Assembly: GCF_947500985.1 (NCBI RefSeq)
Contig: NZ_CANMTX010000006.1
Span: 1-64,000 of the forward strand
Source: an uncultured Maribacter sp.
Lineage (GTDB): Bacteria > Bacteroidota > Bacteroidia > Flavobacteriales > Flavobacteriaceae
Length of the DNA: 64,000 bases
Direction: 5' to 3'
In this document: piece by piece, positions 1 through 64,000 of the stretch
How the letters are laid out: each line of letters opens with the position of its first letter
Numbering within the stretch: the stretch's first letter is position 1
Made by a program: the position numbers and the translations under genes
Notes under the pieces: generated by a model
What the model was told of the DNA's origin: nothing
Seen by the model: the letters and a program-made list of their open reading frames with translations, nothing else
Database searches by the model: none

Positions 1-112
1 TAAATTCTTCATCAAACCTGACCTAAATAATAATTATTTATCGAATTTAGAGGTGTCCTAATAAGGGGAAGCCTACAATAATGCAAAAAAGGCTTCGTTA
101 AAGGAAAGGATT

Positions 113-457
113 TTGGAAATAAACAAAAATTCTATCGATTCAAAAAAAGTTGTTTTACTTAGAGATTTTGGTGGAGAAATAAAGGGGAGTTTAGATTTTA
201 CAATCAATGAGAAAAAATATTCATTGGAAAAAAATTCCAAGCTGGAAGTACTTATTCCTAGCAATTACGAATCAATAATCTGTATATCAAATTCCATTAA
301 TAATGCCTGTGGAGTTATCACATCATCACCTAATTATTCTAATTACTACCGCTTGAAATTAAATAAAAAAAATCGGGGAACATTAACTAAGATTAACGGT
401 AACTCATCCTATTATAAAGCACGTATTGATTATTACGAAAAACGTGCAAAAAAATAA
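113..457 (+). CDS. hypothetical protein, start uncertain, possibly remnant of a longer gene
   Basis: About 114 residues with no family I recognise. The first Met-type codon is TTG at 113, but the frame is open from 65, and the 16 codons before the TTG read like protein (Ala/Lys/Glu-rich, EAYNNAKKASLKER). Upstream of 65 are two tandem in-frame stops (TAA TAA, 59-64), and before them the same frame again reads protein-like to the window edge. It is either the 3' part of a disrupted gene or a small gene with a non-ATG start. The middle (VVLLRDFGGEIKGS and following) looks beta-rich. The C-terminus is basic (YYEKRAKK). There is no signal peptide in the visible part. Confidence 0.4.
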   Translation: MEINKNSIDSKKVVLLRDFGGEIKGSLDFTINEKKYSLEKNSKLEVLIPSNYESIICISNSINNACGVITSSPNYSNYYRLKLNKKNRGTLTKINGNSSYYKARIDYYEKRAKK

Positions 458-608
458 TACGTTTGCTAAGAAGGCCTAAGCGTTAACACTACAACAACAT
501 GTAAGACAATTCTACTAAAAGAAATTACTATTTTGGCTGTAGAATAATTCTAAAAAATAACCACGGTTAGTTAATAAACTAAGCTCAACCAACAATTACT
601 TGAATACC

Positions 609-929
609 ATGAGTGAATCACAACAAAATGACTCTCAAAACAACAATGGTCAAACCATTATAATTAATCAAAATAGTAATAGTAATGGAGTTGGAACCGC
701 TGGTTTTGTATTGTCTATTGTAGCGCTAATTATAGGCTGTATCCCCATTCTGGGTTGGTTTGTATGGTTTTTAGGTCTAGTACTTTCTTTTATAGGTGTT
801 TTTAAAAAGCCAAGAACTCTTGCCATGATAGGTTTATTCATCTCATTAATAGGTATAATTCTACTACTTTTTGTTTTTGCTAATCTTGCATTATTTGGAG
901 CTTCATCTGCAGCTCTTGATGGGTTTTAG
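609..929 (+). CDS. small DUF4190-like membrane protein
   Basis: 106 residues counted from the ATG at 609. A TTG nine bases upstream would add only three residues and is less likely. The first 30 residues are Gln/Asn/Ser-rich and hydrophilic. Two hydrophobic hairpin segments follow (about 35-65 and 72-98), separated by a short basic turn FKKPRT. This layout, with a Gly at the start of each helix (GTAGFVLSIVALIIG), is that of DUF4190-type proteins of unknown role. It is probably an inner membrane protein. It stands alone, with about 150 bases of non-coding sequence before it and 227 after. Confidence 0.6.
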   Translation: MSESQQNDSQNNNGQTIIINQNSNSNGVGTAGFVLSIVALIIGCIPILGWFVWFLGLVLSFIGVFKKPRTLAMIGLFISLIGIILLLFVFANLALFGASSAALDGF

Positions 930-1023
930 AATAAATTTTCAGTAAAGTCATATTAACTTGTTTATAATGAATTGATAAAAGTTGATTTACAGTAAAACAA
1001 CAGTAATTAACTTTCGATTTAAT

Positions 1024-1031
1024 TACCTTTG
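1024..1031 (+). promoter_or_regulatory. putative Bacteroidota -7 element (TACCTTTG)
   Basis: TACCTTTG fits the TAnnTTTG -7 consensus of the Bacteroidota housekeeping sigma factor. No good TTTG -33 element is visible at the expected distance, so the call is weak. It would give a leader of roughly 120 bases for the DUF1275 gene. Confidence 0.35.
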
Positions 1032-1156
1032 TATTCACAGAAATCTTGCTGATTAGTACAATTACTTCATTAAAAGTTCTCCGCTTTTAGTACATGAAGT
1101 GAATATAGTTATTGCTATTAGTCTCGTTTTCTAGTACCGATTTAATTATAAACGGA

Positions 1157-1888
1157 ATGTTTAGACATCAAGGCAAAAGCAGAAAATTAAAGCACAATCT
1201 GCAAATTGCCACTATTTTATCTTTTGTAGCGGGCATTGTAAATGTAACGGGGTTTTTGGCTTATAACCAACTAACTACCAATGTTACTGGGCATTTTGCA
1301 CTTTTCATGAACGATGTTGCTAATTTAGAATTCTGGAAAGGCACTGTTTATTTTTTATATATCTTTTCTTTTCTCTCTGGGTCGTTCTTCTCTAGCTTTC
1401 TGATTGAAAAATTTAGAAAGAATAAAAAATTAAATGTTTTTGTATTACCTACTATAATTGAATGTCTAATTCTAATAGCCATACCGCTTTATAGTGATGC
1501 TTTTGAAATCACTTATCCAGATTTAATTATCTGCGCGCTACTCTTTGCTATGGGGCTCCAAAATTCTTTCGTTACAAGAATTTCAAATGCAGTAGTAAGA
1601 ACAACACACTTAACGGGACTATTTACAGATTTAGGTATTGAGTTGTCACAATTATTTTTTCCAGAAAGGCACCCAAATAGAGAAAAATTAAAATCTACTA
1701 TTAAACTCCGTCTTTACATAATTTGCTTCTTCTTTCTTGGCGGAATCATTGGTGGATTTCTGTACCTGCAACTCAACTTAAAATTGAATGCACTCATTGT
1801 TGGTGCACTAATTTTATTGGGTAGTTTATTTTATGATGATTTTAGATATCAATTTATACGTACCAGAAGAAAATATACGCAACGTTGA
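1157..1888 (+). CDS. YoaK/DUF1275 family membrane protein
   Basis: 243 residues from the ATG at 1157. A TTG 45 bases upstream extends the frame but adds a segment unlike the family. The start of the mature family domain is clear: SFVAGIVNVTGFLAY, then NVTGHFALF, matching DUF1275 proteins, which have six membrane helices and unknown transport-like function. Helices are visible near residues 20-40, 60-80, 90-110, 120-140, 185-205 and 205-225. A conserved-looking loop RISNAVVRTTHLTGLFTD sits before the last pair. The C-terminus is strongly basic (RTRRKYTQR), as expected for a cytoplasmic tail. It appears to be monocistronic. Confidence 0.8.
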   Translation: MFRHQGKSRKLKHNLQIATILSFVAGIVNVTGFLAYNQLTTNVTGHFALFMNDVANLEFWKGTVYFLYIFSFLSGSFFSSFLIEKFRKNKKLNVFVLPTIIECLILIAIPLYSDAFEITYPDLIICALLFAMGLQNSFVTRISNAVVRTTHLTGLFTDLGIELSQLFFPERHPNREKLKSTIKLRLYIICFFFLGGIIGGFLYLQLNLKLNALIVGALILLGSLFYDDFRYQFIRTRRKYTQR

Positions 1889-2005
1889 GTTTTAATTACC
1901 CTTTTGAAACATTCAGTTATATTTTATAAAAAAGGATTGCGTAATTTTAAAAGTATTCTATAATCCTTTGAATATTAAAAAAGCTTAAACTAAAAACCAT
2001 AAACT

Positions 2006-2683
2006 ATGAAATATCTACTCTCTACATTCCTTTTCGCTGCATTATTAGTTTCTTGTAATTCATCAGATAAATCTAAATCAACATCTGCAGAAAGCACAGA
2101 TGTAGACACAACAACAGAAGCCGTTGCGAAAATTGAAAAGCAATTAAAAACCATAGAAACAGATGAAGACCTTATTGCTACGGCATTAATGGCAGCACCT
2201 GCAGAAAGTAGAGCTACAAGTAAAGTAATTGGTTATAATATGGCTGGTGAGTTTGTAACTTTAAAAGAAGGTGATAGCGAATATATTGTACTTGCAGATG
2301 ACCCAAAGAAAGATGGTTTCAACGCTGCTTGTTACCATAAAGATTTAGACGCATTTATGGCAAGAGGTAGGGCTTTACGTGCCGAAGGCAAATCTGCAGA
2401 TGAAATTTTCGCAATTAGAGAAGCTGAAGTAAAATCTGGTGAAATTAAAATTACTCCCGGTTCTGCATTACACATTTACTACGGGCCAAATGGAGCTTAT
2501 GATGTAGAAACCTCTAAAGTTGATGGTGCAAAGCTTCGTTATGTGATATACACTCCTTTTGCAACATCAGCATCAATTGGCCTACCAGAAACTCCGTCTG
2601 CACCCAATCACCCTTGGATTATGAATCCTGGTACGCACAGAGCACATATAATGATTTCTCCACTTGAAAATGAAGTAGAGTAA
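2006..2683 (+). CDS. putative lipoprotein of unknown function
   Basis: 225 residues with a type II signal: MKYLLSTFLFAALLVSC ends in the lipobox cysteine, Cys17. A Ser/Thr/Glu-rich linker (residues 18-45) follows, then a folded domain from about 55. That domain includes a His-Tyr motif (ALHIYYGPNGAYDVE), a Tyr-rich strand (LRYVIYTPFATS) and a C-terminal segment with HPWIMNPGTHRAHIM, whose three His residues could bind metal, though this is only a guess. It is probably anchored in the outer or inner membrane facing the periplasm. The next gene follows after 31 bases and may be cotranscribed. Confidence 0.6.
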   Translation: MKYLLSTFLFAALLVSCNSSDKSKSTSAESTDVDTTTEAVAKIEKQLKTIETDEDLIATALMAAPAESRATSKVIGYNMAGEFVTLKEGDSEYIVLADDPKKDGFNAACYHKDLDAFMARGRALRAEGKSADEIFAIREAEVKSGEIKITPGSALHIYYGPNGAYDVETSKVDGAKLRYVIYTPFATSASIGLPETPSAPNHPWIMNPGTHRAHIMISPLENEVE

Positions 2684-2714
2684 TACAAAGCGAGTCAAAA
2701 AACGTTAACCATAT

Positions 2715-3050
2715 ATGGTAAAACGAATACTAAATTACCTCGGCTGGTTTATTGTAGCTATACTTTTAGGGTTTCTGCACATGCGCATAGTTTTGGGTGC
2801 GCCACCAAAATCTGACGATGAAAAATTCTCGTTTACAAGTATGATATATGAATGGGCTTTAGTACAAGTTGGTTCAACCGTTGGGCTTATAATAGCACTT
2901 ATATTCATTCTACTAGATGTTTTTTATTTGAACAACAAACTCAAAGACAATAGCAAAGCAGCTCTTTTTCGTTTAGTAATTATTTCTTTAATGGCTGTAA
3001 TTGTTGGCGGCACGCATTATATTTTAGAAAAAGTTATAGATGTTATTTAG
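2715..3050 (+). CDS. small integral membrane protein, unknown function
   Basis: 111 residues starting at ATG 2715. Three hydrophobic segments are visible: about 8-28 (WFIVAILLGFLHMRIVLG), 48-70 (VQVGSTVGLIIALIFILL) and 85-108. The loop between the first two is charged (PPKSDDEKFSF). I do not recognise the family. It lies close behind the lipoprotein gene and 44 bases before the HipA-like kinase gene, so the three may share a transcript, but nothing in the sequence shows a functional link. Confidence 0.5.
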   Translation: MVKRILNYLGWFIVAILLGFLHMRIVLGAPPKSDDEKFSFTSMIYEWALVQVGSTVGLIIALIFILLDVFYLNNKLKDNSKAALFRLVIISLMAVIVGGTHYILEKVIDVI

Positions 3051-3094
3051 ATAGGCAAGAGTATAGATATCACTACAAACTATATCTTAGCAGT

Positions 3095-3874
3095 ATGAAT
3101 ACACTTGATATTAGAACAGTAGATGTTATTCAATATTTACAGCCCTTGCGAGAGGGCGGCTCTATGCCTGCTATTGTAAAAGCTGATGATGATTTTTTGT
3201 ATGTACTGAAGTTTAGAGGCTCTGGACAAGGTGAAAAATCACTTATCTCTGAATTCATTGGTGGCGAATTGGCGCGTACAATCGGTTTAAAAGTACCTGA
3301 GTTGGTATTTATGAACTTAGAAGATTCTTTTAGACAGACCGAACCCGATGAAGAAATTCAAGATTTATTGAAGTTTAGCGTAGGGCTAAACCTTGGTTTA
3401 CACTTTTTATCTGGCGCTATAACTTTCGATCCTTTAATTTCTACGGCAGATGCCATGACAGCTTCAAAGGTTGTGGTCTTAGATAGTTTAATAAGCAATA
3501 TTGACCGTACGGCTAAAAATGCAAATCTATTATATTGGCATAATGAATTATGGGTGATAGATAACGGAGCAAGTTTCTACTTTCACCATAATTGGGAAAC
3601 TTGGGCGAGTCACCTTACCAGAACATTTCCGTTTATAAAAGACCATGTGCTTTTACAACAAGCCACTGCCCTAGAAGAAGCTGCTGCAGAAATTCAAAAA
3701 TTAATCACACTAGATAAAATAACAGAGATTGTAAATAACATACCTAAAGATTGGTTGACGAGCGAATCTGATATATTAAACGCAGATGAGAAAAGAGCAG
3801 CCTATATTAAATTTATAACCACTAAGCTGTCTATAATCGATGTTTTAGTTAAAGAAGCGGAAGATGCAAGATAG
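3095..3874 (+). CDS. HipA-like kinase (HipA_2 family)
   Basis: 259 residues resembling the stand-alone HipA-like kinase domain. The visible kinase features are a Lys in the N-lobe strand (YVLKF, Lys39), a catalytic-loop-like SNIDRTAKNAN (Asp137, Asn144) and a metal-binding DNG (Asp156) in place of DFG. HipA proteins phosphorylate a protein target such as glutamyl-tRNA synthetase. This smaller relative is not a classic HipA: it lacks the HipA N-terminal subdomain and no HipB-type DNA-binding partner is next to it. Its stop codon lies inside the start of the DUF3037 gene (11-base overlap), so the pair is translationally coupled. Target and role are unknown. Confidence 0.75.
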   Translation: MNTLDIRTVDVIQYLQPLREGGSMPAIVKADDDFLYVLKFRGSGQGEKSLISEFIGGELARTIGLKVPELVFMNLEDSFRQTEPDEEIQDLLKFSVGLNLGLHFLSGAITFDPLISTADAMTASKVVVLDSLISNIDRTAKNANLLYWHNELWVIDNGASFYFHHNWETWASHLTRTFPFIKDHVLLQQATALEEAAAEIQKLITLDKITEIVNNIPKDWLTSESDILNADEKRAAYIKFITTKLSIIDVLVKEAEDAR

Positions 3875-4247
3875 ACATACCTTCAAATTTGCGATAGTTA
3901 GGATCGTACCCAAAGTAGAACGAGAAGAGTTCTTTAATGTCGGAGTTATTTTATTCTGTAAACGAACAAAATTTTTAGATATTAAATATGATATTAATGA
4001 GGATAAATTAAAAGCATTTTCGCCGGAAATAGAATATGAAATACTAAATGATTATCTAAAAGCCTGGAAATTGATTTGCGAAGGAAAGGAAGCTGGCGGA
4101 CCAATAGGAAAGTTAGATTTACCTGATAGATTTGGTTGGTTAACAGCATGCAGAAGTACAGTCATACAAAGCTCTACTACCCGATCTGGACTCAGTATCG
4201 ACCCAGAAAAAGAGCTCGAAGATATATTTAATAAGTACGTATTGTAA
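3864..4247 (+). CDS. DUF3037 protein paired with HipA-like kinase
   Basis: 127 residues recognised as DUF3037 by its opening (KFAIVRIVPKVEREEFFNVG, then VILFCKR) and by the LTACRSTVIQSS segment. The function is unknown. The ATG at 3864 overlaps the 3' end of the HipA-like gene by 11 bases, which implies coupled translation and fixed stoichiometry. The same gene pair recurs in other bacteria, which suggests that DUF3037 is a substrate, inhibitor or cofactor of the kinase; that is inference. No membrane segment or signal peptide is present. Confidence 0.75.
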   Translation: MQDRHTFKFAIVRIVPKVEREEFFNVGVILFCKRTKFLDIKYDINEDKLKAFSPEIEYEILNDYLKAWKLICEGKEAGGPIGKLDLPDRFGWLTACRSTVIQSSTTRSGLSIDPEKELEDIFNKYVL

Positions 4248-4343
4248 GGTTAACTACTTTTTACTACTCTTATATTTGGTATATTCTATAAATAATAACA
4301 TTTAATAAAGTCAAAGGCTTACCTATTTTTAAAAATCAATAAT

Positions 4344-5363
4344 ATGCAATCATCAGAACTACAGAGAATAATTCAAGGCATTCCAAAAACAGAACTTCAC
4401 TTACATTTAGAAGGGAGTTTTGAACCAGAATTAATGTTCGAGATTGCAAAGAGAAACAACATTACGTTACCATACGAATCTATTGAATCGGTTAAAGAAG
4501 CATACAAATTCAATAACCTTCAAGAGTTTTTAGATATCTATTATGCAGGTGCGCAAGTACTGTTACATGAGCAAGATTTCTTTGATCTAACCTGGGCATA
4601 TTTAACCAAAGTACACAGTGAAAATGTAAAACACGTAGAGGTGTTTTTTGACCCACAGACACATACCGAAAGAGGTGTAGCTTTTGATGTTGTGATAAAA
4701 GGAATTCACCGCGCTTTAGAAAAAGGAAAAAATGAATTAAATATATCTTACAAACTCATCATGAGCTATTTGCGTCATTTGAGTGAAGAAGACGCTTTTA
4801 AAACCTTAGAAGAATCGTTACCGTTTAAAGACATTATCGATGGCGTTGGATTAGATTCCTCAGAAATGGGAAATCCGCCAAGTAAATTTGAAAAAGTATT
4901 TAAAGCGTCTGCTGCACAAGGGTATAAACTTGTTGCTCATGCAGGGGAAGAAGGTCCGGCAGATTACATCTGGGAAGCTTTAGATATTTTAAACGTAGAA
5001 CGTATAGACCATGGTAATCGTTGTTTAACGGACGAAGCTTTGGTTAAAAGATTGGTTGATGACAAAATTGCTTTAACCTTATGCCCTACCAGTAATGTAG
5101 CCCTAAAAGTGATACAGAAAATGGAAGAACATCCCGTTGCTAAAATGCTTAATAAGGGAATTGTGGCTACTATACACTCAGACGACCCTGCCTATTTTGG
5201 TGGCTATATGAACGAGAACTACTACCAAACTGCGAAAGCGCTTAATTTAAGCTTAGCACAAATAGAGCAACTGGCTATCAATGGTTTTGAAGCGAGTTGG
5301 TTGAGCACCGCATCTAAAGAAAAACATATAAAAGAAGTAAAAGAATACTTTAAATCGCTTTAA
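4344..5363 (+). CDS. adenine deaminase (adenosine deaminase family)
   Basis: 339 residues of the metal-dependent ADD family, converting adenine to hypoxanthine for purine salvage in the cytoplasm. The zinc ligands HxH are at His19/His21 (HLHLEGS). The catalytic Glu is in HAGEEGP near residue 200, followed by IDHG and the SDDP motif near 280. The signatures [30 protein letters not shown] and [11 protein letters not shown] match the bacterial/fungal adenine deaminase branch (EC 3.5.4.2) rather than true adenosine deaminases. Database labels of adenosine deaminase are therefore probably imprecise. Its 3' end overlaps the convergent histidine kinase gene by 14 bases. Confidence 0.85.
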
Positions 5364-6681
5364 CTGCAAGGGGAATAAATAGTTCAAAAACTGCACCATT
5401 ACCAAGCGAACTTTCCACAGTAATATGTCCGTTATGTGTAGTAACAATGCGTTTTACAATGGCGAGTCCTATTCCGGTGCCTTGATATTCTTCGTCGCTA
5501 TGTAATCGTTGAAAAATCTTAAAAACCTTACTTTCATATTTCTGGTCAAAACCAATACCATTGTCAGTTACAATAATATGAGAATATTGCTTGTCGTAAT
5601 TTAATTGTAAAAGAGGATAATCTTCACCTTGCACAACTTTACCTGATACTTTAATTACAGGCTTCTCTTCGTTTTTGGTAAACTTAATAGCGTTTGTAAA
5701 TAGATTAAATAACAACTGCTTAAACTGTATTGGTCTAACCGTAACATCACAATCTTTTGAAATTTTAAGTGCTGTTTTATGTTCCTTTAACTCTTCACTT
5801 AATACATCTTTTACATCTAAAACCAACTTTTTTAAAGAGACCGTTGTTAAACTGTTATCTATTGTTTCGGTTCCTCCATAAACTAGTAAATCTTGAATTA
5901 GATTACGCATACGAGCCGCAGATAAATCAATTCGTTCTAATTTATGTTTACCTGCAGTAGATAAATTATGAAACTCATTATCACTAATTTGAGAAATGAA
6001 CATTTGTATTTTACGCAGCGGTTCTTGCAAATCGTGACTACAAATATGGTTGAATGAAGCCAAATCATTTATCATCAACTCTAACTTTATAGTCTTGATT
6101 TCTAATTGATTGGTACGTTGAAAAACTTTTTTCTCTAATTTTTTAGAGAATTTCTTCAACTTTTTATGTGCCCTTTCAAGCTCTAATTTATTCTTTCTAA
6201 GCTCCAACAAGTTAATAACTTGTTCAGACAAAATATTCAGAGATTCTTTTTGACTATCTGTTAATTTTCTAGGCTTGTTATCAATAACACACAAGGTACC
6301 TAAAGGCAAACCACTTGCATTCTTTAGAGGAATACCAGCATAAAAAACTATATTAGGATCACCCGTTACTAAAGGGTTATCATGAAAACGTTCATCTTCA
6401 CGAGCATCTTCAGTCGTAAAAATGGGGTCACTACCCGTAATAGCATGCGCACAAAAGGCATCTTCAATAGGTGTTTCAGAAACTCCTAGACCGTAATTAG
6501 ATTTAAACCACTGTCTTTTATCATCTAAAAGTGTAATTAATGAAATTGGTGTCTGACAAATTTCAGCCGCTAGTTTGGTAAGGTTATCATAATCTTTTTC
6601 AGGCAATGTGTCTAAAATGGAATATGAATTAAGAAGTGCAAGGCGTTCTTTTTCCCTATCATGAATTTTGGCTTTTGTCAT
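5350..6681 (-). CDS. GAF-domain sensor histidine kinase
   Basis: 443 residues with no membrane segment, so a cytoplasmic sensor. A GAF domain spans about 20-160, a Lys/Glu-rich coiled coil about 160-205, then the HisKA dimerisation domain with the phospho-acceptor His216 (CSHDLQEP). The HATPase domain follows with an N box (NLFTNAIKF), G1 (DNGIGF) and G2 ([12 protein letters not shown]). No response regulator gene is adjacent, so the partner is encoded elsewhere. The stimulus is unknown. The long 5' non-coding region up to the pterin genes may hold divergent promoters. Confidence 0.85.
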
Positions 6682-6840
6682 AGTCTATCTAAGAGAAGTT
6701 GTTTTAACAGCAGCAAATATAAGGCGCATGTTACTTTTGATATGCTAAATATAATATAATAGTGGTAAAATTTTGTTGCGTGGAATATAGCCTTGAAGAT
6801 TAAATGAGTTTTTATTTTGGATATTAAAGAGCTAAAAAGA

Positions 6841-6950
6841 ATTCACTTTGTACATCCCTCTATCTCTACAATCTACAATAAAGTCCAAATTTTTAAAACA
6901 ATTCTAATCTTGTTTTCTTCACTTCATTAATCAATACTATGTTTTCAACC
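6841..6950 (+). repeat. divergent copy A of a 110-bp sequence repeated at 11713
   Basis: Lies in the 421-base gap between the histidine kinase and PTPS genes (6682-7102), where there is no other gene. Aligned by hand to 11713-11823 it shows about 72 percent identity over 109 aligned bases with one single-base gap; both contain CATCCCTC near the start and CTATGTTTTCAAC at the end. Read in frame, both encode HPS..S....NK.QI.KTIL.LFS, but copy A then hits a stop because of the one-base gap. It is therefore probably a decayed copy of a small coding sequence. The rest of the gap shows only the operator and promoter described separately. Confidence 0.5.
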
Positions 6951-7017
6951 CACAAAGATGGTATCAAAAATTTGGCTTCGAACATCACCCAACCTTCATA
7001 CGTTGCAATAAATATAA

Positions 7018-7055
7018 ATTTTGTTTAATATTTAACACAATTACTTAAACAAAAT
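7018..7055 (+). promoter_or_regulatory. palindromic operator copy 1, in front of the pterin genes
   Basis: Perfect inverted repeat: ATTTTGTTTAA (7018-7028), 16 bases, TTAAACAAAAT (7045-7055). A -7-like TACCTTTA (7060-7067) follows seven bases after the inner 8-bp arm, so a bound dimer would cover the promoter. The same 8-bp arms with the same 16-bp spacing recur at 11534-11565 and, with one mismatch, at 20852-20883. The cognate regulator is not in this window. A MerR-type light- or stress-responsive protein is one possibility. Confidence 0.65.
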
Positions 7056-7102
7056 TAAATACCTTTATCACATTAAATTTTTAAAAAACTTTTCTTTAAA
7101 AA

Positions 7103-7513
7103 ATGAATAAACTAGCCTTAGTAAGATGTGAACATTTTAATGCAGCACATAGATTGCACAATGCAAATTGGAGCGATGAAAAAAACAAAGAAGTTTTCGG
7201 AAAATGTAACAACCCAAATTATCATGGACACAACTACGAACTTGAAGTAAAAGTAATTGGGTTTTGTAATAAGGATACAGGTTACGTGATAGATACCAAA
7301 GTTTTATCTGATTTAATTGAAGAAAAAGTTTTAGATCGATTTGACCATAAAAATCTAAATCTAGACACTGAAGAATTTAAAACCCTTAACCCGACTGTTG
7401 AAAATATAGCAATAGTTATTTACGATATTTTAAAAACTGAGATTGAACCAAATTTAGAGTTAAAGATTAAACTCTATGAAACACCAAGAAACTATGTTGA
7501 ATACCCTTATTAA
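7103..7513 (+). CDS. 6-pyruvoyl-tetrahydropterin synthase / QueD family
   Basis: 136 residues. Zinc ligands are visible as the His of AAHRL and the YHGHNY pair; a catalytic-type Cys precedes them in GKCNNPNYHGHNY, and a late Glu lies in LYETPRNYVEYPY. The family converts dihydroneopterin triphosphate to 6-pyruvoyl-tetrahydropterin or, in the queuosine branch, to carboxy-tetrahydropterin. The gene next door is folE, which makes the substrate, and no queC/queE is present, so a pterin cofactor route fits better than queuosine; this is inference. The next reading frame begins inside its last codons (ATG 7494, 20-base overlap). It is preceded by the palindromic operator. Confidence 0.8.
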   Translation: MNKLALVRCEHFNAAHRLHNANWSDEKNKEVFGKCNNPNYHGHNYELEVKVIGFCNKDTGYVIDTKVLSDLIEEKVLDRFDHKNLNLDTEEFKTLNPTVENIAIVIYDILKTEIEPNLELKIKLYETPRNYVEYPY

Positions 7514-8174
7514 AGAAAACAAATTAAATGGATTTTCAGAAGAGGAAATCGGTGATGATCATATTTACACAGGTCTTGAAACTCCTATGAAATCAGATGC
7601 ATTTAAAATATCTGACGAAGAAAAATAGGATAAAATAGCAGATTTATTCTCACAAATAATGGATGTTATGGGACTAGATCTTCAAGACGATTCTTTGAAA
7701 GGAACACCTAATCGTGTTGCTAAGATGTATATAGATGAAATCTTTTCAGGTTTAAACCCTGCCAATAAACCTAAAGTAGCCTTATTTGATAATAAATATC
7801 AGTACAATCAAATGCTGGTAGAAAAAAATATAACCTTTTATTCGAACTGTGAGCACCACTTTGTACCGATTATAGGTAAAGCCCATATCGCATATATTTC
7901 TTCTGGTAAGGTAATCGGACTTTCAAAGCTTAATAGAATTGTTCAATATTATGCCAAGAGACCACAAGTACAAGAGAGATTAACAAATCAAATCGCTGCT
8001 GAGCTAAGACAAATTTTAGAAACTGAAGATGTAGCCGTAATAATAGACGCTAAGCATTTATGTGTCTCGTCACGTGGTATTAAAGATGATACTTCTGCTA
8101 CAGTAACTTCTTTTTATGGAGGTGTATTTAATACATCAAGTAAGATTGCAGAATTACAAAATTATTTAAATTAA
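7494..8174 (+). CDS. folE: GTP cyclohydrolase I (FolE), interrupted by an in-frame amber codon
   Basis: GTP cyclohydrolase I makes dihydroneopterin triphosphate from GTP. The full-length frame starts at ATG 7494 and reads FolE-like sequence (GDDHIYTGLETPMK, AFKISDEEK) up to TAG at 7626-7628, then continues in the same frame with the core. The core holds zinc ligands in NCEHHF and HLCVSSRG, the QERLT active-site segment, and a typical C-terminus. Without the stop it would be 226 residues, the usual length. Only the part from ATG 7659 (171 residues) is an uninterrupted frame; that ATG lies 31 bases after the TAG and could allow re-initiation. The missing N-terminal helices are not catalytic, so partial function is conceivable. 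Confidence 0.8.
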
Positions 8175-8268
8175 AAAAGCTTACTCGAACTTAGAACTAT
8201 AGTGGCAAGTGCAGAGAAAAAGCTTTTACATAAATAATTAGCGTAAACTGAACAGATGAACTGATATA

Positions 8269-8320
8269 GCATATAACTTAATACCATTCTTAAAAGAATG
8301 GCATTAAGTTATATGCTTTT
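8269..8320 (+). terminator. strong hairpin after folE
   Basis: 22-bp arms 8269-8290 and 8295-8316 pair with a single mismatch around a TAAA loop and are followed by TTTT. It ends the PTPS-folE unit. The remaining non-coding sequence of this 360-base gap (8175-8532) shows a TATTTTTG -7-like element near 8368 and nothing else I can support. Confidence 0.65.
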
Positions 8321-8536
8321 AAAAAAAAGTTAAAAAGTATAAAAGGAATAGTAACTTATTTATTGATATATTTTTGCATTAAAATGCTTAGTTCATGTTC
8401 AAGAAGAGTTTATCAATGTTAATTGGGAAATTCAAAAATAGTAAATACTGTTATTTTAAAATTCATGAATACTAGCTATTCTCAGCACAACTAATAGGGC
8501 ACTTAGTATCCGATAATTTCTTTTAAAATTAAGTCA

Positions 8537-9057
8537 ATGAAAAAATAGAAAAAGCAAAAACCGCTCCCATCGAAAAAAACATAATAGCCAAAACTTCTAT
8601 CTACGACATAAAAATAAATTCTCTTGAGGGCAAATCGATTGACCTTTCTAAATTTATTGGCAACTATATTCTATTTGTAAATGTGGCTTCAGAATGTGGC
8701 TTCACCAATCAATATAAAGATTTACAAAAACTAAGTGATACCAATAAAAATCTAACCATCATAGGAGTCCCCTGTAATCAATTTGGAGGACAAGAGTCTG
8801 GTGATAGTTCTCAAATTAAAACTTTTTGTGAGCGTAATTATGGCGTAAATTTTTTACTCACAGAAAAAATAGATGTAAAAGGTAGCAAACAGCACCCATT
8901 ATATCAATGGTTGACTGATAAAGAACAGAATGGTAAAACCAATTCTACTGTAAGGTGGAATTTTCAAAAATACTTGATAAACAAAGAAGGGAACTTAGTT
9001 GATTATTTTTATTCCATAACGAAACCTTTTAGTTCAAAAATTATCAAGCATTTATAA
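8537..9057 (+). CDS. glutathione peroxidase family protein, frameshift at the N-terminus suspected
   Basis: Thiol peroxidase of the glutathione peroxidase family. The peroxidatic Cys lies in NVASECGFT, the Gln in CNQFGGQE, a TGPx-type second Cys in TFCERNYGV, and the Trp in RWNFQKYL. It is Cys-based and probably thioredoxin-dependent. The family sequence begins at least at 8602 (YDIKINSLEGKSIDLSKF), and the frame is open from 8533 without any ATG. The ATG at 8537 is in another frame, joined by a run of six A (8540-8545); one extra A would give MKKIEKAKTAP in frame. A GTG at 8683 would remove an essential strand. It is either a frameshift mutation or sequencing error, or a rare start. The next gene overlaps its stop (TAATG). 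Confidence 0.75.
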
Positions 9058-9464
9058 TGTCAATTAATCTACTAGGTATACTTATTGATTTCGGATTAGT
9101 AGTACTCATTTGGATAGTGCAATTAATCATTTATCCGAGTTATACGTTTTACAATCATAAGAACCTAGTCTTATGGCATAAAAAATATACTAGGTTAATT
9201 GCCTATATCGTTGGTCCGTTGATGGTTGTTCAATTAACACTATCGATATACCATTATATTACAGAAACCGAACCCTATCAGTTACTAAAACTAATTTTAA
9301 TAATCTTTGTTTGGGTGATTACAATGTTACAATTTGTACCACTACACAACCGTATTACCATTAATCAATTTGACGATAAAGTACTCTTATCACTAGTTCA
9401 AAAGAATTGGTCAAGAACTATACTTTGGACGGTTATACTTTTTATAGAATGCCTATTTATTTAG
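9057..9464 (+). CDS. four-helix membrane protein coupled to gpx
   Basis: 135 residues with four hydrophobic helices at about 5-27, 48-68, 77-97 and 113-133. Short conserved-looking motifs are IYPSYTFY after helix 1 and FVPLHNRI after helix 3. I do not know the family's function. The start ATG overlaps the stop of the glutathione peroxidase gene (TAATG), so the two are translationally coupled. It probably belongs to the same stress response. It converges on the photolyase gene with a 75-base gap. Confidence 0.6.
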   Translation: MSINLLGILIDFGLVVLIWIVQLIIYPSYTFYNHKNLVLWHKKYTRLIAYIVGPLMVVQLTLSIYHYITETEPYQLLKLILIIFVWVITMLQFVPLHNRITINQFDDKVLLSLVQKNWSRTILWTVILFIECLFI

Positions 9465-9539
9465 AATGTAAAAAGTGTAAAATTAATAAACAAAATTTAA
9501 AACTTAATTACGGCAAAAGTCTGTCAATATTATGCATTT

Positions 9540-11012
9540 TCACCTTAAATCGGTCTTTGAATTATTTACATGAGTTTTCAGCAGACGGTATTTTTCTTTT
9601 TGAACGGCAGGATGGTTTTTATGTTCCCAAATTTTTTCTCTTGCAACCCGTGCACTTTCTTGTAAATCTACAATTGGTAATGGATAATCTTCGCCAATTA
9701 TAACTTCACAGAACGATTGTTCTAAAACTGTCATTTTCCATGGTTCATGAATGTGCACAATTGGAACGTTTGCAAGTTCTGGAACCCACTTTTTTATAAA
9801 AACACCTTCAGCATCATGTTCTTGAGAGTTCTTTACCGGATTATATAAACGTACTGTATTAATGCCAGTTGTACCGGCCTGCATTTGAAATTGAGGATAA
9901 TGAATACCTGGTTCATAGTCTAAAAATAGTCTAGCCAAATGATAGGTGCCTTCTCTCCAATCTTGATCTAGGTTAAGTGTAAAAAATGAAACTACCATTG
10001 CCCTCATTCTAAAATTTATCCACCCAGTCTGTTCTACAGCTCGCATACAAGCATCAATTAAAGGATAACCTGTTACCCCTAACTTCCATGCTTTAATAAA
10101 GGAATCATTTTTTTTATGCTTTAAAAGTTCATAACCATTATTGATACACGCTGTTTCATAGCTACATTCTACCTCAAATTTTTGAATAAAATGGCAGTGC
10201 CAAAATAATCTAGTTAACATGGCTGAAAATGCTTGATTATTTTTTGTTCCGTTCGGGTGGGTACCTATAAATTGAAATGCTTGTTTTACACTTATATTTC
10301 CCCAGGCTAAATATGGCGATAATCTGCTACACCCTTTTCTACTTTCTGTTGGTTTAGAAATATGTTTCTGATAATTACTACCCCTTGTACTTGCAAAAGA
10401 TTTTAAATATCGTAAAGCATTCTGTTCGCCTCCAGGTTGAAAATTACTATTGGTTTTTTCTAAATTAGTTTTAAACTCTTCTGGTAATAAAAAGGGATGT
10501 TTTAATAGCTCTAAATCAGATACCGAATACTTATTTCTAATTATAGGTTGATGCATTTTCAAGTGCCATTGTTTACTCCAATCCTCTCTATTTTTAATAC
10601 CCCTTAAAATACCGTCACGTTGAAATTCGTGCCAAATTACACTGTATTTACTACAAATTTCTTTTACTTTTTTATCTCGCTGCCATGATAATTTGATTCC
10701 ACTTTCGCAATAGCTAAAAAGTGAATTAACTTCAAAATGATTGTTAAGGTATTCTAGAACACTTTCGACTTCACCATAAAAGAGCGTAACACTTCTATTA
10801 TATGGCTTTAAGGTTAAATTTAAAGCTAAGATAGATTTATAAATAAATTGTAAATGCCTTAAACTTGTATCTGGGTATTGAATTAGAGATGGTTCAAATA
10901 GATAGATAATTATATATGGAATACCTGCTCTTTCTGCATGAAGTAAAGGTTCATGATCTTGTGAGCGTAAATCACGTTTCAACCATACAATGTTCAGTTT
11001 TGTTTTGCGCAA
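9540..11012 (-). CDS. cryptochrome/photolyase family protein
   Basis: 490 residues. The N-terminal alpha/beta photolyase domain (about 5-165) opens with [16 protein letters not shown]. The FAD-binding domain (about 200-470) has [39 protein letters not shown] and [10 protein letters not shown]. It repairs pyrimidine dimers with blue light, or senses light. The segment that in E. coli PhrB carries the electron-transfer Trp382 reads [13 protein letters not shown] here, with Phe and Met where PhrB has Trp, so it belongs to a separate photolyase branch; it is not CRY-DASH by sequence. It lies 139 bases downstream of the TIGR03643 gene and is probably driven by the operator at 11534-11565. Confidence 0.85.
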
Positions 11013-11151
11013 GATTAATTTAATTTTTATTTACTTAAGAAGAAATAGCTACATCCTATTTTTTGTACACCTTAAATATGTAGCGACAATTAATAGTTAT
11101 AAGAATCTAATAGCTAATTGAAATACTAGTTTAAGAACCTATTAAATAAAT

Positions 11152-11436
11152 TTAACGCTTACTTATTCTATTACCCGAAATAGCTCTTTGCCGTGAACAT
11201 TTAAATCGTGAGATTTCTGAACTACGCTTTTTTAAATGCTTTTGACTTGTACCACTATTAACCCTTTTACGCCATCGTTTAAAACTAGACTCTTTTAGAT
11301 TGCCGCGCATTACTTTGATAACATCTTTTTCAGGTAAGTCAAACTGAAACAATATGGCCTCAAAAGGTGTTCTATCTTCCCAAGCCATCTCTATAATACG
11401 ATCTAATTCTACACTATTGAATGATTTAATATCCAT
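11152..11436 (-). CDS. TIGR03643 / DUF2805 family protein
   Basis: 94 residues. The opening ELDRIIEMAWEDRTPFEAI, the helix-turn-helix-like FDLPEKDVIKVMR and SFKRWRKRV are typical of this small basic family, which regularly accompanies photolyases. Its function is unknown. The predicted helices and basic C-terminus (SKKR-like run ending GNRISKR) suggest nucleic acid binding. It is the first gene of the leftward unit that continues into the photolyase gene. The palindromic operator lies about 100 bases upstream. Confidence 0.8.
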   Translation of the reverse strand: MDIKSFNSVELDRIIEMAWEDRTPFEAILFQFDLPEKDVIKVMRGNLKESSFKRWRKRVNSGTSQKHLKKRSSEISRFKCSRQRAISGNRISKR

Positions 11437-11530
11437 GGACTTTACCTGTAAATTTTATTTGTCTGTTTTCTTTTTAAATAATTTGAAAACTTTTAAAAAG
11501 TATAATTTCTTAATAAGGGATAAAATTACA

Positions 11531-11570
11531 AATTTGTTTAATTAAATGGAAAATATATTAAACAAAATTA
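11531..11570 (-). promoter_or_regulatory. palindromic operator copy 2, in front of TIGR03643-photolyase
   Basis: TTGTTTAA (11534-11541), 16 bases, TTAAACAA (11558-11565): the same arms and spacing as at 7021-7052. Read leftward, toward the photolyase genes, the arm closest to the genes is followed after five bases by TAATTTTA, similar in placement to the TACCTTTA of copy 1. The outer arm also shares the flanking AATTTTGTTTAATAT with copy 1 on the coding strand. Confidence 0.65.
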
Positions 11571-11712
11571 AAACCACTGGCTTTCCAATAGATTAAAAAC
11601 TGAATTATACTTAAATAAGAAAGACTTAATACTAAAGAGAGAAATTAGCTTATTAAGCAATTTTTGAGGATAGCATTTTTTATATAAAGAATACTTAATA
11701 TCACAAACAGGC

Positions 11713-11862
11713 ATTCACAATATGCATCCCTCAACCTCAGAACCTGATAATAAAGCTCAAATTGCAAAAACAATTTTAGGTCTTTTTTCTTTCACTCCAT
11801 TTATGAAAACTATGTTTTCAACATGTCGTAAAAGAAAAAAGCTCAATATCAAAAGATATTGA
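11713..11862 (+). repeat. copy B of the repeated sequence, with a 46-codon frame
   Basis: Partner of copy A at 6841-6950. Here the frame is intact: ATG 11722 to TGA 11862 gives 46 residues (MHPSTSEPDNKAQIAKTIL, then GLFSFTPFMKTMFSTC and a Lys/Arg-rich tail). The tail overlaps the tRNA terminator hairpin, so the coding status is doubtful. No family is recognised. The rest of the 310-base gap between the operator and the tRNA shows no gene. Confidence 0.4.
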
Positions 11863-11864
11863 GC
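11832..11864 (-). terminator. terminator of tRNA-Ser
   Basis: Perfect 10-bp stem GCTCAATATC / GATATTGAGC around AAAA. On the minus strand it is followed by a run of T, immediately downstream of the tRNA. Confidence 0.8.
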
Positions 11865-11875
11865 TTTGCTCTAAG

Positions 11876-11960
11876 CGGAGAAAGAGGGATTCGAACCCCC
11901 GGAGGTGTGACCCTCAACAGTTTTCAAGACTGCCGCATTCGACCACTCTGCCATTTCTCC
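11876..11960 (-). tRNA. tRNA-Ser (anticodon UGA)
   Basis: 85 bases on the minus strand. The acceptor stem GGAGAAA / TTTCTCC, the anticodon loop CTTGAAA (anticodon TGA), a long variable arm (GTTGAGGGTCACACCTCC region) and the T loop GGTTCGAATCC are all visible. The CCA end is not encoded. The long variable arm is the class II feature expected for serine. Confidence 0.95.
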
Positions 11961-12118
11961 TGAGTGCCTCATCAGGTATTCCCTGAATGCGGGTGCAAAT
12001 ATATAAAGGATTTCTTATCTATTAAAGCCTTTTCTTAATTATTTTTCAACTCATTTATTTCTATACTTTTCAAAGGAAATGAAAAGGTTGAAATTCAGTT
12101 ATTTATTACCTTGCCGCA

Positions 12119-13126
12119 ATGGTAAATTCGCTAGTAAGCATATTGATTCCGTTTAAGAATGTTAAAGATTATTTTGAAGAATGTCTGAAATCCATCCAAA
12201 ATCAGACCTATAAAAATTGGGAAGTCATTGCAGTAAACGATAATTCTAGTGACAACAGCTTACAAATTGCAAACCGATTTGCTGCTGAAGATAATCGGTT
12301 TAAAATATTCTCTAATGAAAAATCAGGCATCATAACAGCCCTTAGAAAAGCATACAGACATAGCAGCGGCAATTTTATATCAAGAATGGATGCCGATGAC
12401 CATATGACCGAAGACCGCATTAAAGTAATGGTCGATTCTTTATTAAATGAAGGTCTAGGAACTCTCGCAGTTGGAAAGGTGAAGTATTTTTCTAAAGCGG
12501 GCGTAAACGATGGTTACGATCGCTATGAGAAATGGCTCAACAAGCTTACCGCTACCGGAGAAAATTTTAAAGAGATATATAAAGAGTGCGTAATACCATC
12601 GCCCTGTTGGATGGTACATAAAGAAGACTTTGACAAATGCGGAGCGTTTACGCCAAACCGTTATCCTGAAGATTACGACCTTGCTTTTCGATTTTATGAA
12701 TACGGTTTAAAATGTATACCCTACTCCACTACCCTGCACTATTGGCGAGATTACTATAACAGAACATCGCGAACTAGCGAACACTATGCACAGAATTACT
12801 TTTTAGATATAAAACTGCATTACTTTTTAAAATTAGAATTCAAATCAAATGACAATTTAGTGGTTTGGGGCGCTGGTAAAAAGGGAAAAACTATTGCCAA
12901 CTCGCTCGTAGAAAAGAATATTCCCTTTCATTGGGTTTGCGATAATGAAAAGAAAATAGGTAAAGATATTTATGGCGTACGACTTGAACACTACTCAGTT
13001 CTTCAAAATACAGAAAAAATTAAGTGTATTGTTACCGTAGCCAATGAAGAAGACCAGATAAGCATCAACTCTTTTCTTAAGGAATTGAATTTAAAACCCG
13101 CTGTAGATTATTTTTTGTTTTGCTAA
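12119..13126 (+). CDS. glycosyltransferase family 2 with C-terminal nucleotide-binding-like domain
   Basis: 335 residues. The GT-A domain (about 1-225) starts VSILIPFKN and contains IQNQTYKNWE, VNDNSSDNS and the metal-binding DxD as MDADD, then PEDYDLAFR in the acceptor region. It transfers a sugar from a nucleotide donor to a surface glycan or lipid; the substrate is unknown. Residues from about 240 form a second domain starting VVWGAGKKGKTIA, a Gly-rich loop like that of sugar-modifying Rossmann domains. No signal peptide is present, so it acts on the cytoplasmic face. It stands apart from the glycan gene set at 30.5-35.7 kb. Confidence 0.8.
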   Translation: MVNSLVSILIPFKNVKDYFEECLKSIQNQTYKNWEVIAVNDNSSDNSLQIANRFAAEDNRFKIFSNEKSGIITALRKAYRHSSGNFISRMDADDHMTEDRIKVMVDSLLNEGLGTLAVGKVKYFSKAGVNDGYDRYEKWLNKLTATGENFKEIYKECVIPSPCWMVHKEDFDKCGAFTPNRYPEDYDLAFRFYEYGLKCIPYSTTLHYWRDYYNRTSRTSEHYAQNYFLDIKLHYFLKLEFKSNDNLVVWGAGKKGKTIANSLVEKNIPFHWVCDNEKKIGKDIYGVRLEHYSVLQNTEKIKCIVTVANEEDQISINSFLKELNLKPAVDYFLFC

Positions 13127-13208
13127 CAAATCTTCATAAAAATAATAGTTGCATTCTCACAGGCTTCTAATTTCAAAATAATTATCTTTGGCATAAGCAA
13201 AATCAGGA

Positions 13209-15125
13209 ATGCAATTTAAATATCCAGAACTTCTTTGGGGTCTTTTACTACTACTCATTCCTATCATTATTCATCTTTTTCAATTACGCCGATTTAAGAA
13301 AACACCCTTTACCAACGTAAAGTTCTTAAAACAAGTAGTTTCTGAATCTAGAAAAAGCAGCACATTAAAAAAGTGGTTATTACTTTTTACTAGAATGGGA
13401 TTATTAGCAGCTTTAGTAATAGCATTTGCTCAGCCGTTTATTGCCAACAATGCAGCACTTCAAGAAAAAGAAACTGTTTTCTACCTAGACGATTCTTTTA
13501 GTATGAATGGGCAAATTGAAAACGGCAATCTCTTAAAAAATACGATACAAGATTTCATAAAATATATACCCAACGACCAACAGTTTACCTTATTCACCAA
13601 CAAGCAGGTGTTTAAAGATGTTGAAGTAAAAGATATTCAAAACGAGTTATTGAATCTTACCGTGGCTGCCGACCAATTGGGTGTTGCCGAAATTATTTTA
13701 AAAGGAAATACCTATTTCAGCGATAATGCTGCTTCTCAAAAAAACCTAGTGGTTATTTCAGATTTCCAGCAACGTATGGGAGACCTTAGCAAGGCTGATT
13801 CTACAAAAAATATCAATATTCAGTACATAAAACCATCTAACGCATCAATTACTAATACGTCTATTGATTCTGTTTTTATTGCCGAACGTTCTAATGACAA
13901 TATAACATTGGTAGCCCAACTGTCTACCAATGCTAAAGATGAAACTATACCTGTTTCTTTATTCAACGATAACAACCTAATCGCTAAAACATCAGCAAAA
14001 TTTGATACTAGTGGTACCGCTGAAGTCGCGTTTACCATCAACGCCAACGATATGGTTTTAGGAAAGGTAACCATCACAGATACCGGCTTGGATTATGACA
14101 ATCAATTCTTCTTTAACATTGACAAGAAATCAAAAATTAAGGTATTGGCAATTGGCAGTTCTTCGGCAAACTTTTTATCTCGTATTTATACCGAAGATGA
14201 TTTTGACTTTATTGCAAGTACTTTAGAAAGATTAAACTATAGTACTATAGAGAATCAAGATTTGGTGATACTAAACGAGATTCAAAAAATACCTAGCTCA
14301 CTTATTACAGCGCTTAAATCATTGAGCGCTAATGGCGGTAGTTTTGTTTTAATTCCGTCAATTGATGGTGACATAGCTTCTTATAACGAATTAGCATCCG
14401 CATATTTTAATAGCAAATACTTAAACGCAGTATCACAAGAGATTGCAATTTCAGATGTAAAGACAGCACATCCATTGTTTATGAATGTGTTTGATAAGAA
14501 GGTTAACGATTTTCAATTTCCAACTGTAAAAAAATATTTTAAAATAAACTCCAAAGCACCAACAGCACTTTCTTTTCAAAATAAAGAACCATTTTTAATA
14601 GGTAATAAAAATGGCTATTTTTTTACAGCAGCAATCAGTAGCGATAATTCAAATTTTAAAAATTCACCCTTAATAGTACCTGCCTTCTACAATATGGGTA
14701 TGAACAGTTTAAAGCTACCGCCACTGTATGCAACTATTAGCACTGACGTTGAAATAGAATTACCGATTACCCTACAACAAGATGATATCATTAAAATCGC
14801 CAACGAAACCAATGAGTTTATACCGCAACAGCGAGTACTACCCAAAAAAGTACAGGTCAATTTTATAGAGAACCCTAAAGAAGCTGGCATCTATAAAATT
14901 ATGTACAATGAGAAAAATATTAGACACATCAGTTTTAATAATAACAGAAAAGAGAGTGCATTAATTTACACTCCTTTACCAGAAAATAACAGCGATACAT
15001 CACTCTCAAATTTCTTTTTAGAAAGTCAAAAAAACAATACCATAAACGAGTTTTGGAAATGGTTTGCTATTTTAGCATTGGCATTTGTTTTAATAGAAAC
15101 GCTACTTCAAAGATTCTTAAAATAA
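13209..15125 (+). CDS. BatA-domain membrane protein with vWA-like region
   Basis: 638 residues. The N-terminal domain (1-80) is the BatA/aerotolerance type: helix WGLLLLLIPIIIHLFQLRRF, then FTNVKFLKQV, then a second helix. Residues about 90-200 resemble a von Willebrand A fold with a MIDAS-like DDSFSMNG (normally DxSxS). A long periplasmic beta-rich part follows, and a final helix is at about 615-632. In Bacteroidota this gene commonly precedes the dihydroorotase-like gene, as here (26-base gap). The role is unknown; cell-envelope function is likely from the topology. Confidence 0.75.
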   Translation: MQFKYPELLWGLLLLLIPIIIHLFQLRRFKKTPFTNVKFLKQVVSESRKSSTLKKWLLLFTRMGLLAALVIAFAQPFIANNAALQEKETVFYLDDSFSMNGQIENGNLLKNTIQDFIKYIPNDQQFTLFTNKQVFKDVEVKDIQNELLNLTVAADQLGVAEIILKGNTYFSDNAASQKNLVVISDFQQRMGDLSKADSTKNINIQYIKPSNASITNTSIDSVFIAERSNDNITLVAQLSTNAKDETIPVSLFNDNNLIAKTSAKFDTSGTAEVAFTINANDMVLGKVTITDTGLDYDNQFFFNIDKKSKIKVLAIGSSSANFLSRIYTEDDFDFIASTLERLNYSTIENQDLVILNEIQKIPSSLITALKSLSANGGSFVLIPSIDGDIASYNELASAYFNSKYLNAVSQEIAISDVKTAHPLFMNVFDKKVNDFQFPTVKKYFKINSKAPTALSFQNKEPFLIGNKNGYFFTAAISSDNSNFKNSPLIVPAFYNMGMNSLKLPPLYATISTDVEIELPITLQQDDIIKIANETNEFIPQQRVLPKKVQVNFIENPKEAGIYKIMYNEKNIRHISFNNNRKESALIYTPLPENNSDTSLSNFFLESQKNNTINEFWKWFAILALAFVLIETLLQRFLK

Positions 15126-15151
15126 ACTAGTAACGAATCAGCCACAACCCT

Positions 15152-16411
15152 ATGAATATACTTTTAAAATCAGTTACGGTAGTAAATGGAAACGCAAAGA
15201 GTCTTCATTTAAAGAAAAGGGATATTCTTATTAAAAACGGAGTTATTGATGCCATTGAAACTACTATTGAACCAAGTGGTAAAACAAAGGTTATCAATAT
15301 AAAGAACTTACATGTTTCTTTAGGATGGTTTGATAGCGGCGTTAGTTTTGGTGAGCCTGGGTATGAAGAGAGAGAAACTATTGAAAACGGATTGTTAACC
15401 GCTGCCAAAAGCGGATTTACAGATGTCATCTTAAATACAAGTAGCTATCCTAAACCAGATTCAGCTTCTGATATTGTGTATTTAAAGAGTGCAGCCAAAG
15501 ATCAATTAACAGGTTTGCACCCTTTAGGCAACCTAACTGTTAAAGGTGATGGCGAAATACTCGCAGAGCTTTATGACATGAAGAATGCAGGTGCATTAGG
15601 CTTTTATGACTACAAGCACCCGATGGAAAATGCCAACCTATTAAAAATTGCATTGCAGTACGCTCAGAATTTTGACGGACTCGTATTTTCTTTTCCGTTG
15701 GATAAAAGCATATCTGGAAAAGGAATTGTAAATGAAGGTATTACCAGCACCAAATTAGGCTTAAAAGGGATACCCACCTTAGCGGAAGAATTACAGATAG
15801 CGAGAGATTTATTTATCTTGGAATATACCGGCGGTAAATTATTTATACCAACCATTTCTACAGCAAGTTCTGTAAAACTGATAGGCGATGCCAAGAAAAA
15901 AGGATTACAGGTTTTTTGTAGTGTAGCTGCTCACAACCTTGTTATTACCGATAGTGCCTTAGAAGATTTTGACACTCAATATAAAGTAATGCCGCCACTG
16001 AGAACGGCAGCAGATATAAAAGCACTTCAAAAAGGAGTGAAAAATGGCACTATAGATTTTGTAACATCTGATCACACACCATTGAATGTAGAATTGAAGC
16101 ATGTGGAATTTGACAATGCTGATTTTGGCACCATAGGTCTAGAAAGTACCTTCGGTATGTTGAACGAACTATTAGGTGTTGAAGACTCCATTGAACTGCT
16201 TACAAAAGGAAGATCAGTTTTCGGAATGAAAGAGCCAGAATTAAAAGTTGGGCAACCAGCAAACCTTTCTCTTTTTACTACAGATGACGCTTATGAATTT
16301 TCAGAAGATCAGATCTTTAGCTCAAGTAAAAACTCCATCGCAATCGGCAAACCAATGAAAGGTAAAGTAATTGGGTCTATTGCAAATAATCAATTAGTAT
16401 TAAATAAGTAA
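15152..16411 (+). CDS. dihydroorotase-like protein lacking metal ligands
   Basis: 419 residues with the amidohydrolase fold of class I dihydroorotases: an N-terminal beta sandwich, GEPGYEERETIENGLLTAA, MPPLRTAADIKALQKG and DFVTSDHTPLN. The catalytic HxH of DLHVHLREPG is replaced by Gly and Ser (DSGVSFGEPG), the substrate Arg is also lost, and the expected HLST and HCED motifs read TIST and FSFP. Only the late Asp (SDHTP) remains. It is therefore probably a non-catalytic homologue, comparable to PyrC-prime/PyrX proteins that support aspartate transcarbamoylase, rather than the cell's dihydroorotase. Two bases separate it from the next gene, so it is in an operon. Confidence 0.75.
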   Translation: MNILLKSVTVVNGNAKSLHLKKRDILIKNGVIDAIETTIEPSGKTKVINIKNLHVSLGWFDSGVSFGEPGYEERETIENGLLTAAKSGFTDVILNTSSYPKPDSASDIVYLKSAAKDQLTGLHPLGNLTVKGDGEILAELYDMKNAGALGFYDYKHPMENANLLKIALQYAQNFDGLVFSFPLDKSISGKGIVNEGITSTKLGLKGIPTLAEELQIARDLFILEYTGGKLFIPTISTASSVKLIGDAKKKGLQVFCSVAAHNLVITDSALEDFDTQYKVMPPLRTAADIKALQKGVKNGTIDFVTSDHTPLNVELKHVEFDNADFGTIGLESTFGMLNELLGVEDSIELLTKGRSVFGMKEPELKVGQPANLSLFTTDDAYEFSEDQIFSSSKNSIAIGKPMKGKVIGSIANNQLVLNK

Positions 16412-16412
16412 C

Positions 16413-16742
16413 ATGGAGAAAGTTCCCGAAATACCCGGAAAAAAAACCGCCATTGTGGCCTACCTTACAATTGTAGGAGCACTAATTGCGATTAGTATGA
16501 ATGCCGATCCCAAACACAATTTTGCTCGTTTTCATACAAGACAGGCTTTCGGACTTCATATTGTCTTTCTTGCTTTTGCCATATTAAATGCACAATGGGG
16601 TAATGAGTATGGCTTTTATGGACTTTATATATTCTATATCGTACTTTGGTTTTACGCATTTTTAGGCCTATTGGCTAACAAAGAACAAGCGGTTCCCGTT
16701 TTGGGACCTTACTTTCAAAAATGGTTCACTTTTATAAAATAA
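16413..16742 (+). CDS. small DUF4870-like membrane protein
   Basis: 109 residues. Hydrophobic stretches are at about 10-28, 48-62 and 68-88. A cytoplasmic loop has NFARFHTRQAFGLHI, a motif shared with DUF4870/Tic20-like small membrane proteins (FH.RQA). The C-terminus (PVLGPYFQKWFTFIK) is amphipathic. The function is unknown. It is packed between the dihydroorotase-like and esterase genes with gaps of 1 and 4 bases, so all three are surely cotranscribed. Confidence 0.65.
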   Translation: MEKVPEIPGKKTAIVAYLTIVGALIAISMNADPKHNFARFHTRQAFGLHIVFLAFAILNAQWGNEYGFYGLYIFYIVLWFYAFLGLLANKEQAVPVLGPYFQKWFTFIK

Positions 16743-16746
16743 TATA

Positions 16747-17406
16747 ATGACAACAGCTCCCCTATCTTTAGAACACATTATTAGACCTTCTAGCTTAACC
16801 GATAAAAAACCACCTGTACTTTTTATGCTGCATGGTTACGGTAGTAATGAAGAAGATTTATTTTCTTTCGCACCAGAATTACCAGAAGAATTATGTATAA
16901 TAGCCGTTCGTGCTCCTTATATTTTACAGCCTTATGGTTATGCATGGTACGCTATTAATTTTGATGATGAAAAAGGAAAATGGAGCGATGATGATCAAGC
17001 TATTGAATCTCGTGACAAAATCAAAAATTTCATTGATGAAGCCTGTTCTACTTATGGGTTAGATGAAAATAATGTCAACCTTTTAGGCTTCAGTCAAGGT
17101 ACCATTCTAAGTTATGCAGTAGCCTTATCATATCCTGACAAAGTAAAGAATATCATCGCTTTAAGCGGATATATTAATGAAGATATATTAATTGATTCTT
17201 ATAAGGATAATAATTTTGACAACCTTAATTTCTATTGCTCCCATGGCGATATGGATCAAGTGATACCGGTAGATTGGGCAAGAAAAGCACCCGAGTTATT
17301 GACAACCTTAGGTATAAAACATGTCTATGAAGAATTTCCTGCAGGTCATGGTATTGCACCGCAGAACTTCTATTCTCTTAAAAAATGGATTTCAGATAAA
17401 ATCTAG
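16747..17406 (+). CDS. phospholipase/carboxylesterase family alpha/beta hydrolase
   Basis: 219 residues. The oxyanion-hole region LFMLHGYGSNEEDLF, the nucleophile elbow GFSQG (Ser near 119), an Asp in HGDMDQVIPV and the His in PAGHGIAP form the expected triad of the Abhydrolase_2 (YpfH/EstB-like) group. It hydrolyses short carboxylic esters or lysophospholipids; the natural substrate is unknown. It has no signal peptide and is cytoplasmic. Its last four bases overlap the convergent gene at 17403. Confidence 0.85.
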   Translation: MTTAPLSLEHIIRPSSLTDKKPPVLFMLHGYGSNEEDLFSFAPELPEELCIIAVRAPYILQPYGYAWYAINFDDEKGKWSDDDQAIESRDKIKNFIDEACSTYGLDENNVNLLGFSQGTILSYAVALSYPDKVKNIIALSGYINEDILIDSYKDNNFDNLNFYCSHGDMDQVIPVDWARKAPELLTTLGIKHVYEEFPAGHGIAPQNFYSLKKWISDKI

Positions 17407-17897
17407 TTGCTTTGGGTATATAATAAGTGATCAATTAAGGTGAAATCTACACCTAGATCATCTTTTAATTCATACTTGATCAATAGCTCACCCCAATATT
17501 TACCATCAGAAAAGTCGGTAAGTATCCATTTATGATTTAATACTTTGATTTTATTAATTTTAAAATCGTTCTGCATTCCTTCATAGGGAACTAAAGGATT
17601 GTCACCTTTTTGAGCATTGGTTTCCAATAATTTATCGGCAACATAAGCTGCAGGATCGTTCAAATTTAAATGCTCGAAATATGCAAGTGCATCGTCATTG
17701 TTCTCTAAAGAGAAATACTGCATATCAAGCACCTTCAAAGAAGATCTTTGAACAGAGTCTTTCAAATTTTCAACCTTACTTTCTAACCTTGTAATTGTTT
17801 CAGCATTAGCTTTGGTCATATTACCACTGCTAACCACTAGGTATAAACAGATTAAGGATACAAATAGAAATAAGTAAAGGTATATTTTGCTCTTCAT
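17403..17897 (-). CDS. membrane-anchored coiled-coil protein, unknown function
   Basis: 164 residues. An N-terminal helix (5-24, YLYLFLFVSLICLYLVV) anchors the protein, a short coiled coil (about 32-55, TITRLESKVENLKDSV) follows, and a globular domain reaches the end (KWILTDFSDGKYWGELLIKY). I recognise it only as a conserved flavobacterial protein. Two bases separate it from the upstream metallo-hydrolase gene, so they are cotranscribed. Confidence 0.6.
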   Translation of the reverse strand: MKSKIYLYLFLFVSLICLYLVVSSGNMTKANAETITRLESKVENLKDSVQRSSLKVLDMQYFSLENNDDALAYFEHLNLNDPAAYVADKLLETNAQKGDNPLVPYEGMQNDFKINKIKVLNHKWILTDFSDGKYWGELLIKYELKDDLGVDFTLIDHLLYTQSN

Positions 17898-17899
17898 AG

Positions 17900-18676
17900 T
17901 TAAATAGTGATTGTTAGATTATCGAATGCCAAATGTACATTTTTTGGCAGTATTTTTTCTACTTCTTCGTGAAAACCAAGTAAGTGGCTAATATGTGTTA
18001 AGTATGCTTTATCTGGGTTAACTTCTTTTATAAAAGCAAGTGCCTCTTCTAAGTTAAAATGAGAAATATGGGGCTCTAGTCTTAATGCATTAACCACAAT
18101 AACTTTAGAGCCTTTTATTTTCTCTACTTCTTTCGGTTCAATCGATTTTACATCTGTGAGATACGTAAAATCTCCCAATCTGAAGCCAAAGACCTGAAGT
18201 TCGTTATGCAAGACATTAATAGGCGTAACCTCGCTATTACCAATCTTAAATGGCTCGTTATTATTTACTAGATTGATATCAACTGTTGGTGCGCCAGGAT
18301 ATTTGTTCTTTTCCTGAAATATATAGGCAAAACGGGTTTTTAAAGACTCCACTACTCTTTTATGAGCATAAATAGGAATATTACCTTGTCTAAAGAAAAA
18401 AGGACGGATATCATCTAAACCAGCAGTATGATCAGAATGTTCATGAGTGTATATGATACCATCAAGATGTCTAACATTATGGGTAAGCATTTGCTGACGA
18501 AAATCTGGACCGCAATCAATAACATAGTTATAATCATCCCAAGAAAGTAAAACTGACACCCGCAGTCTTTTATCCTTTGGGTTATCACTCAAACAAACCG
18601 GATGCGTACTTCCAATTATCGGAATACCTTGAGAAGTTCCCGTTCCTAAAAATGTTACACGTAATTTGTTCATCAT
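17900..18676 (-). CDS. PhnP-like MBL-fold metallo-hydrolase
   Basis: 258 residues of the metallo-beta-lactamase fold. TFLGTGTSQGIP at the N-terminus is the signature of PhnP/lipoate-side phosphodiesterase-like enzymes. Metal ligands are in YTHEHSDHTAGLDD, with further His and Asp residues in YLTDVKS and LTHISH. The expected activity is cyclic phosphodiester or similar hydrolysis. No phn genes are nearby, so the physiological substrate is open. The start could be either of the two first Met codons. It is the first gene of a two-gene leftward unit. Confidence 0.8.
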   Translation of the reverse strand: MMNKLRVTFLGTGTSQGIPIIGSTHPVCLSDNPKDKRLRVSVLLSWDDYNYVIDCGPDFRQQMLTHNVRHLDGIIYTHEHSDHTAGLDDIRPFFFRQGNIPIYAHKRVVESLKTRFAYIFQEKNKYPGAPTVDINLVNNNEPFKIGNSEVTPINVLHNELQVFGFRLGDFTYLTDVKSIEPKEVEKIKGSKVIVVNALRLEPHISHFNLEEALAFIKEVNPDKAYLTHISHLLGFHEEVEKILPKNVHLAFDNLTITI

Positions 18677-18796
18677 GTGTTACAAATTTAATTCCTTTTT
18701 AATAAAATTGGTAGTTCTAAATTATAAGATCGCTGTATTTAAAAGGGAATAAAAACAATAACCGAAACTTATACCTTTTTTTTACCGCTATTGCCC

Positions 18797-18824
18797 TTTG
18801 TCACAACCATTCTTTATAACTTTG
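18797..18824 (+). promoter_or_regulatory. putative promoter for the 484-residue protein
   Basis: TTTG (18797-18800) and TAACTTTG (18817-18824) resemble the Bacteroidota -33 and -7 elements. The spacing is 16 bases, slightly short; the TTG at 18791 gives 23. The start codon is 23 bases downstream. Confidence 0.4.
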
Positions 18825-18846
18825 TTAAAAGCTAAACAGGTAAAAA

Positions 18847-20301
18847 ATGGCATCGGTATTAAAAAGAGATAGTGTTTTTGAAAATATTCCCTCTATTAAA
18901 GCAAAAACCCTACGTATAAATCTGAATCCGGATATATACGGAACCTTCGCAGAAATTGGCGCCGGACAAGAAACCGCACGTCATTTCTTTAGATCTGGTG
19001 GTGCCTCGGGTACTATTGCGAAAGCAATGAGTGCTTATGACAAAGATTTTAGTGATGCAATTTATGGTATTGAGACAGATGGGCGATATGTAACCCAAGC
19101 TAGATTAAAAACCATGCTTGATTATGAAATGCAATTGATGGAAGAGCGTATTAGTCGTGAAAACCACCCAGACAGATTGTTCTTTTCATATGCAAATACA
19201 GTAGCAACGATTGATTTCTCTAAACGCTACAAAGGTCACGGTTGGATCGGTATTAGATATCAATTAGACCCAACACAGAAAGAATTTGACGAAATTATTC
19301 TTCATATTCGTTTTAAGCAAAACGAAGCACGATTACAACAAGAAACTTTAGGCATTCTTGGTGTTAACTTAATATATGGTGCATTTTACAAGTACCATAA
19401 GCCAAAGAAAATGTTGAAATATCTATATGATCATATAGATAAGGATACCCTAGAAATTGATATGATTAACTTCTCTGGACCTAATTTCAAAGATGTTGAC
19501 AACCGCTTAATGAGTTTACAGCTTATTAAAAATGACATGACAGATGCTGTAATGTTCGGTCCTGATGGTAATAACCTATTGCCTGCAGCCGTACTTTACA
19601 AAAAGAATATTTTAGCCTTACGTGGAAGTTTTAGACCTGTTACCAGGGTAAACTTAGATATGTTTGAAAAGTCTTATGACATTTTCATTCGTGATAAAGG
19701 TGTTGATCAAAACAATACCATCGTTATTTTTGAGATAACGCTTTCTAACTTAAAAGCATCTGGTGAAATTGACGAACAAGATTTTATGGATAGAGCAGAA
19801 TTGCTTTGTTCTCTTGGCCATTCTGTTATGATTTCTAAATTTCAAGAATATTATAAATTAGTAGAGTACTTTAATAATTATACCAAAAACAGAATTGGTT
19901 TGACCATGGGTGTAAATAACCTGGTAGACATATTCGACGAAAAATACTACCGTCATTTAAGTGGTGGTATACTAGAAGCATTCGGTAAATTATTCTTTAA
20001 AGATTTACAGGTGTATCTATACCCAATGAAGAATCCAGATACTGGTCAGATAATGACAAGTAATAATGTTAAGGTTCACCCACGTATGAAAGAATTATAC
20101 AAGTTCTTTAAATACAATGGCAAGGTTATGGACATCATAGATTACGAACCAGAAGTAATGCACATTTTCTCTAGAGATGTTCTTAAGAAATTAATGAACA
20201 ATGACGAAGGATGGGAAAAAATGCTACCGGAAGGAATTGCTGAAATTATTAAAAAAAGACAATTGTTTACTAGAAAAACAGATGATCAAGAAACCGAATA
20301 A
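18847..20301 (+). CDS. conserved cytoplasmic protein of unknown function
   Basis: 484 residues without a signal peptide or membrane helix. Recognisable conserved stretches are TFAEIGAGQETARHFFR, GGASGTIAKAMSAYDKDF, FSYANTVATIDFSKR, FGPDGNNLLPAAVLY and MGVNNLVDIFDEKYYRHL. Such proteins occur widely and have carried labels ranging from TonB-dependent receptor to nicotinate-nucleotide adenylyltransferase. The first does not fit a soluble sequence, and I see no HxGH motif for the second. The nucleotide-binding-like Gly motifs (GAGQETARHFFR, SGGASG) make an enzyme likely. It is a single-gene unit closed by a strong terminator. Confidence 0.75.
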   Translation: MASVLKRDSVFENIPSIKAKTLRINLNPDIYGTFAEIGAGQETARHFFRSGGASGTIAKAMSAYDKDFSDAIYGIETDGRYVTQARLKTMLDYEMQLMEERISRENHPDRLFFSYANTVATIDFSKRYKGHGWIGIRYQLDPTQKEFDEIILHIRFKQNEARLQQETLGILGVNLIYGAFYKYHKPKKMLKYLYDHIDKDTLEIDMINFSGPNFKDVDNRLMSLQLIKNDMTDAVMFGPDGNNLLPAAVLYKKNILALRGSFRPVTRVNLDMFEKSYDIFIRDKGVDQNNTIVIFEITLSNLKASGEIDEQDFMDRAELLCSLGHSVMISKFQEYYKLVEYFNNYTKNRIGLTMGVNNLVDIFDEKYYRHLSGGILEAFGKLFFKDLQVYLYPMKNPDTGQIMTSNNVKVHPRMKELYKFFKYNGKVMDIIDYEPEVMHIFSRDVLKKLMNNDEGWEKMLPEGIAEIIKKRQLFTRKTDDQETE

Positions 20302-20330
20302 GTATTTGGTTATTAATACTGTAGCATCAA

Positions 20331-20358
20331 AAAACGCCCATTTTAAATGGGCGTTTTT
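20331..20358 (+). terminator. bidirectional terminator
   Basis: Perfect palindrome with core ACGCCCATTT / AAATGGGCGT and flanking A and T runs. It separates the 484-residue gene from the convergent bcp gene. Confidence 0.85.
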
Positions 20359-20378
20359 ATTTTATAAAATACTAGACA

Positions 20379-20831
20379 TCAATCTAATAACTGAGCTGCA
20401 TGATCTTTAGTCTTCACCTTGTCAATAACTTTGGCAACAATACCATCACCATCTACAACAAAGGTTTTTCTATGAATGCCATCGTACTCACGCCCCATAA
20501 ACTTCTTTAGTCCCCATACGCCAAAAGCATTAATAACGGTATGGTCTTCATCTGCCAATAATGGAAATGGGAATTCATATTTCTCTTTAAATTTTGCCTG
20601 TCTCTTTTCAGAATCTGCACTAACTCCTAAAAGTTCATAGCCCTCAGATTGTAATTCTTTATAATTATCCCTTAAATTACATGCTTCAGCCGTACAACCA
20701 GGTGTACTTGCTTTTGGATAGAAAAAAACAACAAGTTTTTTACCAGCATAATCTTCTAATTTAATAGTATTGCCATCTTGATCTTTAGCAGAAAATGAAG
20801 GAACTTTATCACCAACTTTTAACGTATTCAT
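20379..20831 (-). CDS. bcp: thioredoxin-dependent thiol peroxidase (Bcp/PrxQ)
   Basis: 150 residues, the usual length. The peroxidatic Cys is in ASTPGCTAEACNLRD, with the resolving Cys five residues later as in the alpha-type PrxQ group. FSAKDQDGNTIKL, VVFFYPK and GVSADS are family features. It reduces hydroperoxides in the cytoplasm using thioredoxin. Its 55-base upstream region holds the third copy of the palindrome found at the photolyase/pterin cluster, which suggests a common stress regulator. Confidence 0.9.
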   Translation of the reverse strand: MNTLKVGDKVPSFSAKDQDGNTIKLEDYAGKKLVVFFYPKASTPGCTAEACNLRDNYKELQSEGYELLGVSADSEKRQAKFKEKYEFPFPLLADEDHTVINAFGVWGLKKFMGREYDGIHRKTFVVDGDGIVAKVIDKVKTKDHAAQLLD

Positions 20832-20851
20832 AAATGAAGTTTTATAAATTT

Positions 20852-20883
20852 GTGTTTAAATATTTTCAATCAAAATTAAACAA
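20852..20883 (-). promoter_or_regulatory. palindromic operator copy 3 (one mismatch), between bcp and nth
   Basis: On the plus strand GTGTTTAA (20852-20859), 16 bases, TTAAACAA (20876-20883). The spacing is identical to copies 1 and 2, with one base differing in one arm. It is 21 bases from the bcp start and only 3 bases from the nth start, so it could affect both divergent genes. Confidence 0.45.
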
Positions 20884-20886
20884 TTA

Positions 20887-21549
20887 ATGACGAAAGCCGA
20901 AAAAATAGCATTTACAATTTCTACGCTTCAAGAGCTTTATCCAGAAATTCCTGTGCCTTTAGATCACAAAGACCCTTATACCTTATTAATTGCAGTTTTG
21001 ATGTCAGCACAAAGTACCGATGTGAGGGTAAATAAAATTACTCCCCTCCTATTTGCAAAGGCTGACAACCCGTATGACATGATTAAATTAAGCGTGGAAG
21101 AAATACGTGAAATTATTAAGCCTGTTGGTTTATCGCCCATGAAAGCAAAAGGTATTCATGGATTATCTCATATTTTAATTGATAAACATAATGGTCAAGT
21201 ACCAAAAGAACTTGAATATTTAGAAGAATTACCGGCTGTAGGTCATAAAACAGCAAGTGTTGTAGTATCGCAAGCTTTTGGTATACCTGCATTTCCTGTA
21301 GATACTCATATTCATAGATTGCTATATCGTTGGGGATTCACAAACGGAAAAAATGTGGTACAGACAGAGAAAGATGCAAAACGATTATTTCCTGAAGAAA
21401 TTTGGAACGATCTTCATTTACAAATAATATGGTATGGTCGTGAATATTCACCAGCAAGAGGCTGGGATATGGAAAAAGATATCATTACAAAAACAATAGG
21501 GAGAAAAACAGTACTAAATGACTATTATAAAAATAAAAAAGCCCGCTAA
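20887..21549 (+). CDS. nth: endonuclease III without the Fe-S cluster motif
   Basis: 220 residues. This DNA glycosylase/AP lyase excises oxidised pyrimidines. The helix-hairpin-helix LEELPAVGHKTASVVVSQAFG contains the catalytic Lys, and the catalytic Asp is in FPVDTHIHRL. The C-terminal Cys-X6-Cys-X2-Cys-X5-Cys cluster of E. coli Nth is absent; the corresponding segment reads YSPARGWDMEKD and has no cysteine. The fold is otherwise complete, so the enzyme is probably active. It is divergent from bcp, and both serve oxidative damage defence. Confidence 0.88.
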   Translation: MTKAEKIAFTISTLQELYPEIPVPLDHKDPYTLLIAVLMSAQSTDVRVNKITPLLFAKADNPYDMIKLSVEEIREIIKPVGLSPMKAKGIHGLSHILIDKHNGQVPKELEYLEELPAVGHKTASVVVSQAFGIPAFPVDTHIHRLLYRWGFTNGKNVVQTEKDAKRLFPEEIWNDLHLQIIWYGREYSPARGWDMEKDIITKTIGRKTVLNDYYKNKKAR

Positions 21550-21563
21550 TTGCGGGCTTTTTT
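21535..21563 (+). terminator. bidirectional terminator between nth and the small ORF
   Basis: AAAAAAGCCCGC / GCGGGCTTTTTT with a TAATT loop. It overlaps the last codons of nth and ends two bases from the stop of the leftward small gene. Confidence 0.85.
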
Positions 21564-21564
21564 A

Positions 21565-21708
21565 TTAATTCAAAAATGTTTCGAATTCTAAATCTTCGTA
21601 TTCAAATTCAAATAAAGCTTGTGAATAGCTTAATAAGAAGTTGATTGTCTTCGGACAAACTTTGTTAAATCCGGTCTGTTCTTGGTAATTAGAGTAAATT
21701 TTTTCCAT
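21565..21708 (-). CDS. 47-residue protein downstream of ECF sigma factor, copy 1
   Basis: The frame starts MEKIYSNYQEQT, has a hydrophobic core TINFLLSYSQAL and an acidic C-terminus (FEFEYEDLEFETFLN). The second sigma gene has an equally long relative in the same place; 22 of 47 residues are identical, including PxTIxFLLSYS and LxFExxLN, so it is a real gene. It has no signal peptide. It begins 72 bases after the sigma gene. The position suggests a regulator of the sigma factor or a product expressed with it, but no function is known. Confidence 0.65.
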   Translation of the reverse strand: MEKIYSNYQEQTGFNKVCPKTINFLLSYSQALFEFEYEDLEFETFLN

Positions 21709-21780
21709 ACTTCCTACGTTGTTACAATAAAATAACGCCGCAAATTTGGAAATATTGTTTATTCTAATTTCTACACCATC

Positions 21781-22362
21781 TTAATTGGTAAGAACTATAT
21801 TGTTTTTTTCAATGATTTTTCTAAGATTAATTAAAGCATAACGCATTCTACCAAGAGCAGTATTAATGCTAACCCCAGTGTTTTCAGAGATTTCTTTGAA
21901 ACTCATATCTTTATAGATACGCATTAAAAGAACTTCTTTTTGATCATCTGGCAACTCTTCAACTAATTGCCTTAGGTCAGAATCTATTTGATTTTTTATT
22001 AATTGTTTTTCAGCATTTAACTTATCATCCCCAATTACAGAGAAAATATTGAAGTCATCACTACCTTCAAACATTGGCATTCTTTTGTTTCTTCTAAAGT
22101 GATCGATAATTAGGTTGTGAGAAATTCTCATTACCCAAGGTAAAAATTTACCTTCTTCACTATACTTACCTCTTTTTAAAGTTTTAATAACCTTAATAAA
22201 AGTATCTTGAAAAATGTCTTCTGTGATATCCCTATCTAAAACCTTAGAATAGATAAAACTAGTAATACGTTGATTGTGTCTGTTAATTAAAATTTCAAGG
22301 GCACCTTCGTTACCGCTGATATAATCTTTAACTAATTCTGAGTCTTCAATTTGTAGTTTCAT
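21781..22362 (-). CDS. ECF-type sigma-70 family factor, copy 1
   Basis: 193 residues. Region 2 (about 10-95) contains DIFQDTFIKVIKTLKRG and FLPWVMRISHNLIIDHFRR; region 4 (about 130-185) has MSFKEISENTGVSINTALGRMRYAL, the -35 binding helix-turn-helix. No anti-sigma gene of the FecR or zinc type is next to it. Instead a 47-residue gene follows. About three quarters of its residues match the factor encoded at 22981, including the identical tail NNIVLTN, so the two arose by recent tandem duplication. The 350-base region upstream (22363-22708) shows no gene and must hold its promoter. Confidence 0.9.
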   Translation of the reverse strand: MKLQIEDSELVKDYISGNEGALEILINRHNQRITSFIYSKVLDRDITEDIFQDTFIKVIKTLKRGKYSEEGKFLPWVMRISHNLIIDHFRRNKRMPMFEGSDDFNIFSVIGDDKLNAEKQLIKNQIDSDLRQLVEELPDDQKEVLLMRIYKDMSFKEISENTGVSINTALGRMRYALINLRKIIEKNNIVLTN

Positions 22363-22708
22363 ACGAGTTACTTTCTTTAATTGGTTAAGCGGGGGAAATC
22401 TTTTAGTTAATTGGTTTGTTTCTTATTTCTGATATAAAACTAGAGAAAAGGGTCGCTGTAGGAAAAAGTATGTTGTCAAAACACGTATTTATGATGTGAA
22501 ACATCGAAAAAGTATATTTCTACACAATAAATACAATTTCAGATAGTTCGGCAGAGAAATGTAGGAAAGGTAAAAATGACCTTAAAGCCCTTTATTATTA
22601 GCCCGGCATTACTATACCTATATATAAGGTAGTATAGAAAACCTAGTTCTCTTACGAGTAATAAGTTGGCTACAAGCAGTAAATAACAGAACTAAACCCA
22701 TTTAAAAC

Positions 22709-22740
22709 CAAAAAACCCCTTAGGCAATGCCTAAGGGGTT
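22709..22740 (-). terminator. terminator after sigma module 2
   Basis: 12-bp stem AACCCCTTAGGC / GCCTAAGGGGTT with a three-base loop. A T run follows on the minus strand. It lies 22 bases beyond the stop of the second small gene. Confidence 0.8.
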
Positions 22741-22762
22741 TATATATATTTGTAGGATTATT

Positions 22763-22906
22763 CTAGTTCAAATTACTTTCAAACTGCAATCCGTCTACTT
22801 CAGTAATATTTAAAGACTTAGAATAAGAAAGCAAAAACTGAATTGTTTCTGGCTTAGCTTTTACCAATTTGGTCTTATTCTGGTCTTTCGTGTATAATTT
22901 TTCCAT
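22763..22906 (-). CDS. 47-residue protein downstream of ECF sigma factor, copy 2
   Basis: Same length and layout as the gene at 21565: MEKLYTKDQNKT, then PETIQFLLSYSKSL and QFESNLN. It starts 74 bases after the stop of the second sigma gene, against 72 in copy 1. It is too short for usual gene callers. No known domain is recognised. The N-terminal half is basic here (KTKLVKAKPE), while copy 1 is neutral there, so the two may have diverged in partner choice. Confidence 0.65.
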   Translation of the reverse strand: MEKLYTKDQNKTKLVKAKPETIQFLLSYSKSLNITEVDGLQFESNLN

Positions 22907-22980
22907 GTTACGTCTTGTTTAGGTTCATCTAAAGAACGACACATGTATGAAGATAGTAGATCCACTCGACCTGCGACCTA

Positions 22981-23562
22981 TTAATTCGTTAAAACTATAT
23001 TATTGGCCTCTACTAGCTTTCTTAGGTTAATTAATGCGTAGCGCATTCTACCTAGTGCAGTATTAATACTAACACCTGTGTTATCAGAAATTTCTTTAAA
23101 ACTCATATCTTTATAAATACGCATCTCTAAAACTTCTTGCTGATCTTCTGGCAACTCTTTGATCATTCGAAGTAAATCAGAATCTATTTGTTCTTTGATC
23201 AATCGCTTTTCTGCATTCAACTTATCATCACCTAATAATGAAAATATATTATAGCTCTCTTTGCTATTATACATTGGCATTCTATTATGCTTTCTAAAAT
23301 GATCGATAACTAGGTTATGTGCAATACGCATTACCCAAGGTAAAAATTTACCTTCTTCATTATATGCACCTCTTTTTAGGGTACGTATAACTTTCATGAA
23401 TGTGTCTTGAAAAATATCTTCGGTTAGTTCGCGGTCACCTACTTTAGAATAGATAAAGCCCGTAAGACGAGAATTATGACGATTAATTAGAGCCTCGATG
23501 GCTCTTTCGTCTCCTTGAATGTATTTTTTTACTAATTGGGAATCTTCAATTTGTACTACCAT
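22981..23562 (-). CDS. ECF-type sigma-70 family factor, copy 2
   Basis: 193 residues with region 2 (DIFQDTFMKVIRTLKRG, FLPWVMRIAHNLVIDHFRK) and region 4 (MSFKEISDNTGVSINTALGRMRYAL). The recognition helix region is almost identical to that of the factor at 21781, so both may read the same promoters. Differences concentrate in the linker after region 2 (MYNSKESYNIFSLLG). This factor belongs to the flavobacterial group without a linked anti-sigma gene. It is followed by its own 47-residue gene and a terminator. Confidence 0.9.
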   Translation of the reverse strand: MVVQIEDSQLVKKYIQGDERAIEALINRHNSRLTGFIYSKVGDRELTEDIFQDTFMKVIRTLKRGAYNEEGKFLPWVMRIAHNLVIDHFRKHNRMPMYNSKESYNIFSLLGDDKLNAEKRLIKEQIDSDLLRMIKELPEDQQEVLEMRIYKDMSFKEISDNTGVSINTALGRMRYALINLRKLVEANNIVLTN

Positions 23563-23780
23563 AACGTTACTTGTAGGGTTAAAAAGCAGCCCCAGATTCT
23601 AATGAATAAGGGTCTAATGGTTAAATTCTAACTTTTAAAAGTAATGTTGCGTTATAGGCTAATTGAATTTTTATAAGATCCCAAAGATATAAAAAAATAA
23701 ATACTCTTATAATAATGTGAAAATTTCTTCTACTATTTTTAGATAAACGGCATTTTTTAGTTCAGAAAAAAGGCAAAGCG

Positions 23781-23788
23781 TATCTTTG
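23781..23788 (+). promoter_or_regulatory. -7 element of uvrA (TATCTTTG)
   Basis: Exact TAnnTTTG match 17 bases before the uvrA start codon, implying a very short leader. No clear TTTG -33 element is present. Confidence 0.5.
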
Positions 23789-23805
23789 TTTCCTTAGATA
23801 TTTGT

Positions 23806-26586
23806 ATGCCTACACTCACCGAAGTAAATCCGAAAGAAAACATCATAATTAAGGGTGCAAAACTGCATAACCTTAAAAATATTGATGTCGTAATCCCTAG
23901 AAATAAACTTGTTGTAATTACAGGTTTGTCTGGTTCTGGTAAATCTAGTTTAGCTTTTGACACCTTGTATGCCGAAGGTCAAAGACGATATGTAGAAAGT
24001 CTTTCTTCATACGCAAGACAGTTTTTAGGCAAATTAGACAAGCCAAAGGTCGATTATATAAAGGGAATAGCCCCTGCAATTGCCATAGAGCAAAAGGTAA
24101 ACTCCACCAACCCAAGATCTACGGTAGGTACAACTACTGAGATTTATGATTACATAAAGCTATTATATGCACGTATTGGTAAAACCTTCTCTCCTATTTC
24201 AGGCAAAGAAGTAAAAAAGCATACCGTTACAGATGTCGTAAATCATGTTAAAACATATGATGAGGGAACCAAACTTTTATTATTAGCACCAATAGTTATT
24301 CGCGAAGACCGAGATGCTCTAAAATCTTTAGAGTTATTTTCTAAACAAGGTTATGCCCGAATAAAGTATAATGATAAGGTTCTTCGTATTGATCAAGCTC
24401 CTGAAGATATCAGTAAAAAGTTCGACTTAGTAATTGATAGAATCATCACCAAAGACGACGAAGATTTTTATAATCGTTTGGCAAATGCTGTAGATACTGC
24501 ATTCTTTGAAGGAAAGGGCGAATGTATCATTGAAGAATTGGCAGATGGCAAACAAAGACCTTTCAGCAATAAGTTTGAGTTGGATGGCATGACTTTTCTT
24601 GAGCCTAATGTTCACCTTTTTAGTTTTAACAATCCCTATGGTGCATGTCGTAAATGTGAAGGCTATGGTGATGTTATAGGTATAGATGAAGATTTGGTTG
24701 TACCTAATACTGCTTTATCTGTTTTTGAAAATGCCATTTTCCCTTGGCGAGGTGAAAGCATGAGTTTTTATCGTGATCAATTAGTAAACTCTGCTTACAA
24801 GTATGATTTTCCTATTCATAAACCTTGGTTTGAACTTTCTGAAGCCCAACGGCAATTAGTATGGGATGGTAATGCGCATTTTATAGGTCTTCATAAGTTC
24901 TTCGGCATGTTGGAAGAGAAAAGTTATAAAATTCAGAACAGGGTGATGCTCTCTAGATATAGAGGTAAAACAAAATGTAATGTTTGTAATGGGAAACGTC
25001 TACGCCAAGAAACCGATTACGTTAAAGTTGGCGGAGCATCTATTTCATCATTAGTAGGTTTGTCTATTGAAAAATTGATTGTTTTCTTTAATGAGCTAAA
25101 GCTAAATGAAAATGATGCTACAATTGCGAAGAGACTTTTAGTTGAAATAAATACAAGATTGGGATTTTTAAATAAGGTAGGATTAAACTACTTGACCATC
25201 AATAGAAAATCGAATACCCTATCTGGTGGCGAAAGTCAGCGAATAAACCTGGCAACCTCATTAGGTAGTAGTTTAGTGGGTTCTATGTACATATTAGATG
25301 AACCTAGTATTGGTCTTCACCCAAGAGATACCGAAAATTTAATAGAAGTTTTAATATCGCTACGAAACTTAGGCAACACCGTAATTGTAGTAGAGCATGA
25401 TGAAGATATCATGAAAGCTGCAGATATGGTCATTGATATAGGTCCTGAGGCTGGTACACATGGTGGTGAAGTTGTGGCGCAGGGAACATTGAAAGAAATT
25501 CTAAAATCTAAATCTCTTACCGCACAGTATTTGAATGGTAAGATGGAGATTAAAGTTCCAAAAGAACGTAGAACTTCTAAAAACCATATTACTATTAAAG
25601 GTGTTCGAGAGCATAACCTTAAAAATATCAATGTCACTTTTCCGTTAGATATGCTTACCGTGGTTACAGGAGTATCTGGTAGTGGTAAAAGTACCTTGGT
25701 AAAGAAACTGCTATATCCTATTATATTAAAAGAAACAGGAGGTTATGGTGAAAAAGCTGGCCAGCATACATCTGTAGAAGGTAAATTCAAACATATTAAG
25801 CATGTAGAATTTGTTGATCAAAACCCAATAGGTAGATCTTCGCGTTCTAATCCTGTTACCTATATTAAAGCATATGATGATATCAGAAGTTTATATGCTG
25901 GACAAAAACTAAGTAAAATTAGAAACTACCAACCAAAACATTTCTCTTTTAATGTAGATGGCGGTCGTTGTGAGAAATGTAAAGGAGAAGGTGAAATTAC
26001 TGTAGAAATGCAGTTTATGGCGGACGTACACTTAGAGTGTGAAACTTGTGGTGGTAAAAGGTTTAAGAAAGAAGTATTAGAAGTTACTTTCAATAATACC
26101 AATATAGATGATGTTCTTAATATGACCATCGACGATGCTATTCAGTTTTTTGAAACCGGAGAACAGACTAAAATTGTTACCAAACTAAAACCATTACAAG
26201 ATGTAGGTTTAGGTTATGTAACCTTAGGGCAGTCATCATCCACCCTATCTGGTGGTGAAGCGCAACGTATTAAATTGGCATCGTTCTTAATAAAAGGAAG
26301 CACAAAAGATAAAGCACTCTTTATTTTTGATGAGCCAACCACCGGATTGCACTTTCATGATATTCAGAAATTATTGAAATCATTTAATGCCCTTATTAAA
26401 AAAGGACACTCAATTGTAGTCATCGAGCATAATATAGAATTAATAAAATGTGCCGATTACATTATTGATCTCGGACCAGGTGGTGGTGAAAATGGCGGCC
26501 AGCTATTAGCCGAAGGCACACCAGAAGAGGTGGTAAAAAGCAAAAAATCATATACAGCTAGCTACCTAAAAGAAAAATTAAAATAA
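23806..26586 (+). CDS. uvrA: excinuclease ABC subunit A
   Basis: 926 residues, the normal size. This damage-recognition ATPase of nucleotide excision repair works with UvrB and UvrC. ATPase I has Walker A GLSGSGKS, signature [12 protein letters not shown] and Walker [12 protein letters not shown]. ATPase II has [20 protein letters not shown] and [10 protein letters not shown]. Zinc-finger pairs are visible as CRKCEG, CNVCNG, CEKCKG and CETCGG. It is a single-gene unit with its own promoter and terminator. Together with nth, bcp and the photolyase it gives the region a DNA and oxidative damage theme. Confidence 0.97.
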
Positions 26587-26621
26587 AATATTTCCATAAA
26601 CGAAATATTTAATTTATACAT

Positions 26622-26665
26622 AAACCCTTGATTATCATTAGTATAATTAAGGGTTTCATTTTTTG
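26622..26665 (+). terminator. terminator of uvrA
   Basis: AAACCCTT (26622-26629) pairs with AAGGGTTT (26649-26656), followed by a T-rich tract that runs into the -24 element of the next promoter. Confidence 0.7.
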
Positions 26666-26679
26666 GCACGCTGTTTGTA
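26663..26679 (+). promoter_or_regulatory. sigma-54-type promoter
   Basis: TTGGCACG, four bases, TTGTA. This matches the RpoN consensus TTGGCACG-N4-TTGCA at every position but one in the -12 element. The GG and the -12 core are 10 bp apart as required. It lies 71 bases upstream of the start of the Arg/Ser-rich secreted protein, and no other promoter-like site is seen there. Confidence 0.55.
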
Positions 26680-26749
26680 ATACACTAAGAGAATGTAAAT
26701 AATTACATTTAGAACAACTGCCTAAGGGGGCAGATCTAAACCTTATATT

Positions 26750-27919
26750 ATGAAAAACTTAGTACTACTATTAACAGCGGTTATTTTTAGCACCACAGGT
26801 GTATTCGCTACAGGTATTATTGAAGATAAGGTTGCAAACAGCAATACTTATACATACAACAACTCATTTATTTTTATAGAAAACGGAATTACATTTTCTG
26901 TTTATCCAGATGGTGAATTCGATTTTTATATCGAAAACCAAGTATCGGGAAGAAAAAACGGAGTAACATTTAACTCTGGTTACGATTATAGTCCATTTGC
27001 TCAGTACGATGATTATGGTGCAGTAATTCAGGTAGAGAATGTACCTATCTTTTATGACTACTATGGTCGTGTAAGCGAAATTGGTGATGTAAATATCAAT
27101 TATGCGAACAACAGAGTTCGTAGTGTAGGTAACATGAATGTTTATTATAACAATCGTGGTTTCTATGACTACCACACAGGGTATATCAATATATATAACA
27201 GAAGTTATGTTTACCGTCCATTTCATAGATGGTTTGTAAGACCTGCAGTTGGTTTTAGCTTTGTATTTAATAGCCCATACAGAAGATATTATACTCCTGT
27301 AAGATATTCTTACTATAGTCCTTACAGAAATAACTATAGAAAAGCATATGTAAATGTTGGTAATCAACATAGATACAATAAGGTTAGAAATAACAGATCT
27401 ACTATTTATAGAAATGATAAGCGTGTTGCGGTAAGAAACAATAACTATAGAAGTAACAGAACTGTTGCTAAAAGAGATAACGGTTTAAGAACTAACAGAA
27501 CGTTGGCATCTAATAATACATCAAAAGCAAATAGAAACGCTACTGTAAACAGATCAACTACTGTTAAACGTAACAACACAAATAGTGGTAGAACAACTCA
27601 AAGTAGAACAGCTACAAGAAGTTCATCTAATAATGGTACGGTAAAAAGAAGTAATAGTTCTGCAATGCGTAGCACACCAAATAGAACGGTTACTACAAGA
27701 GAAGTTTCTCGTACACCTAGAAGTACAACTGTAAAAAGAAGTACTACTACATATAAAAAACCTGTTAGCAGAAGTGCAAATACTAGAACTGCAACAAATA
27801 CAAGAACTCAACGTAGTACTGTATCTAGAAAAGCGACTAGTAGTCCGTCTAGAAGTACTGTAAATAGAAGCTCTAGTTCAAGATCAGTAAGTAAAGCTCC
27901 TGCTAGAAGCTCAAGTTAA
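26750..27919 (+). CDS. secreted Tyr-rich protein with long Arg/Ser/Thr repeat tail
   Basis: 389 residues. The signal peptide is at 1-20 (NLVLLLTAVIFSTTGVFA). The N-terminal half (25-190) is Tyr/Asn-rich with repeated beta-type units (VPIFYDYYGRVSEIGDVNINY, then VRSVGNMNVYYNNRG). From about 200 to the end the sequence is a low-complexity basic tail of NR, TVKR, RSST and SSR units. The stop at 27917-27919 is followed in frame by twelve more codons of the same composition (KTSSATRSSRRN) and a second stop at 27956, so the natural end may be 27958. It is probably a cell-surface or matrix protein. A sigma-54-type promoter precedes it. Confidence 0.65.
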   Translation: MKNLVLLLTAVIFSTTGVFATGIIEDKVANSNTYTYNNSFIFIENGITFSVYPDGEFDFYIENQVSGRKNGVTFNSGYDYSPFAQYDDYGAVIQVENVPIFYDYYGRVSEIGDVNINYANNRVRSVGNMNVYYNNRGFYDYHTGYINIYNRSYVYRPFHRWFVRPAVGFSFVFNSPYRRYYTPVRYSYYSPYRNNYRKAYVNVGNQHRYNKVRNNRSTIYRNDKRVAVRNNNYRSNRTVAKRDNGLRTNRTLASNNTSKANRNATVNRSTTVKRNNTNSGRTTQSRTATRSSSNNGTVKRSNSSAMRSTPNRTVTTREVSRTPRSTTVKRSTTTYKKPVSRSANTRTATNTRTQRSTVSRKATSSPSRSTVNRSSSSRSVSKAPARSSS

Positions 27920-27984
27920 AAAACAAGTTCAGCGACTAGAAGTAGCAGAAGAAATTAAAATAAGTTTTTAGGTTGGTTAGTTGT

Positions 27985-28023
27985 AAAGCGCCGTAGTGAT
28001 TTAATTCATTACGGCGCTTTTTC
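27985..28023 (+). terminator. bidirectional terminator
   Basis: 15-bp arms with core AAAGCGCCGTA / TACGGCGCTTT and one mismatch. It separates the secreted protein gene from the convergent pseudouridine synthase gene. Confidence 0.85.
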
Positions 28024-28028
28024 TATTC

Positions 28029-28898
28029 CTATAAATTTAATTGACCAGGAAAAAGTTTAGTGAATTTTTTAGGCAGTTTAGATTCAATATACATTTCTTC
28101 ATTTATAACAGGGTGCTGAAACCGAAGTGACTTCGAATGTAAATACAATCCTTTCCCTTTTAATTTGAGTCCGGTTAAAAAATATGTGGCATCACCTAAA
28201 ATAGGATTTTCTATAGATAATAAATGTTTTCTTAATTGATGTCTTCTACCGGTATGCGGACTAAGTTTTACCAAGTTAAGATATGAAAATCGTTCAGAGA
28301 CAATTGATTCTAAAACCTCAAAAGAAGACTTAGCCGGTTTATTATCTATATTACTATGTATACTTCCTACAAGTTCCATACCTCCAATAGTTACCGCAAA
28401 ATATTCTTTTTCAATTTTCTTATGTTCAAATAACTGATTCAACTTCGTTATTGCACTACTTGTTTTGCCTACCAAAAGCAAACCTGTAGTAGCATAATCT
28501 AAACGATGACAAGGTTGCGGACTAACAGCATCTACAGCTGAACTATTCTTTAAATTTTGGGCTAGTGCATTGGCTACGGTTTTAAATCCGTTACCGCTTA
28601 CTAAAATTCCTGCCTGCTTATTGATTACTGCCAAGAATTCATCTTCATAAACAACCTCAAGATTCAAAACAAGTCTATTGTTACAGTTCTTTTTAATAGA
28701 TTGATATTCTATAAGCTCACCACCTACTATTAACGTTGCCGTACTTGCAATTTTTCCATCTACAGAAAGCAGGTTTTTCTTTAGCGCCTTTTTCAATGCT
28801 GATTTTGTAGAAATTTGTTGAAATACCCCTACACCATATTCCTGTAATCGTTGAGGATTTGAAATGTTTTCTACTTTATGTATTTCTTTTTGGCTCAT
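28029..28898 (-). CDS. RluA-family RNA pseudouridine synthase
   Basis: 289 residues. An S4-like RNA-binding segment (about 30-65, KKALKKNLLSVDGKIAS) is followed by the catalytic domain. The catalytic Asp is in HRLDYATTGLLLVGKT near residue 137, and PHTGRRHQLRKHL is the conserved C-terminal motif. It isomerises uridine in rRNA or tRNA; which site cannot be told from sequence. The length and S4 domain fit the RluA/RluD branch. Single gene. Confidence 0.9.
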   Translation of the reverse strand: MSQKEIHKVENISNPQRLQEYGVGVFQQISTKSALKKALKKNLLSVDGKIASTATLIVGGELIEYQSIKKNCNNRLVLNLEVVYEDEFLAVINKQAGILVSGNGFKTVANALAQNLKNSSAVDAVSPQPCHRLDYATTGLLLVGKTSSAITKLNQLFEHKKIEKEYFAVTIGGMELVGSIHSNIDNKPAKSSFEVLESIVSERFSYLNLVKLSPHTGRRHQLRKHLLSIENPILGDATYFLTGLKLKGKGLYLHSKSLRFQHPVINEEMYIESKLPKKFTKLFPGQLNL

Positions 28899-29050
28899 AA
28901 TTATACTTCAAAGTTACAGTAGTATCCAAAGCAAATATAATTTTTATGCTTTTCCTTTTTAATACTATAATTTCTGGAGACATTTACACAAAACATGTAC
29001 ATAAAAAGTAAATCAAATGCAAAAAAACTATATGTAATAGTAATCAAACA

Positions 29051-30325
29051 TTAAAAGAACTGTCCGATTCCAAAGACAAGACCACTAGTTTTAGCATTTG
29101 CAATTCCGAAACCGTAATCTATTCTTATAACGGTATTAAAAATACGCTTATGAATAAATCGTAATCCGAGACCTGGACTTACACGCACCGAACTACCGTC
29201 AAACAATTGACTGATATCGTTGCCCGGATTACGCCAAGTTCCTGCATCTAAAAAGGTATTTCCCTGTACTACAAACCATCCTTTTTCGAAAAGTGTATGC
29301 CTATATTCTGTATTCAATACAATAGAAGCCGTGCCCCTATCAACAGTATTACCAACACCTCTAATATTAATTTGATTGTCTAAAGTAAATGGTGCAAATG
29401 GAGAATCTCTATTGGTTGTATACGATAGTTTTAATCTATTTGCGAAATTTCCTTTTTTACCAACTCTTTTAAAATACTCTAAATTGTTTATTCCTATAAA
29501 AGCATTTGGTATAAACTCTGAAGCACCTGAATTAAATAAATACTCAATATTGGTTTGATTTCTAAAACCTGAGAGATATTGGTATTCAATTAAAAGGTCA
29601 TTGAACTCATATTCACCAATTATTCCAATAGTACTTGCTTTTATCTGGTCTGGTACTTCTGTATTCGGTTGGTCAGGTTGTAAATTATATTCTTGATTAC
29701 CAAACGAGAATCCTAATTCTGCCCTATTATGAAAGTCATGTTCGTATAACAAACTTGCCTGAAACGCTTGCTTTCTATATCTAAAATCTTCTGAAACTCC
29801 ATTATTTTCTGCAAAAATAGGTTCAAAAGTTATATTGCTTTGGTAGTTGACACCTACACCTAATTTATTTGAGAATAAGAACGGAGCCTCCCAAAATACT
29901 CCGTAAGAATTAAAAACATCTTTAGAATAAAAGCCTCCTAATAATTGTCCTTGTCCAAAAAGGTTAAACTCAAAGGCAGAAACCCTAAAAGCTGATTCTT
30001 CTCCATTATTGGCTTGAGAAACTCGTAAACCCGGAATTATAGTGAAATTTTCTACTATGGTATAGGTAACTGAATATTTAGTTGCTGAGTTTTCAATGAT
30101 TTTAGAATTGGCATTCGCTACACCTGGCAGTCTATTTAAACGCTCAATATCTGTAGCTATTTTCAAAGAGTCATAAACTGAGCCAGGTTTTACTTTGATC
30201 AACCTTCTTATAAAGCTTTCTTTAGTTCGCTTAAGCCCCTCTATTTCAATATTTTCAATTATAGGTTCTTGTGAAAACCCTATAAAAGATACCATTAGTG
30301 CTATTAATAAAAGAGAACTGCGCAT
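29051..30325 (-). CDS. Omp85/BamA-like outer membrane protein with one POTRA domain
   Basis: 424 residues. A signal peptide (1-18, ending GFSQ) is followed by one POTRA-like domain (about 20-95: ENIEIEGLKRTKESFIRR, then RLNRLPGVANANSK). The beta-barrel of the surface antigen (D15) family reaches the terminal Phe (FGIGQFF). BamA itself has five POTRA domains and is about twice as long, so this is a short Omp85 relative, perhaps of the TamA/patatin-linked type. The barrel contains the expected strand motif GLGLRFIHKRIF. Substrate unknown. Confidence 0.75.
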   Translation of the reverse strand: MRSSLLLIALMVSFIGFSQEPIIENIEIEGLKRTKESFIRRLIKVKPGSVYDSLKIATDIERLNRLPGVANANSKIIENSATKYSVTYTIVENFTIIPGLRVSQANNGEESAFRVSAFEFNLFGQGQLLGGFYSKDVFNSYGVFWEAPFLFSNKLGVGVNYQSNITFEPIFAENNGVSEDFRYRKQAFQASLLYEHDFHNRAELGFSFGNQEYNLQPDQPNTEVPDQIKASTIGIIGEYEFNDLLIEYQYLSGFRNQTNIEYLFNSGASEFIPNAFIGINNLEYFKRVGKKGNFANRLKLSYTTNRDSPFAPFTLDNQINIRGVGNTVDRGTASIVLNTEYRHTLFEKGWFVVQGNTFLDAGTWRNPGNDISQLFDGSSVRVSPGLGLRFIHKRIFNTVIRIDYGFGIANAKTSGLVFGIGQFF

Positions 30326-30527
30326 AACATGTTAAATTTTCAAAGTCAGATTTTTTTAGACGAAGTACTATACTCATAATTACAAAAACTGCACAAATGA
30401 AAATTTTAAGTGAATAAATCTTATAAAGCTAAACTGAACATTACAAGAGCTTTAGATACAACCTTGTAGAAAAGGTTTGCAACCGTTACAGGTTAAAATT
30501 TTGTCTAAAAATGAAATGACGAGTAAA

Positions 30528-31982
30528 TTAACGATTTAAAAATTTATGTAGAACTCCATAAACATCTTCCGATATTTTAAATTTATATAATACACCAACA
30601 TAAAGTAATATCATCAATATACTTTTTATAGCAATGTTCACCAATGGATGAAACGATAATGAAAAAGATGAGAAAATTACCCCGATTACTAACAGTAAGG
30701 CAAGCACCTTTAAAGTTTCATTGGTAAAAGGTAGCATTTTAAATTTAGATTTTACATACCCTAATTTTAGCGTATTGTAAATAAAGAAAGCACTAAAACT
30801 AGCAATGGCAGCACCGTCAATACCATATTTCGGAATCAACCAAAGATTGAATACTATAGCCAATACCGCCAATAACACTCCAAAAAATAAAATAGAACGG
30901 TAGTAATCTGAATTGAATAAGATAGCATTATTATTACCTAAAAGTGCATCATATACTTTTACCAAACCTACCCAAAAGACAATCATGAATCCACCAGCAT
31001 ACTTGTCTGGTAGCAACTCATACAGTTCATTTAAATTTAATAATATCAGCAAAAAAAGAAGACCAGAGACTATAAATAAGGTTAATGAACTTTTTTGATA
31101 TAATTGCGAAAGTGCAGAGGTATCCTTATTGTTCAAATAAGTAGCTGTTAATGGATACGTTATCTGATGCATAGATTTTGAAGGTACCGCAATGGTTGAT
31201 GCTATAAAACCTGCAACTGCATAAAAAGCAACATTCTCCAATTCTAGAAAATTGTTCAGCATTACCTTATCCACCTCCATAAGTACAATTGCAGTAGATC
31301 CGCCTAATATTATTAAAGCACTATATTTTACAATAGTTTTCCAATTTTGTAGCGGGGTGAAGTTTAATTTTGGTTTGCGTAAAGAATAAGCATACAGTTT
31401 CATAATTACGGTACGCACTAAGTAAAAACCGACCAAGGCATTGATAAAAAATTCAAAATCAATAAATTTAAAATATAACAGGAGCAACAAAATGGTTTGA
31501 CCAATTCTACAAAAAATCTCTTTCATAAAATTGCCGAACATAGATTTCATTCTAATTCTCGCCCAAGCATAAAAAACCTCAAAGTATGCCATTGCCATAC
31601 CCGTTAAAAAGATATGCCAAACATAATCTCGAACGATACCGTTCTGTCTTGAAAGTAAATTACCGATAGCATCATTAGCTAGATAACTTATTAAAGCAAC
31701 TGGTATAATTAATACTAAGGGCAGTAACAACATTAAGGTTAAAAAGGAATCTTGAGTTTTTTCGCTTTTAAAACTAGAATAGAATTTAACTAAGCTATTG
31801 GGTACACCAAATGCCAATATGTGTGTTAGCACAGCAGATACAGATAAGATTACTTGTATTAATCCGTAATTACTTGGCTGCATAAAATTGGTATACAAAA
31901 ATAAGGTATTCGCTGCCCCAATTGCGAAACCAAAATAGGTTACAATTGTATTATTCAACGATTGTTTTAGTACGATACCCAT
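30528..31982 (-). CDS. polysaccharide flippase (Wzx/MATE-like)
   Basis: 484 residues with 12-14 predicted membrane helices and almost no extramembrane domain. The N-terminus (TYFGFAIGAANTLFLYTNFM) and the helix 7 region (VMLEVDKVMLNNFLELENVAFYAV-like segment) are typical of the polysaccharide biosynthesis export family that flips undecaprenyl-linked glycans. Its ATG overlaps the stop of the glycosyltransferase gene upstream (TAATG), so it is the third member of a coupled operon that starts with the YfhO gene. Confidence 0.85.
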   Translation of the reverse strand: MGIVLKQSLNNTIVTYFGFAIGAANTLFLYTNFMQPSNYGLIQVILSVSAVLTHILAFGVPNSLVKFYSSFKSEKTQDSFLTLMLLLPLVLIIPVALISYLANDAIGNLLSRQNGIVRDYVWHIFLTGMAMAYFEVFYAWARIRMKSMFGNFMKEIFCRIGQTILLLLLYFKFIDFEFFINALVGFYLVRTVIMKLYAYSLRKPKLNFTPLQNWKTIVKYSALIILGGSTAIVLMEVDKVMLNNFLELENVAFYAVAGFIASTIAVPSKSMHQITYPLTATYLNNKDTSALSQLYQKSSLTLFIVSGLLFLLILLNLNELYELLPDKYAGGFMIVFWVGLVKVYDALLGNNNAILFNSDYYRSILFFGVLLAVLAIVFNLWLIPKYGIDGAAIASFSAFFIYNTLKLGYVKSKFKMLPFTNETLKVLALLLVIGVIFSSFSLSFHPLVNIAIKSILMILLYVGVLYKFKISEDVYGVLHKFLNR

Positions 31983-33253
31983 TAAATATATTCGACTAAT
32001 TTTCGGGTGAGTTCCCTTCTACTGTATTGCTCAATACTACCAGAACTTATCTGTAATTCTCCTTTCTGAAAATCTTGAAACCAACTTAAAAGTACATTTT
32101 TCAACGCAATATCATCAGCATAGTCAAATATTCTACCTGTTTCGGTTTCATTAACGATACCCGCAACTTCCCAATTTATAGGTCCCACACCTAAAATAGG
32201 ACGCTTTGCCGCCATATATTCAAATAACTTACCAGGTATGATACCAATGGTATCTTGAGAGTCTATTTCTACCAATAATAAAACCTGCGAAGACTTTTGG
32301 TAAGCCAGCGCTTCTTGATGCGAAACATAACCTACAATTTCAATAAAATCTTGCAAACCTAATTCAGCGAGTGATGCAAGTATTTCTTCACTGACTACAC
32401 CTATAAAGTGTAATTGCAAAGCATTCTTGAAATCAATATTTTCATTCACTAAATCTGACAATACCTTCCAAAGGTTCTTAGGGTTTCTACCACTTAACAA
32501 TGACCCTATGTGAGAAATGCTAAATTTGGTATCTAGTGTATCACTTACTACTATATCACCGTCAAATCCGTTCGTAATGACCTTGATTGGTTTATTTGTA
32601 AGTTGTTCAAACTCTTGTTTCGTAGTATTACTGGTTACAATAATTTTATCCGCTGTATTTAAAACATCAGACTCTAGCTGCTTATGCTTCTTTTCTGCAG
32701 ATGATGTCAATTTTAGTTTTTTATGATACCCTATAGTTGTCCATGGATCACGAAAATCTGCAATCCAATTTAATGTTATGGTTTGTTTTAAATAGTAACC
32801 AATTAGGTGCACACTATGCGGAGGACCAGTAGTAATTATAGTATCTATACCCTCTTTTTCTAAAACATATTTTAAAAAAGTAACAGAAGGTTTTACCCAA
32901 AATTTTCTTGCATCAGGTATAAACAGATTACCCCTAATCCACAAAAGAGCTTTCTCTAAAAAAGATTGATTCTTAGTTTGAATAATTCCAGAACTAATAC
33001 GCTTTGTTTTCTTACTACTAAATATGGCCGCAATGCGATATGGTTCTTTTATAGGATGCTTATAGATTTTTAAATCATCGGGAATATCTTGTAAAAAAGA
33101 TTCATCTAAAAGTGGATAATGAGGATTCTCAGGAATATACAGTACCGGCTCGACACCAAAGTCTCTAAAGTATTTTACAAACTTTAGCCAACGTTGAACT
33201 CCCGGTCCGCCAGCAGGTGGCCAATAATAAGTAATGACCAGCACCTTTCTCAT
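31982..33253 (-). CDS. glycosyltransferase family 4
   Basis: 423 residues of the GT-B fold. The N-terminal domain starts VITYYWPPAGGPGVQRW, a motif of flavobacterial GT4 enzymes. The C-terminal domain has FSISHIGSLLSGRNPKNLW, VEIVGYVSHQEAL and the donor-binding PGKLFEYMAAKRPIL with Glu. It adds a sugar to a surface glycan; donor and acceptor are unknown. It overlaps its neighbours by one base on both sides (TAATG), which ties its synthesis to YfhO and the flippase. Confidence 0.88.
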   Translation of the reverse strand: MRKVLVITYYWPPAGGPGVQRWLKFVKYFRDFGVEPVLYIPENPHYPLLDESFLQDIPDDLKIYKHPIKEPYRIAAIFSSKKTKRISSGIIQTKNQSFLEKALLWIRGNLFIPDARKFWVKPSVTFLKYVLEKEGIDTIITTGPPHSVHLIGYYLKQTITLNWIADFRDPWTTIGYHKKLKLTSSAEKKHKQLESDVLNTADKIIVTSNTTKQEFEQLTNKPIKVITNGFDGDIVVSDTLDTKFSISHIGSLLSGRNPKNLWKVLSDLVNENIDFKNALQLHFIGVVSEEILASLAELGLQDFIEIVGYVSHQEALAYQKSSQVLLLVEIDSQDTIGIIPGKLFEYMAAKRPILGVGPINWEVAGIVNETETGRIFDYADDIALKNVLLSWFQDFQKGELQISSGSIEQYSRRELTRKLVEYI

Positions 33254-35688
33254 TATGCTTCCTCTTCTTTTTTAGATCTCCAAAAAGAAAAACCAAATCC
33301 ACCAACAATAACCAGTCCTAATAAAATAGTACTCGCTAAAGTGATTTTACTTCCTGTTACGACAACATCTGGCTCAAATTTAAATTCTACCTTATGTTCG
33401 CCTGAAGGAATTTTAAGTGCTCTTAGTACGTAATCAACTTTGAAGTAATCACTTTCTTTTCCGTCGATATAAGCATTCCATCCGTTTTCGTAATACATCT
33501 CAGAAAATACTGCAACACCTTCATTACTATTCTTAGATGTATATGTCAAATGATTAGGCTCATTATCAATTAAAGCAATTGACGCCGTAGAATCTACTTG
33601 ATAAGTCAATGGATAAATGTCAGAAAACTTAGAAGAATTAACAACCGCCACATTCTTAGTATCTAAACTATCTAAAGCCATTATCTCTTCATTGGCATTT
33701 GCAACAGATTGTAATTGAGAAACAAACCAAGCATTACCATTAGCATTGGGGTTTTCAATAGGAAAAGCATTACCCTCTTGATCTTGCCTGATAACATATT
33801 TAATGTTCATCATATTTAAAACCGACAAGTTGCCATTGTACACATGAAAATTAAACAAGTCTTGCATACCGGCAGGTTTGGCTGCGTGGTAGCCCGTTAT
33901 ACTTTGGTGAAAATATGCTGTTTTCGCAGAATCGAATCCGTCGGTTTGATCAAAAACACGGAATACTCCGTCATCCTTAGCAATTATTTTATCTGCTGTA
34001 GTTTCTTTAAAAGGTTCTAACATTTTACGTTTAGACACAAAATTGTCATTATTTACATATCGTAAATCAACACCTACTAAATCAACCACAACCAACAAAC
34101 CAATGGCAATTATCAAGAGGTTCATTTTCAATTTCTCTTTTAAATACAACCAAATCAATAACGCTGTACCTAGTGCAAAACCTAATGAGCGTAACAAATC
34201 GCTCGTATAAACACTCTTACGATCTAAACGAAGCATTTCTGGCAACTCTTCTAGACCTGTCATTCTCAAATTATCATCATTGACACCTACAAAGTGGAAA
34301 GCACCTTTAAACATGAATAAAACAACGCCTAGACCTAAAACAATTGCTGCTGCAATAGTTAAAGATTTCATTTTATCCGCTTGCGGAACTTTGTCCTTAA
34401 ATAATTTATTTAAAGCTAAAATTGCCAATACCGGAACACAAAGTTCTAATACGATTTGTATGGACGATACCGCCCTAAATTTATCATATAAAGGAAAATA
34501 ATCTATCATGAAATCAGTTAACGAACTAAAGTTTTTACCCCATGATAATACTAAAGACATAAGTGAACCAAAAAGTAGCCACCATTTATGCTTCCCTTTA
34601 ACCAAGAATAATCCTAAAATAAATAGAAAGAATATAACAGCACCTAAATATGCCGGACCCGATGTACCGGGTTGTACACCCCAATACAATGGTAAACCAC
34701 TAACAAAATCTAATGCACTTGATCTAGCCAAGCCCTTATCAATTAAATAATTATAAGATTTTGAGTTCTCACCCAAATTCTCTTGACTTGCGCCACCAAA
34801 AAGTCTTGGCACAAATAAGTTTAAAGATTCTGTAATACCATAACTCCAATTTGTAATATAGGCTTTGCTTAATCCGCCAGTATCTTCTTTTGGCGAACCA
34901 TCTGGGTTTATAGTCAATTCACTTTTACCCCGTGTACTCCAATCGGCATACTCTTTAGTAGCCATTAACCCTGTAGCATTGGCAGCAATACCTAATGTAA
35001 CTGCTAATACTAATAAACCAACAGATGCGAAGAAGTGTTTTAACTGCTTGTCTCTTATCGCATACACCAAATACACTACGCCCAAAATAAGCACCAGTAA
35101 CATAAAATAATATGTCATTTGATAGTGGTTGGCAGTAATTTCAAGAGCCATAGCCAGCGCTGTCAAAACAAAGCCCCAGAGATATTTTTTTCTAAACACC
35201 AGAACTATACCTGCTAATAACACAGGTAAATATGCAACAGCATGTGCCTTTGCATTATGCCCTGCACCTAATATAATAATGAGGTATGTTGAAAAACCAA
35301 AGGCCAACGCACCTACAATAGCTAGTCTATAATCTACTTTTAGACAACAAAGAAGAATATAAAAACCTATAAAATACAGAAATAGGTAATCTGCAGGTCT
35401 TGGTAAAAACCGAATTAAACGGTCTAGTTTTTTAATATAGTTGTGTGGATAATTTGCTCCTAGTTGATATGTTGGCATACCACCGAATGCACTATTTGTC
35501 CAATACGGTTCTTGATCATTAGATTTTCTAAAATCGTTCTGTTCCTTTGCCATACCCGTATATTGGGCTATATCATGCTGGTACATTACTTTACCCTGTA
35601 GTACCGGGCTGAAATATGCTAATGCAGCAATTATAAAAAATACGACAACAAAAAAATGGATGAAAAAGAATTTTAAGCCTTGCTTCAT
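33253..35688 (-). CDS. YfhO family membrane protein
   Basis: 811 residues with about 12 membrane helices in the first 560 residues and a periplasmic beta domain at about 580-780, ending in one more helix and a KKEEE tail. HDIAQYTGMAKEQNDFR and TNSAFGGMPTYQ after helix 1 are family motifs. YfhO proteins are GT-C-like and needed for glycosylation of teichoic acid in Firmicutes; a lipid-linked sugar donor is likely. As first gene of the coupled set with GT4 and flippase it probably acts in cell-surface glycan assembly. Confidence 0.88.
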   Translation of the reverse strand: MKQGLKFFFIHFFVVVFFIIAALAYFSPVLQGKVMYQHDIAQYTGMAKEQNDFRKSNDQEPYWTNSAFGGMPTYQLGANYPHNYIKKLDRLIRFLPRPADYLFLYFIGFYILLCCLKVDYRLAIVGALAFGFSTYLIIILGAGHNAKAHAVAYLPVLLAGIVLVFRKKYLWGFVLTALAMALEITANHYQMTYYFMLLVLILGVVYLVYAIRDKQLKHFFASVGLLVLAVTLGIAANATGLMATKEYADWSTRGKSELTINPDGSPKEDTGGLSKAYITNWSYGITESLNLFVPRLFGGASQENLGENSKSYNYLIDKGLARSSALDFVSGLPLYWGVQPGTSGPAYLGAVIFFLFILGLFLVKGKHKWWLLFGSLMSLVLSWGKNFSSLTDFMIDYFPLYDKFRAVSSIQIVLELCVPVLAILALNKLFKDKVPQADKMKSLTIAAAIVLGLGVVLFMFKGAFHFVGVNDDNLRMTGLEELPEMLRLDRKSVYTSDLLRSLGFALGTALLIWLYLKEKLKMNLLIIAIGLLVVVDLVGVDLRYVNNDNFVSKRKMLEPFKETTADKIIAKDDGVFRVFDQTDGFDSAKTAYFHQSITGYHAAKPAGMQDLFNFHVYNGNLSVLNMMNIKYVIRQDQEGNAFPIENPNANGNAWFVSQLQSVANANEEIMALDSLDTKNVAVVNSSKFSDIYPLTYQVDSTASIALIDNEPNHLTYTSKNSNEGVAVFSEMYYENGWNAYIDGKESDYFKVDYVLRALKIPSGEHKVEFKFEPDVVVTGSKITLASTILLGLVIVGGFGFSFWRSKKEEEA

Positions 35689-35720
35689 TTGCTAAATAAG
35701 TAGTGTTTTGACAAAGATAA

Positions 35721-35975
35721 CTAGTCTAGCTCTTCAAAGTCAATGTATTCACCTACTTTTTCAGAATCGTTCTTTTTCCGAGATGGTTTTTTATTGATAA
35801 TAACACTTTCTTCTTCCTCTTGATTAAAAGGGCGTTGATTATCAAAAGCTTCTCTAAAATGAGATTCGGTTTTCTTAGCGGCGTAGTTCAATATTTTCGG
35901 TGCAAATAACTTCGCCAAAAATTTTAGCAAGTAATACACCAAAAGAATAATTAATATAGTTTTTAAAAAAGCCAT
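35721..35975 (-). CDS. DUF4834 family protein
   Basis: 84 residues. One membrane helix at 3-22 (FLKTILIILLVYYLLKFLAK) is followed by FAPKILNYAAKK and a charged cytoplasmic tail (FNQEEEESVIINKKPS, ending IDFEELD). This fits DUF4834, a small Bacteroidota membrane protein of unknown role. It lies 32 bases upstream of the YfhO gene on the same strand, so it may be the first gene of that operon. Confidence 0.8.
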   Translation of the reverse strand: MAFLKTILIILLVYYLLKFLAKLFAPKILNYAAKKTESHFREAFDNQRPFNQEEEESVIINKKPSRKKNDSEKVGEYIDFEELD

Positions 35976-36062
35976 TTATTCTTACTTAAGATATATCAAA
36001 AATACAATTATCACGTTGTATATAAAGAATCATACTATTAAAATAATTATAAAATCGTGTTC

Positions 36063-37148
36063 ATGAATAGTCTTTTTGCCTACTCTAAATCATATCAATA
36101 CGTATTAAGCTTCATTTTTCTTCTACCATTTGTAGGTATTTCACAATACACAGATGTTATTAATTCTAATAGACCTGGAGTTTCAGTAAGTGCCTATGCT
36201 GTTGGTAAAAACGTGATACAAGCAGAAATGGGCTTGTTTTACGAACAGAAAGACCATACACTATTAAATACGGAATCTAATATTTGGGGAACCGATATTT
36301 CTTTGAGATACGGATTACTATTTGAAAAACTAGAACTGAATTACGAAGGTACTTTTCAAGACCAAAACCTTACTTACTTAAATTTCGACTTGGTTGCTAA
36401 GCGTAGAGATTTTTCTAGAAATAGATTAGGATTAAAGTTTCTTGTTTATGATCCATTTAAAAACCCTGAAGCAAATAAGCCAAATCTGTATAGCTGGAGA
36501 GCAAATAACAAATTTCAATTAAAGAACCTTTTACCTGCTGTTTCACTTTACGGTGTTGCAAACTTCGTACTAGGCGACAATCCGTTTTACATTGGCGAAC
36601 CTACAATATCTTACCGAGGTATGATAGCTACTCAAAGTAGATTAACACCTAGGTTTGTACTGATTACTAATACGGCGTATGACCGTATCACCACCGATGA
36701 TCCAGAATTAAGTTATACAATTTCATTATCGCACGCCTTTAGAAACCCTAAATGGAGTGTGTTTGTTGAGCACCAAGGTATAGATAGTGATCGTTATTCA
36801 GATCTATTGATTCGTGGTGGTATCGCACATTTACTTAAAGAAAATCTTCAGTTAGATTTTAATATGGGTGCTAGTTTAAAAAATACACCAACTCGCATAT
36901 TCTTTGGAATAGGAGGTTCGTATAGAATGGATTTTCATAAAGACAAGCTTAAACCAATTGAAGATCAAGACGCTGACCAAAATGGCGGAGCTATTGATAA
37001 GAAAGCGATGAAAAAGAAAAAGAAGGAAAACAAAGAAAAAGGAAGCGGTGCAGAAGATATCGACCTTGGACCTTCTAAAAAGCAACTAAAAAAATTAAAG
37101 AAAGCAGAAAAGAAGAAAAAGAAAGATAGTAGCGAGATAGACTTTTAA
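36063..37148 (+). CDS. outer membrane beta-barrel protein with Lys-rich tail
   Basis: 361 residues from the ATG at 36063; a GTG six bases upstream is less likely. The signal peptide ends around FVGISQ. The body (about 30-290) consists of alternating strands with aromatic ends (ISLRYGLLFEKLELNYEG, NRLGLKFLVYDPF), as in transporter-like porins of the MetA-pathway group. TDVINSNRPGVSVSAYAVGK marks the start of the barrel. The last 60 residues are highly charged with Lys runs and would lie in the periplasm. Substrate unknown. Confidence 0.65.
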   Translation: MNSLFAYSKSYQYVLSFIFLLPFVGISQYTDVINSNRPGVSVSAYAVGKNVIQAEMGLFYEQKDHTLLNTESNIWGTDISLRYGLLFEKLELNYEGTFQDQNLTYLNFDLVAKRRDFSRNRLGLKFLVYDPFKNPEANKPNLYSWRANNKFQLKNLLPAVSLYGVANFVLGDNPFYIGEPTISYRGMIATQSRLTPRFVLITNTAYDRITTDDPELSYTISLSHAFRNPKWSVFVEHQGIDSDRYSDLLIRGGIAHLLKENLQLDFNMGASLKNTPTRIFFGIGGSYRMDFHKDKLKPIEDQDADQNGGAIDKKAMKKKKKENKEKGSGAEDIDLGPSKKQLKKLKKAEKKKKKDSSEIDF

Positions 37149-37236
37149 CGAACCACTACTCTGCCCCATTTTTCATTCTCAACCACTTTAATTTGTTGAT
37201 TAATATCACTAATATTGGCACTTCTAAAGAAGTTCA

Positions 37237-38355
37237 ATGATCACACTACATGAAGCTAAAACAAAGCAAGACTTAAAACGCTTTGTAACTTTTCCGTTTT
37301 CGCTATATAAAAACAATACATATTGGGTGCCACCCATTATCAATGATGAGCTGGAAAGCTTTGATAAAGATAAAAATCCGGTTTTTAAAGATGCAGAAGC
37401 ATGGTTCTTTCTTGCGAAGGACGGAGATAAAATTGTAGGTCGTGTAGCTGCAGTGATCAATCACCTAGAAATCAATCAACAAAACGTAAAAAAAATGCGA
37501 TTTGGCTGGTTCGATTTTATTGATGACCCAGCAGTTTCAAAAGCACTTTTAGACAAAGTTGCCGAAATAGGGACAGAACACAATTTAGAATACATGGAAG
37601 GCCCTGTTGGATTCTCAAACTTGGATAAGGTTGGAGTTCTAGTAGAAGGTTTTGACCATATTGGCACCATGATTACTTGGTACAACCATTCTTACTATCA
37701 AAGTCATTACGAAAATTTAGGCTTTGTAAAAGAAAAGGAATACATGGAAAATAAGTTTCCCGCTAAAAATGCAGATCCGGCTTTGTTTACCAGACTGAAT
37801 GACTTAGTAAAAAAACGCTACGGATTAAAAGAAGTAAATTTTACCAAGACAAAAGAGGTGATGCCTATGGCAGACGAAATGTTCGACCTCTTTAATGCAA
37901 CGTACGCCAACCTTTCTTCATTTGTACCAATTACAGAAATACAGAAAGCATACTTCAAGAAAAAATACATCAGCTTTATAAATCCTGAATATATAAAATT
38001 TGTTAAAGATAAAGATGATAAATTAATTGCCTTTGCGATTGTAATGCCATCATTTTCAGAAGCACTACAAAAAGCGAAGGGAAAGTTATTTCCGTTTGGC
38101 TTGTTCCATTTACTAAAGGCTAAGAAGAACAGTAAAGACGTTATTTTCTATTTAATAGGCATAGATCCCGAATATCAAAACAAAGGGGTTACAGCTGTTA
38201 TATTCAACGAATATCACAAAACATTTAATGAGAAAGGTATTGATATGTGCTACAGAACTCCCGAATTGGAAGAAAACTTGGCTATCAAGCAAATGTGGAA
38301 ACATTTTGATCCAGTAGTGTATAAACGTAGAAGAACGTATAGAAAATCTCTCTAA
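37237..38355 (+). CDS. GNAT-like acyltransferase family protein
   Basis: 372 residues. Two GNAT-like halves seem present: the first with IVGRVAAVINHLEINQ and FDFIDDPAVSKALLDKVAE, the second with VIFYLIGIDPEYQNKGVTAVIFNEYH, a good acetyl-CoA-binding motif A (Q/RxxGxxA type: YQNKGVTAV). The MEGPVGFSNLDKVGVLVEGFD segment is typical for this long conserved bacterial family. Substrate unknown. It has no signal peptide and is cytoplasmic. It stands alone, closed by a strong terminator. Confidence 0.7.
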   Translation: MITLHEAKTKQDLKRFVTFPFSLYKNNTYWVPPIINDELESFDKDKNPVFKDAEAWFFLAKDGDKIVGRVAAVINHLEINQQNVKKMRFGWFDFIDDPAVSKALLDKVAEIGTEHNLEYMEGPVGFSNLDKVGVLVEGFDHIGTMITWYNHSYYQSHYENLGFVKEKEYMENKFPAKNADPALFTRLNDLVKKRYGLKEVNFTKTKEVMPMADEMFDLFNATYANLSSFVPITEIQKAYFKKKYISFINPEYIKFVKDKDDKLIAFAIVMPSFSEALQKAKGKLFPFGLFHLLKAKKNSKDVIFYLIGIDPEYQNKGVTAVIFNEYHKTFNEKGIDMCYRTPELEENLAIKQMWKHFDPVVYKRRRTYRKSL

Positions 38356-38370
38356 AAATAGACAAAAGTA

Positions 38371-38404
38371 AAAAGCCCGAAATCAAATGATTTCGGGCTT
38401 TTTT
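38371..38404 (+). terminator. bidirectional terminator
   Basis: Perfect 15-bp arms around AA, with core AGCCCGAAATCA / TGATTTCGGGCT, then TT. It separates the GNAT gene from the convergent PLP enzyme gene. Confidence 0.88.
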
Positions 38405-38423
38405 AATATAATTTAATGAGCTA

Positions 38424-39683
38424 TTATTCTCCCATTGCGGCAGCTACTGCTGCAGACAATCTTTTGTAAGTACCATTTTCTAAACGCTCACGAATTGCAG
38501 AGAAAGCTGTTAGCGTCTCTTCTACATCTTGTAATGTATGTGAAGCTGTTGGTATTAAACGTAAAAGAATTAATCCTTTAGGTATTACCGGGTAAACAAC
38601 AATGGAACAGAAGATACCGTGATTTTCACGTAAATCTTTGACTAACGCCATTGCTTCAGGAATACTTCCATTAAGGTAAACTGGTGTTACACAACTAGTA
38701 GTTGAACCAATATCAAAACCATTTTCTTTTAATCCGTTTTGTAATGCATTTACATTTTCCCAAAGTTTAGTTTTAAGCTCTGGTTGCGTACGTAGCATAT
38801 CTAATCGCTTTAATGCTCCTTTTACATAAACCATTGGTAATGATTTAGCGAACATTTGTGAACGCAAATTATATTTCAAATAATCAATTATACCTTGATC
38901 TGCCGCTAAGAAAGCACCAATACTTGCCATTGATTTAGCAAACGTTGCAAAATACACATCAATATCATCTTGAACACCTTGCTCCTCGCCTGCTCCTGCA
39001 CCTGTCTTACCTAAAGTACCAAAACCATGTGCATCATCAACCAATAATCGGAAATTGTACTTTTTCTTAAGTGCAACAATTTCTTTTAATTTTCCTTGCT
39101 CCCCACGCATTCCAAAAACACCTTCGGAAATAACTAAAATCCCTCCACCTGTTTGTTCTGCCATTTTAGTAGCGCGTACCAAGTTCAACTCTAAACTCTC
39201 AACATCGTTATGTTTAAACGTAAAACGTTTTCCCATATGAAGACGTACACCATCAATAATACATGCATGAGAATCTACGTCATAAACGATAATATCATCT
39301 TTACCCACCAAAGCATCAATACACGACATGATCCCCTGATAACCGAAGTTTAATAAATATGCAGCCTCTTTTTGAACAAATGCAGCACATTCTTGCTCTA
39401 GTTGCTCATGAAACTCGGTATGACCACTCATCATCCTAGCTCCCATTGGGTAAGCAGCACCATATTCGGCAGCAGCCTCGCCATCAATTTTTTTAATTTC
39501 AGGAAGATTTGCCAAGCCTAAATAATCATTGATACTCCAGGTGATAACATCTTTCCCCTGAAATTTCATTCTATTAGAAATAGGACCTTCTAATTTTGGA
39601 AAAACAAAGTATCCCTCTGCTTGTGAAGCCCATTTACCTAAAGGGCCTTTATTCGCTAAAATTCTTTCAAATAAGTCTTTCAT
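38424..39683 (-). CDS. alpha-oxoamine synthase (serine palmitoyltransferase / capnine synthase candidate)
   Basis: 419 residues of the PLP-dependent alpha-oxoamine synthase family. SINDYLGLANLPEIKK, YPMGARMMSGHTEFHEQLE, the PLP-ring contact LVDDAHGFGTLG and the Schiff-base Lys in TFAKSMASIGAF are visible. Members join an amino acid with an acyl-CoA or acyl-ACP (KBL, BioF, SPT). The next gene upstream is a CysK/CBS-like enzyme, so condensation of cysteate with a fatty acyl thioester to give capnine, the base of gliding-bacteria sulfonolipids, is a good candidate. Sphingolipid-type SPT is the alternative. A terminator hairpin lies between the two genes. Confidence 0.75.
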   Translation of the reverse strand: MKDLFERILANKGPLGKWASQAEGYFVFPKLEGPISNRMKFQGKDVITWSINDYLGLANLPEIKKIDGEAAAEYGAAYPMGARMMSGHTEFHEQLEQECAAFVQKEAAYLLNFGYQGIMSCIDALVGKDDIIVYDVDSHACIIDGVRLHMGKRFTFKHNDVESLELNLVRATKMAEQTGGGILVISEGVFGMRGEQGKLKEIVALKKKYNFRLLVDDAHGFGTLGKTGAGAGEEQGVQDDIDVYFATFAKSMASIGAFLAADQGIIDYLKYNLRSQMFAKSLPMVYVKGALKRLDMLRTQPELKTKLWENVNALQNGLKENGFDIGSTTSCVTPVYLNGSIPEAMALVKDLRENHGIFCSIVVYPVIPKGLILLRLIPTASHTLQDVEETLTAFSAIRERLENGTYKRLSAAVAAAMGE

Positions 39684-39751
39684 TGTTTAATTTGGATCTG
39701 TCTGTAAAAGTAAATAATTTTGATAAAAATTCATAAATTATTTATAATGCA

Positions 39752-39778
39752 AAAAAGTGGGCTATAAACCCACTTTTT
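39752..39778 (-). terminator. hairpin between the two PLP enzyme genes
   Basis: AAAAAGTGGG / CCCACTTTTT with a seven-base loop, on the minus strand between the CysK-like gene and the oxoamine synthase gene. Its presence means the two are at least partly independent transcripts. Confidence 0.7.
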
Positions 39779-39802
39779 ATTTAATACTCTATTGTATAAA
39801 AT

Positions 39803-40843
39803 TTACTTTATATATTGAATCTCTTGTGCCTCTTCAACTGTTTCAGTATTCAAGAATCCTTGATCTTCCATCCACTGATCACTATATATTTTACTCATAT
39901 AGCGAGAACCATGATCAGGAAAAATACAAACTACGTTGCTATTTTCGTCAAATGTATTTAGTTCATCAAGTTGCTTAATAGCTTGCATTACCGCACCGCT
40001 AGTATACCCAACAAAAATACCTTCTGTTCTAGAAATTTCTCTAGCCGTATGTGCACTTTCAGCATCGGTTACTTTAATAAATTCATCTATAGCAGTAAAA
40101 TCTGTAGCACCGGGAATAAGATTTTTACCCAAACCTTCTATTCTATACGGATAGATTTCGTTAGTATCTAATTTACCTGTTTCGTGATATTTCTTTAATA
40201 CAGAACCAAAAGCATCAACACCTATAACTTTGATATTCGGATTTTGTTCTTTTAAGAAACGAGCTGTACCAGAAATAGTACCACCTGTACCGCTACACGC
40301 AATAAGGTGCGTTATTTGTCCGCCAGTTTGTTCCCAAATCTCAGGGCCAGTAGATTTATAATGCGCTTCCATATTCAGTTTATTAAAATACTGATTAATG
40401 TATATGGACCCTTTAGTTTCTTTGTGCAATCTTTTAGCCACTTCGTAGTACGACCTCGGATCATCTGCACTAACATGCGCCGGACATACATATACCTTTG
40501 CGCCCATAGAACGAAGCATATCTATTTTATCTGGAGATGATTTAGAACTAACTGCTAGTATACAATCGTACCCTTTAATGATACTTGCCATTGCAATACT
40601 AAAACCAGTATTACCTGAAGTTGTCTCTATTATTGTACTGCCTTCGGTAAGTATACCTGCCTTCTCTGCCTGCTCAATAATATGAATCGCAATTCTATCT
40701 TTAGAAGAGTGACCTGGATTGAATGCTTCTACCTTCGCGTAAAAATTACCGGTAAGATTTTCTGCTATTCTATTTAATTTAACTAGTGGTGTATTACCTA
40801 CAAGTTCTAAAATATTGTTGTAAGCCCTGATCTCATTTTTCAT
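39803..40843 (-). CDS. CysK/CBS-like PLP enzyme, cysteate synthase candidate
   Basis: 346 residues of fold-type II PLP enzymes. [12 protein letters not shown], the PLP Lys in NPGHSSKDR (near residue 48), TTSGNTG phosphate-contact loop, [16 protein letters not shown] and TSGAVMQ are all present. The sequence is closer to the cystathionine beta-synthase branch than to CysK. Candidate reactions are cysteine, cystathionine or cysteate formation. Adjacency to an oxoamine synthase, as in the reported two-step capnine pathway, favours cysteate from O-phosphoserine and sulfite; this is inference. Confidence 0.8.
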
Positions 40844-40922
40844 AAGGGGGATATCAATGTTTAATTAATATATGAACGAAATTTGTTAAAATTTCTGAGG
40901 CAAATTTACTGATTTTTTTCCA

Positions 40923-42980
40923 CTATGCGATTTTTCCCTCTAAATCTAAAAGAAATGCATATTCCTTAGCCACCTCACGTAAAGACTCAAACCTACCTGA
41001 TGCACCGCCATGACCTGCTTCCATGTTGGTATTCATTAACAATATATGGTTATCAGTTTTTAACTCTCTTAGCTTAGCAACCCATTTTGCAGGTTCAAAA
41101 TACTGAACTTGAGAATCATGCAACCCTGTTGTCACCAACATATTCGGGTATTCTTGAGCAATAACATTATCATAAGGAGAATACGATTTCATATAATCGT
41201 AATAGTCCTTTTCGTTCGGGTTACCCCACTCATCATATTCGCCCGTAGTAAGTGGTATAGAATCATCTAACATAGTTGTCACAACATCTACAAAAGGTAC
41301 AGCGGCAATAACCCCGTTATAAATATCTGGTTGCCTATTTATGATTGCCCCCATTAATAAACCACCAGCAGAACCGCCCATAGCATATAAATGACTGGCA
41401 CTTGTCATTTTTTTCGCAATTAAAAATTTAGAACAATCGATAAAATCTGTGAACGTGTTTTTCTTTTGCAACAACTTCCCAGTCTCATACCATCTGCGCC
41501 CTAAATATTCTCCTCCTCTAATATGAGCAATGGCAAATACAAATCCGCGATCTAGCAAACTCAACCTAACGGTAGAAAAATAAGGGTCAATGGTTGAACC
41601 GTACGATCCATATGCATATTGCAAAATAGGTGTGTTTTCATCTAAAACAATATCTTTTCTGTACACAAGTGACATTGGTACTTTTACACCATCTCTTGCG
41701 GTTGCCCATAAACGCTCTTCTTTATAATTATCTTTATCGAACAGACCACCAAGCACCTCTTGTTCTTTTTTGATTTCCTTTGCCTTAGTTCTCATATTAA
41801 AATCAATAACAGAACTTGGTGTTGACATAGAGTTATAGGAGTATCTCAAAATCTCCGTATCAAAATCAGGATTACTACCTACATAAGCTGTGTATGTTTC
41901 ACTTTTAAAAGGTAAAAAGTACTCTCCAGTACCGTCCCACTTAATAATTCGAATTTTATTAAGTCCGTTTTCACGTTCAGAAAGCACATAGTATTCTTTA
42001 AAAATATCGATGTCCTCTAAGAGAACCTCTTCACGGTGGGCAATAAATTCTTGCCAATGCTCAGAACTAGTTTTCTCTTCAGAAGTACGCATCAGCTTAA
42101 AATTCTCTGCTTTATCCTTATTCGTTAAAATATAGAAGCTATCCTCATAATGAAAAATAGTATATTCTAACCCTCTTTCTCTAGGTGAGAATACTTCAAA
42201 CTCCCCATCAGGATTATCCGTAGAAAGAATTTGAAATTCAGAAGTCAAAGTACTAAATGAGCCTATTACCAAATACTTTTTAGATTTGGTTCGGTATACG
42301 AATGTGCTAAACGTATCGTCCTCTTCATGAAAAATTAAAACATCTTCAGATGTAGGTGTACCTAGTTTATGTTTGTAAATTTTATCAGAACGCAGCGTAA
42401 CAGGGTCTTTACGCGTATAAAACAGCGTTTGGTTATCATTTGTCCAAACACCACCACCAGTTGTATTCTCTATTTTATCATCTAAAATCAGCCCTGTTTC
42501 AAGATTTTTTATCTGAAGTGTATACTGCCTTCTAGATACCGTATCTACCCCAAAAGCCGCCATTTTATTATCAGGACTAATAGCTATACCCCCAAGACTA
42601 AAATAATCATGACCTTTTGCCATATCATTACAGTTGAATATAATTTCTTCGGCAGCCTCTAAATTTTCCTTAAATCTAGAATACAAAGGGTATTCCCCTC
42701 CTATTACGTAACGGGTGCTGTACCAATATTCATTTAGTTTATAAGGCACGGAAGAATCGTCTTCTTTAATTCTACCCTTCATTTCTTGAAATAGAGACTC
42801 TTGAAAATCTTTGGTATGCTTTGTTAAAGAATCGTAATACGTATTCTCTGCCTCTAAATATGAAATAACATCTTTATTCTCCTTATCATTTAGCCAATAA
42901 TAATTATCTAAACGAACATCATCATGTTTAACTAATTCTTTGGGAATTTTTTTCGCCTTTGGCGGATGCTTAAGAGTCAT
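40923..42980 (-). CDS. S9 family oligopeptidase B
   Basis: 685 residues, the usual size, without a signal peptide. The N-terminal seven-blade propeller starts PPKAKKIPKELVKHDDVRLDN-like and contains YYWLNDKENKDV. The alpha/beta hydrolase domain has the nucleophile in AMGGSAGGLL, the Asp in GLHDSQVQYFEP and the His in AGHGGASGRF. It cleaves short peptides after basic residues in the cytoplasm or periplasm. Single gene. Confidence 0.9.
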   Translation of the reverse strand: MTLKHPPKAKKIPKELVKHDDVRLDNYYWLNDKENKDVISYLEAENTYYDSLTKHTKDFQESLFQEMKGRIKEDDSSVPYKLNEYWYSTRYVIGGEYPLYSRFKENLEAAEEIIFNCNDMAKGHDYFSLGGIAISPDNKMAAFGVDTVSRRQYTLQIKNLETGLILDDKIENTTGGGVWTNDNQTLFYTRKDPVTLRSDKIYKHKLGTPTSEDVLIFHEEDDTFSTFVYRTKSKKYLVIGSFSTLTSEFQILSTDNPDGEFEVFSPRERGLEYTIFHYEDSFYILTNKDKAENFKLMRTSEEKTSSEHWQEFIAHREEVLLEDIDIFKEYYVLSERENGLNKIRIIKWDGTGEYFLPFKSETYTAYVGSNPDFDTEILRYSYNSMSTPSSVIDFNMRTKAKEIKKEQEVLGGLFDKDNYKEERLWATARDGVKVPMSLVYRKDIVLDENTPILQYAYGSYGSTIDPYFSTVRLSLLDRGFVFAIAHIRGGEYLGRRWYETGKLLQKKNTFTDFIDCSKFLIAKKMTSASHLYAMGGSAGGLLMGAIINRQPDIYNGVIAAVPFVDVVTTMLDDSIPLTTGEYDEWGNPNEKDYYDYMKSYSPYDNVIAQEYPNMLVTTGLHDSQVQYFEPAKWVAKLRELKTDNHILLMNTNMEAGHGGASGRFESLREVAKEYAFLLDLEGKIA

Positions 42981-43106
42981 ATGAACTTCTTTATTAAATA
43001 AGATGGCAAAAATAAGACTAATTCATAGACCCCCGTTTTATTAGCTTGAAAAACTGAAATACTCCTATTTTTAGTACTTTTACAACCTAAATCTAATAAT
43101 GATATT

Positions 43107-43433
43107 ATGTTTGGAGATATGATGGGTATGATGGGAAAACTTAAAGAGACCCAAAAAAAAGTAGAAGAAACTAAAAAAAGATTAGACACCGTAACATTAG
43201 AAGAAAAATCTAGTGACGGTACAATATCAGTTATCATAACTGCGAACCGAGAAATTAAGAAAATCGTAATAGATGACAGTCTTTTGCAAGACAAAGAGCA
43301 ATTAGAAGATTATTTAATACTAACTTTAAACAAGGCTATAAAAAATGCAACTAACGTTAACGAAACCGAATTAGCAGCTGTTGCTAAGGACGGAATGCCC
43401 AATATTCCTGGCATGGATTCGTTATTTAAGTAA
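43107..43433 (+). CDS. YbaB/EbfC family nucleoid-associated protein
   Basis: 108 residues, standard length. A Met/Gly-rich N-terminus ([18 protein letters not shown]) leads into a helix, a central beta hairpin ([18 protein letters not shown]) and a C-terminal helix ([13 protein letters not shown]). EbfC-type proteins bind DNA as dimers in a pincer shape. In many bacteria the gene follows dnaX and precedes recR; here neither is present. It is divergent from the oligopeptidase gene with a 126-base gap. Confidence 0.88.
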
Positions 43434-43474
43434 GATTGGCAAGTTATTTGTAGTTAACCTTTTAAATATTAATT

Positions 43475-43927
43475 ATGAAGTATATAATATTATTATTCAT
43501 GATTCCACTAGTGGCTTCTGCACAAGCAGATTTTAATAGTGTAGATGATTCTAAATGGCTTACCAATTATGATTCTGCTATTTCAAAAGCGAAAAAGCAA
43601 CATAAAAATGTACTAGTATATTTTACAGGTAGCGACTGGTGCCCGCCTTGCAAAATGTTAAAGACCGATTTATTCGATACTAACGAATTTCAAGAATTAT
43701 CAAATAATTACATACTTCTATATATTGATGTTCCTAGAAATAGAGATTTAATATCAGAGAAGCAAATGGTTCACAACAAAGAATTGTTGACCAAATTAAA
43801 TAAGAAAAAAGTATTTCCGATGTTTAAGGTTATAGATGCCAAAGGAAATGAATTAGATAAATTATCTGGTTATAGCATGAACGGTGTTATAGATTCTCAT
43901 CTTAAGCTTTTAGAAAAGAACAAATAA
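43475..43927 (+). CDS. secreted thioredoxin-family protein (CPPC)
   Basis: 150 residues. The signal peptide is MKYIILLFMIPLVASAQA. The thioredoxin_7-like domain (about 25-145) has the redox motif WCPPCKMLK and a later cis-Pro region VFPMFKVIDAKGNEL. The CPPC centre suggests a reductase or disulfide carrier in the periplasm. It follows ybaB after 41 bases, possibly by chance. Confidence 0.85.
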   Translation: MKYIILLFMIPLVASAQADFNSVDDSKWLTNYDSAISKAKKQHKNVLVYFTGSDWCPPCKMLKTDLFDTNEFQELSNNYILLYIDVPRNRDLISEKQMVHNKELLTKLNKKKVFPMFKVIDAKGNELDKLSGYSMNGVIDSHLKLLEKNK

Positions 43928-43949
43928 TTTTAAATAATTACCAATATAT

Positions 43950-43982
43950 AAAAAGGGCTTACATCATGTAAGCCCTTTTTAT
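43950..43982 (+). terminator. terminator of the ybaB/thioredoxin unit
   Basis: AAAAGGGCTTACAT / ATGTAAGCCCTTTT with a one-base loop and a T tail. The stem core is the same as that of the hairpin at 44325. Confidence 0.85.
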
Positions 43983-43985
43983 TTT

Positions 43986-44323
43986 TATATACTTATGTGT
44001 AATTAAAATTAAATAATACATGGTATTTACATAACTAACATCTACAGTTAAATAGATAACCTCAGCAGTAATACCCATACTCTTTAACAACTACCTTCAT
44101 TAGCACCCGTAACACTTTACCCCATTTAAAGCTAAATTCATATAAGGTTAAAAGCAAGATCAGCAATTGCTTAGTAGAAATTAGAAGAAGAATAGTTTAT
44201 CTCTCTATAAGATTAGCAACAACCCCTATTATATCTTGTAGCATCAATATTAAACATAGCTACGCAAGATATATACTCTTAACAGAACTGATTAGATATA
44301 AAAAGCAGTAAGTTTTAAGCATA
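43986..44323. other. 340-base region without a gene
   Basis: Sits between two convergent terminators with the same GGGCTTAC stem. I see no open frame with coding character, no tRNA-like fold and no promoter consensus. It is AT-rich filler as far as can be read by eye. Confidence 0.5.
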
Positions 44324-44324
44324 A

Positions 44325-44355
44325 AAAAAGGGCTTACTTTACGTAAGCCCTTTTT
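44325..44355 (-). terminator. terminator of the ompA-like gene
   Basis: AAAAAGGGCTTAC / GTAAGCCCTTTTT with a short loop, 19 bases beyond the stop of the OmpA-family gene. Confidence 0.85.
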
Positions 44356-44373
44356 CACTAAATAACCTATTTA

Positions 44374-45474
44374 CTAGTTATTAATTAATCTAAATTGAGT
44401 TCTTCTGTTAGCTGCGTGCTCTCTTGCAGTACAAGAAACACCATCGCTACATCTGTTTAATAATTTAGTTTCACCGTAACCATTAGCTACTAAAAGACTA
44501 GAGTTAACACCTTTAGTGATTAAGTAATCTGCAACCGCCTTAGCTCTTCTTTCAGAAAGGTTTTGGTTAGATGCAGCTCCACCTTGAGAATCTGTATGAG
44601 AAGCTAATTCAACTTTAACACCAGGGTTTTGAGCTAATACAGGTAATAATCTGTTATCGATAATACTTTTTGCTTCAGAAGTTAATGTTGCGCTACCAGA
44701 TTCCCAGTTAATAGGTAAAGCTTGGTACTCAACTAATGCACATTCTACTTCTTTCCAAGTAGTCAATCCACCTTTTTCTTTTAAAACCTCTTTAGAGATA
44801 GTAGTAGTCTTAGCAGGAATCAATTCTTCAACTGTATAAGCATCTTTATCTAAAACTGTTTTAGTAATTTCTCTGTACTCTGCAGGAATAATTTTCTCAA
44901 CAACTTGTGCAGGAGAAATTAATACTGATTTAGTATAAGATCCATTTTTAGAACCTAATGGAGAACTTGTAGTAGAAGCAGCATTTGCAAGAACTTGAGT
45001 TGAAACTGTCTCAAATTGTGCAGGATACCCTTTGTAACACCAGTATCTACAATCATCAGGATTACCTGACTCACAATCAGGAGCAGCAACTCCTAATTCC
45101 CATTGTGCATAGGCTGGCTTTATTTCTAATGTTTGTGTGCTAGGAGAAAAAGAAGCAGGGATCACCTGTAAAGAATTTCCACCTCCTTTAGATACATACG
45201 TTACAGTTTCTGTTCCCCACTTAGCAGGAACTACTGTTAGTACTTTTTCTTCTTCTCTCACTAATACACGTTCTGTAATTGTTTTGAATGTAGCAGGAAC
45301 CGTTTTTAAAATCTTGTAAGACGGATTTGTTGTAATTGTTGATGACTCGTTTACATAAACATCTGGAGTTGTACAACGAACATAACATTTACCAGGTTCT
45401 GGATTTGACGGCAAATCTTGTGCCATTGCAAAAGAAGCTGAAAATGCAACTGCTAGAAATAATACTTTTTTCAT
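44374..45474 (-). CDS. OmpA-family protein with PA-repeat N-terminal region
   Basis: 366 residues with signal peptide MKKVLFLAVAFSASFAMA. Residues about 25-245 are not a beta-barrel but a series of related units of the form PA-x(5-8)-T-x-T-V-L (VPATFKTITERVLV, VPAKWGTETVTYV, YPAQFETVSTQVLA, IPAEYREITKTVLD). The C-terminal OmpA domain (about 255-364) has LASHTDSQGGAASNQNLSE-type sequence, then RAKAVADYLITKGV, and binds peptidoglycan. Cys residues occur in pairs (CYVRCTTP, CESGNPDDC, CYKGYP). It is probably an envelope scaffold or gliding/surface accessory protein. No barrel anchor or lipobox is visible. Confidence 0.8.
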   Translation of the reverse strand: MKKVLFLAVAFSASFAMAQDLPSNPEPGKCYVRCTTPDVYVNESSTITTNPSYKILKTVPATFKTITERVLVREEEKVLTVVPAKWGTETVTYVSKGGGNSLQVIPASFSPSTQTLEIKPAYAQWELGVAAPDCESGNPDDCRYWCYKGYPAQFETVSTQVLANAASTTSSPLGSKNGSYTKSVLISPAQVVEKIIPAEYREITKTVLDKDAYTVEELIPAKTTTISKEVLKEKGGLTTWKEVECALVEYQALPINWESGSATLTSEAKSIIDNRLLPVLAQNPGVKVELASHTDSQGGAASNQNLSERRAKAVADYLITKGVNSSLLVANGYGETKLLNRCSDGVSCTAREHAANRRTQFRLINN

Positions 45475-45661
45475 TTTGATAGTGTTTAAAATTAATAATT
45501 GGTTATTTGAAATTATTTATCTGAGGTTTCCTGTTTAGTCGTTTCATTTTAGTGTCGAACTCTAATTTGAAACCGACTGGGTTAACGCCTCAATAATTAA
45601 GACACACTATTATTTAGAAAGTCACTAAAAAGCAGAGAAAATATTATTTATCTTTAGTCAT

Positions 45662-45976
45662 ATGATTAAAATTAACAAAAAGGAAGACGGGTTTTATCAG
45701 TTCATTTTAAAGTCTGATAATGGTAACACCCTATTAAAGAGTGTATCGTTCTATACTGAGAACGAATTAGATAACACTTTAAAAGATATAAAAGCGCTGA
45801 AAAACGCGAACGGTAAATTTTTTGAACGCAGAACAAATACCGATGGGAAATTTTTGGTGGAATTAAAAAATTCTACAGGAAAAATAATCGGCTCCAGCGG
45901 ACTTTACTCCTCTGAAGCCGGTATGGAAAATGGAATATTGAATATTTCTAACAGTATTGACTTAGGTATTAAATAG
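45662..45976 (+). CDS. YegP/DUF1508 family protein with two repeats
   Basis: 104 residues with two tandem DUF1508 units. The first is GFYQFILKSDNGNTLLKS with an aromatic turn SFYTENE; the second is GKFLVELKNSTGKIIGSSGLY. The family forms small beta-alpha dimers of unknown role. The start ATG at 45662 has no SD sequence. Its last eight bases overlap the convergent threonine aldolase gene. Confidence 0.85.
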   Translation: MIKINKKEDGFYQFILKSDNGNTLLKSVSFYTENELDNTLKDIKALKNANGKFFERRTNTDGKFLVELKNSTGKIIGSSGLYSSEAGMENGILNISNSIDLGIK

Positions 45977-46991
45977 TAGCCAATTGCTTTAATAATTCAT
46001 CGTGCATGTTATCTGTGTAATCTAAATGGGTCACCATTCTCAATTTACCTTGACCCATGCCAATGATTAAAATATCTTTTTCTTTTAAGGTATTTACAAA
46101 TTGATCACTGGTCATATAAGATTCATCTATTTCAAAAATGACAATATTTGTCTCTATAGGCTCAACCTTTTTTATGAAAGATTTTGATGCTAATACATTT
46201 CCAATCTCTTTTGCCTTTTTATGATCTTCTGCCAATCTATCGACATTATTATCTAAAGCATATATTGCTGCGGCAGCCAAAAAGCCAGACTGGCGCATAC
46301 CACCACCAAAAATTTTACGAATTCGTAGCGCCTTATGCATATGTTCTTTTGTGCCCAACAACAAAGATCCGACCGGGCAACCCAAGCCTTTACTTAAGCA
46401 GACACTTATAGTATCGAATAACCGACCATATTGTAATGCCGTTTCATTCTTTTCTACCATGGCATTCCATAAACGGGCACCATCTAAGTGATATCCTAAT
46501 TTATAATCATCGCAGACTTTTCTTATTTTCTGAAGCTCTTGAAAATCCCAACAAGTACCACCACCTTTATTTGCGGTATTCTCAACACATACTAATGTTG
46601 AAAGCGGACTATGATAAAAATCTGGCGGATTAATAACCGACTCAACCTGAGCAGCCGTCATGGTACCTCTATCACCATCGACCAACCTACATGAGACACC
46701 ACTATTAAAACTTACACCGCCACCTTCATAATTATACACATGAGCATATTTGTCACATATCAATTGTTCGCCTGGTTGTGTATGTAATTTTATGGCAGTC
46801 TGGTTCGTCATAGTACCACTAGGAAAAAACAACGCAGATTCCATTCCAAAAAGTTTAGCAGCTTTTTCCTCCAAAGCGTTTACAGTTGGGTCTTCTTTAA
46901 ATACATCGTCACCAACTGCTGCAGACATCATAGCATCTAACATACCTTGCGTAGGCTTAGTTACCGTATCACTGATAAGATTAATTATCAT
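45969..46991 (-). CDS. low-specificity threonine aldolase family enzyme
   Basis: 340 residues of fold-type I PLP enzymes. INLISDTVTKPTQGMLDAM and GDDVFKEDPTVNALE open the protein, FPSGTMTNQTAI follows, LDGARLWNA contacts the cofactor and the Schiff-base Lys lies in CLSKGLGCPVGS. It cleaves threonine or allo-threonine to glycine and acetaldehyde. The GGGMRQSGFLAAAAIYAL segment is typical of the low-specificity class. Cytoplasmic. It is 21 bases downstream of the metalloprotease gene on the same strand. Confidence 0.88.
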   Translation of the reverse strand: MIINLISDTVTKPTQGMLDAMMSAAVGDDVFKEDPTVNALEEKAAKLFGMESALFFPSGTMTNQTAIKLHTQPGEQLICDKYAHVYNYEGGGVSFNSGVSCRLVDGDRGTMTAAQVESVINPPDFYHSPLSTLVCVENTANKGGGTCWDFQELQKIRKVCDDYKLGYHLDGARLWNAMVEKNETALQYGRLFDTISVCLSKGLGCPVGSLLLGTKEHMHKALRIRKIFGGGMRQSGFLAAAAIYALDNNVDRLAEDHKKAKEIGNVLASKSFIKKVEPIETNIVIFEIDESYMTSDQFVNTLKEKDILIIGMGQGKLRMVTHLDYTDNMHDELLKQLATI

Positions 46992-47012
46992 AAATAAACT
47001 ATAAAAATTGAA

Positions 47013-49421
47013 TTAATGAAAACAACTCATTCCAATAGGCGAACCATCAGGAATCTTAAGCGAAGGTATCACTTTGAACAATTCTGGATGCTCACTAAAT
47101 GTTTTAATTCTCTTGACCATTTCTGCACTAATTGCATTTGACTCAGAATCTTTAACAAATTGAAAACTCAACTCTTTTAATTTTTGAGCTGCTATCGCAT
47201 TTACTTGTGGATGCACATTTGCATGACCCGCCAAATTCATAAGATGAAATAACACTCTAAAATTAATGGTGGTCTGGGCTTCGCTCAAATAAGCATCTTT
47301 CTGCTTCTTATTAATAGTCGCTGCAATCAATTTATCTAAAACCTCATCTAAACCAACATTATCTGTATCAATTGCTTTTTGCTGAATTAGTCTTGATGCT
47401 TTCTCTGGATGTAACAAAAACTTCAGTGTCATATCCGATGCAGTTTCAACAGCTGACAATGCATCAAAAGAAACACCCGTTTTACCATTAATAGATTCTC
47501 TTGTTCTTGGCGTACCAAAGGCACGTGGCGGAAACAAGCTTAACTTATCTTTAGGTATAGAGATCTCACTGGCATCTAAAGTTTTTAAAACAACTTTCAA
47601 TGCTTCTTCTTGCATTGCTTTATCTGCAATAGCAACAACTTCTTGTCCGTCACCTTTTATAGCATAGTTATATTCTAATCCGCCAATAACTTTAGCAACA
47701 CCTTCCGTTTGGTATCTATGAAAAAAGTATAACGGCACAAATACATCTTCTAAAACTGAATATGGAGTACCATCTTGAATATTATCCGCAGAAAAATTAG
47801 CTATAGCCACTTTTCGCAGCTTCAACATATCATCTAATTCTTTACTAACATCAGTTCCATTATCCCATAAATGAGCCAATACATGAGCACTACCTTGTGG
47901 TCGTGCATCTTGATCGGTAATATAACGGAGTCCGTCTGCCTTGGCTTTATCTAAAATTTTGTTTAGACCATCTTTTTCATTTTCATCTTCATTAAAGTTC
48001 TGATACGAATAAGCTACTGTTACCTTATCCCAATCCCCTATTCCAACTTCATAGGCTTTTGCAAAATCAACTTTACCATCAATTAATGAAAACTGCGGAT
48101 GAGGATAATCCATAACAGATGCCTTGTTAGTTGTACTTGCCGCATAATTATGCGCAAATCCTAAAGTATGACCAATTTCATGAGCTGACAGCTGACGAAT
48201 ACGCGCAATGGCCATTTCTAACATTGGCTGGTAGTTATCATCTCGCTCAGCAAAAGGCTTGTTCATTAATGCTTGGGCAATTAAGAAATCTTGACGAATT
48301 CTTAAACTTCCTAAACTTACATGACCTTTCATGATCTCGCCAGTTCTAGGATCTGTAATACTACTACCATAGCTCCACCCTCTGGTTGAACGGTGCACCC
48401 ATTGAATAACATTATATCGAACATCTAAAGGATCAGCATCGCCTGGTAACATTTTTAATTGAAAGGCATCTTTATAGCCTATTGCCTCAAAAGCTTGGTT
48501 CCACCAACGACCACCTTCTAAAAGTGCAGAACGTACGGGTTCTGGCGTACCATTATCTAAATAATAAATAATTGGCTCAACCGCTTCACTAACTGAAGCT
48601 GTAGGATCTTTTTTCTCTAAACGGTGTCTTCTTATAAATTGCTTTAAAATGTTTGACTCAACGGGAGTCGCATAATCATAATAATTAAAAGGAGAAGAAC
48701 CTGATCTTGGGTCAAACACACGTTTTTCATATTTATCATCTGGCAACTCTATAAAAGAATGGTGTTCTGCCACGGTAACCAAATTAGCATTTGGGGCTAC
48801 ACTTCTTATATAAGCTCCTTTTGCTTCACCCTTAAAAGTCATGGTAACATCAAACTCCACATTTTTAGGAAAAGCTTTGGTTCTATCAAGAGCAAATGCA
48901 CTTTTAGATTTATCTAGGCTATACGAACCTTGCTCTGTTCTTTTTAAACGGTTAGAAACACCGTGAGCATCTTGCATTAGAAAATCGGTAATATCAATAA
49001 CATACGTACCGCCTTTCTCTTCTACAATAGGAAAACCGAATAAAACTGATTTAGCAAATGCCTGTTCTACAGATTTACGCTCTAATTCATTATCGGTAAT
49101 CGCCCTATATTTCATATTCGGCTGAACCAACAATAGTTTGTTACCAGCTTTCTTAAAAAATACTACTTGCTCATCTCCTAATTGACCACGATCTAAACCA
49201 ATATCATTACTACCGATACCACTACTTAATGAGTAGACATATAAAAATTCTTCATCTAAATTATCGACTTCTAAATAAATTTTGTCGCTATCGCCATCAT
49301 AATAAAAATCATAAAGACCTTCGTACTTGACAAATTTTTTCTTTTGATCACTAAACTGTGCTGATAACATATTAAAGGATAGTATTATCAACCCAAACAG
49401 AAGCATATAATTCTTTCTCAT
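47013..49421 (-). CDS. secreted zinc-dependent metalloprotease (DUF5117/DUF4953 type)
   Basis: 802 residues. A signal peptide (1-21, ending LSAQ) is followed by an N-terminal DUF5117/5118-like region (KFVKYEGLYDFYYDGDSDKI, residues 30-240). The catalytic zinc site HEIGHTLGFAHNY near residue 415 is of the metzincin form HExxHxxGxxH, followed by a Met-turn-like SVMDYPHP. The C-terminal DUF4953-like part lacks a sorting domain. It is presumably periplasmic or extracellular; the substrate is unknown. The last residues (SPIGMSCFH) are unusual in ending with Cys and His. Confidence 0.85.
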   Translation of the reverse strand: MRKNYMLLFGLIILSFNMLSAQFSDQKKKFVKYEGLYDFYYDGDSDKIYLEVDNLDEEFLYVYSLSSGIGSNDIGLDRGQLGDEQVVFFKKAGNKLLLVQPNMKYRAITDNELERKSVEQAFAKSVLFGFPIVEEKGGTYVIDITDFLMQDAHGVSNRLKRTEQGSYSLDKSKSAFALDRTKAFPKNVEFDVTMTFKGEAKGAYIRSVAPNANLVTVAEHHSFIELPDDKYEKRVFDPRSGSSPFNYYDYATPVESNILKQFIRRHRLEKKDPTASVSEAVEPIIYYLDNGTPEPVRSALLEGGRWWNQAFEAIGYKDAFQLKMLPGDADPLDVRYNVIQWVHRSTRGWSYGSSITDPRTGEIMKGHVSLGSLRIRQDFLIAQALMNKPFAERDDNYQPMLEMAIARIRQLSAHEIGHTLGFAHNYAASTTNKASVMDYPHPQFSLIDGKVDFAKAYEVGIGDWDKVTVAYSYQNFNEDENEKDGLNKILDKAKADGLRYITDQDARPQGSAHVLAHLWDNGTDVSKELDDMLKLRKVAIANFSADNIQDGTPYSVLEDVFVPLYFFHRYQTEGVAKVIGGLEYNYAIKGDGQEVVAIADKAMQEEALKVVLKTLDASEISIPKDKLSLFPPRAFGTPRTRESINGKTGVSFDALSAVETASDMTLKFLLHPEKASRLIQQKAIDTDNVGLDEVLDKLIAATINKKQKDAYLSEAQTTINFRVLFHLMNLAGHANVHPQVNAIAAQKLKELSFQFVKDSESNAISAEMVKRIKTFSEHPELFKVIPSLKIPDGSPIGMSCFH

Positions 49422-49570
49422 TCTCTTATTAGTTTTGTTTAAAAGTATAGAAAAACTTACGAATGAAAAACATGTAGAGTAAACTAAATTATAAATACTG
49501 TACTTGTTAAAAAAGCTGTCGAATTATTACAGAATAAAGAAAAAAACTATCGATTATTATAAAAATGTCA

Positions 49571-49601
49571 TTTGTTTATTGTGTTTTATCATGTACCTTT
49601 T
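49571..49601 (+). promoter_or_regulatory. near-consensus promoter of the ATP-grasp operon
   Basis: TTTG (49571-49574), 19 bases, TACCTTTT (49594-49601). This is the best match in the window to the Bacteroidota -33/-7 pattern, and it places the transcript start only about 10 bases before the ATG at 49617. Confidence 0.6.
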
Positions 49602-49616
49602 ACAAAAACAATATCT

Positions 49617-51080
49617 ATGGCCAACATTGAAAATCAAATATTCTCTTCTTATCAAAGAAACCCAGATTTGTATGATGAAATATATGATAAACAAGGAAAA
49701 GTAAAAGAAATCTACCAAAAGCTTTTCGAAATTTATGGAGAACATACGATAAGTGATTATGTCAATTTAAATTCTAAGGCAAAATCTTCTTTTTTTAATC
49801 AAGGAATTACATTTCAAGTTTATGGCGATAACGATGTACAAGAGAAAATATTCCCCTTTGATTTATTTCCTCGTATAATTGATCATAAAGAATGGGATAT
49901 TATAGAGCGTGGATCCATACAAAGAAGTAAGGCCTTAAATTTGTTTTTATGGGATATCTATCATGATAAAAAAATACTAAAAGATAAAATTGTTCCATTA
50001 GAATTAATTACTTCATCTGCTAACTACTTAGATCAGATGAACGGCATAAATCCTCCAGGTGGTATTTATAATCATATTTCTGGTATTGATATAATTAAAC
50101 ATAATGATGGCAAATATTATGTATTAGAAGATAATATTAGATGCCCATCTGGTGTTAGTTATGTAATATGTAACCGTACAGCCCTTAAAAAAGCTCTTTT
50201 TGGAGTTTTTAATCACTACCAAACCCATTCAGTTACTAATTACGCAGAAAATCTATTAGACCTTCTTGAATCAGTAAAACCAAAAGGTGTAGATGTACCA
50301 AATGTTGTTGTAATTACACCTGGCATGTACAACTCTGCATTTTATGAGCATTCGTACTTAGCAAAAACAATGGGTGTTGAATTAGTAGAAGGTCGTGATT
50401 TATTTGTAGAGAACGATTTTGTTTATATGAAAACCATAAAAGGACCTGAGAAGGTTGATGTCATCTACAGACGAATAGATGACCAATTTATTGACCCTTT
50501 AGAATTTAGACCAGATTCAGCTCTTGGTGTACCAGGATTGTTTGCTGCTTATAAAAAAGGAAACGTCACCTTAGCAAATGCCCCAGGAACTGGTGTCGCC
50601 GATGACAAAGCTGTGTATACGTACATGCCACAAATTATTAAATATTACTTAGACGAAGAACCAATACTTAATAATGTTCACACCTATCATTGCAGTAGAC
50701 CAGATGAGTTGAAATATGTACTAGAACATATTCATGAACTAGTTATAAAGCCAGTTGATGAGGCAGGTGGTTACGGTATATCTATAGGTAATAAATTAAC
50801 AAAAGCAGAGATTGAAAAAGTAAAAGTAGAAATAAAGGAGAACCCTAGAAAGTATGTGGCACAGCCAATTATGTCATTAAGCGTTCACCCTACTTACATA
50901 GATGAAACTGAATCTTTTGAACAACGCCATGTAGATTTACGAACATATACCGTTATGGGTAAGGACAAAGAATTTGTTTTAAAAGGAGGATTAACTAGAG
51001 TAGCATTAAAAAGAGGAAATTTAATAGTAAATTCTTCTCAAGGTGGTGGTTCAAAAGATACATGGGTATTAAAAAAATAA
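49617..51080 (+). CDS. circularly permuted type 2 ATP-grasp protein
   Basis: 487 residues from ATG 49617. The ATG at 49572 lies inside the promoter, so it is rejected as start. Motifs are GGIYNHISGIDIIKHNDGKYYVLEDNIRCPSGVSY (residues about 140-175, quoted in pieces: NHISGIDI, LEDNIRCPSGVSY), VDVIYRRIDDQFIDPLEF and KPVDEAGGYGISIG. This is DUF404/DUF407, an ATP-grasp fold expected to form amide bonds. It is first in an operon with alpha-E and transglutaminase genes, a set proposed from comparative genomics to make or process an unknown peptide. Confidence 0.9.
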   Translation: MANIENQIFSSYQRNPDLYDEIYDKQGKVKEIYQKLFEIYGEHTISDYVNLNSKAKSSFFNQGITFQVYGDNDVQEKIFPFDLFPRIIDHKEWDIIERGSIQRSKALNLFLWDIYHDKKILKDKIVPLELITSSANYLDQMNGINPPGGIYNHISGIDIIKHNDGKYYVLEDNIRCPSGVSYVICNRTALKKALFGVFNHYQTHSVTNYAENLLDLLESVKPKGVDVPNVVVITPGMYNSAFYEHSYLAKTMGVELVEGRDLFVENDFVYMKTIKGPEKVDVIYRRIDDQFIDPLEFRPDSALGVPGLFAAYKKGNVTLANAPGTGVADDKAVYTYMPQIIKYYLDEEPILNNVHTYHCSRPDELKYVLEHIHELVIKPVDEAGGYGISIGNKLTKAEIEKVKVEIKENPRKYVAQPIMSLSVHPTYIDETESFEQRHVDLRTYTVMGKDKEFVLKGGLTRVALKRGNLIVNSSQGGGSKDTWVLKK

Positions 51081-51090
51081 TTAAATAAAT

Positions 51091-52038
51091 ATGCTAGCAA
51101 GAGTAGCCAATAATTTATTCTGGATGGGACGTTATATTGAACGTTCAGAACATGTAGCACGTTATTTAAACGTGAACTATTTTTCATCATTAGACGCGCC
51201 TAATATAAAATCACAAGATAGACAGTTTGTTTTAAGATCAATGCTGTTCATGCTCGGCGACCCCGAGGAAGATGAAAGTAAATTTTTGAAAGAACAAGAT
51301 GTGTTATACAGTATCGGTTTAGACCCTAATAATCCTTTTTCGATTATAAGCACAGTAAAACTAGCTAGGGAAAATGCAAATAGTGCTCGAGATTTAATAT
51401 CTACAGAGCTATACGAGGCAATTAATAAATTTTATCATTTTGTACTTAATTACCCAAAAGAAGTTTTTGTAAAGAATGGGCTTCATGACTTTACAAGTAA
51501 TATAGCAGAAATGACAGCAATATTACGTGGTAAAATAAGAGGGACGTTATTGCATGATTCTGTCTATGCAATTATTATGATGGGCGTAAATATTGAGCGG
51601 GCTACGCAAATTACCCGAATGATAAATTCTAAATACAACGATGCTCTTTTATCTCAAGGAAGTCATGGTGATAAATTCAGTAAAAGTTTTGAATGGACAA
51701 CACTCTTAAAATGTGCAGAATCATATGATATGATGCGTAGATTTTATAAAAAAACACCTACTAGTATAACTACCCTAGAATTTTTGATTTTAAATCCTAA
51801 TTGCCCTCGGTCAGTTATGAATTCATTAAATCAAGTAAACGAGCATGTAAGAATGCTTAACCCTGAAAAACGATATAACAATGATTCAACCGCATTCTTA
51901 ATTGGCAGGGTCAGAGCAGAATATGAGTTTAAATATGTTGAAGAAATAGAAAAGGATATTAAATCATTTATTGAAGATATTTTAGATAGCCTAGTCCAAA
52001 TAAGCAACAAAGTTGATGAAGAGTTTTTTAGCTATTAA
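51091..52038 (+). CDS. alpha-E domain protein (DUF403)
   Basis: 315 residues, almost fully helical. The opening LARVANNLFWMGRYIERSEH is the family hallmark, followed by ENANSARDLISTELYEAIN and NCPRSVMNSL. The function is unknown. It nearly always lies next to the circularly permuted ATP-grasp gene, as here with a 10-base gap, and may form a complex with it. No signal peptide. Confidence 0.9.
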   Translation: MLARVANNLFWMGRYIERSEHVARYLNVNYFSSLDAPNIKSQDRQFVLRSMLFMLGDPEEDESKFLKEQDVLYSIGLDPNNPFSIISTVKLARENANSARDLISTELYEAINKFYHFVLNYPKEVFVKNGLHDFTSNIAEMTAILRGKIRGTLLHDSVYAIIMMGVNIERATQITRMINSKYNDALLSQGSHGDKFSKSFEWTTLLKCAESYDMMRRFYKKTPTSITTLEFLILNPNCPRSVMNSLNQVNEHVRMLNPEKRYNNDSTAFLIGRVRAEYEFKYVEEIEKDIKSFIEDILDSLVQISNKVDEEFFSY

Positions 52039-52068
52039 GACCATTTATTAGGGGTATCTTTGATTACT

Positions 52069-52923
52069 ATGCCAAACCAATATAAAATAACTTATAGTAC
52101 AGAAAATACGTATGAGAATTGGGTAAATAATGCCTATTGGCAATTTCTGATCATTCCTATGGAAAATAATACCCAGCATCATATCGATGTTGAATTTTCT
52201 AATTCATTATTTGCTGTAAATGACTTTTCAATAAACGGATATGGTTTTAAAACTATACGTGTTCATCCTAAGAAAAAATTCAAAAAAATAAATTTTGAAG
52301 CACAGTTTAGTTTTATAAAAGACCATATAGATCCCTTTAATTTTCCTTTAGACATAAATGATTCTTTGGCATATAAAGAAATCAAAGAGTTAACCTTTAA
52401 AATTAATTTCGAAGCATTTTTAAGAAGTACAGTACTAACCAAGTTACCAAACGACTTAGACTCGATATTTCATTTTAATTTATCGAATACGATTTTCGAA
52501 AATCTACAAGAGTTAAACAAATGGACGTTTAACAATTTTCAATTCAAAGCTGGTGTTACTAAAGTTGATTCAAAATTGACTGACATAATATCAACCAAGC
52601 AAGGGGTTTGCCAAGATTTTACACATTTATTCTGTGCTATAGCAAGACAGAATGGTATACCAACAAGATATGTGTCTGGATACTTGAATCAAGCACATGG
52701 CCTTTTAGGTGATTCTCAAATGCATGCTTGGGCAGAGTGTTATATTCCACAGATTGGATGGAAAGGTTTTGACCCCACTAATAATGTTTTGGCAAACACA
52801 AACCATATTAAAGTTTGTCATGGTAAAGACTATAACGATTGTTCGCCTTTAAGAGGAATAATTTATTCTCATGGAAAAAACAAAACTACACATACTGTAA
52901 AGGTTCACAGTCAAGAACAGTAA
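52069..52923 (+). CDS. transglutaminase-like protein of the ATP-grasp/alpha-E operon
   Basis: 284 residues from ATG 52069; a TTG nine bases upstream is less likely. The N-terminal beta domain (about 1-100) is the bacterial transglutaminase N type. The core has the Cys in KQGVCQDFTHLFCAIAR, the His in MHAWAECYIP and the Asp in KGFDPTNN, an intact protease-like triad. It is cytoplasmic. It probably cleaves or transfers peptides made by the ATP-grasp enzyme. A TATCTTTG at 52055-52062 resembles a -7 element and would give a leaderless transcript. Confidence 0.88.
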   Translation: MPNQYKITYSTENTYENWVNNAYWQFLIIPMENNTQHHIDVEFSNSLFAVNDFSINGYGFKTIRVHPKKKFKKINFEAQFSFIKDHIDPFNFPLDINDSLAYKEIKELTFKINFEAFLRSTVLTKLPNDLDSIFHFNLSNTIFENLQELNKWTFNNFQFKAGVTKVDSKLTDIISTKQGVCQDFTHLFCAIARQNGIPTRYVSGYLNQAHGLLGDSQMHAWAECYIPQIGWKGFDPTNNVLANTNHIKVCHGKDYNDCSPLRGIIYSHGKNKTTHTVKVHSQEQ

Positions 52924-52985
52924 TTCCAAAAAATCGTTGTTTACAATCAACAAAAGAGTATTATTTTTACCCAAAATAAAATTTT

Positions 52986-54087
52986 ATGAACGTAAGTATA
53001 GACCACTATAAAGGTCTTATAGATCGCCTTGGTGCGTTAAGGAGGTATCTTTGACATTGATGCCAAATTAATAGAAATAGAGAACGAGCAAGAAAAAACA
53101 TTAGCACCTGATTTTTGGGATAATCCTCAAGAAGCGCAGGCACATATGAAGTTTATCCAATCTAAAAAACAATGGGTAGACGATTATAATGCGGCAGAGG
53201 TTTTGATTGCAGATTTAGAAGTACTCATTGAATTTCAACAAGAAGGAGAAGTTACAGAAGCTGAGGTTGAAAGCCAATATCAAAAGGCTTTGAACACCTT
53301 AGAGAAGATGGAATTCAAGAATATGCTTTCTGAAGAAGGTGATGAATTACCAGCAGTACTTCAAATTACCGCAGGAGCAGGTGGTACTGAAAGTTGCGAT
53401 TGGGCTGCTATGCTTATGCGCATGTACATGATGTGGGCAGAAAAGAACGGTTATAAGATTAAAGAACTTAACTATCAGGAAGGTGATGTTGCCGGCATTA
53501 AAACGGTTACATTAGAAATTGATGGCGAGTATGCCTTCGGATGGTTAAAAGGTGAAAACGGCGTACATAGATTAGTACGAATATCTCCGTTCGATAGTAA
53601 TGCCAAAAGACACACATCTTTTGCATCGGTATACGTTTACCCTCTGGTAGATGATAGTATAGAAGTAGATGTGAATCCTGCTGACATAACTATTACCACC
53701 GCTAGATCTAGTGGCGCTGGTGGACAGAATGTGAACAAGGTAGAAACCAAGGTGCAATTAACCCACCACCCTACAGGTATTCAAATTTCTTGTTCAGATA
53801 GTAGAAGTCAACACGACAATAGGGCTACGGCAATGAAAATGCTAAAATCGCAATTGTATGAGATAGAACTGCGTAAGAAAATGGAAGCACGACAAGAAAT
53901 TGAGTCTTCTAAAATGAAAATTGAATGGGGCTCACAAATTAGAAACTATGTCATGCATCCTTACAAATTAGTAAAAGATGTAAGAACAGGTGAAGAAACA
54001 GGAAATGTAGATAACGTAATGAACGGCGATATTGATCAGTTTCTTAAAGCTTTTCTAATGATGATGGGTCAGAGAGATGAAGAATAA
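52986..54087 (+). CDS. prfB: peptide chain release factor 2 with programmed +1 frameshift
   Basis: Terminates translation at UGA and UAA. Zero-frame start ATG 52986 gives 22 codons ending in CTT, then in-frame TGA at 53052-53054. A +1 slip on CTTTGAC continues at GAC 53053 and runs to 54087. An SD-like AGGAGG (53040-53045 region) lies directly before TAT CTT TGA, as in E. coli prfB, so the autoregulatory frameshift is conserved. The body has SPF ([10 protein letters not shown]), the stop-codon reading motif, and GGQ ([15 protein letters not shown]). A hairpin terminator follows. Confidence 0.95.
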
Positions 54088-54095
54088 CATTAAAT

Positions 54096-54128
54096 ATCCC
54101 AATTCATTTATTTAATGAATTGGGATTT
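54096..54128 (+). terminator. terminator of prfB
   Basis: 13-bp perfect stem ATCCCAATTCATT / AATGAATTGGGAT with a TTT tail. It overlaps the upstream candidate start of the next frame (54120), which argues for the later ATG. Confidence 0.8.
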
Positions 54129-54149
54129 CTAGTATTAAAATTAAATAGA

Positions 54150-54494
54150 ATGATTAAAATATACCATAATTCTAGATGTAGTAAATCTAGAGAAGGACTT
54201 AAATTACTTGAAGATTCTGGCAAGACTTTTGAAGTAGTAAAGTATTTGGAAGATATACCAACAAAAGAAGAACTAAGAAATGTAATCAGTTGTTTAGAAA
54301 TTAAACCTATAAATCTGGTTCGAAAATCTGAAGCAATCTGGAAAGAGAAGTTTAAAAACTTACCCTTATCTGACGAAGAATTAATAGACGCCATGATTAC
54401 ATATCCTAAATTAATAGAACGACCAATTGTAATAAATGGCAATAGGGCCGTTATTGGCAGACCGGCATCGAACATAGATTCTTTAATTAATTAG
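54150..54494 (+). CDS. ArsC/Spx family arsenate reductase-like protein
   Basis: 114 residues from ATG 54150; an ATG 30 bases upstream lies in the prfB terminator. Thioredoxin-like fold with the catalytic Cys in YHNSRCSKSREGL, VVKYLEDIPTKEEL and the conserved IERPIVINGNRAVIGRP. The active-site Arg of ArsC in the RP motif is present. The YffB/ArsC family reduces arsenate with glutathione or glutaredoxin; no other ars gene is nearby, so a different redox role is possible. Confidence 0.88.
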   Translation: MIKIYHNSRCSKSREGLKLLEDSGKTFEVVKYLEDIPTKEELRNVISCLEIKPINLVRKSEAIWKEKFKNLPLSDEELIDAMITYPKLIERPIVINGNRAVIGRPASNIDSLIN

Positions 54495-54581
54495 AATTCA
54501 CTATAATTGCTTAGAGAATTTTCTTAACAAACAATTAACCATTTTCAGTTAAACCATAGTATAACTTTATAATCTAATTAT

Positions 54582-55097
54582 ATGAAAAAAGTAATAAAAT
54601 GTAGCAATATAAAAGTATTAGTGTTGCTATTAATTCTATTAGGAAGTTCTGAAATTTGCGCACAATACGGTTATGGAAATAACGGTTATGGATCACGTGG
54701 CGGCTACGGTTATGGTAATCAAAGAAGTTCAATACCTCAAGCCCAAACACCTGCCGAACCACCAAAACCTAAAACTGCCGAAGAACTGGTTGATGATGAA
54801 ATGCCAAGAATTTCTGAAGCGATTGCACTAAATGAGTTTGAACAGGCTGTATTAAGCTCTGTTTTAAAGAAATATGTACAAGAGCGTATAGAAGCCCAAA
54901 TATTAAAGCTTCCGCCAGAAAAAATGGCTGAAGTATATGAGAATATTACTAAAAGGCAAGATGAAGAATTAAAAGCTGGCTTGCCATTAGAAAAGTATGA
55001 AGCTTTTGTTGCACTACAAAAAGATGGTGTTTCAAAAACTATCAAGAAGAATAAAAAGAAGAAAAAAGACAAACGAAAGAAAACTAAAACTAACTAA
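54582..55097 (+). CDS. small secreted protein with Gly/Tyr-rich start and Lys-rich end
   Basis: 171 residues. The signal peptide (about 1-27) ends in SSEICAQ. A Gly/Tyr/Asn-rich stretch (YGYGNNGYGSRGGYGYG) is next, then a Pro-rich linker, a helical domain at about 65-145 (PRISEAIALNEFEQAVLSSV, LPPEKMAEVYENITKRQDEE) and a 20-residue Lys/Arg-rich tail. The helical part recalls periplasmic stress proteins of the Spy/LTXXQ kind in layout, though the family is not certain. The stop is directly followed by the start of the TonB receptor gene, so the two are an operon. Confidence 0.65.
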   Translation: MKKVIKCSNIKVLVLLLILLGSSEICAQYGYGNNGYGSRGGYGYGNQRSSIPQAQTPAEPPKPKTAEELVDDEMPRISEAIALNEFEQAVLSSVLKKYVQERIEAQILKLPPEKMAEVYENITKRQDEELKAGLPLEKYEAFVALQKDGVSKTIKKNKKKKKDKRKKTKTN

Positions 55098-57593
55098 ATG
55101 AAACAACTTTTCCCTTTACTCCTACTCCTAGTACTATCATTCAATTACACATATAGTCAAAGACCGGGAGGAGACCGGGAAAGAGGTCCAATTATTATTA
55201 CAGGTAAGGTTATAGACAAAGATGACAACTTACCTCTAGAATATGCTACACTAGTACTACAAAGTGTAAATAACCCAGATCAAATTACTGGTGGCATAAC
55301 AGATATAGATGGAAACTTCAAGGTAGAAACTACGCCTGGTAAGTATAATATATCCATCGAATATATTTCATACAAAACATATAAACTACCTAACCAAACA
55401 CTAACTGCCTCTAAAGATTTAGGCACTATTAAACTTGCTTTAGACGTTGCTCAACTAGAAGCTGTTGAGGTCGTGGGCGAAAAAACCACCGTAGAGGTTC
55501 GCTTAGATAAAAAGATATACAATATTGGTAAGGATTTAACCAATAGTGGCGCTACTATTACAGACGCCTTAAATAATGTACCTTCTGTTGATGTTGATGT
55601 TGAAGGAGCAATTAGCTTACGAGGAAATGAAAATGTTAGAATATTAATCAACGGTAAACCATCTGCACTTGCTGGTTTTGGCTCTACCGATGCCTTAACA
55701 CAATTACCTGCAGATGCTATTGAAAAGGTTGAGGTCATTACGAGTCCGTCTGCACGATATGACGCTGAAGGTACCGCTGGTATTTTAAATATCGTTCTTA
55801 AAAAAGAGAAAACACTTGGTTTTAATGGTTCAGTAAATACTACCATAGGCTACCCAGTAAATAGCGGTATTTCTGTAAATGCAAATTTACGTACAGATAA
55901 GTTCAATTTATTTAACACTACCGGCTACAACTACAGAGATGCACCGGGTAATGCTTTTTATGACAACACATATTCTTCTGGCACATATGATAGAATAATT
56001 GAAGACAGAGAGTATAATAGACTTCGCAAAAGTTTCAATACAAATTTAGGTTTAGAGTATTTCTTAACCGAATCGTCTTCTCTTACTGGTAGCGTATTTT
56101 ATAGAACATCTGATAGTGAAGATGAAACTGGTAATACTAACCAAAGGTTTATCAATAATGCTTTAAATAGTGAAACATTTAGAACTGAAGATGAAAATGA
56201 AGATGACGAAAACTATCAATTCTCATTAAATTATGTAAATGACCTTGACGAAGACGGTCAAAAATTAACGGTAGATCTTCAGTACTCTAAAGGTAACGAG
56301 GATAAATTTTCTATCATTCAAGAAAATAATACATTACCGAACGATGATTTAATAGTATTAGAAAATGTTTACGAAAAAGAAACTGATAATGAATATTTAG
56401 TACAGGCAGATTACGTACTTCCTATGGGCGATGCGCAGTTTGAGGTTGGTTACAGAGGCACTTTTGAAGAAACAGGAACCGATTACCGTTTAGACTCTTT
56501 AAATCAAGTAACAGGACAGTTTGATATCAATGAAGATCTTACCAATTTATTCACCTATACTGAAAATGTAAATGCACTATATACCCAATATGGAAATAAA
56601 TTTGGAAAATTCTCTTTTTTATTAGGACTTCGATTAGAGAACACGCAATTAAAGGGTGAACTGACTTCTCTTTATGACACTAGCGAATTAGAGGATCAAT
56701 TAGGTGTTGATGTAGAAGCCAATTTCGACAAAAACTATTTAGGTCTTTTCCCTACTGTGAACTTCATTTATGAACTGGCAGAAAATGAAAACATTTCTTT
56801 AGGCTACAACAGAAGAATAAACAGACCTAGAGGTAGATTTGTTAATCCTTTTCCTTCTAGATCTAGTAGAACTAATATTTTTCAAGGTAATCCTGATTTG
56901 AATCCAGCATTTTCAAATGCTTTTGATGTGGGTTATTTAAAAAGATGGGATAAGATAACTTTAACTTCCTCTATTTATTACCAAAGGGAAACAGACTCGT
57001 TTGAGAGAGTTCAAGAAGAAACCGGACAAACAACCACTGATGGTATAGAAATCATCAGATCAATTCCTATAAACCTATCTACTAACGACAGAATAGGGGT
57101 AGAAGCAGGTGTGTTATATAGTGCTGCTAAATGGTTGCGTTTAAATTCTAGTTTTAATTTCTTCCAATTCTCTACAGAAGGTGACTTTAACGGTGTTGAT
57201 TATGGTACAACCAATACTAGTTGGTTCGCAAGATTTAGCTCTAAAGTTTCATTACCTGCAAAGGTAGATTGGCAAACGAATGCTTTTTACAGAGGTCCAT
57301 CTTCTACAGCACAAACAGAAAATGGAGGAATATTCTCATTAAACTTAGCATTCAGTAAAGATATTTTGAATGATAACGGCACGCTATCTCTAAATGTAAG
57401 TGATTTATTAAATTCTAGAAAAAGAAGCTCTTATACAGAAACAGAGTTCTTTACATCTGATAGTGAGTTTCAATGGAGAAGACGACAAATAACAATGGGC
57501 TTTGTATATCGTTTTAACCAACCTAAAGAAAGAAATAGAAAAGGTAGAGGTGATGGTAATAACGAAGATAACGGAGAAGAAATTGAAGGATAG
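55098..57593 (+). CDS. TonB-dependent receptor-like outer membrane protein (OMP_b-brl_3)
   Basis: 831 residues. The signal peptide (1-20) ends FNYTYSQ. A carboxypeptidase-like regulatory domain (30-115: ITGKVIDKDDNLPLEYATLV, TDIDGNFKV) is followed by the plug (about 125-230: LNNVPSVDVDVEGAISLRG, VRILINGKPSAL, VEVITSPSARYDAEG) and the 22-strand barrel. It lacks a SusD partner gene. It takes up an unknown ligand or acts as an outer membrane anchor. The last 25 residues are charged and Gly/Asn-rich instead of ending in an aromatic strand, which is unusual for a barrel. It is coupled to the small secreted protein upstream. Confidence 0.88.
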   Translation: MKQLFPLLLLLVLSFNYTYSQRPGGDRERGPIIITGKVIDKDDNLPLEYATLVLQSVNNPDQITGGITDIDGNFKVETTPGKYNISIEYISYKTYKLPNQTLTASKDLGTIKLALDVAQLEAVEVVGEKTTVEVRLDKKIYNIGKDLTNSGATITDALNNVPSVDVDVEGAISLRGNENVRILINGKPSALAGFGSTDALTQLPADAIEKVEVITSPSARYDAEGTAGILNIVLKKEKTLGFNGSVNTTIGYPVNSGISVNANLRTDKFNLFNTTGYNYRDAPGNAFYDNTYSSGTYDRIIEDREYNRLRKSFNTNLGLEYFLTESSSLTGSVFYRTSDSEDETGNTNQRFINNALNSETFRTEDENEDDENYQFSLNYVNDLDEDGQKLTVDLQYSKGNEDKFSIIQENNTLPNDDLIVLENVYEKETDNEYLVQADYVLPMGDAQFEVGYRGTFEETGTDYRLDSLNQVTGQFDINEDLTNLFTYTENVNALYTQYGNKFGKFSFLLGLRLENTQLKGELTSLYDTSELEDQLGVDVEANFDKNYLGLFPTVNFIYELAENENISLGYNRRINRPRGRFVNPFPSRSSRTNIFQGNPDLNPAFSNAFDVGYLKRWDKITLTSSIYYQRETDSFERVQEETGQTTTDGIEIIRSIPINLSTNDRIGVEAGVLYSAAKWLRLNSSFNFFQFSTEGDFNGVDYGTTNTSWFARFSSKVSLPAKVDWQTNAFYRGPSSTAQTENGGIFSLNLAFSKDILNDNGTLSLNVSDLLNSRKRSSYTETEFFTSDSEFQWRRRQITMGFVYRFNQPKERNRKGRGDGNNEDNGEEIEG

Positions 57594-57614
57594 ATAACAG
57601 GTACAATAAGACAT

Positions 57615-57643
57615 AAAAAAGGAGCCAATAGGCTCCTTTTTTT
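57615..57643 (+). terminator. bidirectional terminator
   Basis: AAAAAAGGAGCC / GGCTCCTTTTTT with loop AATA, between the receptor gene and the convergent small membrane protein gene. Confidence 0.85.
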
Positions 57644-57655
57644 ATACTTTATTAT

Positions 57656-57829
57656 TTATGCTTCTCTTGCGGCTTTCTTCTTGTCTCGTCTTTCTTTCAA
57701 TAACTCTATAATGTTACCTCCTAACCAGTAAGGAACAACAAATAATAACAAAAACATCATTAGCCAAAAACCAATGGTTAATATGGTTAAAAAAGCTAAA
57801 AATCCTAAATATTGGTCAAAATCAAACAT
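57656..57829 (-). CDS. 57-residue membrane protein
   Basis: The frame starts MFDFDQYLGFLAFLTIL and contains one long or two short helices (GFWLMMFLLLFVVPYW), ending in a basic amphipathic helix (IIELLKERRDKKKAAREA). Too short for usual gene callers, but the composition and strict topology (hydrophobic, then strongly positive) are those of a real inner membrane protein. No family is recognised. The terminator at 57615 serves it on the minus strand. Confidence 0.55.
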   Translation of the reverse strand: MFDFDQYLGFLAFLTILTIGFWLMMFLLLFVVPYWLGGNIIELLKERRDKKKAAREA

Positions 57830-57999
57830 ATCTTATTACTTATATATTGCAAAGATACCATAAACGAATTATTTTTTGCAAACGTTCTGCAAAATTAATT
57901 TCAATAATCTCAACAATGTTGGTACAATTAAAATAAATGTAAACCTTATTTTTGAAGTTATAAAATAAGTTAACTTAAGATTCATTAAAATATACTATT

Positions 58000-59400
58000 A
58001 TGAAATTTAGAATCGAGAAAGATACTATGGGTAATGTCGAAGTTCCCAAAGACAAATATTGGGGAGCGCAAACAGAACGTTCTCGTAACAATTTTAAAAT
58101 AGGTCCAGTAGCCTCAATGCCATTAGACATTGTTTATGGTTTCGCCTATTTGAAGAAATCAGCAGCTTATGCTAACTGTGAGCTTGGTGTTTTAGCAGCG
58201 GAGAAAAGAGATTTAATTGCGCAGGTTTGCGAAGAGATTTTAGAAGGTAAGCTTGATGACCAATTTCCATTAGTAATATGGCAAACAGGTTCTGGCACAC
58301 AAAGCAACATGAACGTTAATGAAGTTGTTGCAAACAGAGCTCATGAAATTGCAGGTAAGGTAATCGGTGAAGGCGAAAAAACGATTCAGCCAAATGATGA
58401 TGTAAATAAATCGCAATCATCAAATGACACCTTTCCAACAGGTATGCATATTGCAGCTTACAAAAAAATTGTAGAAGTGACGATACCTGGAGTTACTCAA
58501 TTAAGAGATACATTACATAAAAAGTCTATCGAATTTAAAAATGTAGTTAAGATAGGTCGTACCCATTTAATGGATGCCACTCCCCTAACCTTAGGTCAAG
58601 AATTTTCTGGCTACGTTTCGCAATTAGATCACGGTCTAAAAGCTTTGAACAATACGCTTGCTCATTTAAGTGAATTAGCACTTGGCGGAACTGCAGTAGG
58701 TACCGGATTGAATACTCCAGAAGGATATGATGTTTTAGTAGCAAAGTATATTGCAGAATTTACAGGCTTACCTTTTATTACTGCAGAAAATAAGTTTGAA
58801 GCACTTGCTGCACATGATGCAATAGTTGAAAGTCACGGTGCATTAAAGCAATTAGCTGTTTCTTTAAATAAGATAGCCAATGATATTAGAATGATGGCAT
58901 CAGGACCACGTTCAGGTATCGGTGAAATCATTATTCCTGCAAATGAACCAGGTAGTTCTATTATGCCAGGAAAAGTGAATCCTACGCAATGTGAGGCGCT
59001 TACCATGGTATGTGCTCAAGTTATGGGTAATGATGTCGCTATAAGCGTTGGTGGTACACAGGGTCATTATGAATTAAATGTATTTAAACCAATGATGGCT
59101 GCCAACATTTTACAATCGGCACAGTTAATTGGTGATGCTTGTGCTAGTTTTGAAGAGCACTGTGCTGCTGGCATTGAACCAAACCATGAAGTTATAAAGC
59201 AATTATTGAACAACTCACTGATGTTGGTTACCGCTTTAAATACTAAAATAGGGTATTACAAAGCTGCAGAAATAGCAAACACTGCACATAAAAATGGTAC
59301 AACCTTAAAAGTAGAAGCAATCAATTTAGGTTATGTTTCTGCAGAAGATTATGACGAATGGGTAAAACCAGAAAATATGGTCGGTAGTTTAAAAGACTAA
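58000..59400 (+). CDS. fumC: class II fumarate hydratase
   Basis: 466 residues, standard length. It interconverts fumarate and malate in the TCA cycle, without an iron-sulfur centre. The family signature [11 protein letters not shown] is at about residue 320. [20 protein letters not shown] at the start, [12 protein letters not shown] and [16 protein letters not shown] (catalytic His region) are intact. Single gene with its own terminator. Confidence 0.97.
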
Positions 59401-59420
59401 AACCAAACTAATAGAAATAA

Positions 59421-59452
59421 AAAATGGCGACCCAATTGGTCGCCATTTTTTA
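59421..59452 (+). terminator. bidirectional terminator
   Basis: AAAATGGCGACC / GGTCGCCATTTT stem plus T tract, between fumC and the convergent gene at 59470. Confidence 0.85.
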
Positions 59453-59469
59453 TATGTAATAAGGTAGTC

Positions 59470-60357
59470 TTACTTCAACATGAATTTAGAAGTACCCAAT
59501 AATTTTAATTGATCGTCATAAACGTTCACCATGTAGTTACCATCTTTAAAATCACCAGAAGGCTTACTAATATAATCACATACATCTAAAGACTTGTTCT
59601 CAAAGTAAAAACCAGTTTGCTTACTATAAGTAATAGAAGCTCCGTTATCGTTAGTCATAGAATTACTACCACCAAGAACATTACCTTGAGGATCTAAAAC
59701 CTCTATAAAAAATTCTCTATCTCCAGCTTGTGCAATTACGTTATCAGCAACAGTAAAGCAGATTTTAAACTTGTCAGTTGCTTTAGCTCTTTGTGTAGAA
59801 ACTAATTTACCACTGTTACGTTCTTTTACTGCATCAACATTGAATTTAGATAAGTTCAACGCAGAACCTTTCTCAACAACTTGTGCCAAGTTTGTGTTTT
59901 GCACTACTAAAGAATCATTAAAAACAGTTTGCTTTTCTAATTCAACATACGTACTATCACGTTGCATAGAAATCATAGAGTTAGAACGAGTCAACGAATC
60001 AACTTGCTTCAATAATTGTTGTCTTTCAGCTTTAAGAACACCAACTTGTCTTCTGTACCTAGATAAAGATCCAATATCAGCTTTCATTGTTTTTACAGAG
60101 TCAATATACTTTGCAATATTATCTCTTGCACTTACCAACTCTTCGTTAGTTGCATTGCTTTCTAAAATAGCCTTATCATATTCAGATTTTAAGCTATTTA
60201 AATCTTCTACTACCAATTCTTTCTCTTTCGAAAGAACAACTTCGGTCTTCTTTTTATCTTGGTAAAGACTTACTGTGTAAATGATAGTTCCTAAAAGCAC
60301 AACACCTAAAAGAGCGGTCAAAACTTTTAAGCCATTGTTGTTTTTTGTTTCAGTCAT
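59470..60357 (-). CDS. membrane-anchored coiled-coil protein
   Basis: 295 residues. An N-terminal helix at about 8-28 (LKVLTALLGVVLLGTIIYTV) is followed by a long coiled coil (about 35-165, with LKSEYDKAILESNATNEEL and SLSRYRRQVGVLKAERQQLL) and a C-terminal beta domain (about 195-295: KFKICFTVADNVIAQAGD, FFIEVLDPQGNVLGG). The topology places the coiled coil and beta domain in the periplasm. It is a conserved flavobacterial protein of unknown function; a structural envelope role is only a guess. Confidence 0.7.
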   Translation of the reverse strand: MTETKNNNGLKVLTALLGVVLLGTIIYTVSLYQDKKKTEVVLSKEKELVVEDLNSLKSEYDKAILESNATNEELVSARDNIAKYIDSVKTMKADIGSLSRYRRQVGVLKAERQQLLKQVDSLTRSNSMISMQRDSTYVELEKQTVFNDSLVVQNTNLAQVVEKGSALNLSKFNVDAVKERNSGKLVSTQRAKATDKFKICFTVADNVIAQAGDREFFIEVLDPQGNVLGGSNSMTNDNGASITYSKQTGFYFENKSLDVCDYISKPSGDFKDGNYMVNVYDDQLKLLGTSKFMLK

Positions 60358-60510
60358 AATTGTAAATTTAATAAAGTGTCTGTTTGTTCAGTTTATATAC
60401 GTGGTAATTCAAATTTTAGATTTTTTAATGTTAAAATAATTTCTAAACCTTGGCAAGGACCATATAATATGATATAACTTAGATGACATCTATAACATTA
60501 ACTAGAAATC

Positions 60511-60969
60511 ATGCTTAGCATAGTACCTTACGAGGCTAAATATACTCAAAAGTTTAAAGACTTGAATATCGCTTGGATTACTGAGTATTTCAAGGTTGAA
60601 GCGAAAGATAAGAAGTTATTAGAACATAGTCAATCTACTATTATTGATAAAGGCGGATATATCTTCATAGGATTATGGAATAATGAACCTGTAGGATGCT
60701 TTGCTTTAATAAAAAAGACCCATAACCGTTTTGAATTAGGTAAGATGGCGGTTGACAAAACTCATCAAGGATTACAGATAGGGCAAAAAATGTTAGCCCA
60801 TGCTATTAATTTTTCTAAAAATAAAAACTGGGAAACACTTGAATTATACTCTAGCACTAAATTAGACACTGCGCTGCATATATATAAGAAATTCGGATTT
60901 ATAAATGTTCCTCTAGAAGATAATTTAGAGTACCTTCGATCCGATATTAAAATGGAACTAACACTTTAA
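60511..60969 (+). CDS. GNAT family N-acetyltransferase
   Basis: 152 residues. The acetyl-CoA-binding motif A reads LGKMAVDKTHQGLQIGQKMLAHAI (quoted as KMAVDKTHQGLQIGQKML), with the Q/R-x-x-G-x-G/A pattern. GCFALIKKTHNRFELG forms strands 3-4. Substrate unknown. The family occurs in modification of amino acids, peptides or antibiotics. The next gene follows after 10 bases and may be cotranscribed. Confidence 0.85.
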   Translation: MLSIVPYEAKYTQKFKDLNIAWITEYFKVEAKDKKLLEHSQSTIIDKGGYIFIGLWNNEPVGCFALIKKTHNRFELGKMAVDKTHQGLQIGQKMLAHAINFSKNKNWETLELYSSTKLDTALHIYKKFGFINVPLEDNLEYLRSDIKMELTL

Positions 60970-60979
60970 ACATAACATA

Positions 60980-61801
60980 ATGAGAATAAAAGAATTGCTT
61001 GTTTTACTATTCGTTGTAACAATGGCTTTTTCATGCAAAGAGGTGAAAAAATCTGATACCGTAATTGACACTTCTGAAGAATTGGAAGAAAATAAGTCAG
61101 TAACTGATATCATCAAAGAGCGCAAAGCTGATGAAATTGAGATAATACCTATAGAACATGCAACTGCAGTAATCGAATGGAACGATGTTGTTATATACAT
61201 TGACCCTACCGGAGGAGCTACCGCTTTTGAAGGTCAAAAAAATCCGACTTTAATACTGATTACAGATATACACGGTGATCATTTAAATGCGGAAACGCTA
61301 GATGCTTTAGATACTTCAAATACCACATTTGTAGTACCACAAGCCGTTGCCGATGAATTACCCGAAAAATATGCATCGCAATTAGAAATTATGGAAAACG
61401 GTACTAGCAAAAAATTAGCCGAAATTACGATTGAAGCTATACCTATGTATAACCTAAGAAAAGAAGCGCTTAAATTTCACACAAAAGGTCGTGGCAATGG
61501 TTATGTTTTAAATATCGATAATGAGCGAATCTATTTTTCTGGTGATACTGAAGATATTCCTGAAATGCGTTCTTTAAAAAATATTGACAAAGCTTTTGTA
61601 ACTATGAATTTACCATATACCATGACGGTTGAAAGCGCTGCTTCTGCAGTATTAGACTTTAAACCGAAACAAGTATACCCATATCATTACAGAGGTAAAC
61701 CAGATGTTAGCGATGTTGCAAAATTTAAACAACTTGTAGATGCCGGAAATCAAGATATTGAGGTAGTACAATTAGATTGGTACCCTAATGACGAATATTA
61801 A
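60980..61801 (+). CDS. MBL-fold metal-dependent hydrolase, lipoprotein
   Basis: 273 residues. The lipoprotein signal ends in the lipobox AFSC (Cys19), so it is membrane-anchored and faces the periplasm. The UlaG-like hydrolase domain has IIPIEHATAVIEWNDVVIYID, the metal motif DIHGDHLN (HxxxH subset of HxHxDH), GNGYVLNIDNERIYFSGDTE and the late His in YPYHYRG. The first His of HxHxDH is replaced by Asp in TDIHGDH, as in some relatives. Substrate unknown. It is followed at once by the tandem repeat. Confidence 0.8.
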   Translation: MRIKELLVLLFVVTMAFSCKEVKKSDTVIDTSEELEENKSVTDIIKERKADEIEIIPIEHATAVIEWNDVVIYIDPTGGATAFEGQKNPTLILITDIHGDHLNAETLDALDTSNTTFVVPQAVADELPEKYASQLEIMENGTSKKLAEITIEAIPMYNLRKEALKFHTKGRGNGYVLNIDNERIYFSGDTEDIPEMRSLKNIDKAFVTMNLPYTMTVESAASAVLDFKPKQVYPYHYRGKPDVSDVAKFKQLVDAGNQDIEVVQLDWYPNDEY

Positions 61802-61803
61802 TG

Positions 61804-61880
61804 TTAGCTGTTAGCTGTTAGCTGTTAGCTGTTAGCTGTTAGCTGTTAGCTGTTAGCTGTTAGCTGTTAGCTGTTAGCTG
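61804..61880 (+). repeat. eleven exact tandem copies of TTAGCTG
   Basis: 77 bases, a perfect heptamer array directly after the stop codon of the metallo-hydrolase gene (61799-61801) and seven bases before the terminator stem. No other simple repeat of this kind is present in the window. The unit length is not a multiple of three and every frame meets TAG, so it does not code. Copy number is expected to vary by slippage. Confidence 0.95.
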
Positions 61881-61886
61881 AAAATA

Positions 61887-61912
61887 AAAAAGCCCGCAAT
61901 TGCGGGCTTTTT
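61887..61912 (+). terminator. bidirectional terminator
   Basis: Palindrome with core AAAGCCCGCAATTGCGGGCTTT and flanking A and T runs, between the heptamer array and the end of ettA. Confidence 0.85.
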
Positions 61913-61932
61913 CTATATAAATACTTTATTAA

Positions 61933-63624
61933 TTATCTAATTAATTTTTTATACTTGATTCGTTTCGGCATTAAATCTCCGCCTAGTCGTTTCTTCTTAT
62001 TCTCTTCATAATCAGAGAAAGAACCTTCAAAGAAGTATACCTGAGAATCACCCTCAAAAGCTAAAATATGTGTACAAATACGATCTAAGAACCATCTATC
62101 ATGCGATATTACTACTGCACAACCTGCAAAGTTCTCTAAACCTTCTTCTAAGGCACGTAATGTATTTACATCTAAATCATTGGTAGGCTCATCTAATAGA
62201 AGAACGTTTCCTTCTTCTTTTAATGTCATTGCTAGGTGTAAACGGTTACGCTCACCACCAGATAACATATTTACCTTTTTATTTTGCTCACTACCCGTAA
62301 AATTAAATCTACTTAGATAGGCTCTAGAATTCACCTGCTTACCGCCCATCATTACCATCTCTTGCTCATCACTGAAATTCTGCCAGATGGTTTTTTCAGG
62401 ATCTATATTAGAGTGACTTTGATCCACATAAGCGATTTTAGCAGTTTCACCGGTTTCAAATTCTCCTTTATCGGGAGTCTCTTCACCCATGATCATTCTA
62501 AAAATAGTGGTCTTACCAGCACCATTCGGACCAATAATACCAACAATACCAGCTTGTGGTAATTTAAAGTTCAAATCTTCGTAAAGTAATTTATCATCAA
62601 AAGCTTTACTTACGCCCTTTGCCTCAATTACATTAGTACCCAAACGAGGTCCGTTCGGAATATAGATTTCTAGTTTTTCATCAAGTTGCTTTTGATCTTG
62701 ACTCATTAACTTATCATAATTATTAAGACGAGCTTTCTGTTTTGTCTGTCTTCCTTTTGCACCTTGACGTACCCATTCAAGCTCTCGCTCTAACGTTTTC
62801 TGTCTTTTAGAAGCCGTTTTACTCTCTTGAGCCATTCGTTTAGATTTCTGATCTAACCAAGAAGAATAGTTTCCTTTCCAAGGAATACCTTCTCCCCTGT
62901 CCAATTCAAGAATCCAACCGGCAACATTATCTAAGAAATATCTATCGTGGGTTACGGCAATTACAGTTCCTTTATATTGCGCTAAATGATGCTCTAACCA
63001 ATGTACAGATTCTGCATCTAAGTGGTTGGTAGGTTCATCTAATAATAAAATTTCTGGTTCTTGAAGTAATAGTCTACACAATGCAACCCTTCTTCTTTCA
63101 CCACCAGACAATACTGAAATTTTCTTGTCAGGATCTGGCGTACGCAACGCATCCATCGCAATTTCTAACTTGGTATCTAATTCCCAAGCATTTGCAGCAT
63201 CAATTTTATCTTGTAACACAGCTTGTTGATCCATCAACTTCTGCATTTTATCAGGATTCTCATAAACCTCTGGAAGACCAAACATGTCGTTTATCTTATT
63301 GTACTCGTCAAGAATAGCTACAGTCTCCGCTACACCTTCCTTTACAATCTCTAAAACGGTTTTGTTTTCATCTAGTTCAGGTTCTTGCTCTAAATACCCA
63401 ACATTATACCCTGGTGAAAAAACAACATCTCCTTGAAAGTTTTTATCAACACCCGCAATGATTTTAAGTAAAGTAGATTTACCAGAACCGTTTAAACCTA
63501 AGATACCGATCTTGGCACCGTAGAAAAAACTTAGGTATATGTTCTTTAAAACTGGGGTATTCGCATTTTTATAGGTTTTCGTAACTCCTGACATGGAGAA
63601 GATTACCTTCTTATCGTCTGACAT
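61933..63624 (-). CDS. ettA: energy-dependent translational throttle protein EttA (ABC-F)
   Basis: 563 residues, close to E. coli EttA (555). Two ABC domains without membrane part. The first has GLNGSGKS, LSGGERRRVALC and LLLLDEPTNHLD; the second has GPNGAGKT, LSGGERNRLHLA and LLLDEPTNDLD. The linker between them (about 255-310) holds the basic P-site tRNA interaction motif (ELEWVRQGAKGRQTKQKARL). It binds the ribosomal E site and controls the first peptide bond according to energy state. Confidence 0.93.
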   Translation of the reverse strand: MSDDKKVIFSMSGVTKTYKNANTPVLKNIYLSFFYGAKIGILGLNGSGKSTLLKIIAGVDKNFQGDVVFSPGYNVGYLEQEPELDENKTVLEIVKEGVAETVAILDEYNKINDMFGLPEVYENPDKMQKLMDQQAVLQDKIDAANAWELDTKLEIAMDALRTPDPDKKISVLSGGERRRVALCRLLLQEPEILLLDEPTNHLDAESVHWLEHHLAQYKGTVIAVTHDRYFLDNVAGWILELDRGEGIPWKGNYSSWLDQKSKRMAQESKTASKRQKTLERELEWVRQGAKGRQTKQKARLNNYDKLMSQDQKQLDEKLEIYIPNGPRLGTNVIEAKGVSKAFDDKLLYEDLNFKLPQAGIVGIIGPNGAGKTTIFRMIMGEETPDKGEFETGETAKIAYVDQSHSNIDPEKTIWQNFSDEQEMVMMGGKQVNSRAYLSRFNFTGSEQNKKVNMLSGGERNRLHLAMTLKEEGNVLLLDEPTNDLDVNTLRALEEGLENFAGCAVVISHDRWFLDRICTHILAFEGDSQVYFFEGSFSDYEENKKKRLGGDLMPKRIKYKKLIR

Positions 63625-63689
63625 AAAATTATAGTGTTTATTGAAAATTAAAGCCGATCAGAAGAATTCACTGCCGGTTCTAAAACATA

Positions 63690-63866
63690 TTATACTCTAC
63701 CTTTTAAAGCATTAAACACCCAAGCAATAGCAAAAAAGCCAATACCTACAGATGCAAAACCCCAACCAGCAACATCATCATAGCGAAAAGCACCTAATGC
63801 AATTAGGGCAAGACCTACAAATATCATAATAATAGTAGCCCAAGAGAGCACAGTATTCTTATTCAT
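63690..63866 (-). CDS. CAL67264-like 58-residue membrane protein
   Basis: Frame MNKNTVLSWATIIMIFVGLA followed by a turn ALGAFRYDDVAGWGFASVG and a second helix, ending in NALKGRV. It fits the short flavobacterial membrane family named after Gramella CAL67264, as I remember it. The function is unknown. It is 66 bases upstream of ettA on the same strand, so cotranscription is possible. Confidence 0.65.
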   Translation of the reverse strand: MNKNTVLSWATIIMIFVGLALIALGAFRYDDVAGWGFASVGIGFFAIAWVFNALKGRV

Positions 63867-64000
63867 TTTCGATTCAATTAAAATTTAAGCGAACGTCAAA
63901 TATCGTAAATTTTAAGACATTTATCCAGTATAAACCTTGCTATTATTCAAAAGGAAACACAATTCCCGTCAATTTACGAACAGAATCCATTATCTCAATT

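Follow-up and report, generated by a model that had tools for sequence, protein, structure and literature searches.

A conserved 32-bp dyad at light-related genes of Flavobacteriaceae is probably the operator of a CarH-type regulator

We found that a 32-bp dyad, TTGTTTAA-N16-TTAAACAA, recurs upstream of light-related genes across the Flavobacteriaceae, and this recurrence and placement identify it as a conserved operator. Its binder is probably a CarH-type MerR regulator, a homologue of the B12 photoreceptors, which would repress in the dark and let go in the light.

The window, by which we mean the whole 64,000-nucleotide stretch of Maribacter DNA analysed, contains two exact copies of the dyad, at 7021-7052 (operator 1) and 11534-11565 (operator 2), neither assigned to a strand, with the same arms and N16 spacing that a sequence-only reading had described. 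The genome as a whole (4.25 Mb) holds three exact copies and seven at up to one mismatch, compared with none and one for the reversed-pattern motif used as control. At two mismatches the count was 25 in the genome and 20 with the control motif, which is noise, and at three mismatches the window gave seven against a shuffled mean of 4.33, with 12 of 100 shuffles reaching seven; since such counts equal those of the controls, sites with two or three mismatches were discarded as a genome-wide class, and only copies with zero or one mismatch are above chance. One copy with a single mismatch (20852-20883, unstranded) lies between the divergent genes bcp (20379-20831, minus strand) and nth (20887-21549, plus strand) and is a candidate regulon member; single one-mismatch sites of this kind could still be chance.

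Both operators point as had been proposed. Operator 1 precedes, on the plus strand, a gene of the 6-pyruvoyl tetrahydropterin synthase family (PTPS; 7103-7513; PF01242, 1.4e-33), the second copy among two PTPS matches in the genome, and folE for GTP cyclohydrolase I (7659-8174 as listed; PF01227, 4.2e-60; NF006824), whose frame is open upstream to 7494 bar one TAG at 7626-7628. Operator 2 precedes, on the minus strand, a DUF2805/TIGR03643 gene (11152-11436; PF10985, 1.9e-33; TIGR03643 above its cut-off) and a photolyase/cryptochrome-family gene (9540-11012) that matches Pfam FAD_binding_7 and DNA_photolyase, its NCBIfam matches all being below their cut-offs. The peroxidase-like ORF (8683-9057) that had been counted in the same operator-framed cluster has no operator of its own among the sites in the window. 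A GAF-histidine kinase gene (5350-6681) adjoins operator 1; we rejected its product as the regulator, this proximity being the sole point in its favour.

The -7-like elements reported downstream of the operators are both present, as read by eye, and each is one base off the flavobacterial consensus TAnnTTTG. On the plus strand, TACCTTTA (7060-7067) lies seven bases past operator 1, within the downstream register range (about 37-41) observed at other sites; on the minus strand, TAATTTTA (11521-11528) lies five bases past operator 2. At register -4 a TAnnTTTG box would run into the left arm. We rejected this box as a general feature, since it occurs in 53 of 392 windows against roughly 65 expected from flank column frequencies; we count it at carH only, because those columns are conserved there.

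Across 299 family genomes, exact motifs occur in 198 and total 428 sites, against a summed 12 for the control, all motif and carH counts given here being uncorrected for phylogeny. Random intragenic placement, which would have spoken against an operator, is not what we see: at 117 of the 138 distinct exact sites an ORF begins at -20 to 150 bp and runs away from the site, compared with 14% of positions drawn at random from these loci. Inside an ORF lie 14 of the 138, compared with 79% of the random positions. The arms are also kept at orthologous genes. Counting our own genome, they are exact at eight of ten close PTPS orthologues (two mismatches in one, lost in one) and at two of three close DUF2805 orthologues (lost in one). 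Core paralogues lack the motif, their best match having at least four mismatches in the 20 PTPS loci examined of 34 listed and the 27 DUF2805 loci examined of 31 listed; the other PTPS and DUF2805 genes of the genome itself lack any site below three mismatches in 19.5 kb, so not every photolyase-associated gene belongs to the regulon. Recurrent operator neighbours are PTPS/folE, photolyase, fasciclin, DoxX-like and flavin reductase genes, crtI-crtB, and divergent proteorhodopsin/blh. Beyond the order, eight of nine loci read adjoin carH, ECF-sigma-like, rhodopsin or PTPS genes, with carH, one sigma, rhodopsin and PTPS confirmed by Pfam.

In named genomes, 68 of 79 proteorhodopsin genes carry the motif at up to two mismatches (control, five), as do 38 of 66 in another set (control, six). 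The N16 spacing occurs in 68 of the 79 upstream regions, the next best other spacing in 20, N15 in none and N17 in two. Exact copies stand at proteorhodopsin genes of, for example, Maribacter arcticus, Kordia periserrulae, Nonlabens tegetincola, Robiginitalea myxolifaciens, Winogradskyella pelagia and Leeuwenhoekiella parthenopeia; most of the Polaribacter proteorhodopsin genes read have at least three mismatches. Within the set of 66, the motif is found at 36 of 53 proteorhodopsin genes in genomes with carH, versus two of 13 in genomes without it.

Several observations point to carH as the regulator gene. A MerR-type B12/light sensor encoded outside the window had been suggested by analogy, and the genome does encode, elsewhere, a MerR protein with a B12-binding domain; this carH is the first gene of carH-crtI-crtB-crtZ. 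The anticipated motif before a MerR gene is found as a two-mismatch copy at the carH start codon, a class that is noise genome-wide, and we retain it solely for its position, which relatives share: a site with up to two mismatches lies at -24 to +8 of the start codon, overlapping it, in 52 of 57 carH loci (the top scorers of longer lists, 30 of them within the genus and 27 in other genera). One locus (L083) retains a one-mismatch site despite a shifted start codon, and in another (L198) the site is exact and lies at -63. In other genera, an exact operator separates carH from crtI/crtB at 14 of 66 family-level sites; eight of these 14 were fetched because their coordinates adjoin carH. Exact motifs occur in 193 of 242 genomes with carH, leaving 49 with no exact copy, versus five of 57 without it, these five being 73-91% complete, and they track close carH homologues (185 of 211 genomes at E < 1e-80 versus four of 22 at E > 1e-60).

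How far the regulator resembles light-sensing CarH bears on the strongest alternative, in which CarH binds the dyad but responds to B12 itself or another signal instead of light, or activates instead of repressing. The regulator matches the Thermus CarH structure by sequence (E 5e-13), but scores 67.8 bits against a cut-off of 400 for the NCBIfam CarH model NF052513, and a Pfam search gave no B12-binding Rossmann match; these low scores favour the alternative. So does the altered Rossmann signature: for x41-SxT/V-x22-27-GG, Ser is present in 68 of 76 aligned proteins, Phe stands at S+2 in 71, and our own protein has SxF for SxT/V and GR for GG. A His after the Trp, His132 in Thermus, is found in many CarH proteins, not all. 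Here its place is taken by Gln in our own protein and in 71 of 76 proteins overall, and His is kept in two, unlike Thermus CarH, whose H132A variant remains mostly tetrameric in the light in the part of PMC10442372 consulted. On the other side, W-x9-EH is retained (WQTDTISPAHEH in our protein; Trp in 76, Glu in 76 and His in 75 of 76), as is the lower-axial motif D/ExHx2G (EIHDIG in our protein; Glu in 76, the axial His in 76 and Gly in 74 of 76), and the operator neighbours are light-related genes; the position of the operator relative to TAnnTTTG varies, which fits a repressor better than an activator. We hold this alternative to be unlikely.

Less likely again is a real operator with another binder, such as a CRP/FNR-like protein, a response regulator or an unknown factor, with carH just one target. 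CarH was picked by position, co-occurrence and half-site, the histidine kinase gene does adjoin operator 1, and in Thermus, going by the title of a published paper, a CRP/FNR protein acts alongside LitR. Yet it is at the start of carH itself, or directly behind that gene, that the site recurs, the motif follows its close and not its distant homologues, and TnnACA lies within both arms (TTAAACAA contains T-AA-ACA). Chance occurrence in AT-rich DNA, to which the control-like counts at two and three mismatches would be suited, is refuted for exact copies by their excess over control in the 299 genomes, the N16 spacing, the placement upstream of ORFs and the retention at orthologues.

We infer, for CarH-type control, that CarH binds the dyad and represses by binding, with B12 and light as its signals. 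In the dark, CarH would occupy both half-sites of the inverted pair (each TTAAACAA, with TnnACA) and cover the -33/-7/start region, blocking RNA polymerase; on illumination the Co-C bond of its adenosylcobalamin would break and the protein would come off the DNA. Release would induce the photolyase, pterin synthesis, carotenoid, fasciclin and DoxX-like genes and carH itself, and in relatives having them also proteorhodopsin and blh.

This arrangement is likely a variant of CarH-type control. Like CarH of Thermus thermophilus, Bacillus megaterium and Myxococcales, the predicted regulator combines MerR with a B12-binding four-helix domain, and W-x9-EH, ExHxxG, crt targets and the TnnACA half-site are common to those repressors and this system. 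Known CarH operators, as passages of PMC9304148 describe them, are built from three or four 11-bp direct repeats in tandem (nnnnTnnACAn, half-site TnnACA), whereas the flavobacterial dyad is an inverted pair separated by N16; a hidden 11-bp direct repeat was sought in the spacer and not found, TnnACA being in register in five of 378 strands (189 unique sites). The cited CarH passages do not mention the proteorhodopsin/blh neighbours seen at flavobacterial sites. Class II LitR (PplR1 of Pseudomonas putida, PmlR2 of P. mendocina) likewise governs a light regulon with photolyase, cryptochrome and FolE, but in the parts of PMC9758184 used here its operator, T(G/A)TACA-N12-TGTA(C/T)A, differs in arms and spacing and its partner is a LOV protein. 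Chryseobacterium lacus is also a member of the Flavobacteriia with light-induced crt genes, although its authors, in the section of PMC7064467 cited, found no car/lit operon and suggested an unknown regulator, which counts against the CarH reading.

In open-licence PMC literature we found neither this operator nor CarH control of proteorhodopsin reported, which does not establish absence from print. We put at about even the chances of a wider proposal, in which a CarH-type B12 photoreceptor governs proteorhodopsin phototrophy in flavobacteria by way of a dyad operator of a kind not known for this family. Light would then act on the rhodopsin, retinal, carotenoid and repair genes, and so would the supply of vitamin B12, since the sensor would have cobalamin as its cofactor; a shortage of B12 would lead to de-repression. 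With Gln in the position of His132, the ligand chemistry of light release would be unlike that of Thermus CarH. If true, the proposal would link to a single switch the finding, in the consulted part of PMC5932025, that Flavobacteriia with proteorhodopsin are enriched in photolyase genes. CarH is a candidate regulator for flavobacterial proteorhodopsin, one that brings sharp predictions and a DNA site pinned down in cultured strains, and the operator hints at how marine flavobacteria may switch on light-related genes.

Both copies of the inverted 32-bp motif claimed by the sequence-only reading (two arms around an N16 spacer), at 7021-7052 upstream of the plus-strand PTPS-folE unit and at 11534-11565 upstream of the minus-strand DUF2805/TIGR03643-photolyase unit, are confirmed as exact. 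The 4.25-Mb genome (42 contigs) holds three exact copies and four with one mismatch; a reversed-pattern control gave none exact and one with at most one mismatch. Copies also lie between bcp and nth (window position 20852), before a fasciclin gene (C3:69909, by contig and position), before two convergent DoxX-like genes (C1:388241 and C1:389316) and between flavin-reductase-like and kynurenine-monooxygenase-like genes (C10:83052), the names on C3, C1 and C10 resting on Pfam matches of relatives' proteins or being presumed. A GAF-histidine kinase gene (5350-6681) is divergent from the first operator and likewise adjoins the PTPS operator in three relatives. The folE frame (7494-8174) carries an in-frame TAG at 7626-7628, a stop that none of the eight loci compared from relatives (L436-L441, L443, L444) has, and its listed ORF restarts at 7659; the glutathione-peroxidase-like frame (8500-9057) has no in-frame ATG, its listed ORF beginning at a GTG within the domain. 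The sole tRNA found in the window is a minus-strand tRNA-Ser (tga) at 11875-11960.

The motif is widespread in the family and mostly positioned near gene starts. It is exact in 39 of 60 genomes of a set including our own, including 35 of the 36 Maribacter genomes and four from other families of the order (98 sites versus 2 for the control, summed from the table), and in 198 of 299 genomes and 170 of 236 genera of a family set (428 versus 12 sites, summed). A phylum set yielded 37 of 296 genomes, with six control hits by our own count: 25/30 in the family, 0/6 in the order's other families, 11/37 in the rest of the class and 1/223 beyond. An ORF start pointing away lies within -20 to 150 bp of 117 of 138 distinct exact sites, compared with 14% for random positions.

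The genome has two MerR_1 matches. The regulator gene at C3:50549 encodes MerR_1 and B12-binding_2 domains, its protein matches Thermus CarH structure sequences, and it is followed by crtI, crtB and a gene that we take to be crtZ-like; a two-mismatch copy of the motif overlaps the start codon of this carH. Among the best-scoring 57 carH loci (30 from Maribacter, 27 from other genera), 52 have a site of at most two mismatches at -24 to +8 of the start; L083 has a shifted one-mismatch site, L198 an exact site at -63, L176 and L199 three mismatches in register, and L193 none at carH. Codon 2 is AAC in 55 of the 57, and a conserved TAnnTTTG box, the flavobacterial -7 consensus, overlaps the left arm. 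In other genera the exact operator adjoins carH on its crt side at 14 of 66 family-level sites, eight of them chosen because their coordinates adjoined carH; crtI was labelled directly at nine, crtB lay about 1.5 kb on at four, and one locus was cut off.

Motif and regulator also co-occur across genomes. With kinship ignored, raw counts place the exact motif in 193 of 242 family genomes with carH versus 5 of 57 without, in 185 of the 211 whose carH homologues are close (E < 1e-80) versus 4 of the 22 whose homologues are distant (E > 1e-60), and in 0 of the 11 carH-lacking genomes of the 60-genome set.

Clustering of proteins adjacent to 73 distinct exact sites in this genome and its relatives gave fasciclins (27), PTPS (7), DoxX-like (6), FolE-like (3), flavin reductase (3) and DUF2805 (2) proteins, together with divergent proteorhodopsin (7) and blh (7) at five loci, two with tandem sites. 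A 165-aa protein, presumably SRPBCC-like, occurs at eight sites and a 152-aa secreted-looking family lies behind the operator at seven (for example L102:2522-2980 and relatives), both with no Pfam match; the RecQ, MnmA and peptidase-like clusters look like divergent or convergent neighbours. Besides the carH/crt locus, the 66 family-level sites adjoin many fasciclins, photolyases, MsrA-FolE, SDR-peroxidase, HSP90, a GHMP kinase, a rhodopsin and unnamed genes. HSP90-like (HtpG) genes adjoin exact operators at four family-level loci (L212, L217, L256, L260).

The operator is retained by most close orthologues. Ten PTPS orthologues, our own included, have it exact in eight, with two mismatches in one and not at all in one (L442), and two of three close DUF2805 orthologues have it exact. 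Paralogues at core loci show best matches of at least four mismatches, both for PTPS (20 loci examined of 34 listed) and for DUF2805 (27 of 31, L472 ending at a contig end). This genome's own second PTPS and DUF2805 genes (L513, G000:C5:368000-387500, at 16043-16450 and 4844-5188; 55% and 64% identical to the window copies) are without the operator.

No proteorhodopsin gene was found in this genome; 70 of the 299 family-set genomes have one. Upstream of the 66 family-set genes with enough sequence, 16 sites are exact and 11 each have one, two and three mismatches, with the control at 6 of 66 for at most two mismatches. The 80 best hits among named genomes, a set overlapping the former, gave 79 usable regions with 24 exact, 28 one-mismatch and 16 two-mismatch sites (control 5); most Polaribacter genes read there, and a Psychroflexus gene, are without the operator. 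Across these 79 regions, N16 spacing occurs in 68, N15 in none, N17 in two and the best other spacing in 20. In the family set, sites of at most two mismatches precede 36 of 53 genes in carH-bearing genomes versus 2 of 13 in carH-lacking ones.

Of nine loci read outside the order, five have an ECF-sigma-like gene as neighbour, with carH adjoining as well at one; the other four comprise one each with carH alone, before a rhodopsin, before PTPS and with no such gene, the Pfam check of neighbours covering four of the nine. At loci beyond the family (L140, L496, L497, L500, L502, L503) an ECF-sigma-like gene often follows the operator, sometimes with carH nearby, a pattern that could reflect an ancestral circuit acting via a sigma factor.

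The CarH half-site TnnACA, as described in PMC9304148, is present in each arm of the dyad, here with the two inverted. TAnnTTTG is enriched within the spacer, beside the right arm (49 of 392 oriented windows at registers 16-17, mean 2.0 per offset), with a weaker excess downstream (19 at registers 37, 40 and 41, mean 2.0 per offset). An operator whose position relative to the -7 box varies, yet which covers the promoter or start codon, is what one would expect of a repressor's site; CarH proteins already studied occupy and block promoters in darkness and come off the DNA when illuminated (PMC9614035 and PMC8156234). In flavobacterial CarH-type proteins the Trp, Glu, His and axial His are kept, whereas Gln replaces His132 and the Rossmann signature is altered; most Thermus CarH H132A protein is still tetrameric after light (PMC10442372). 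On this evidence, binding of the dyad by CarH is the strongest of three proposals, repression there comes next, and B12/light as the signal is the weakest.

Light regulons that include photolyase and FolE, like CarH and LitR themselves, are already known (PMC9758184). Within the scope of our searches, four things are new: the dyad geometry, its occurrence across Flavobacteriaceae and in some other Bacteroidia, the putative autoregulation of carH from its start codon, and the operator link to proteorhodopsin/blh. On the boldest reading, a CarH-type B12 photoreceptor would run flavobacterial proteorhodopsin phototrophy through the dyad, in response to light and B12; because this joins several unproven steps, we hold its chances to be evenly balanced.
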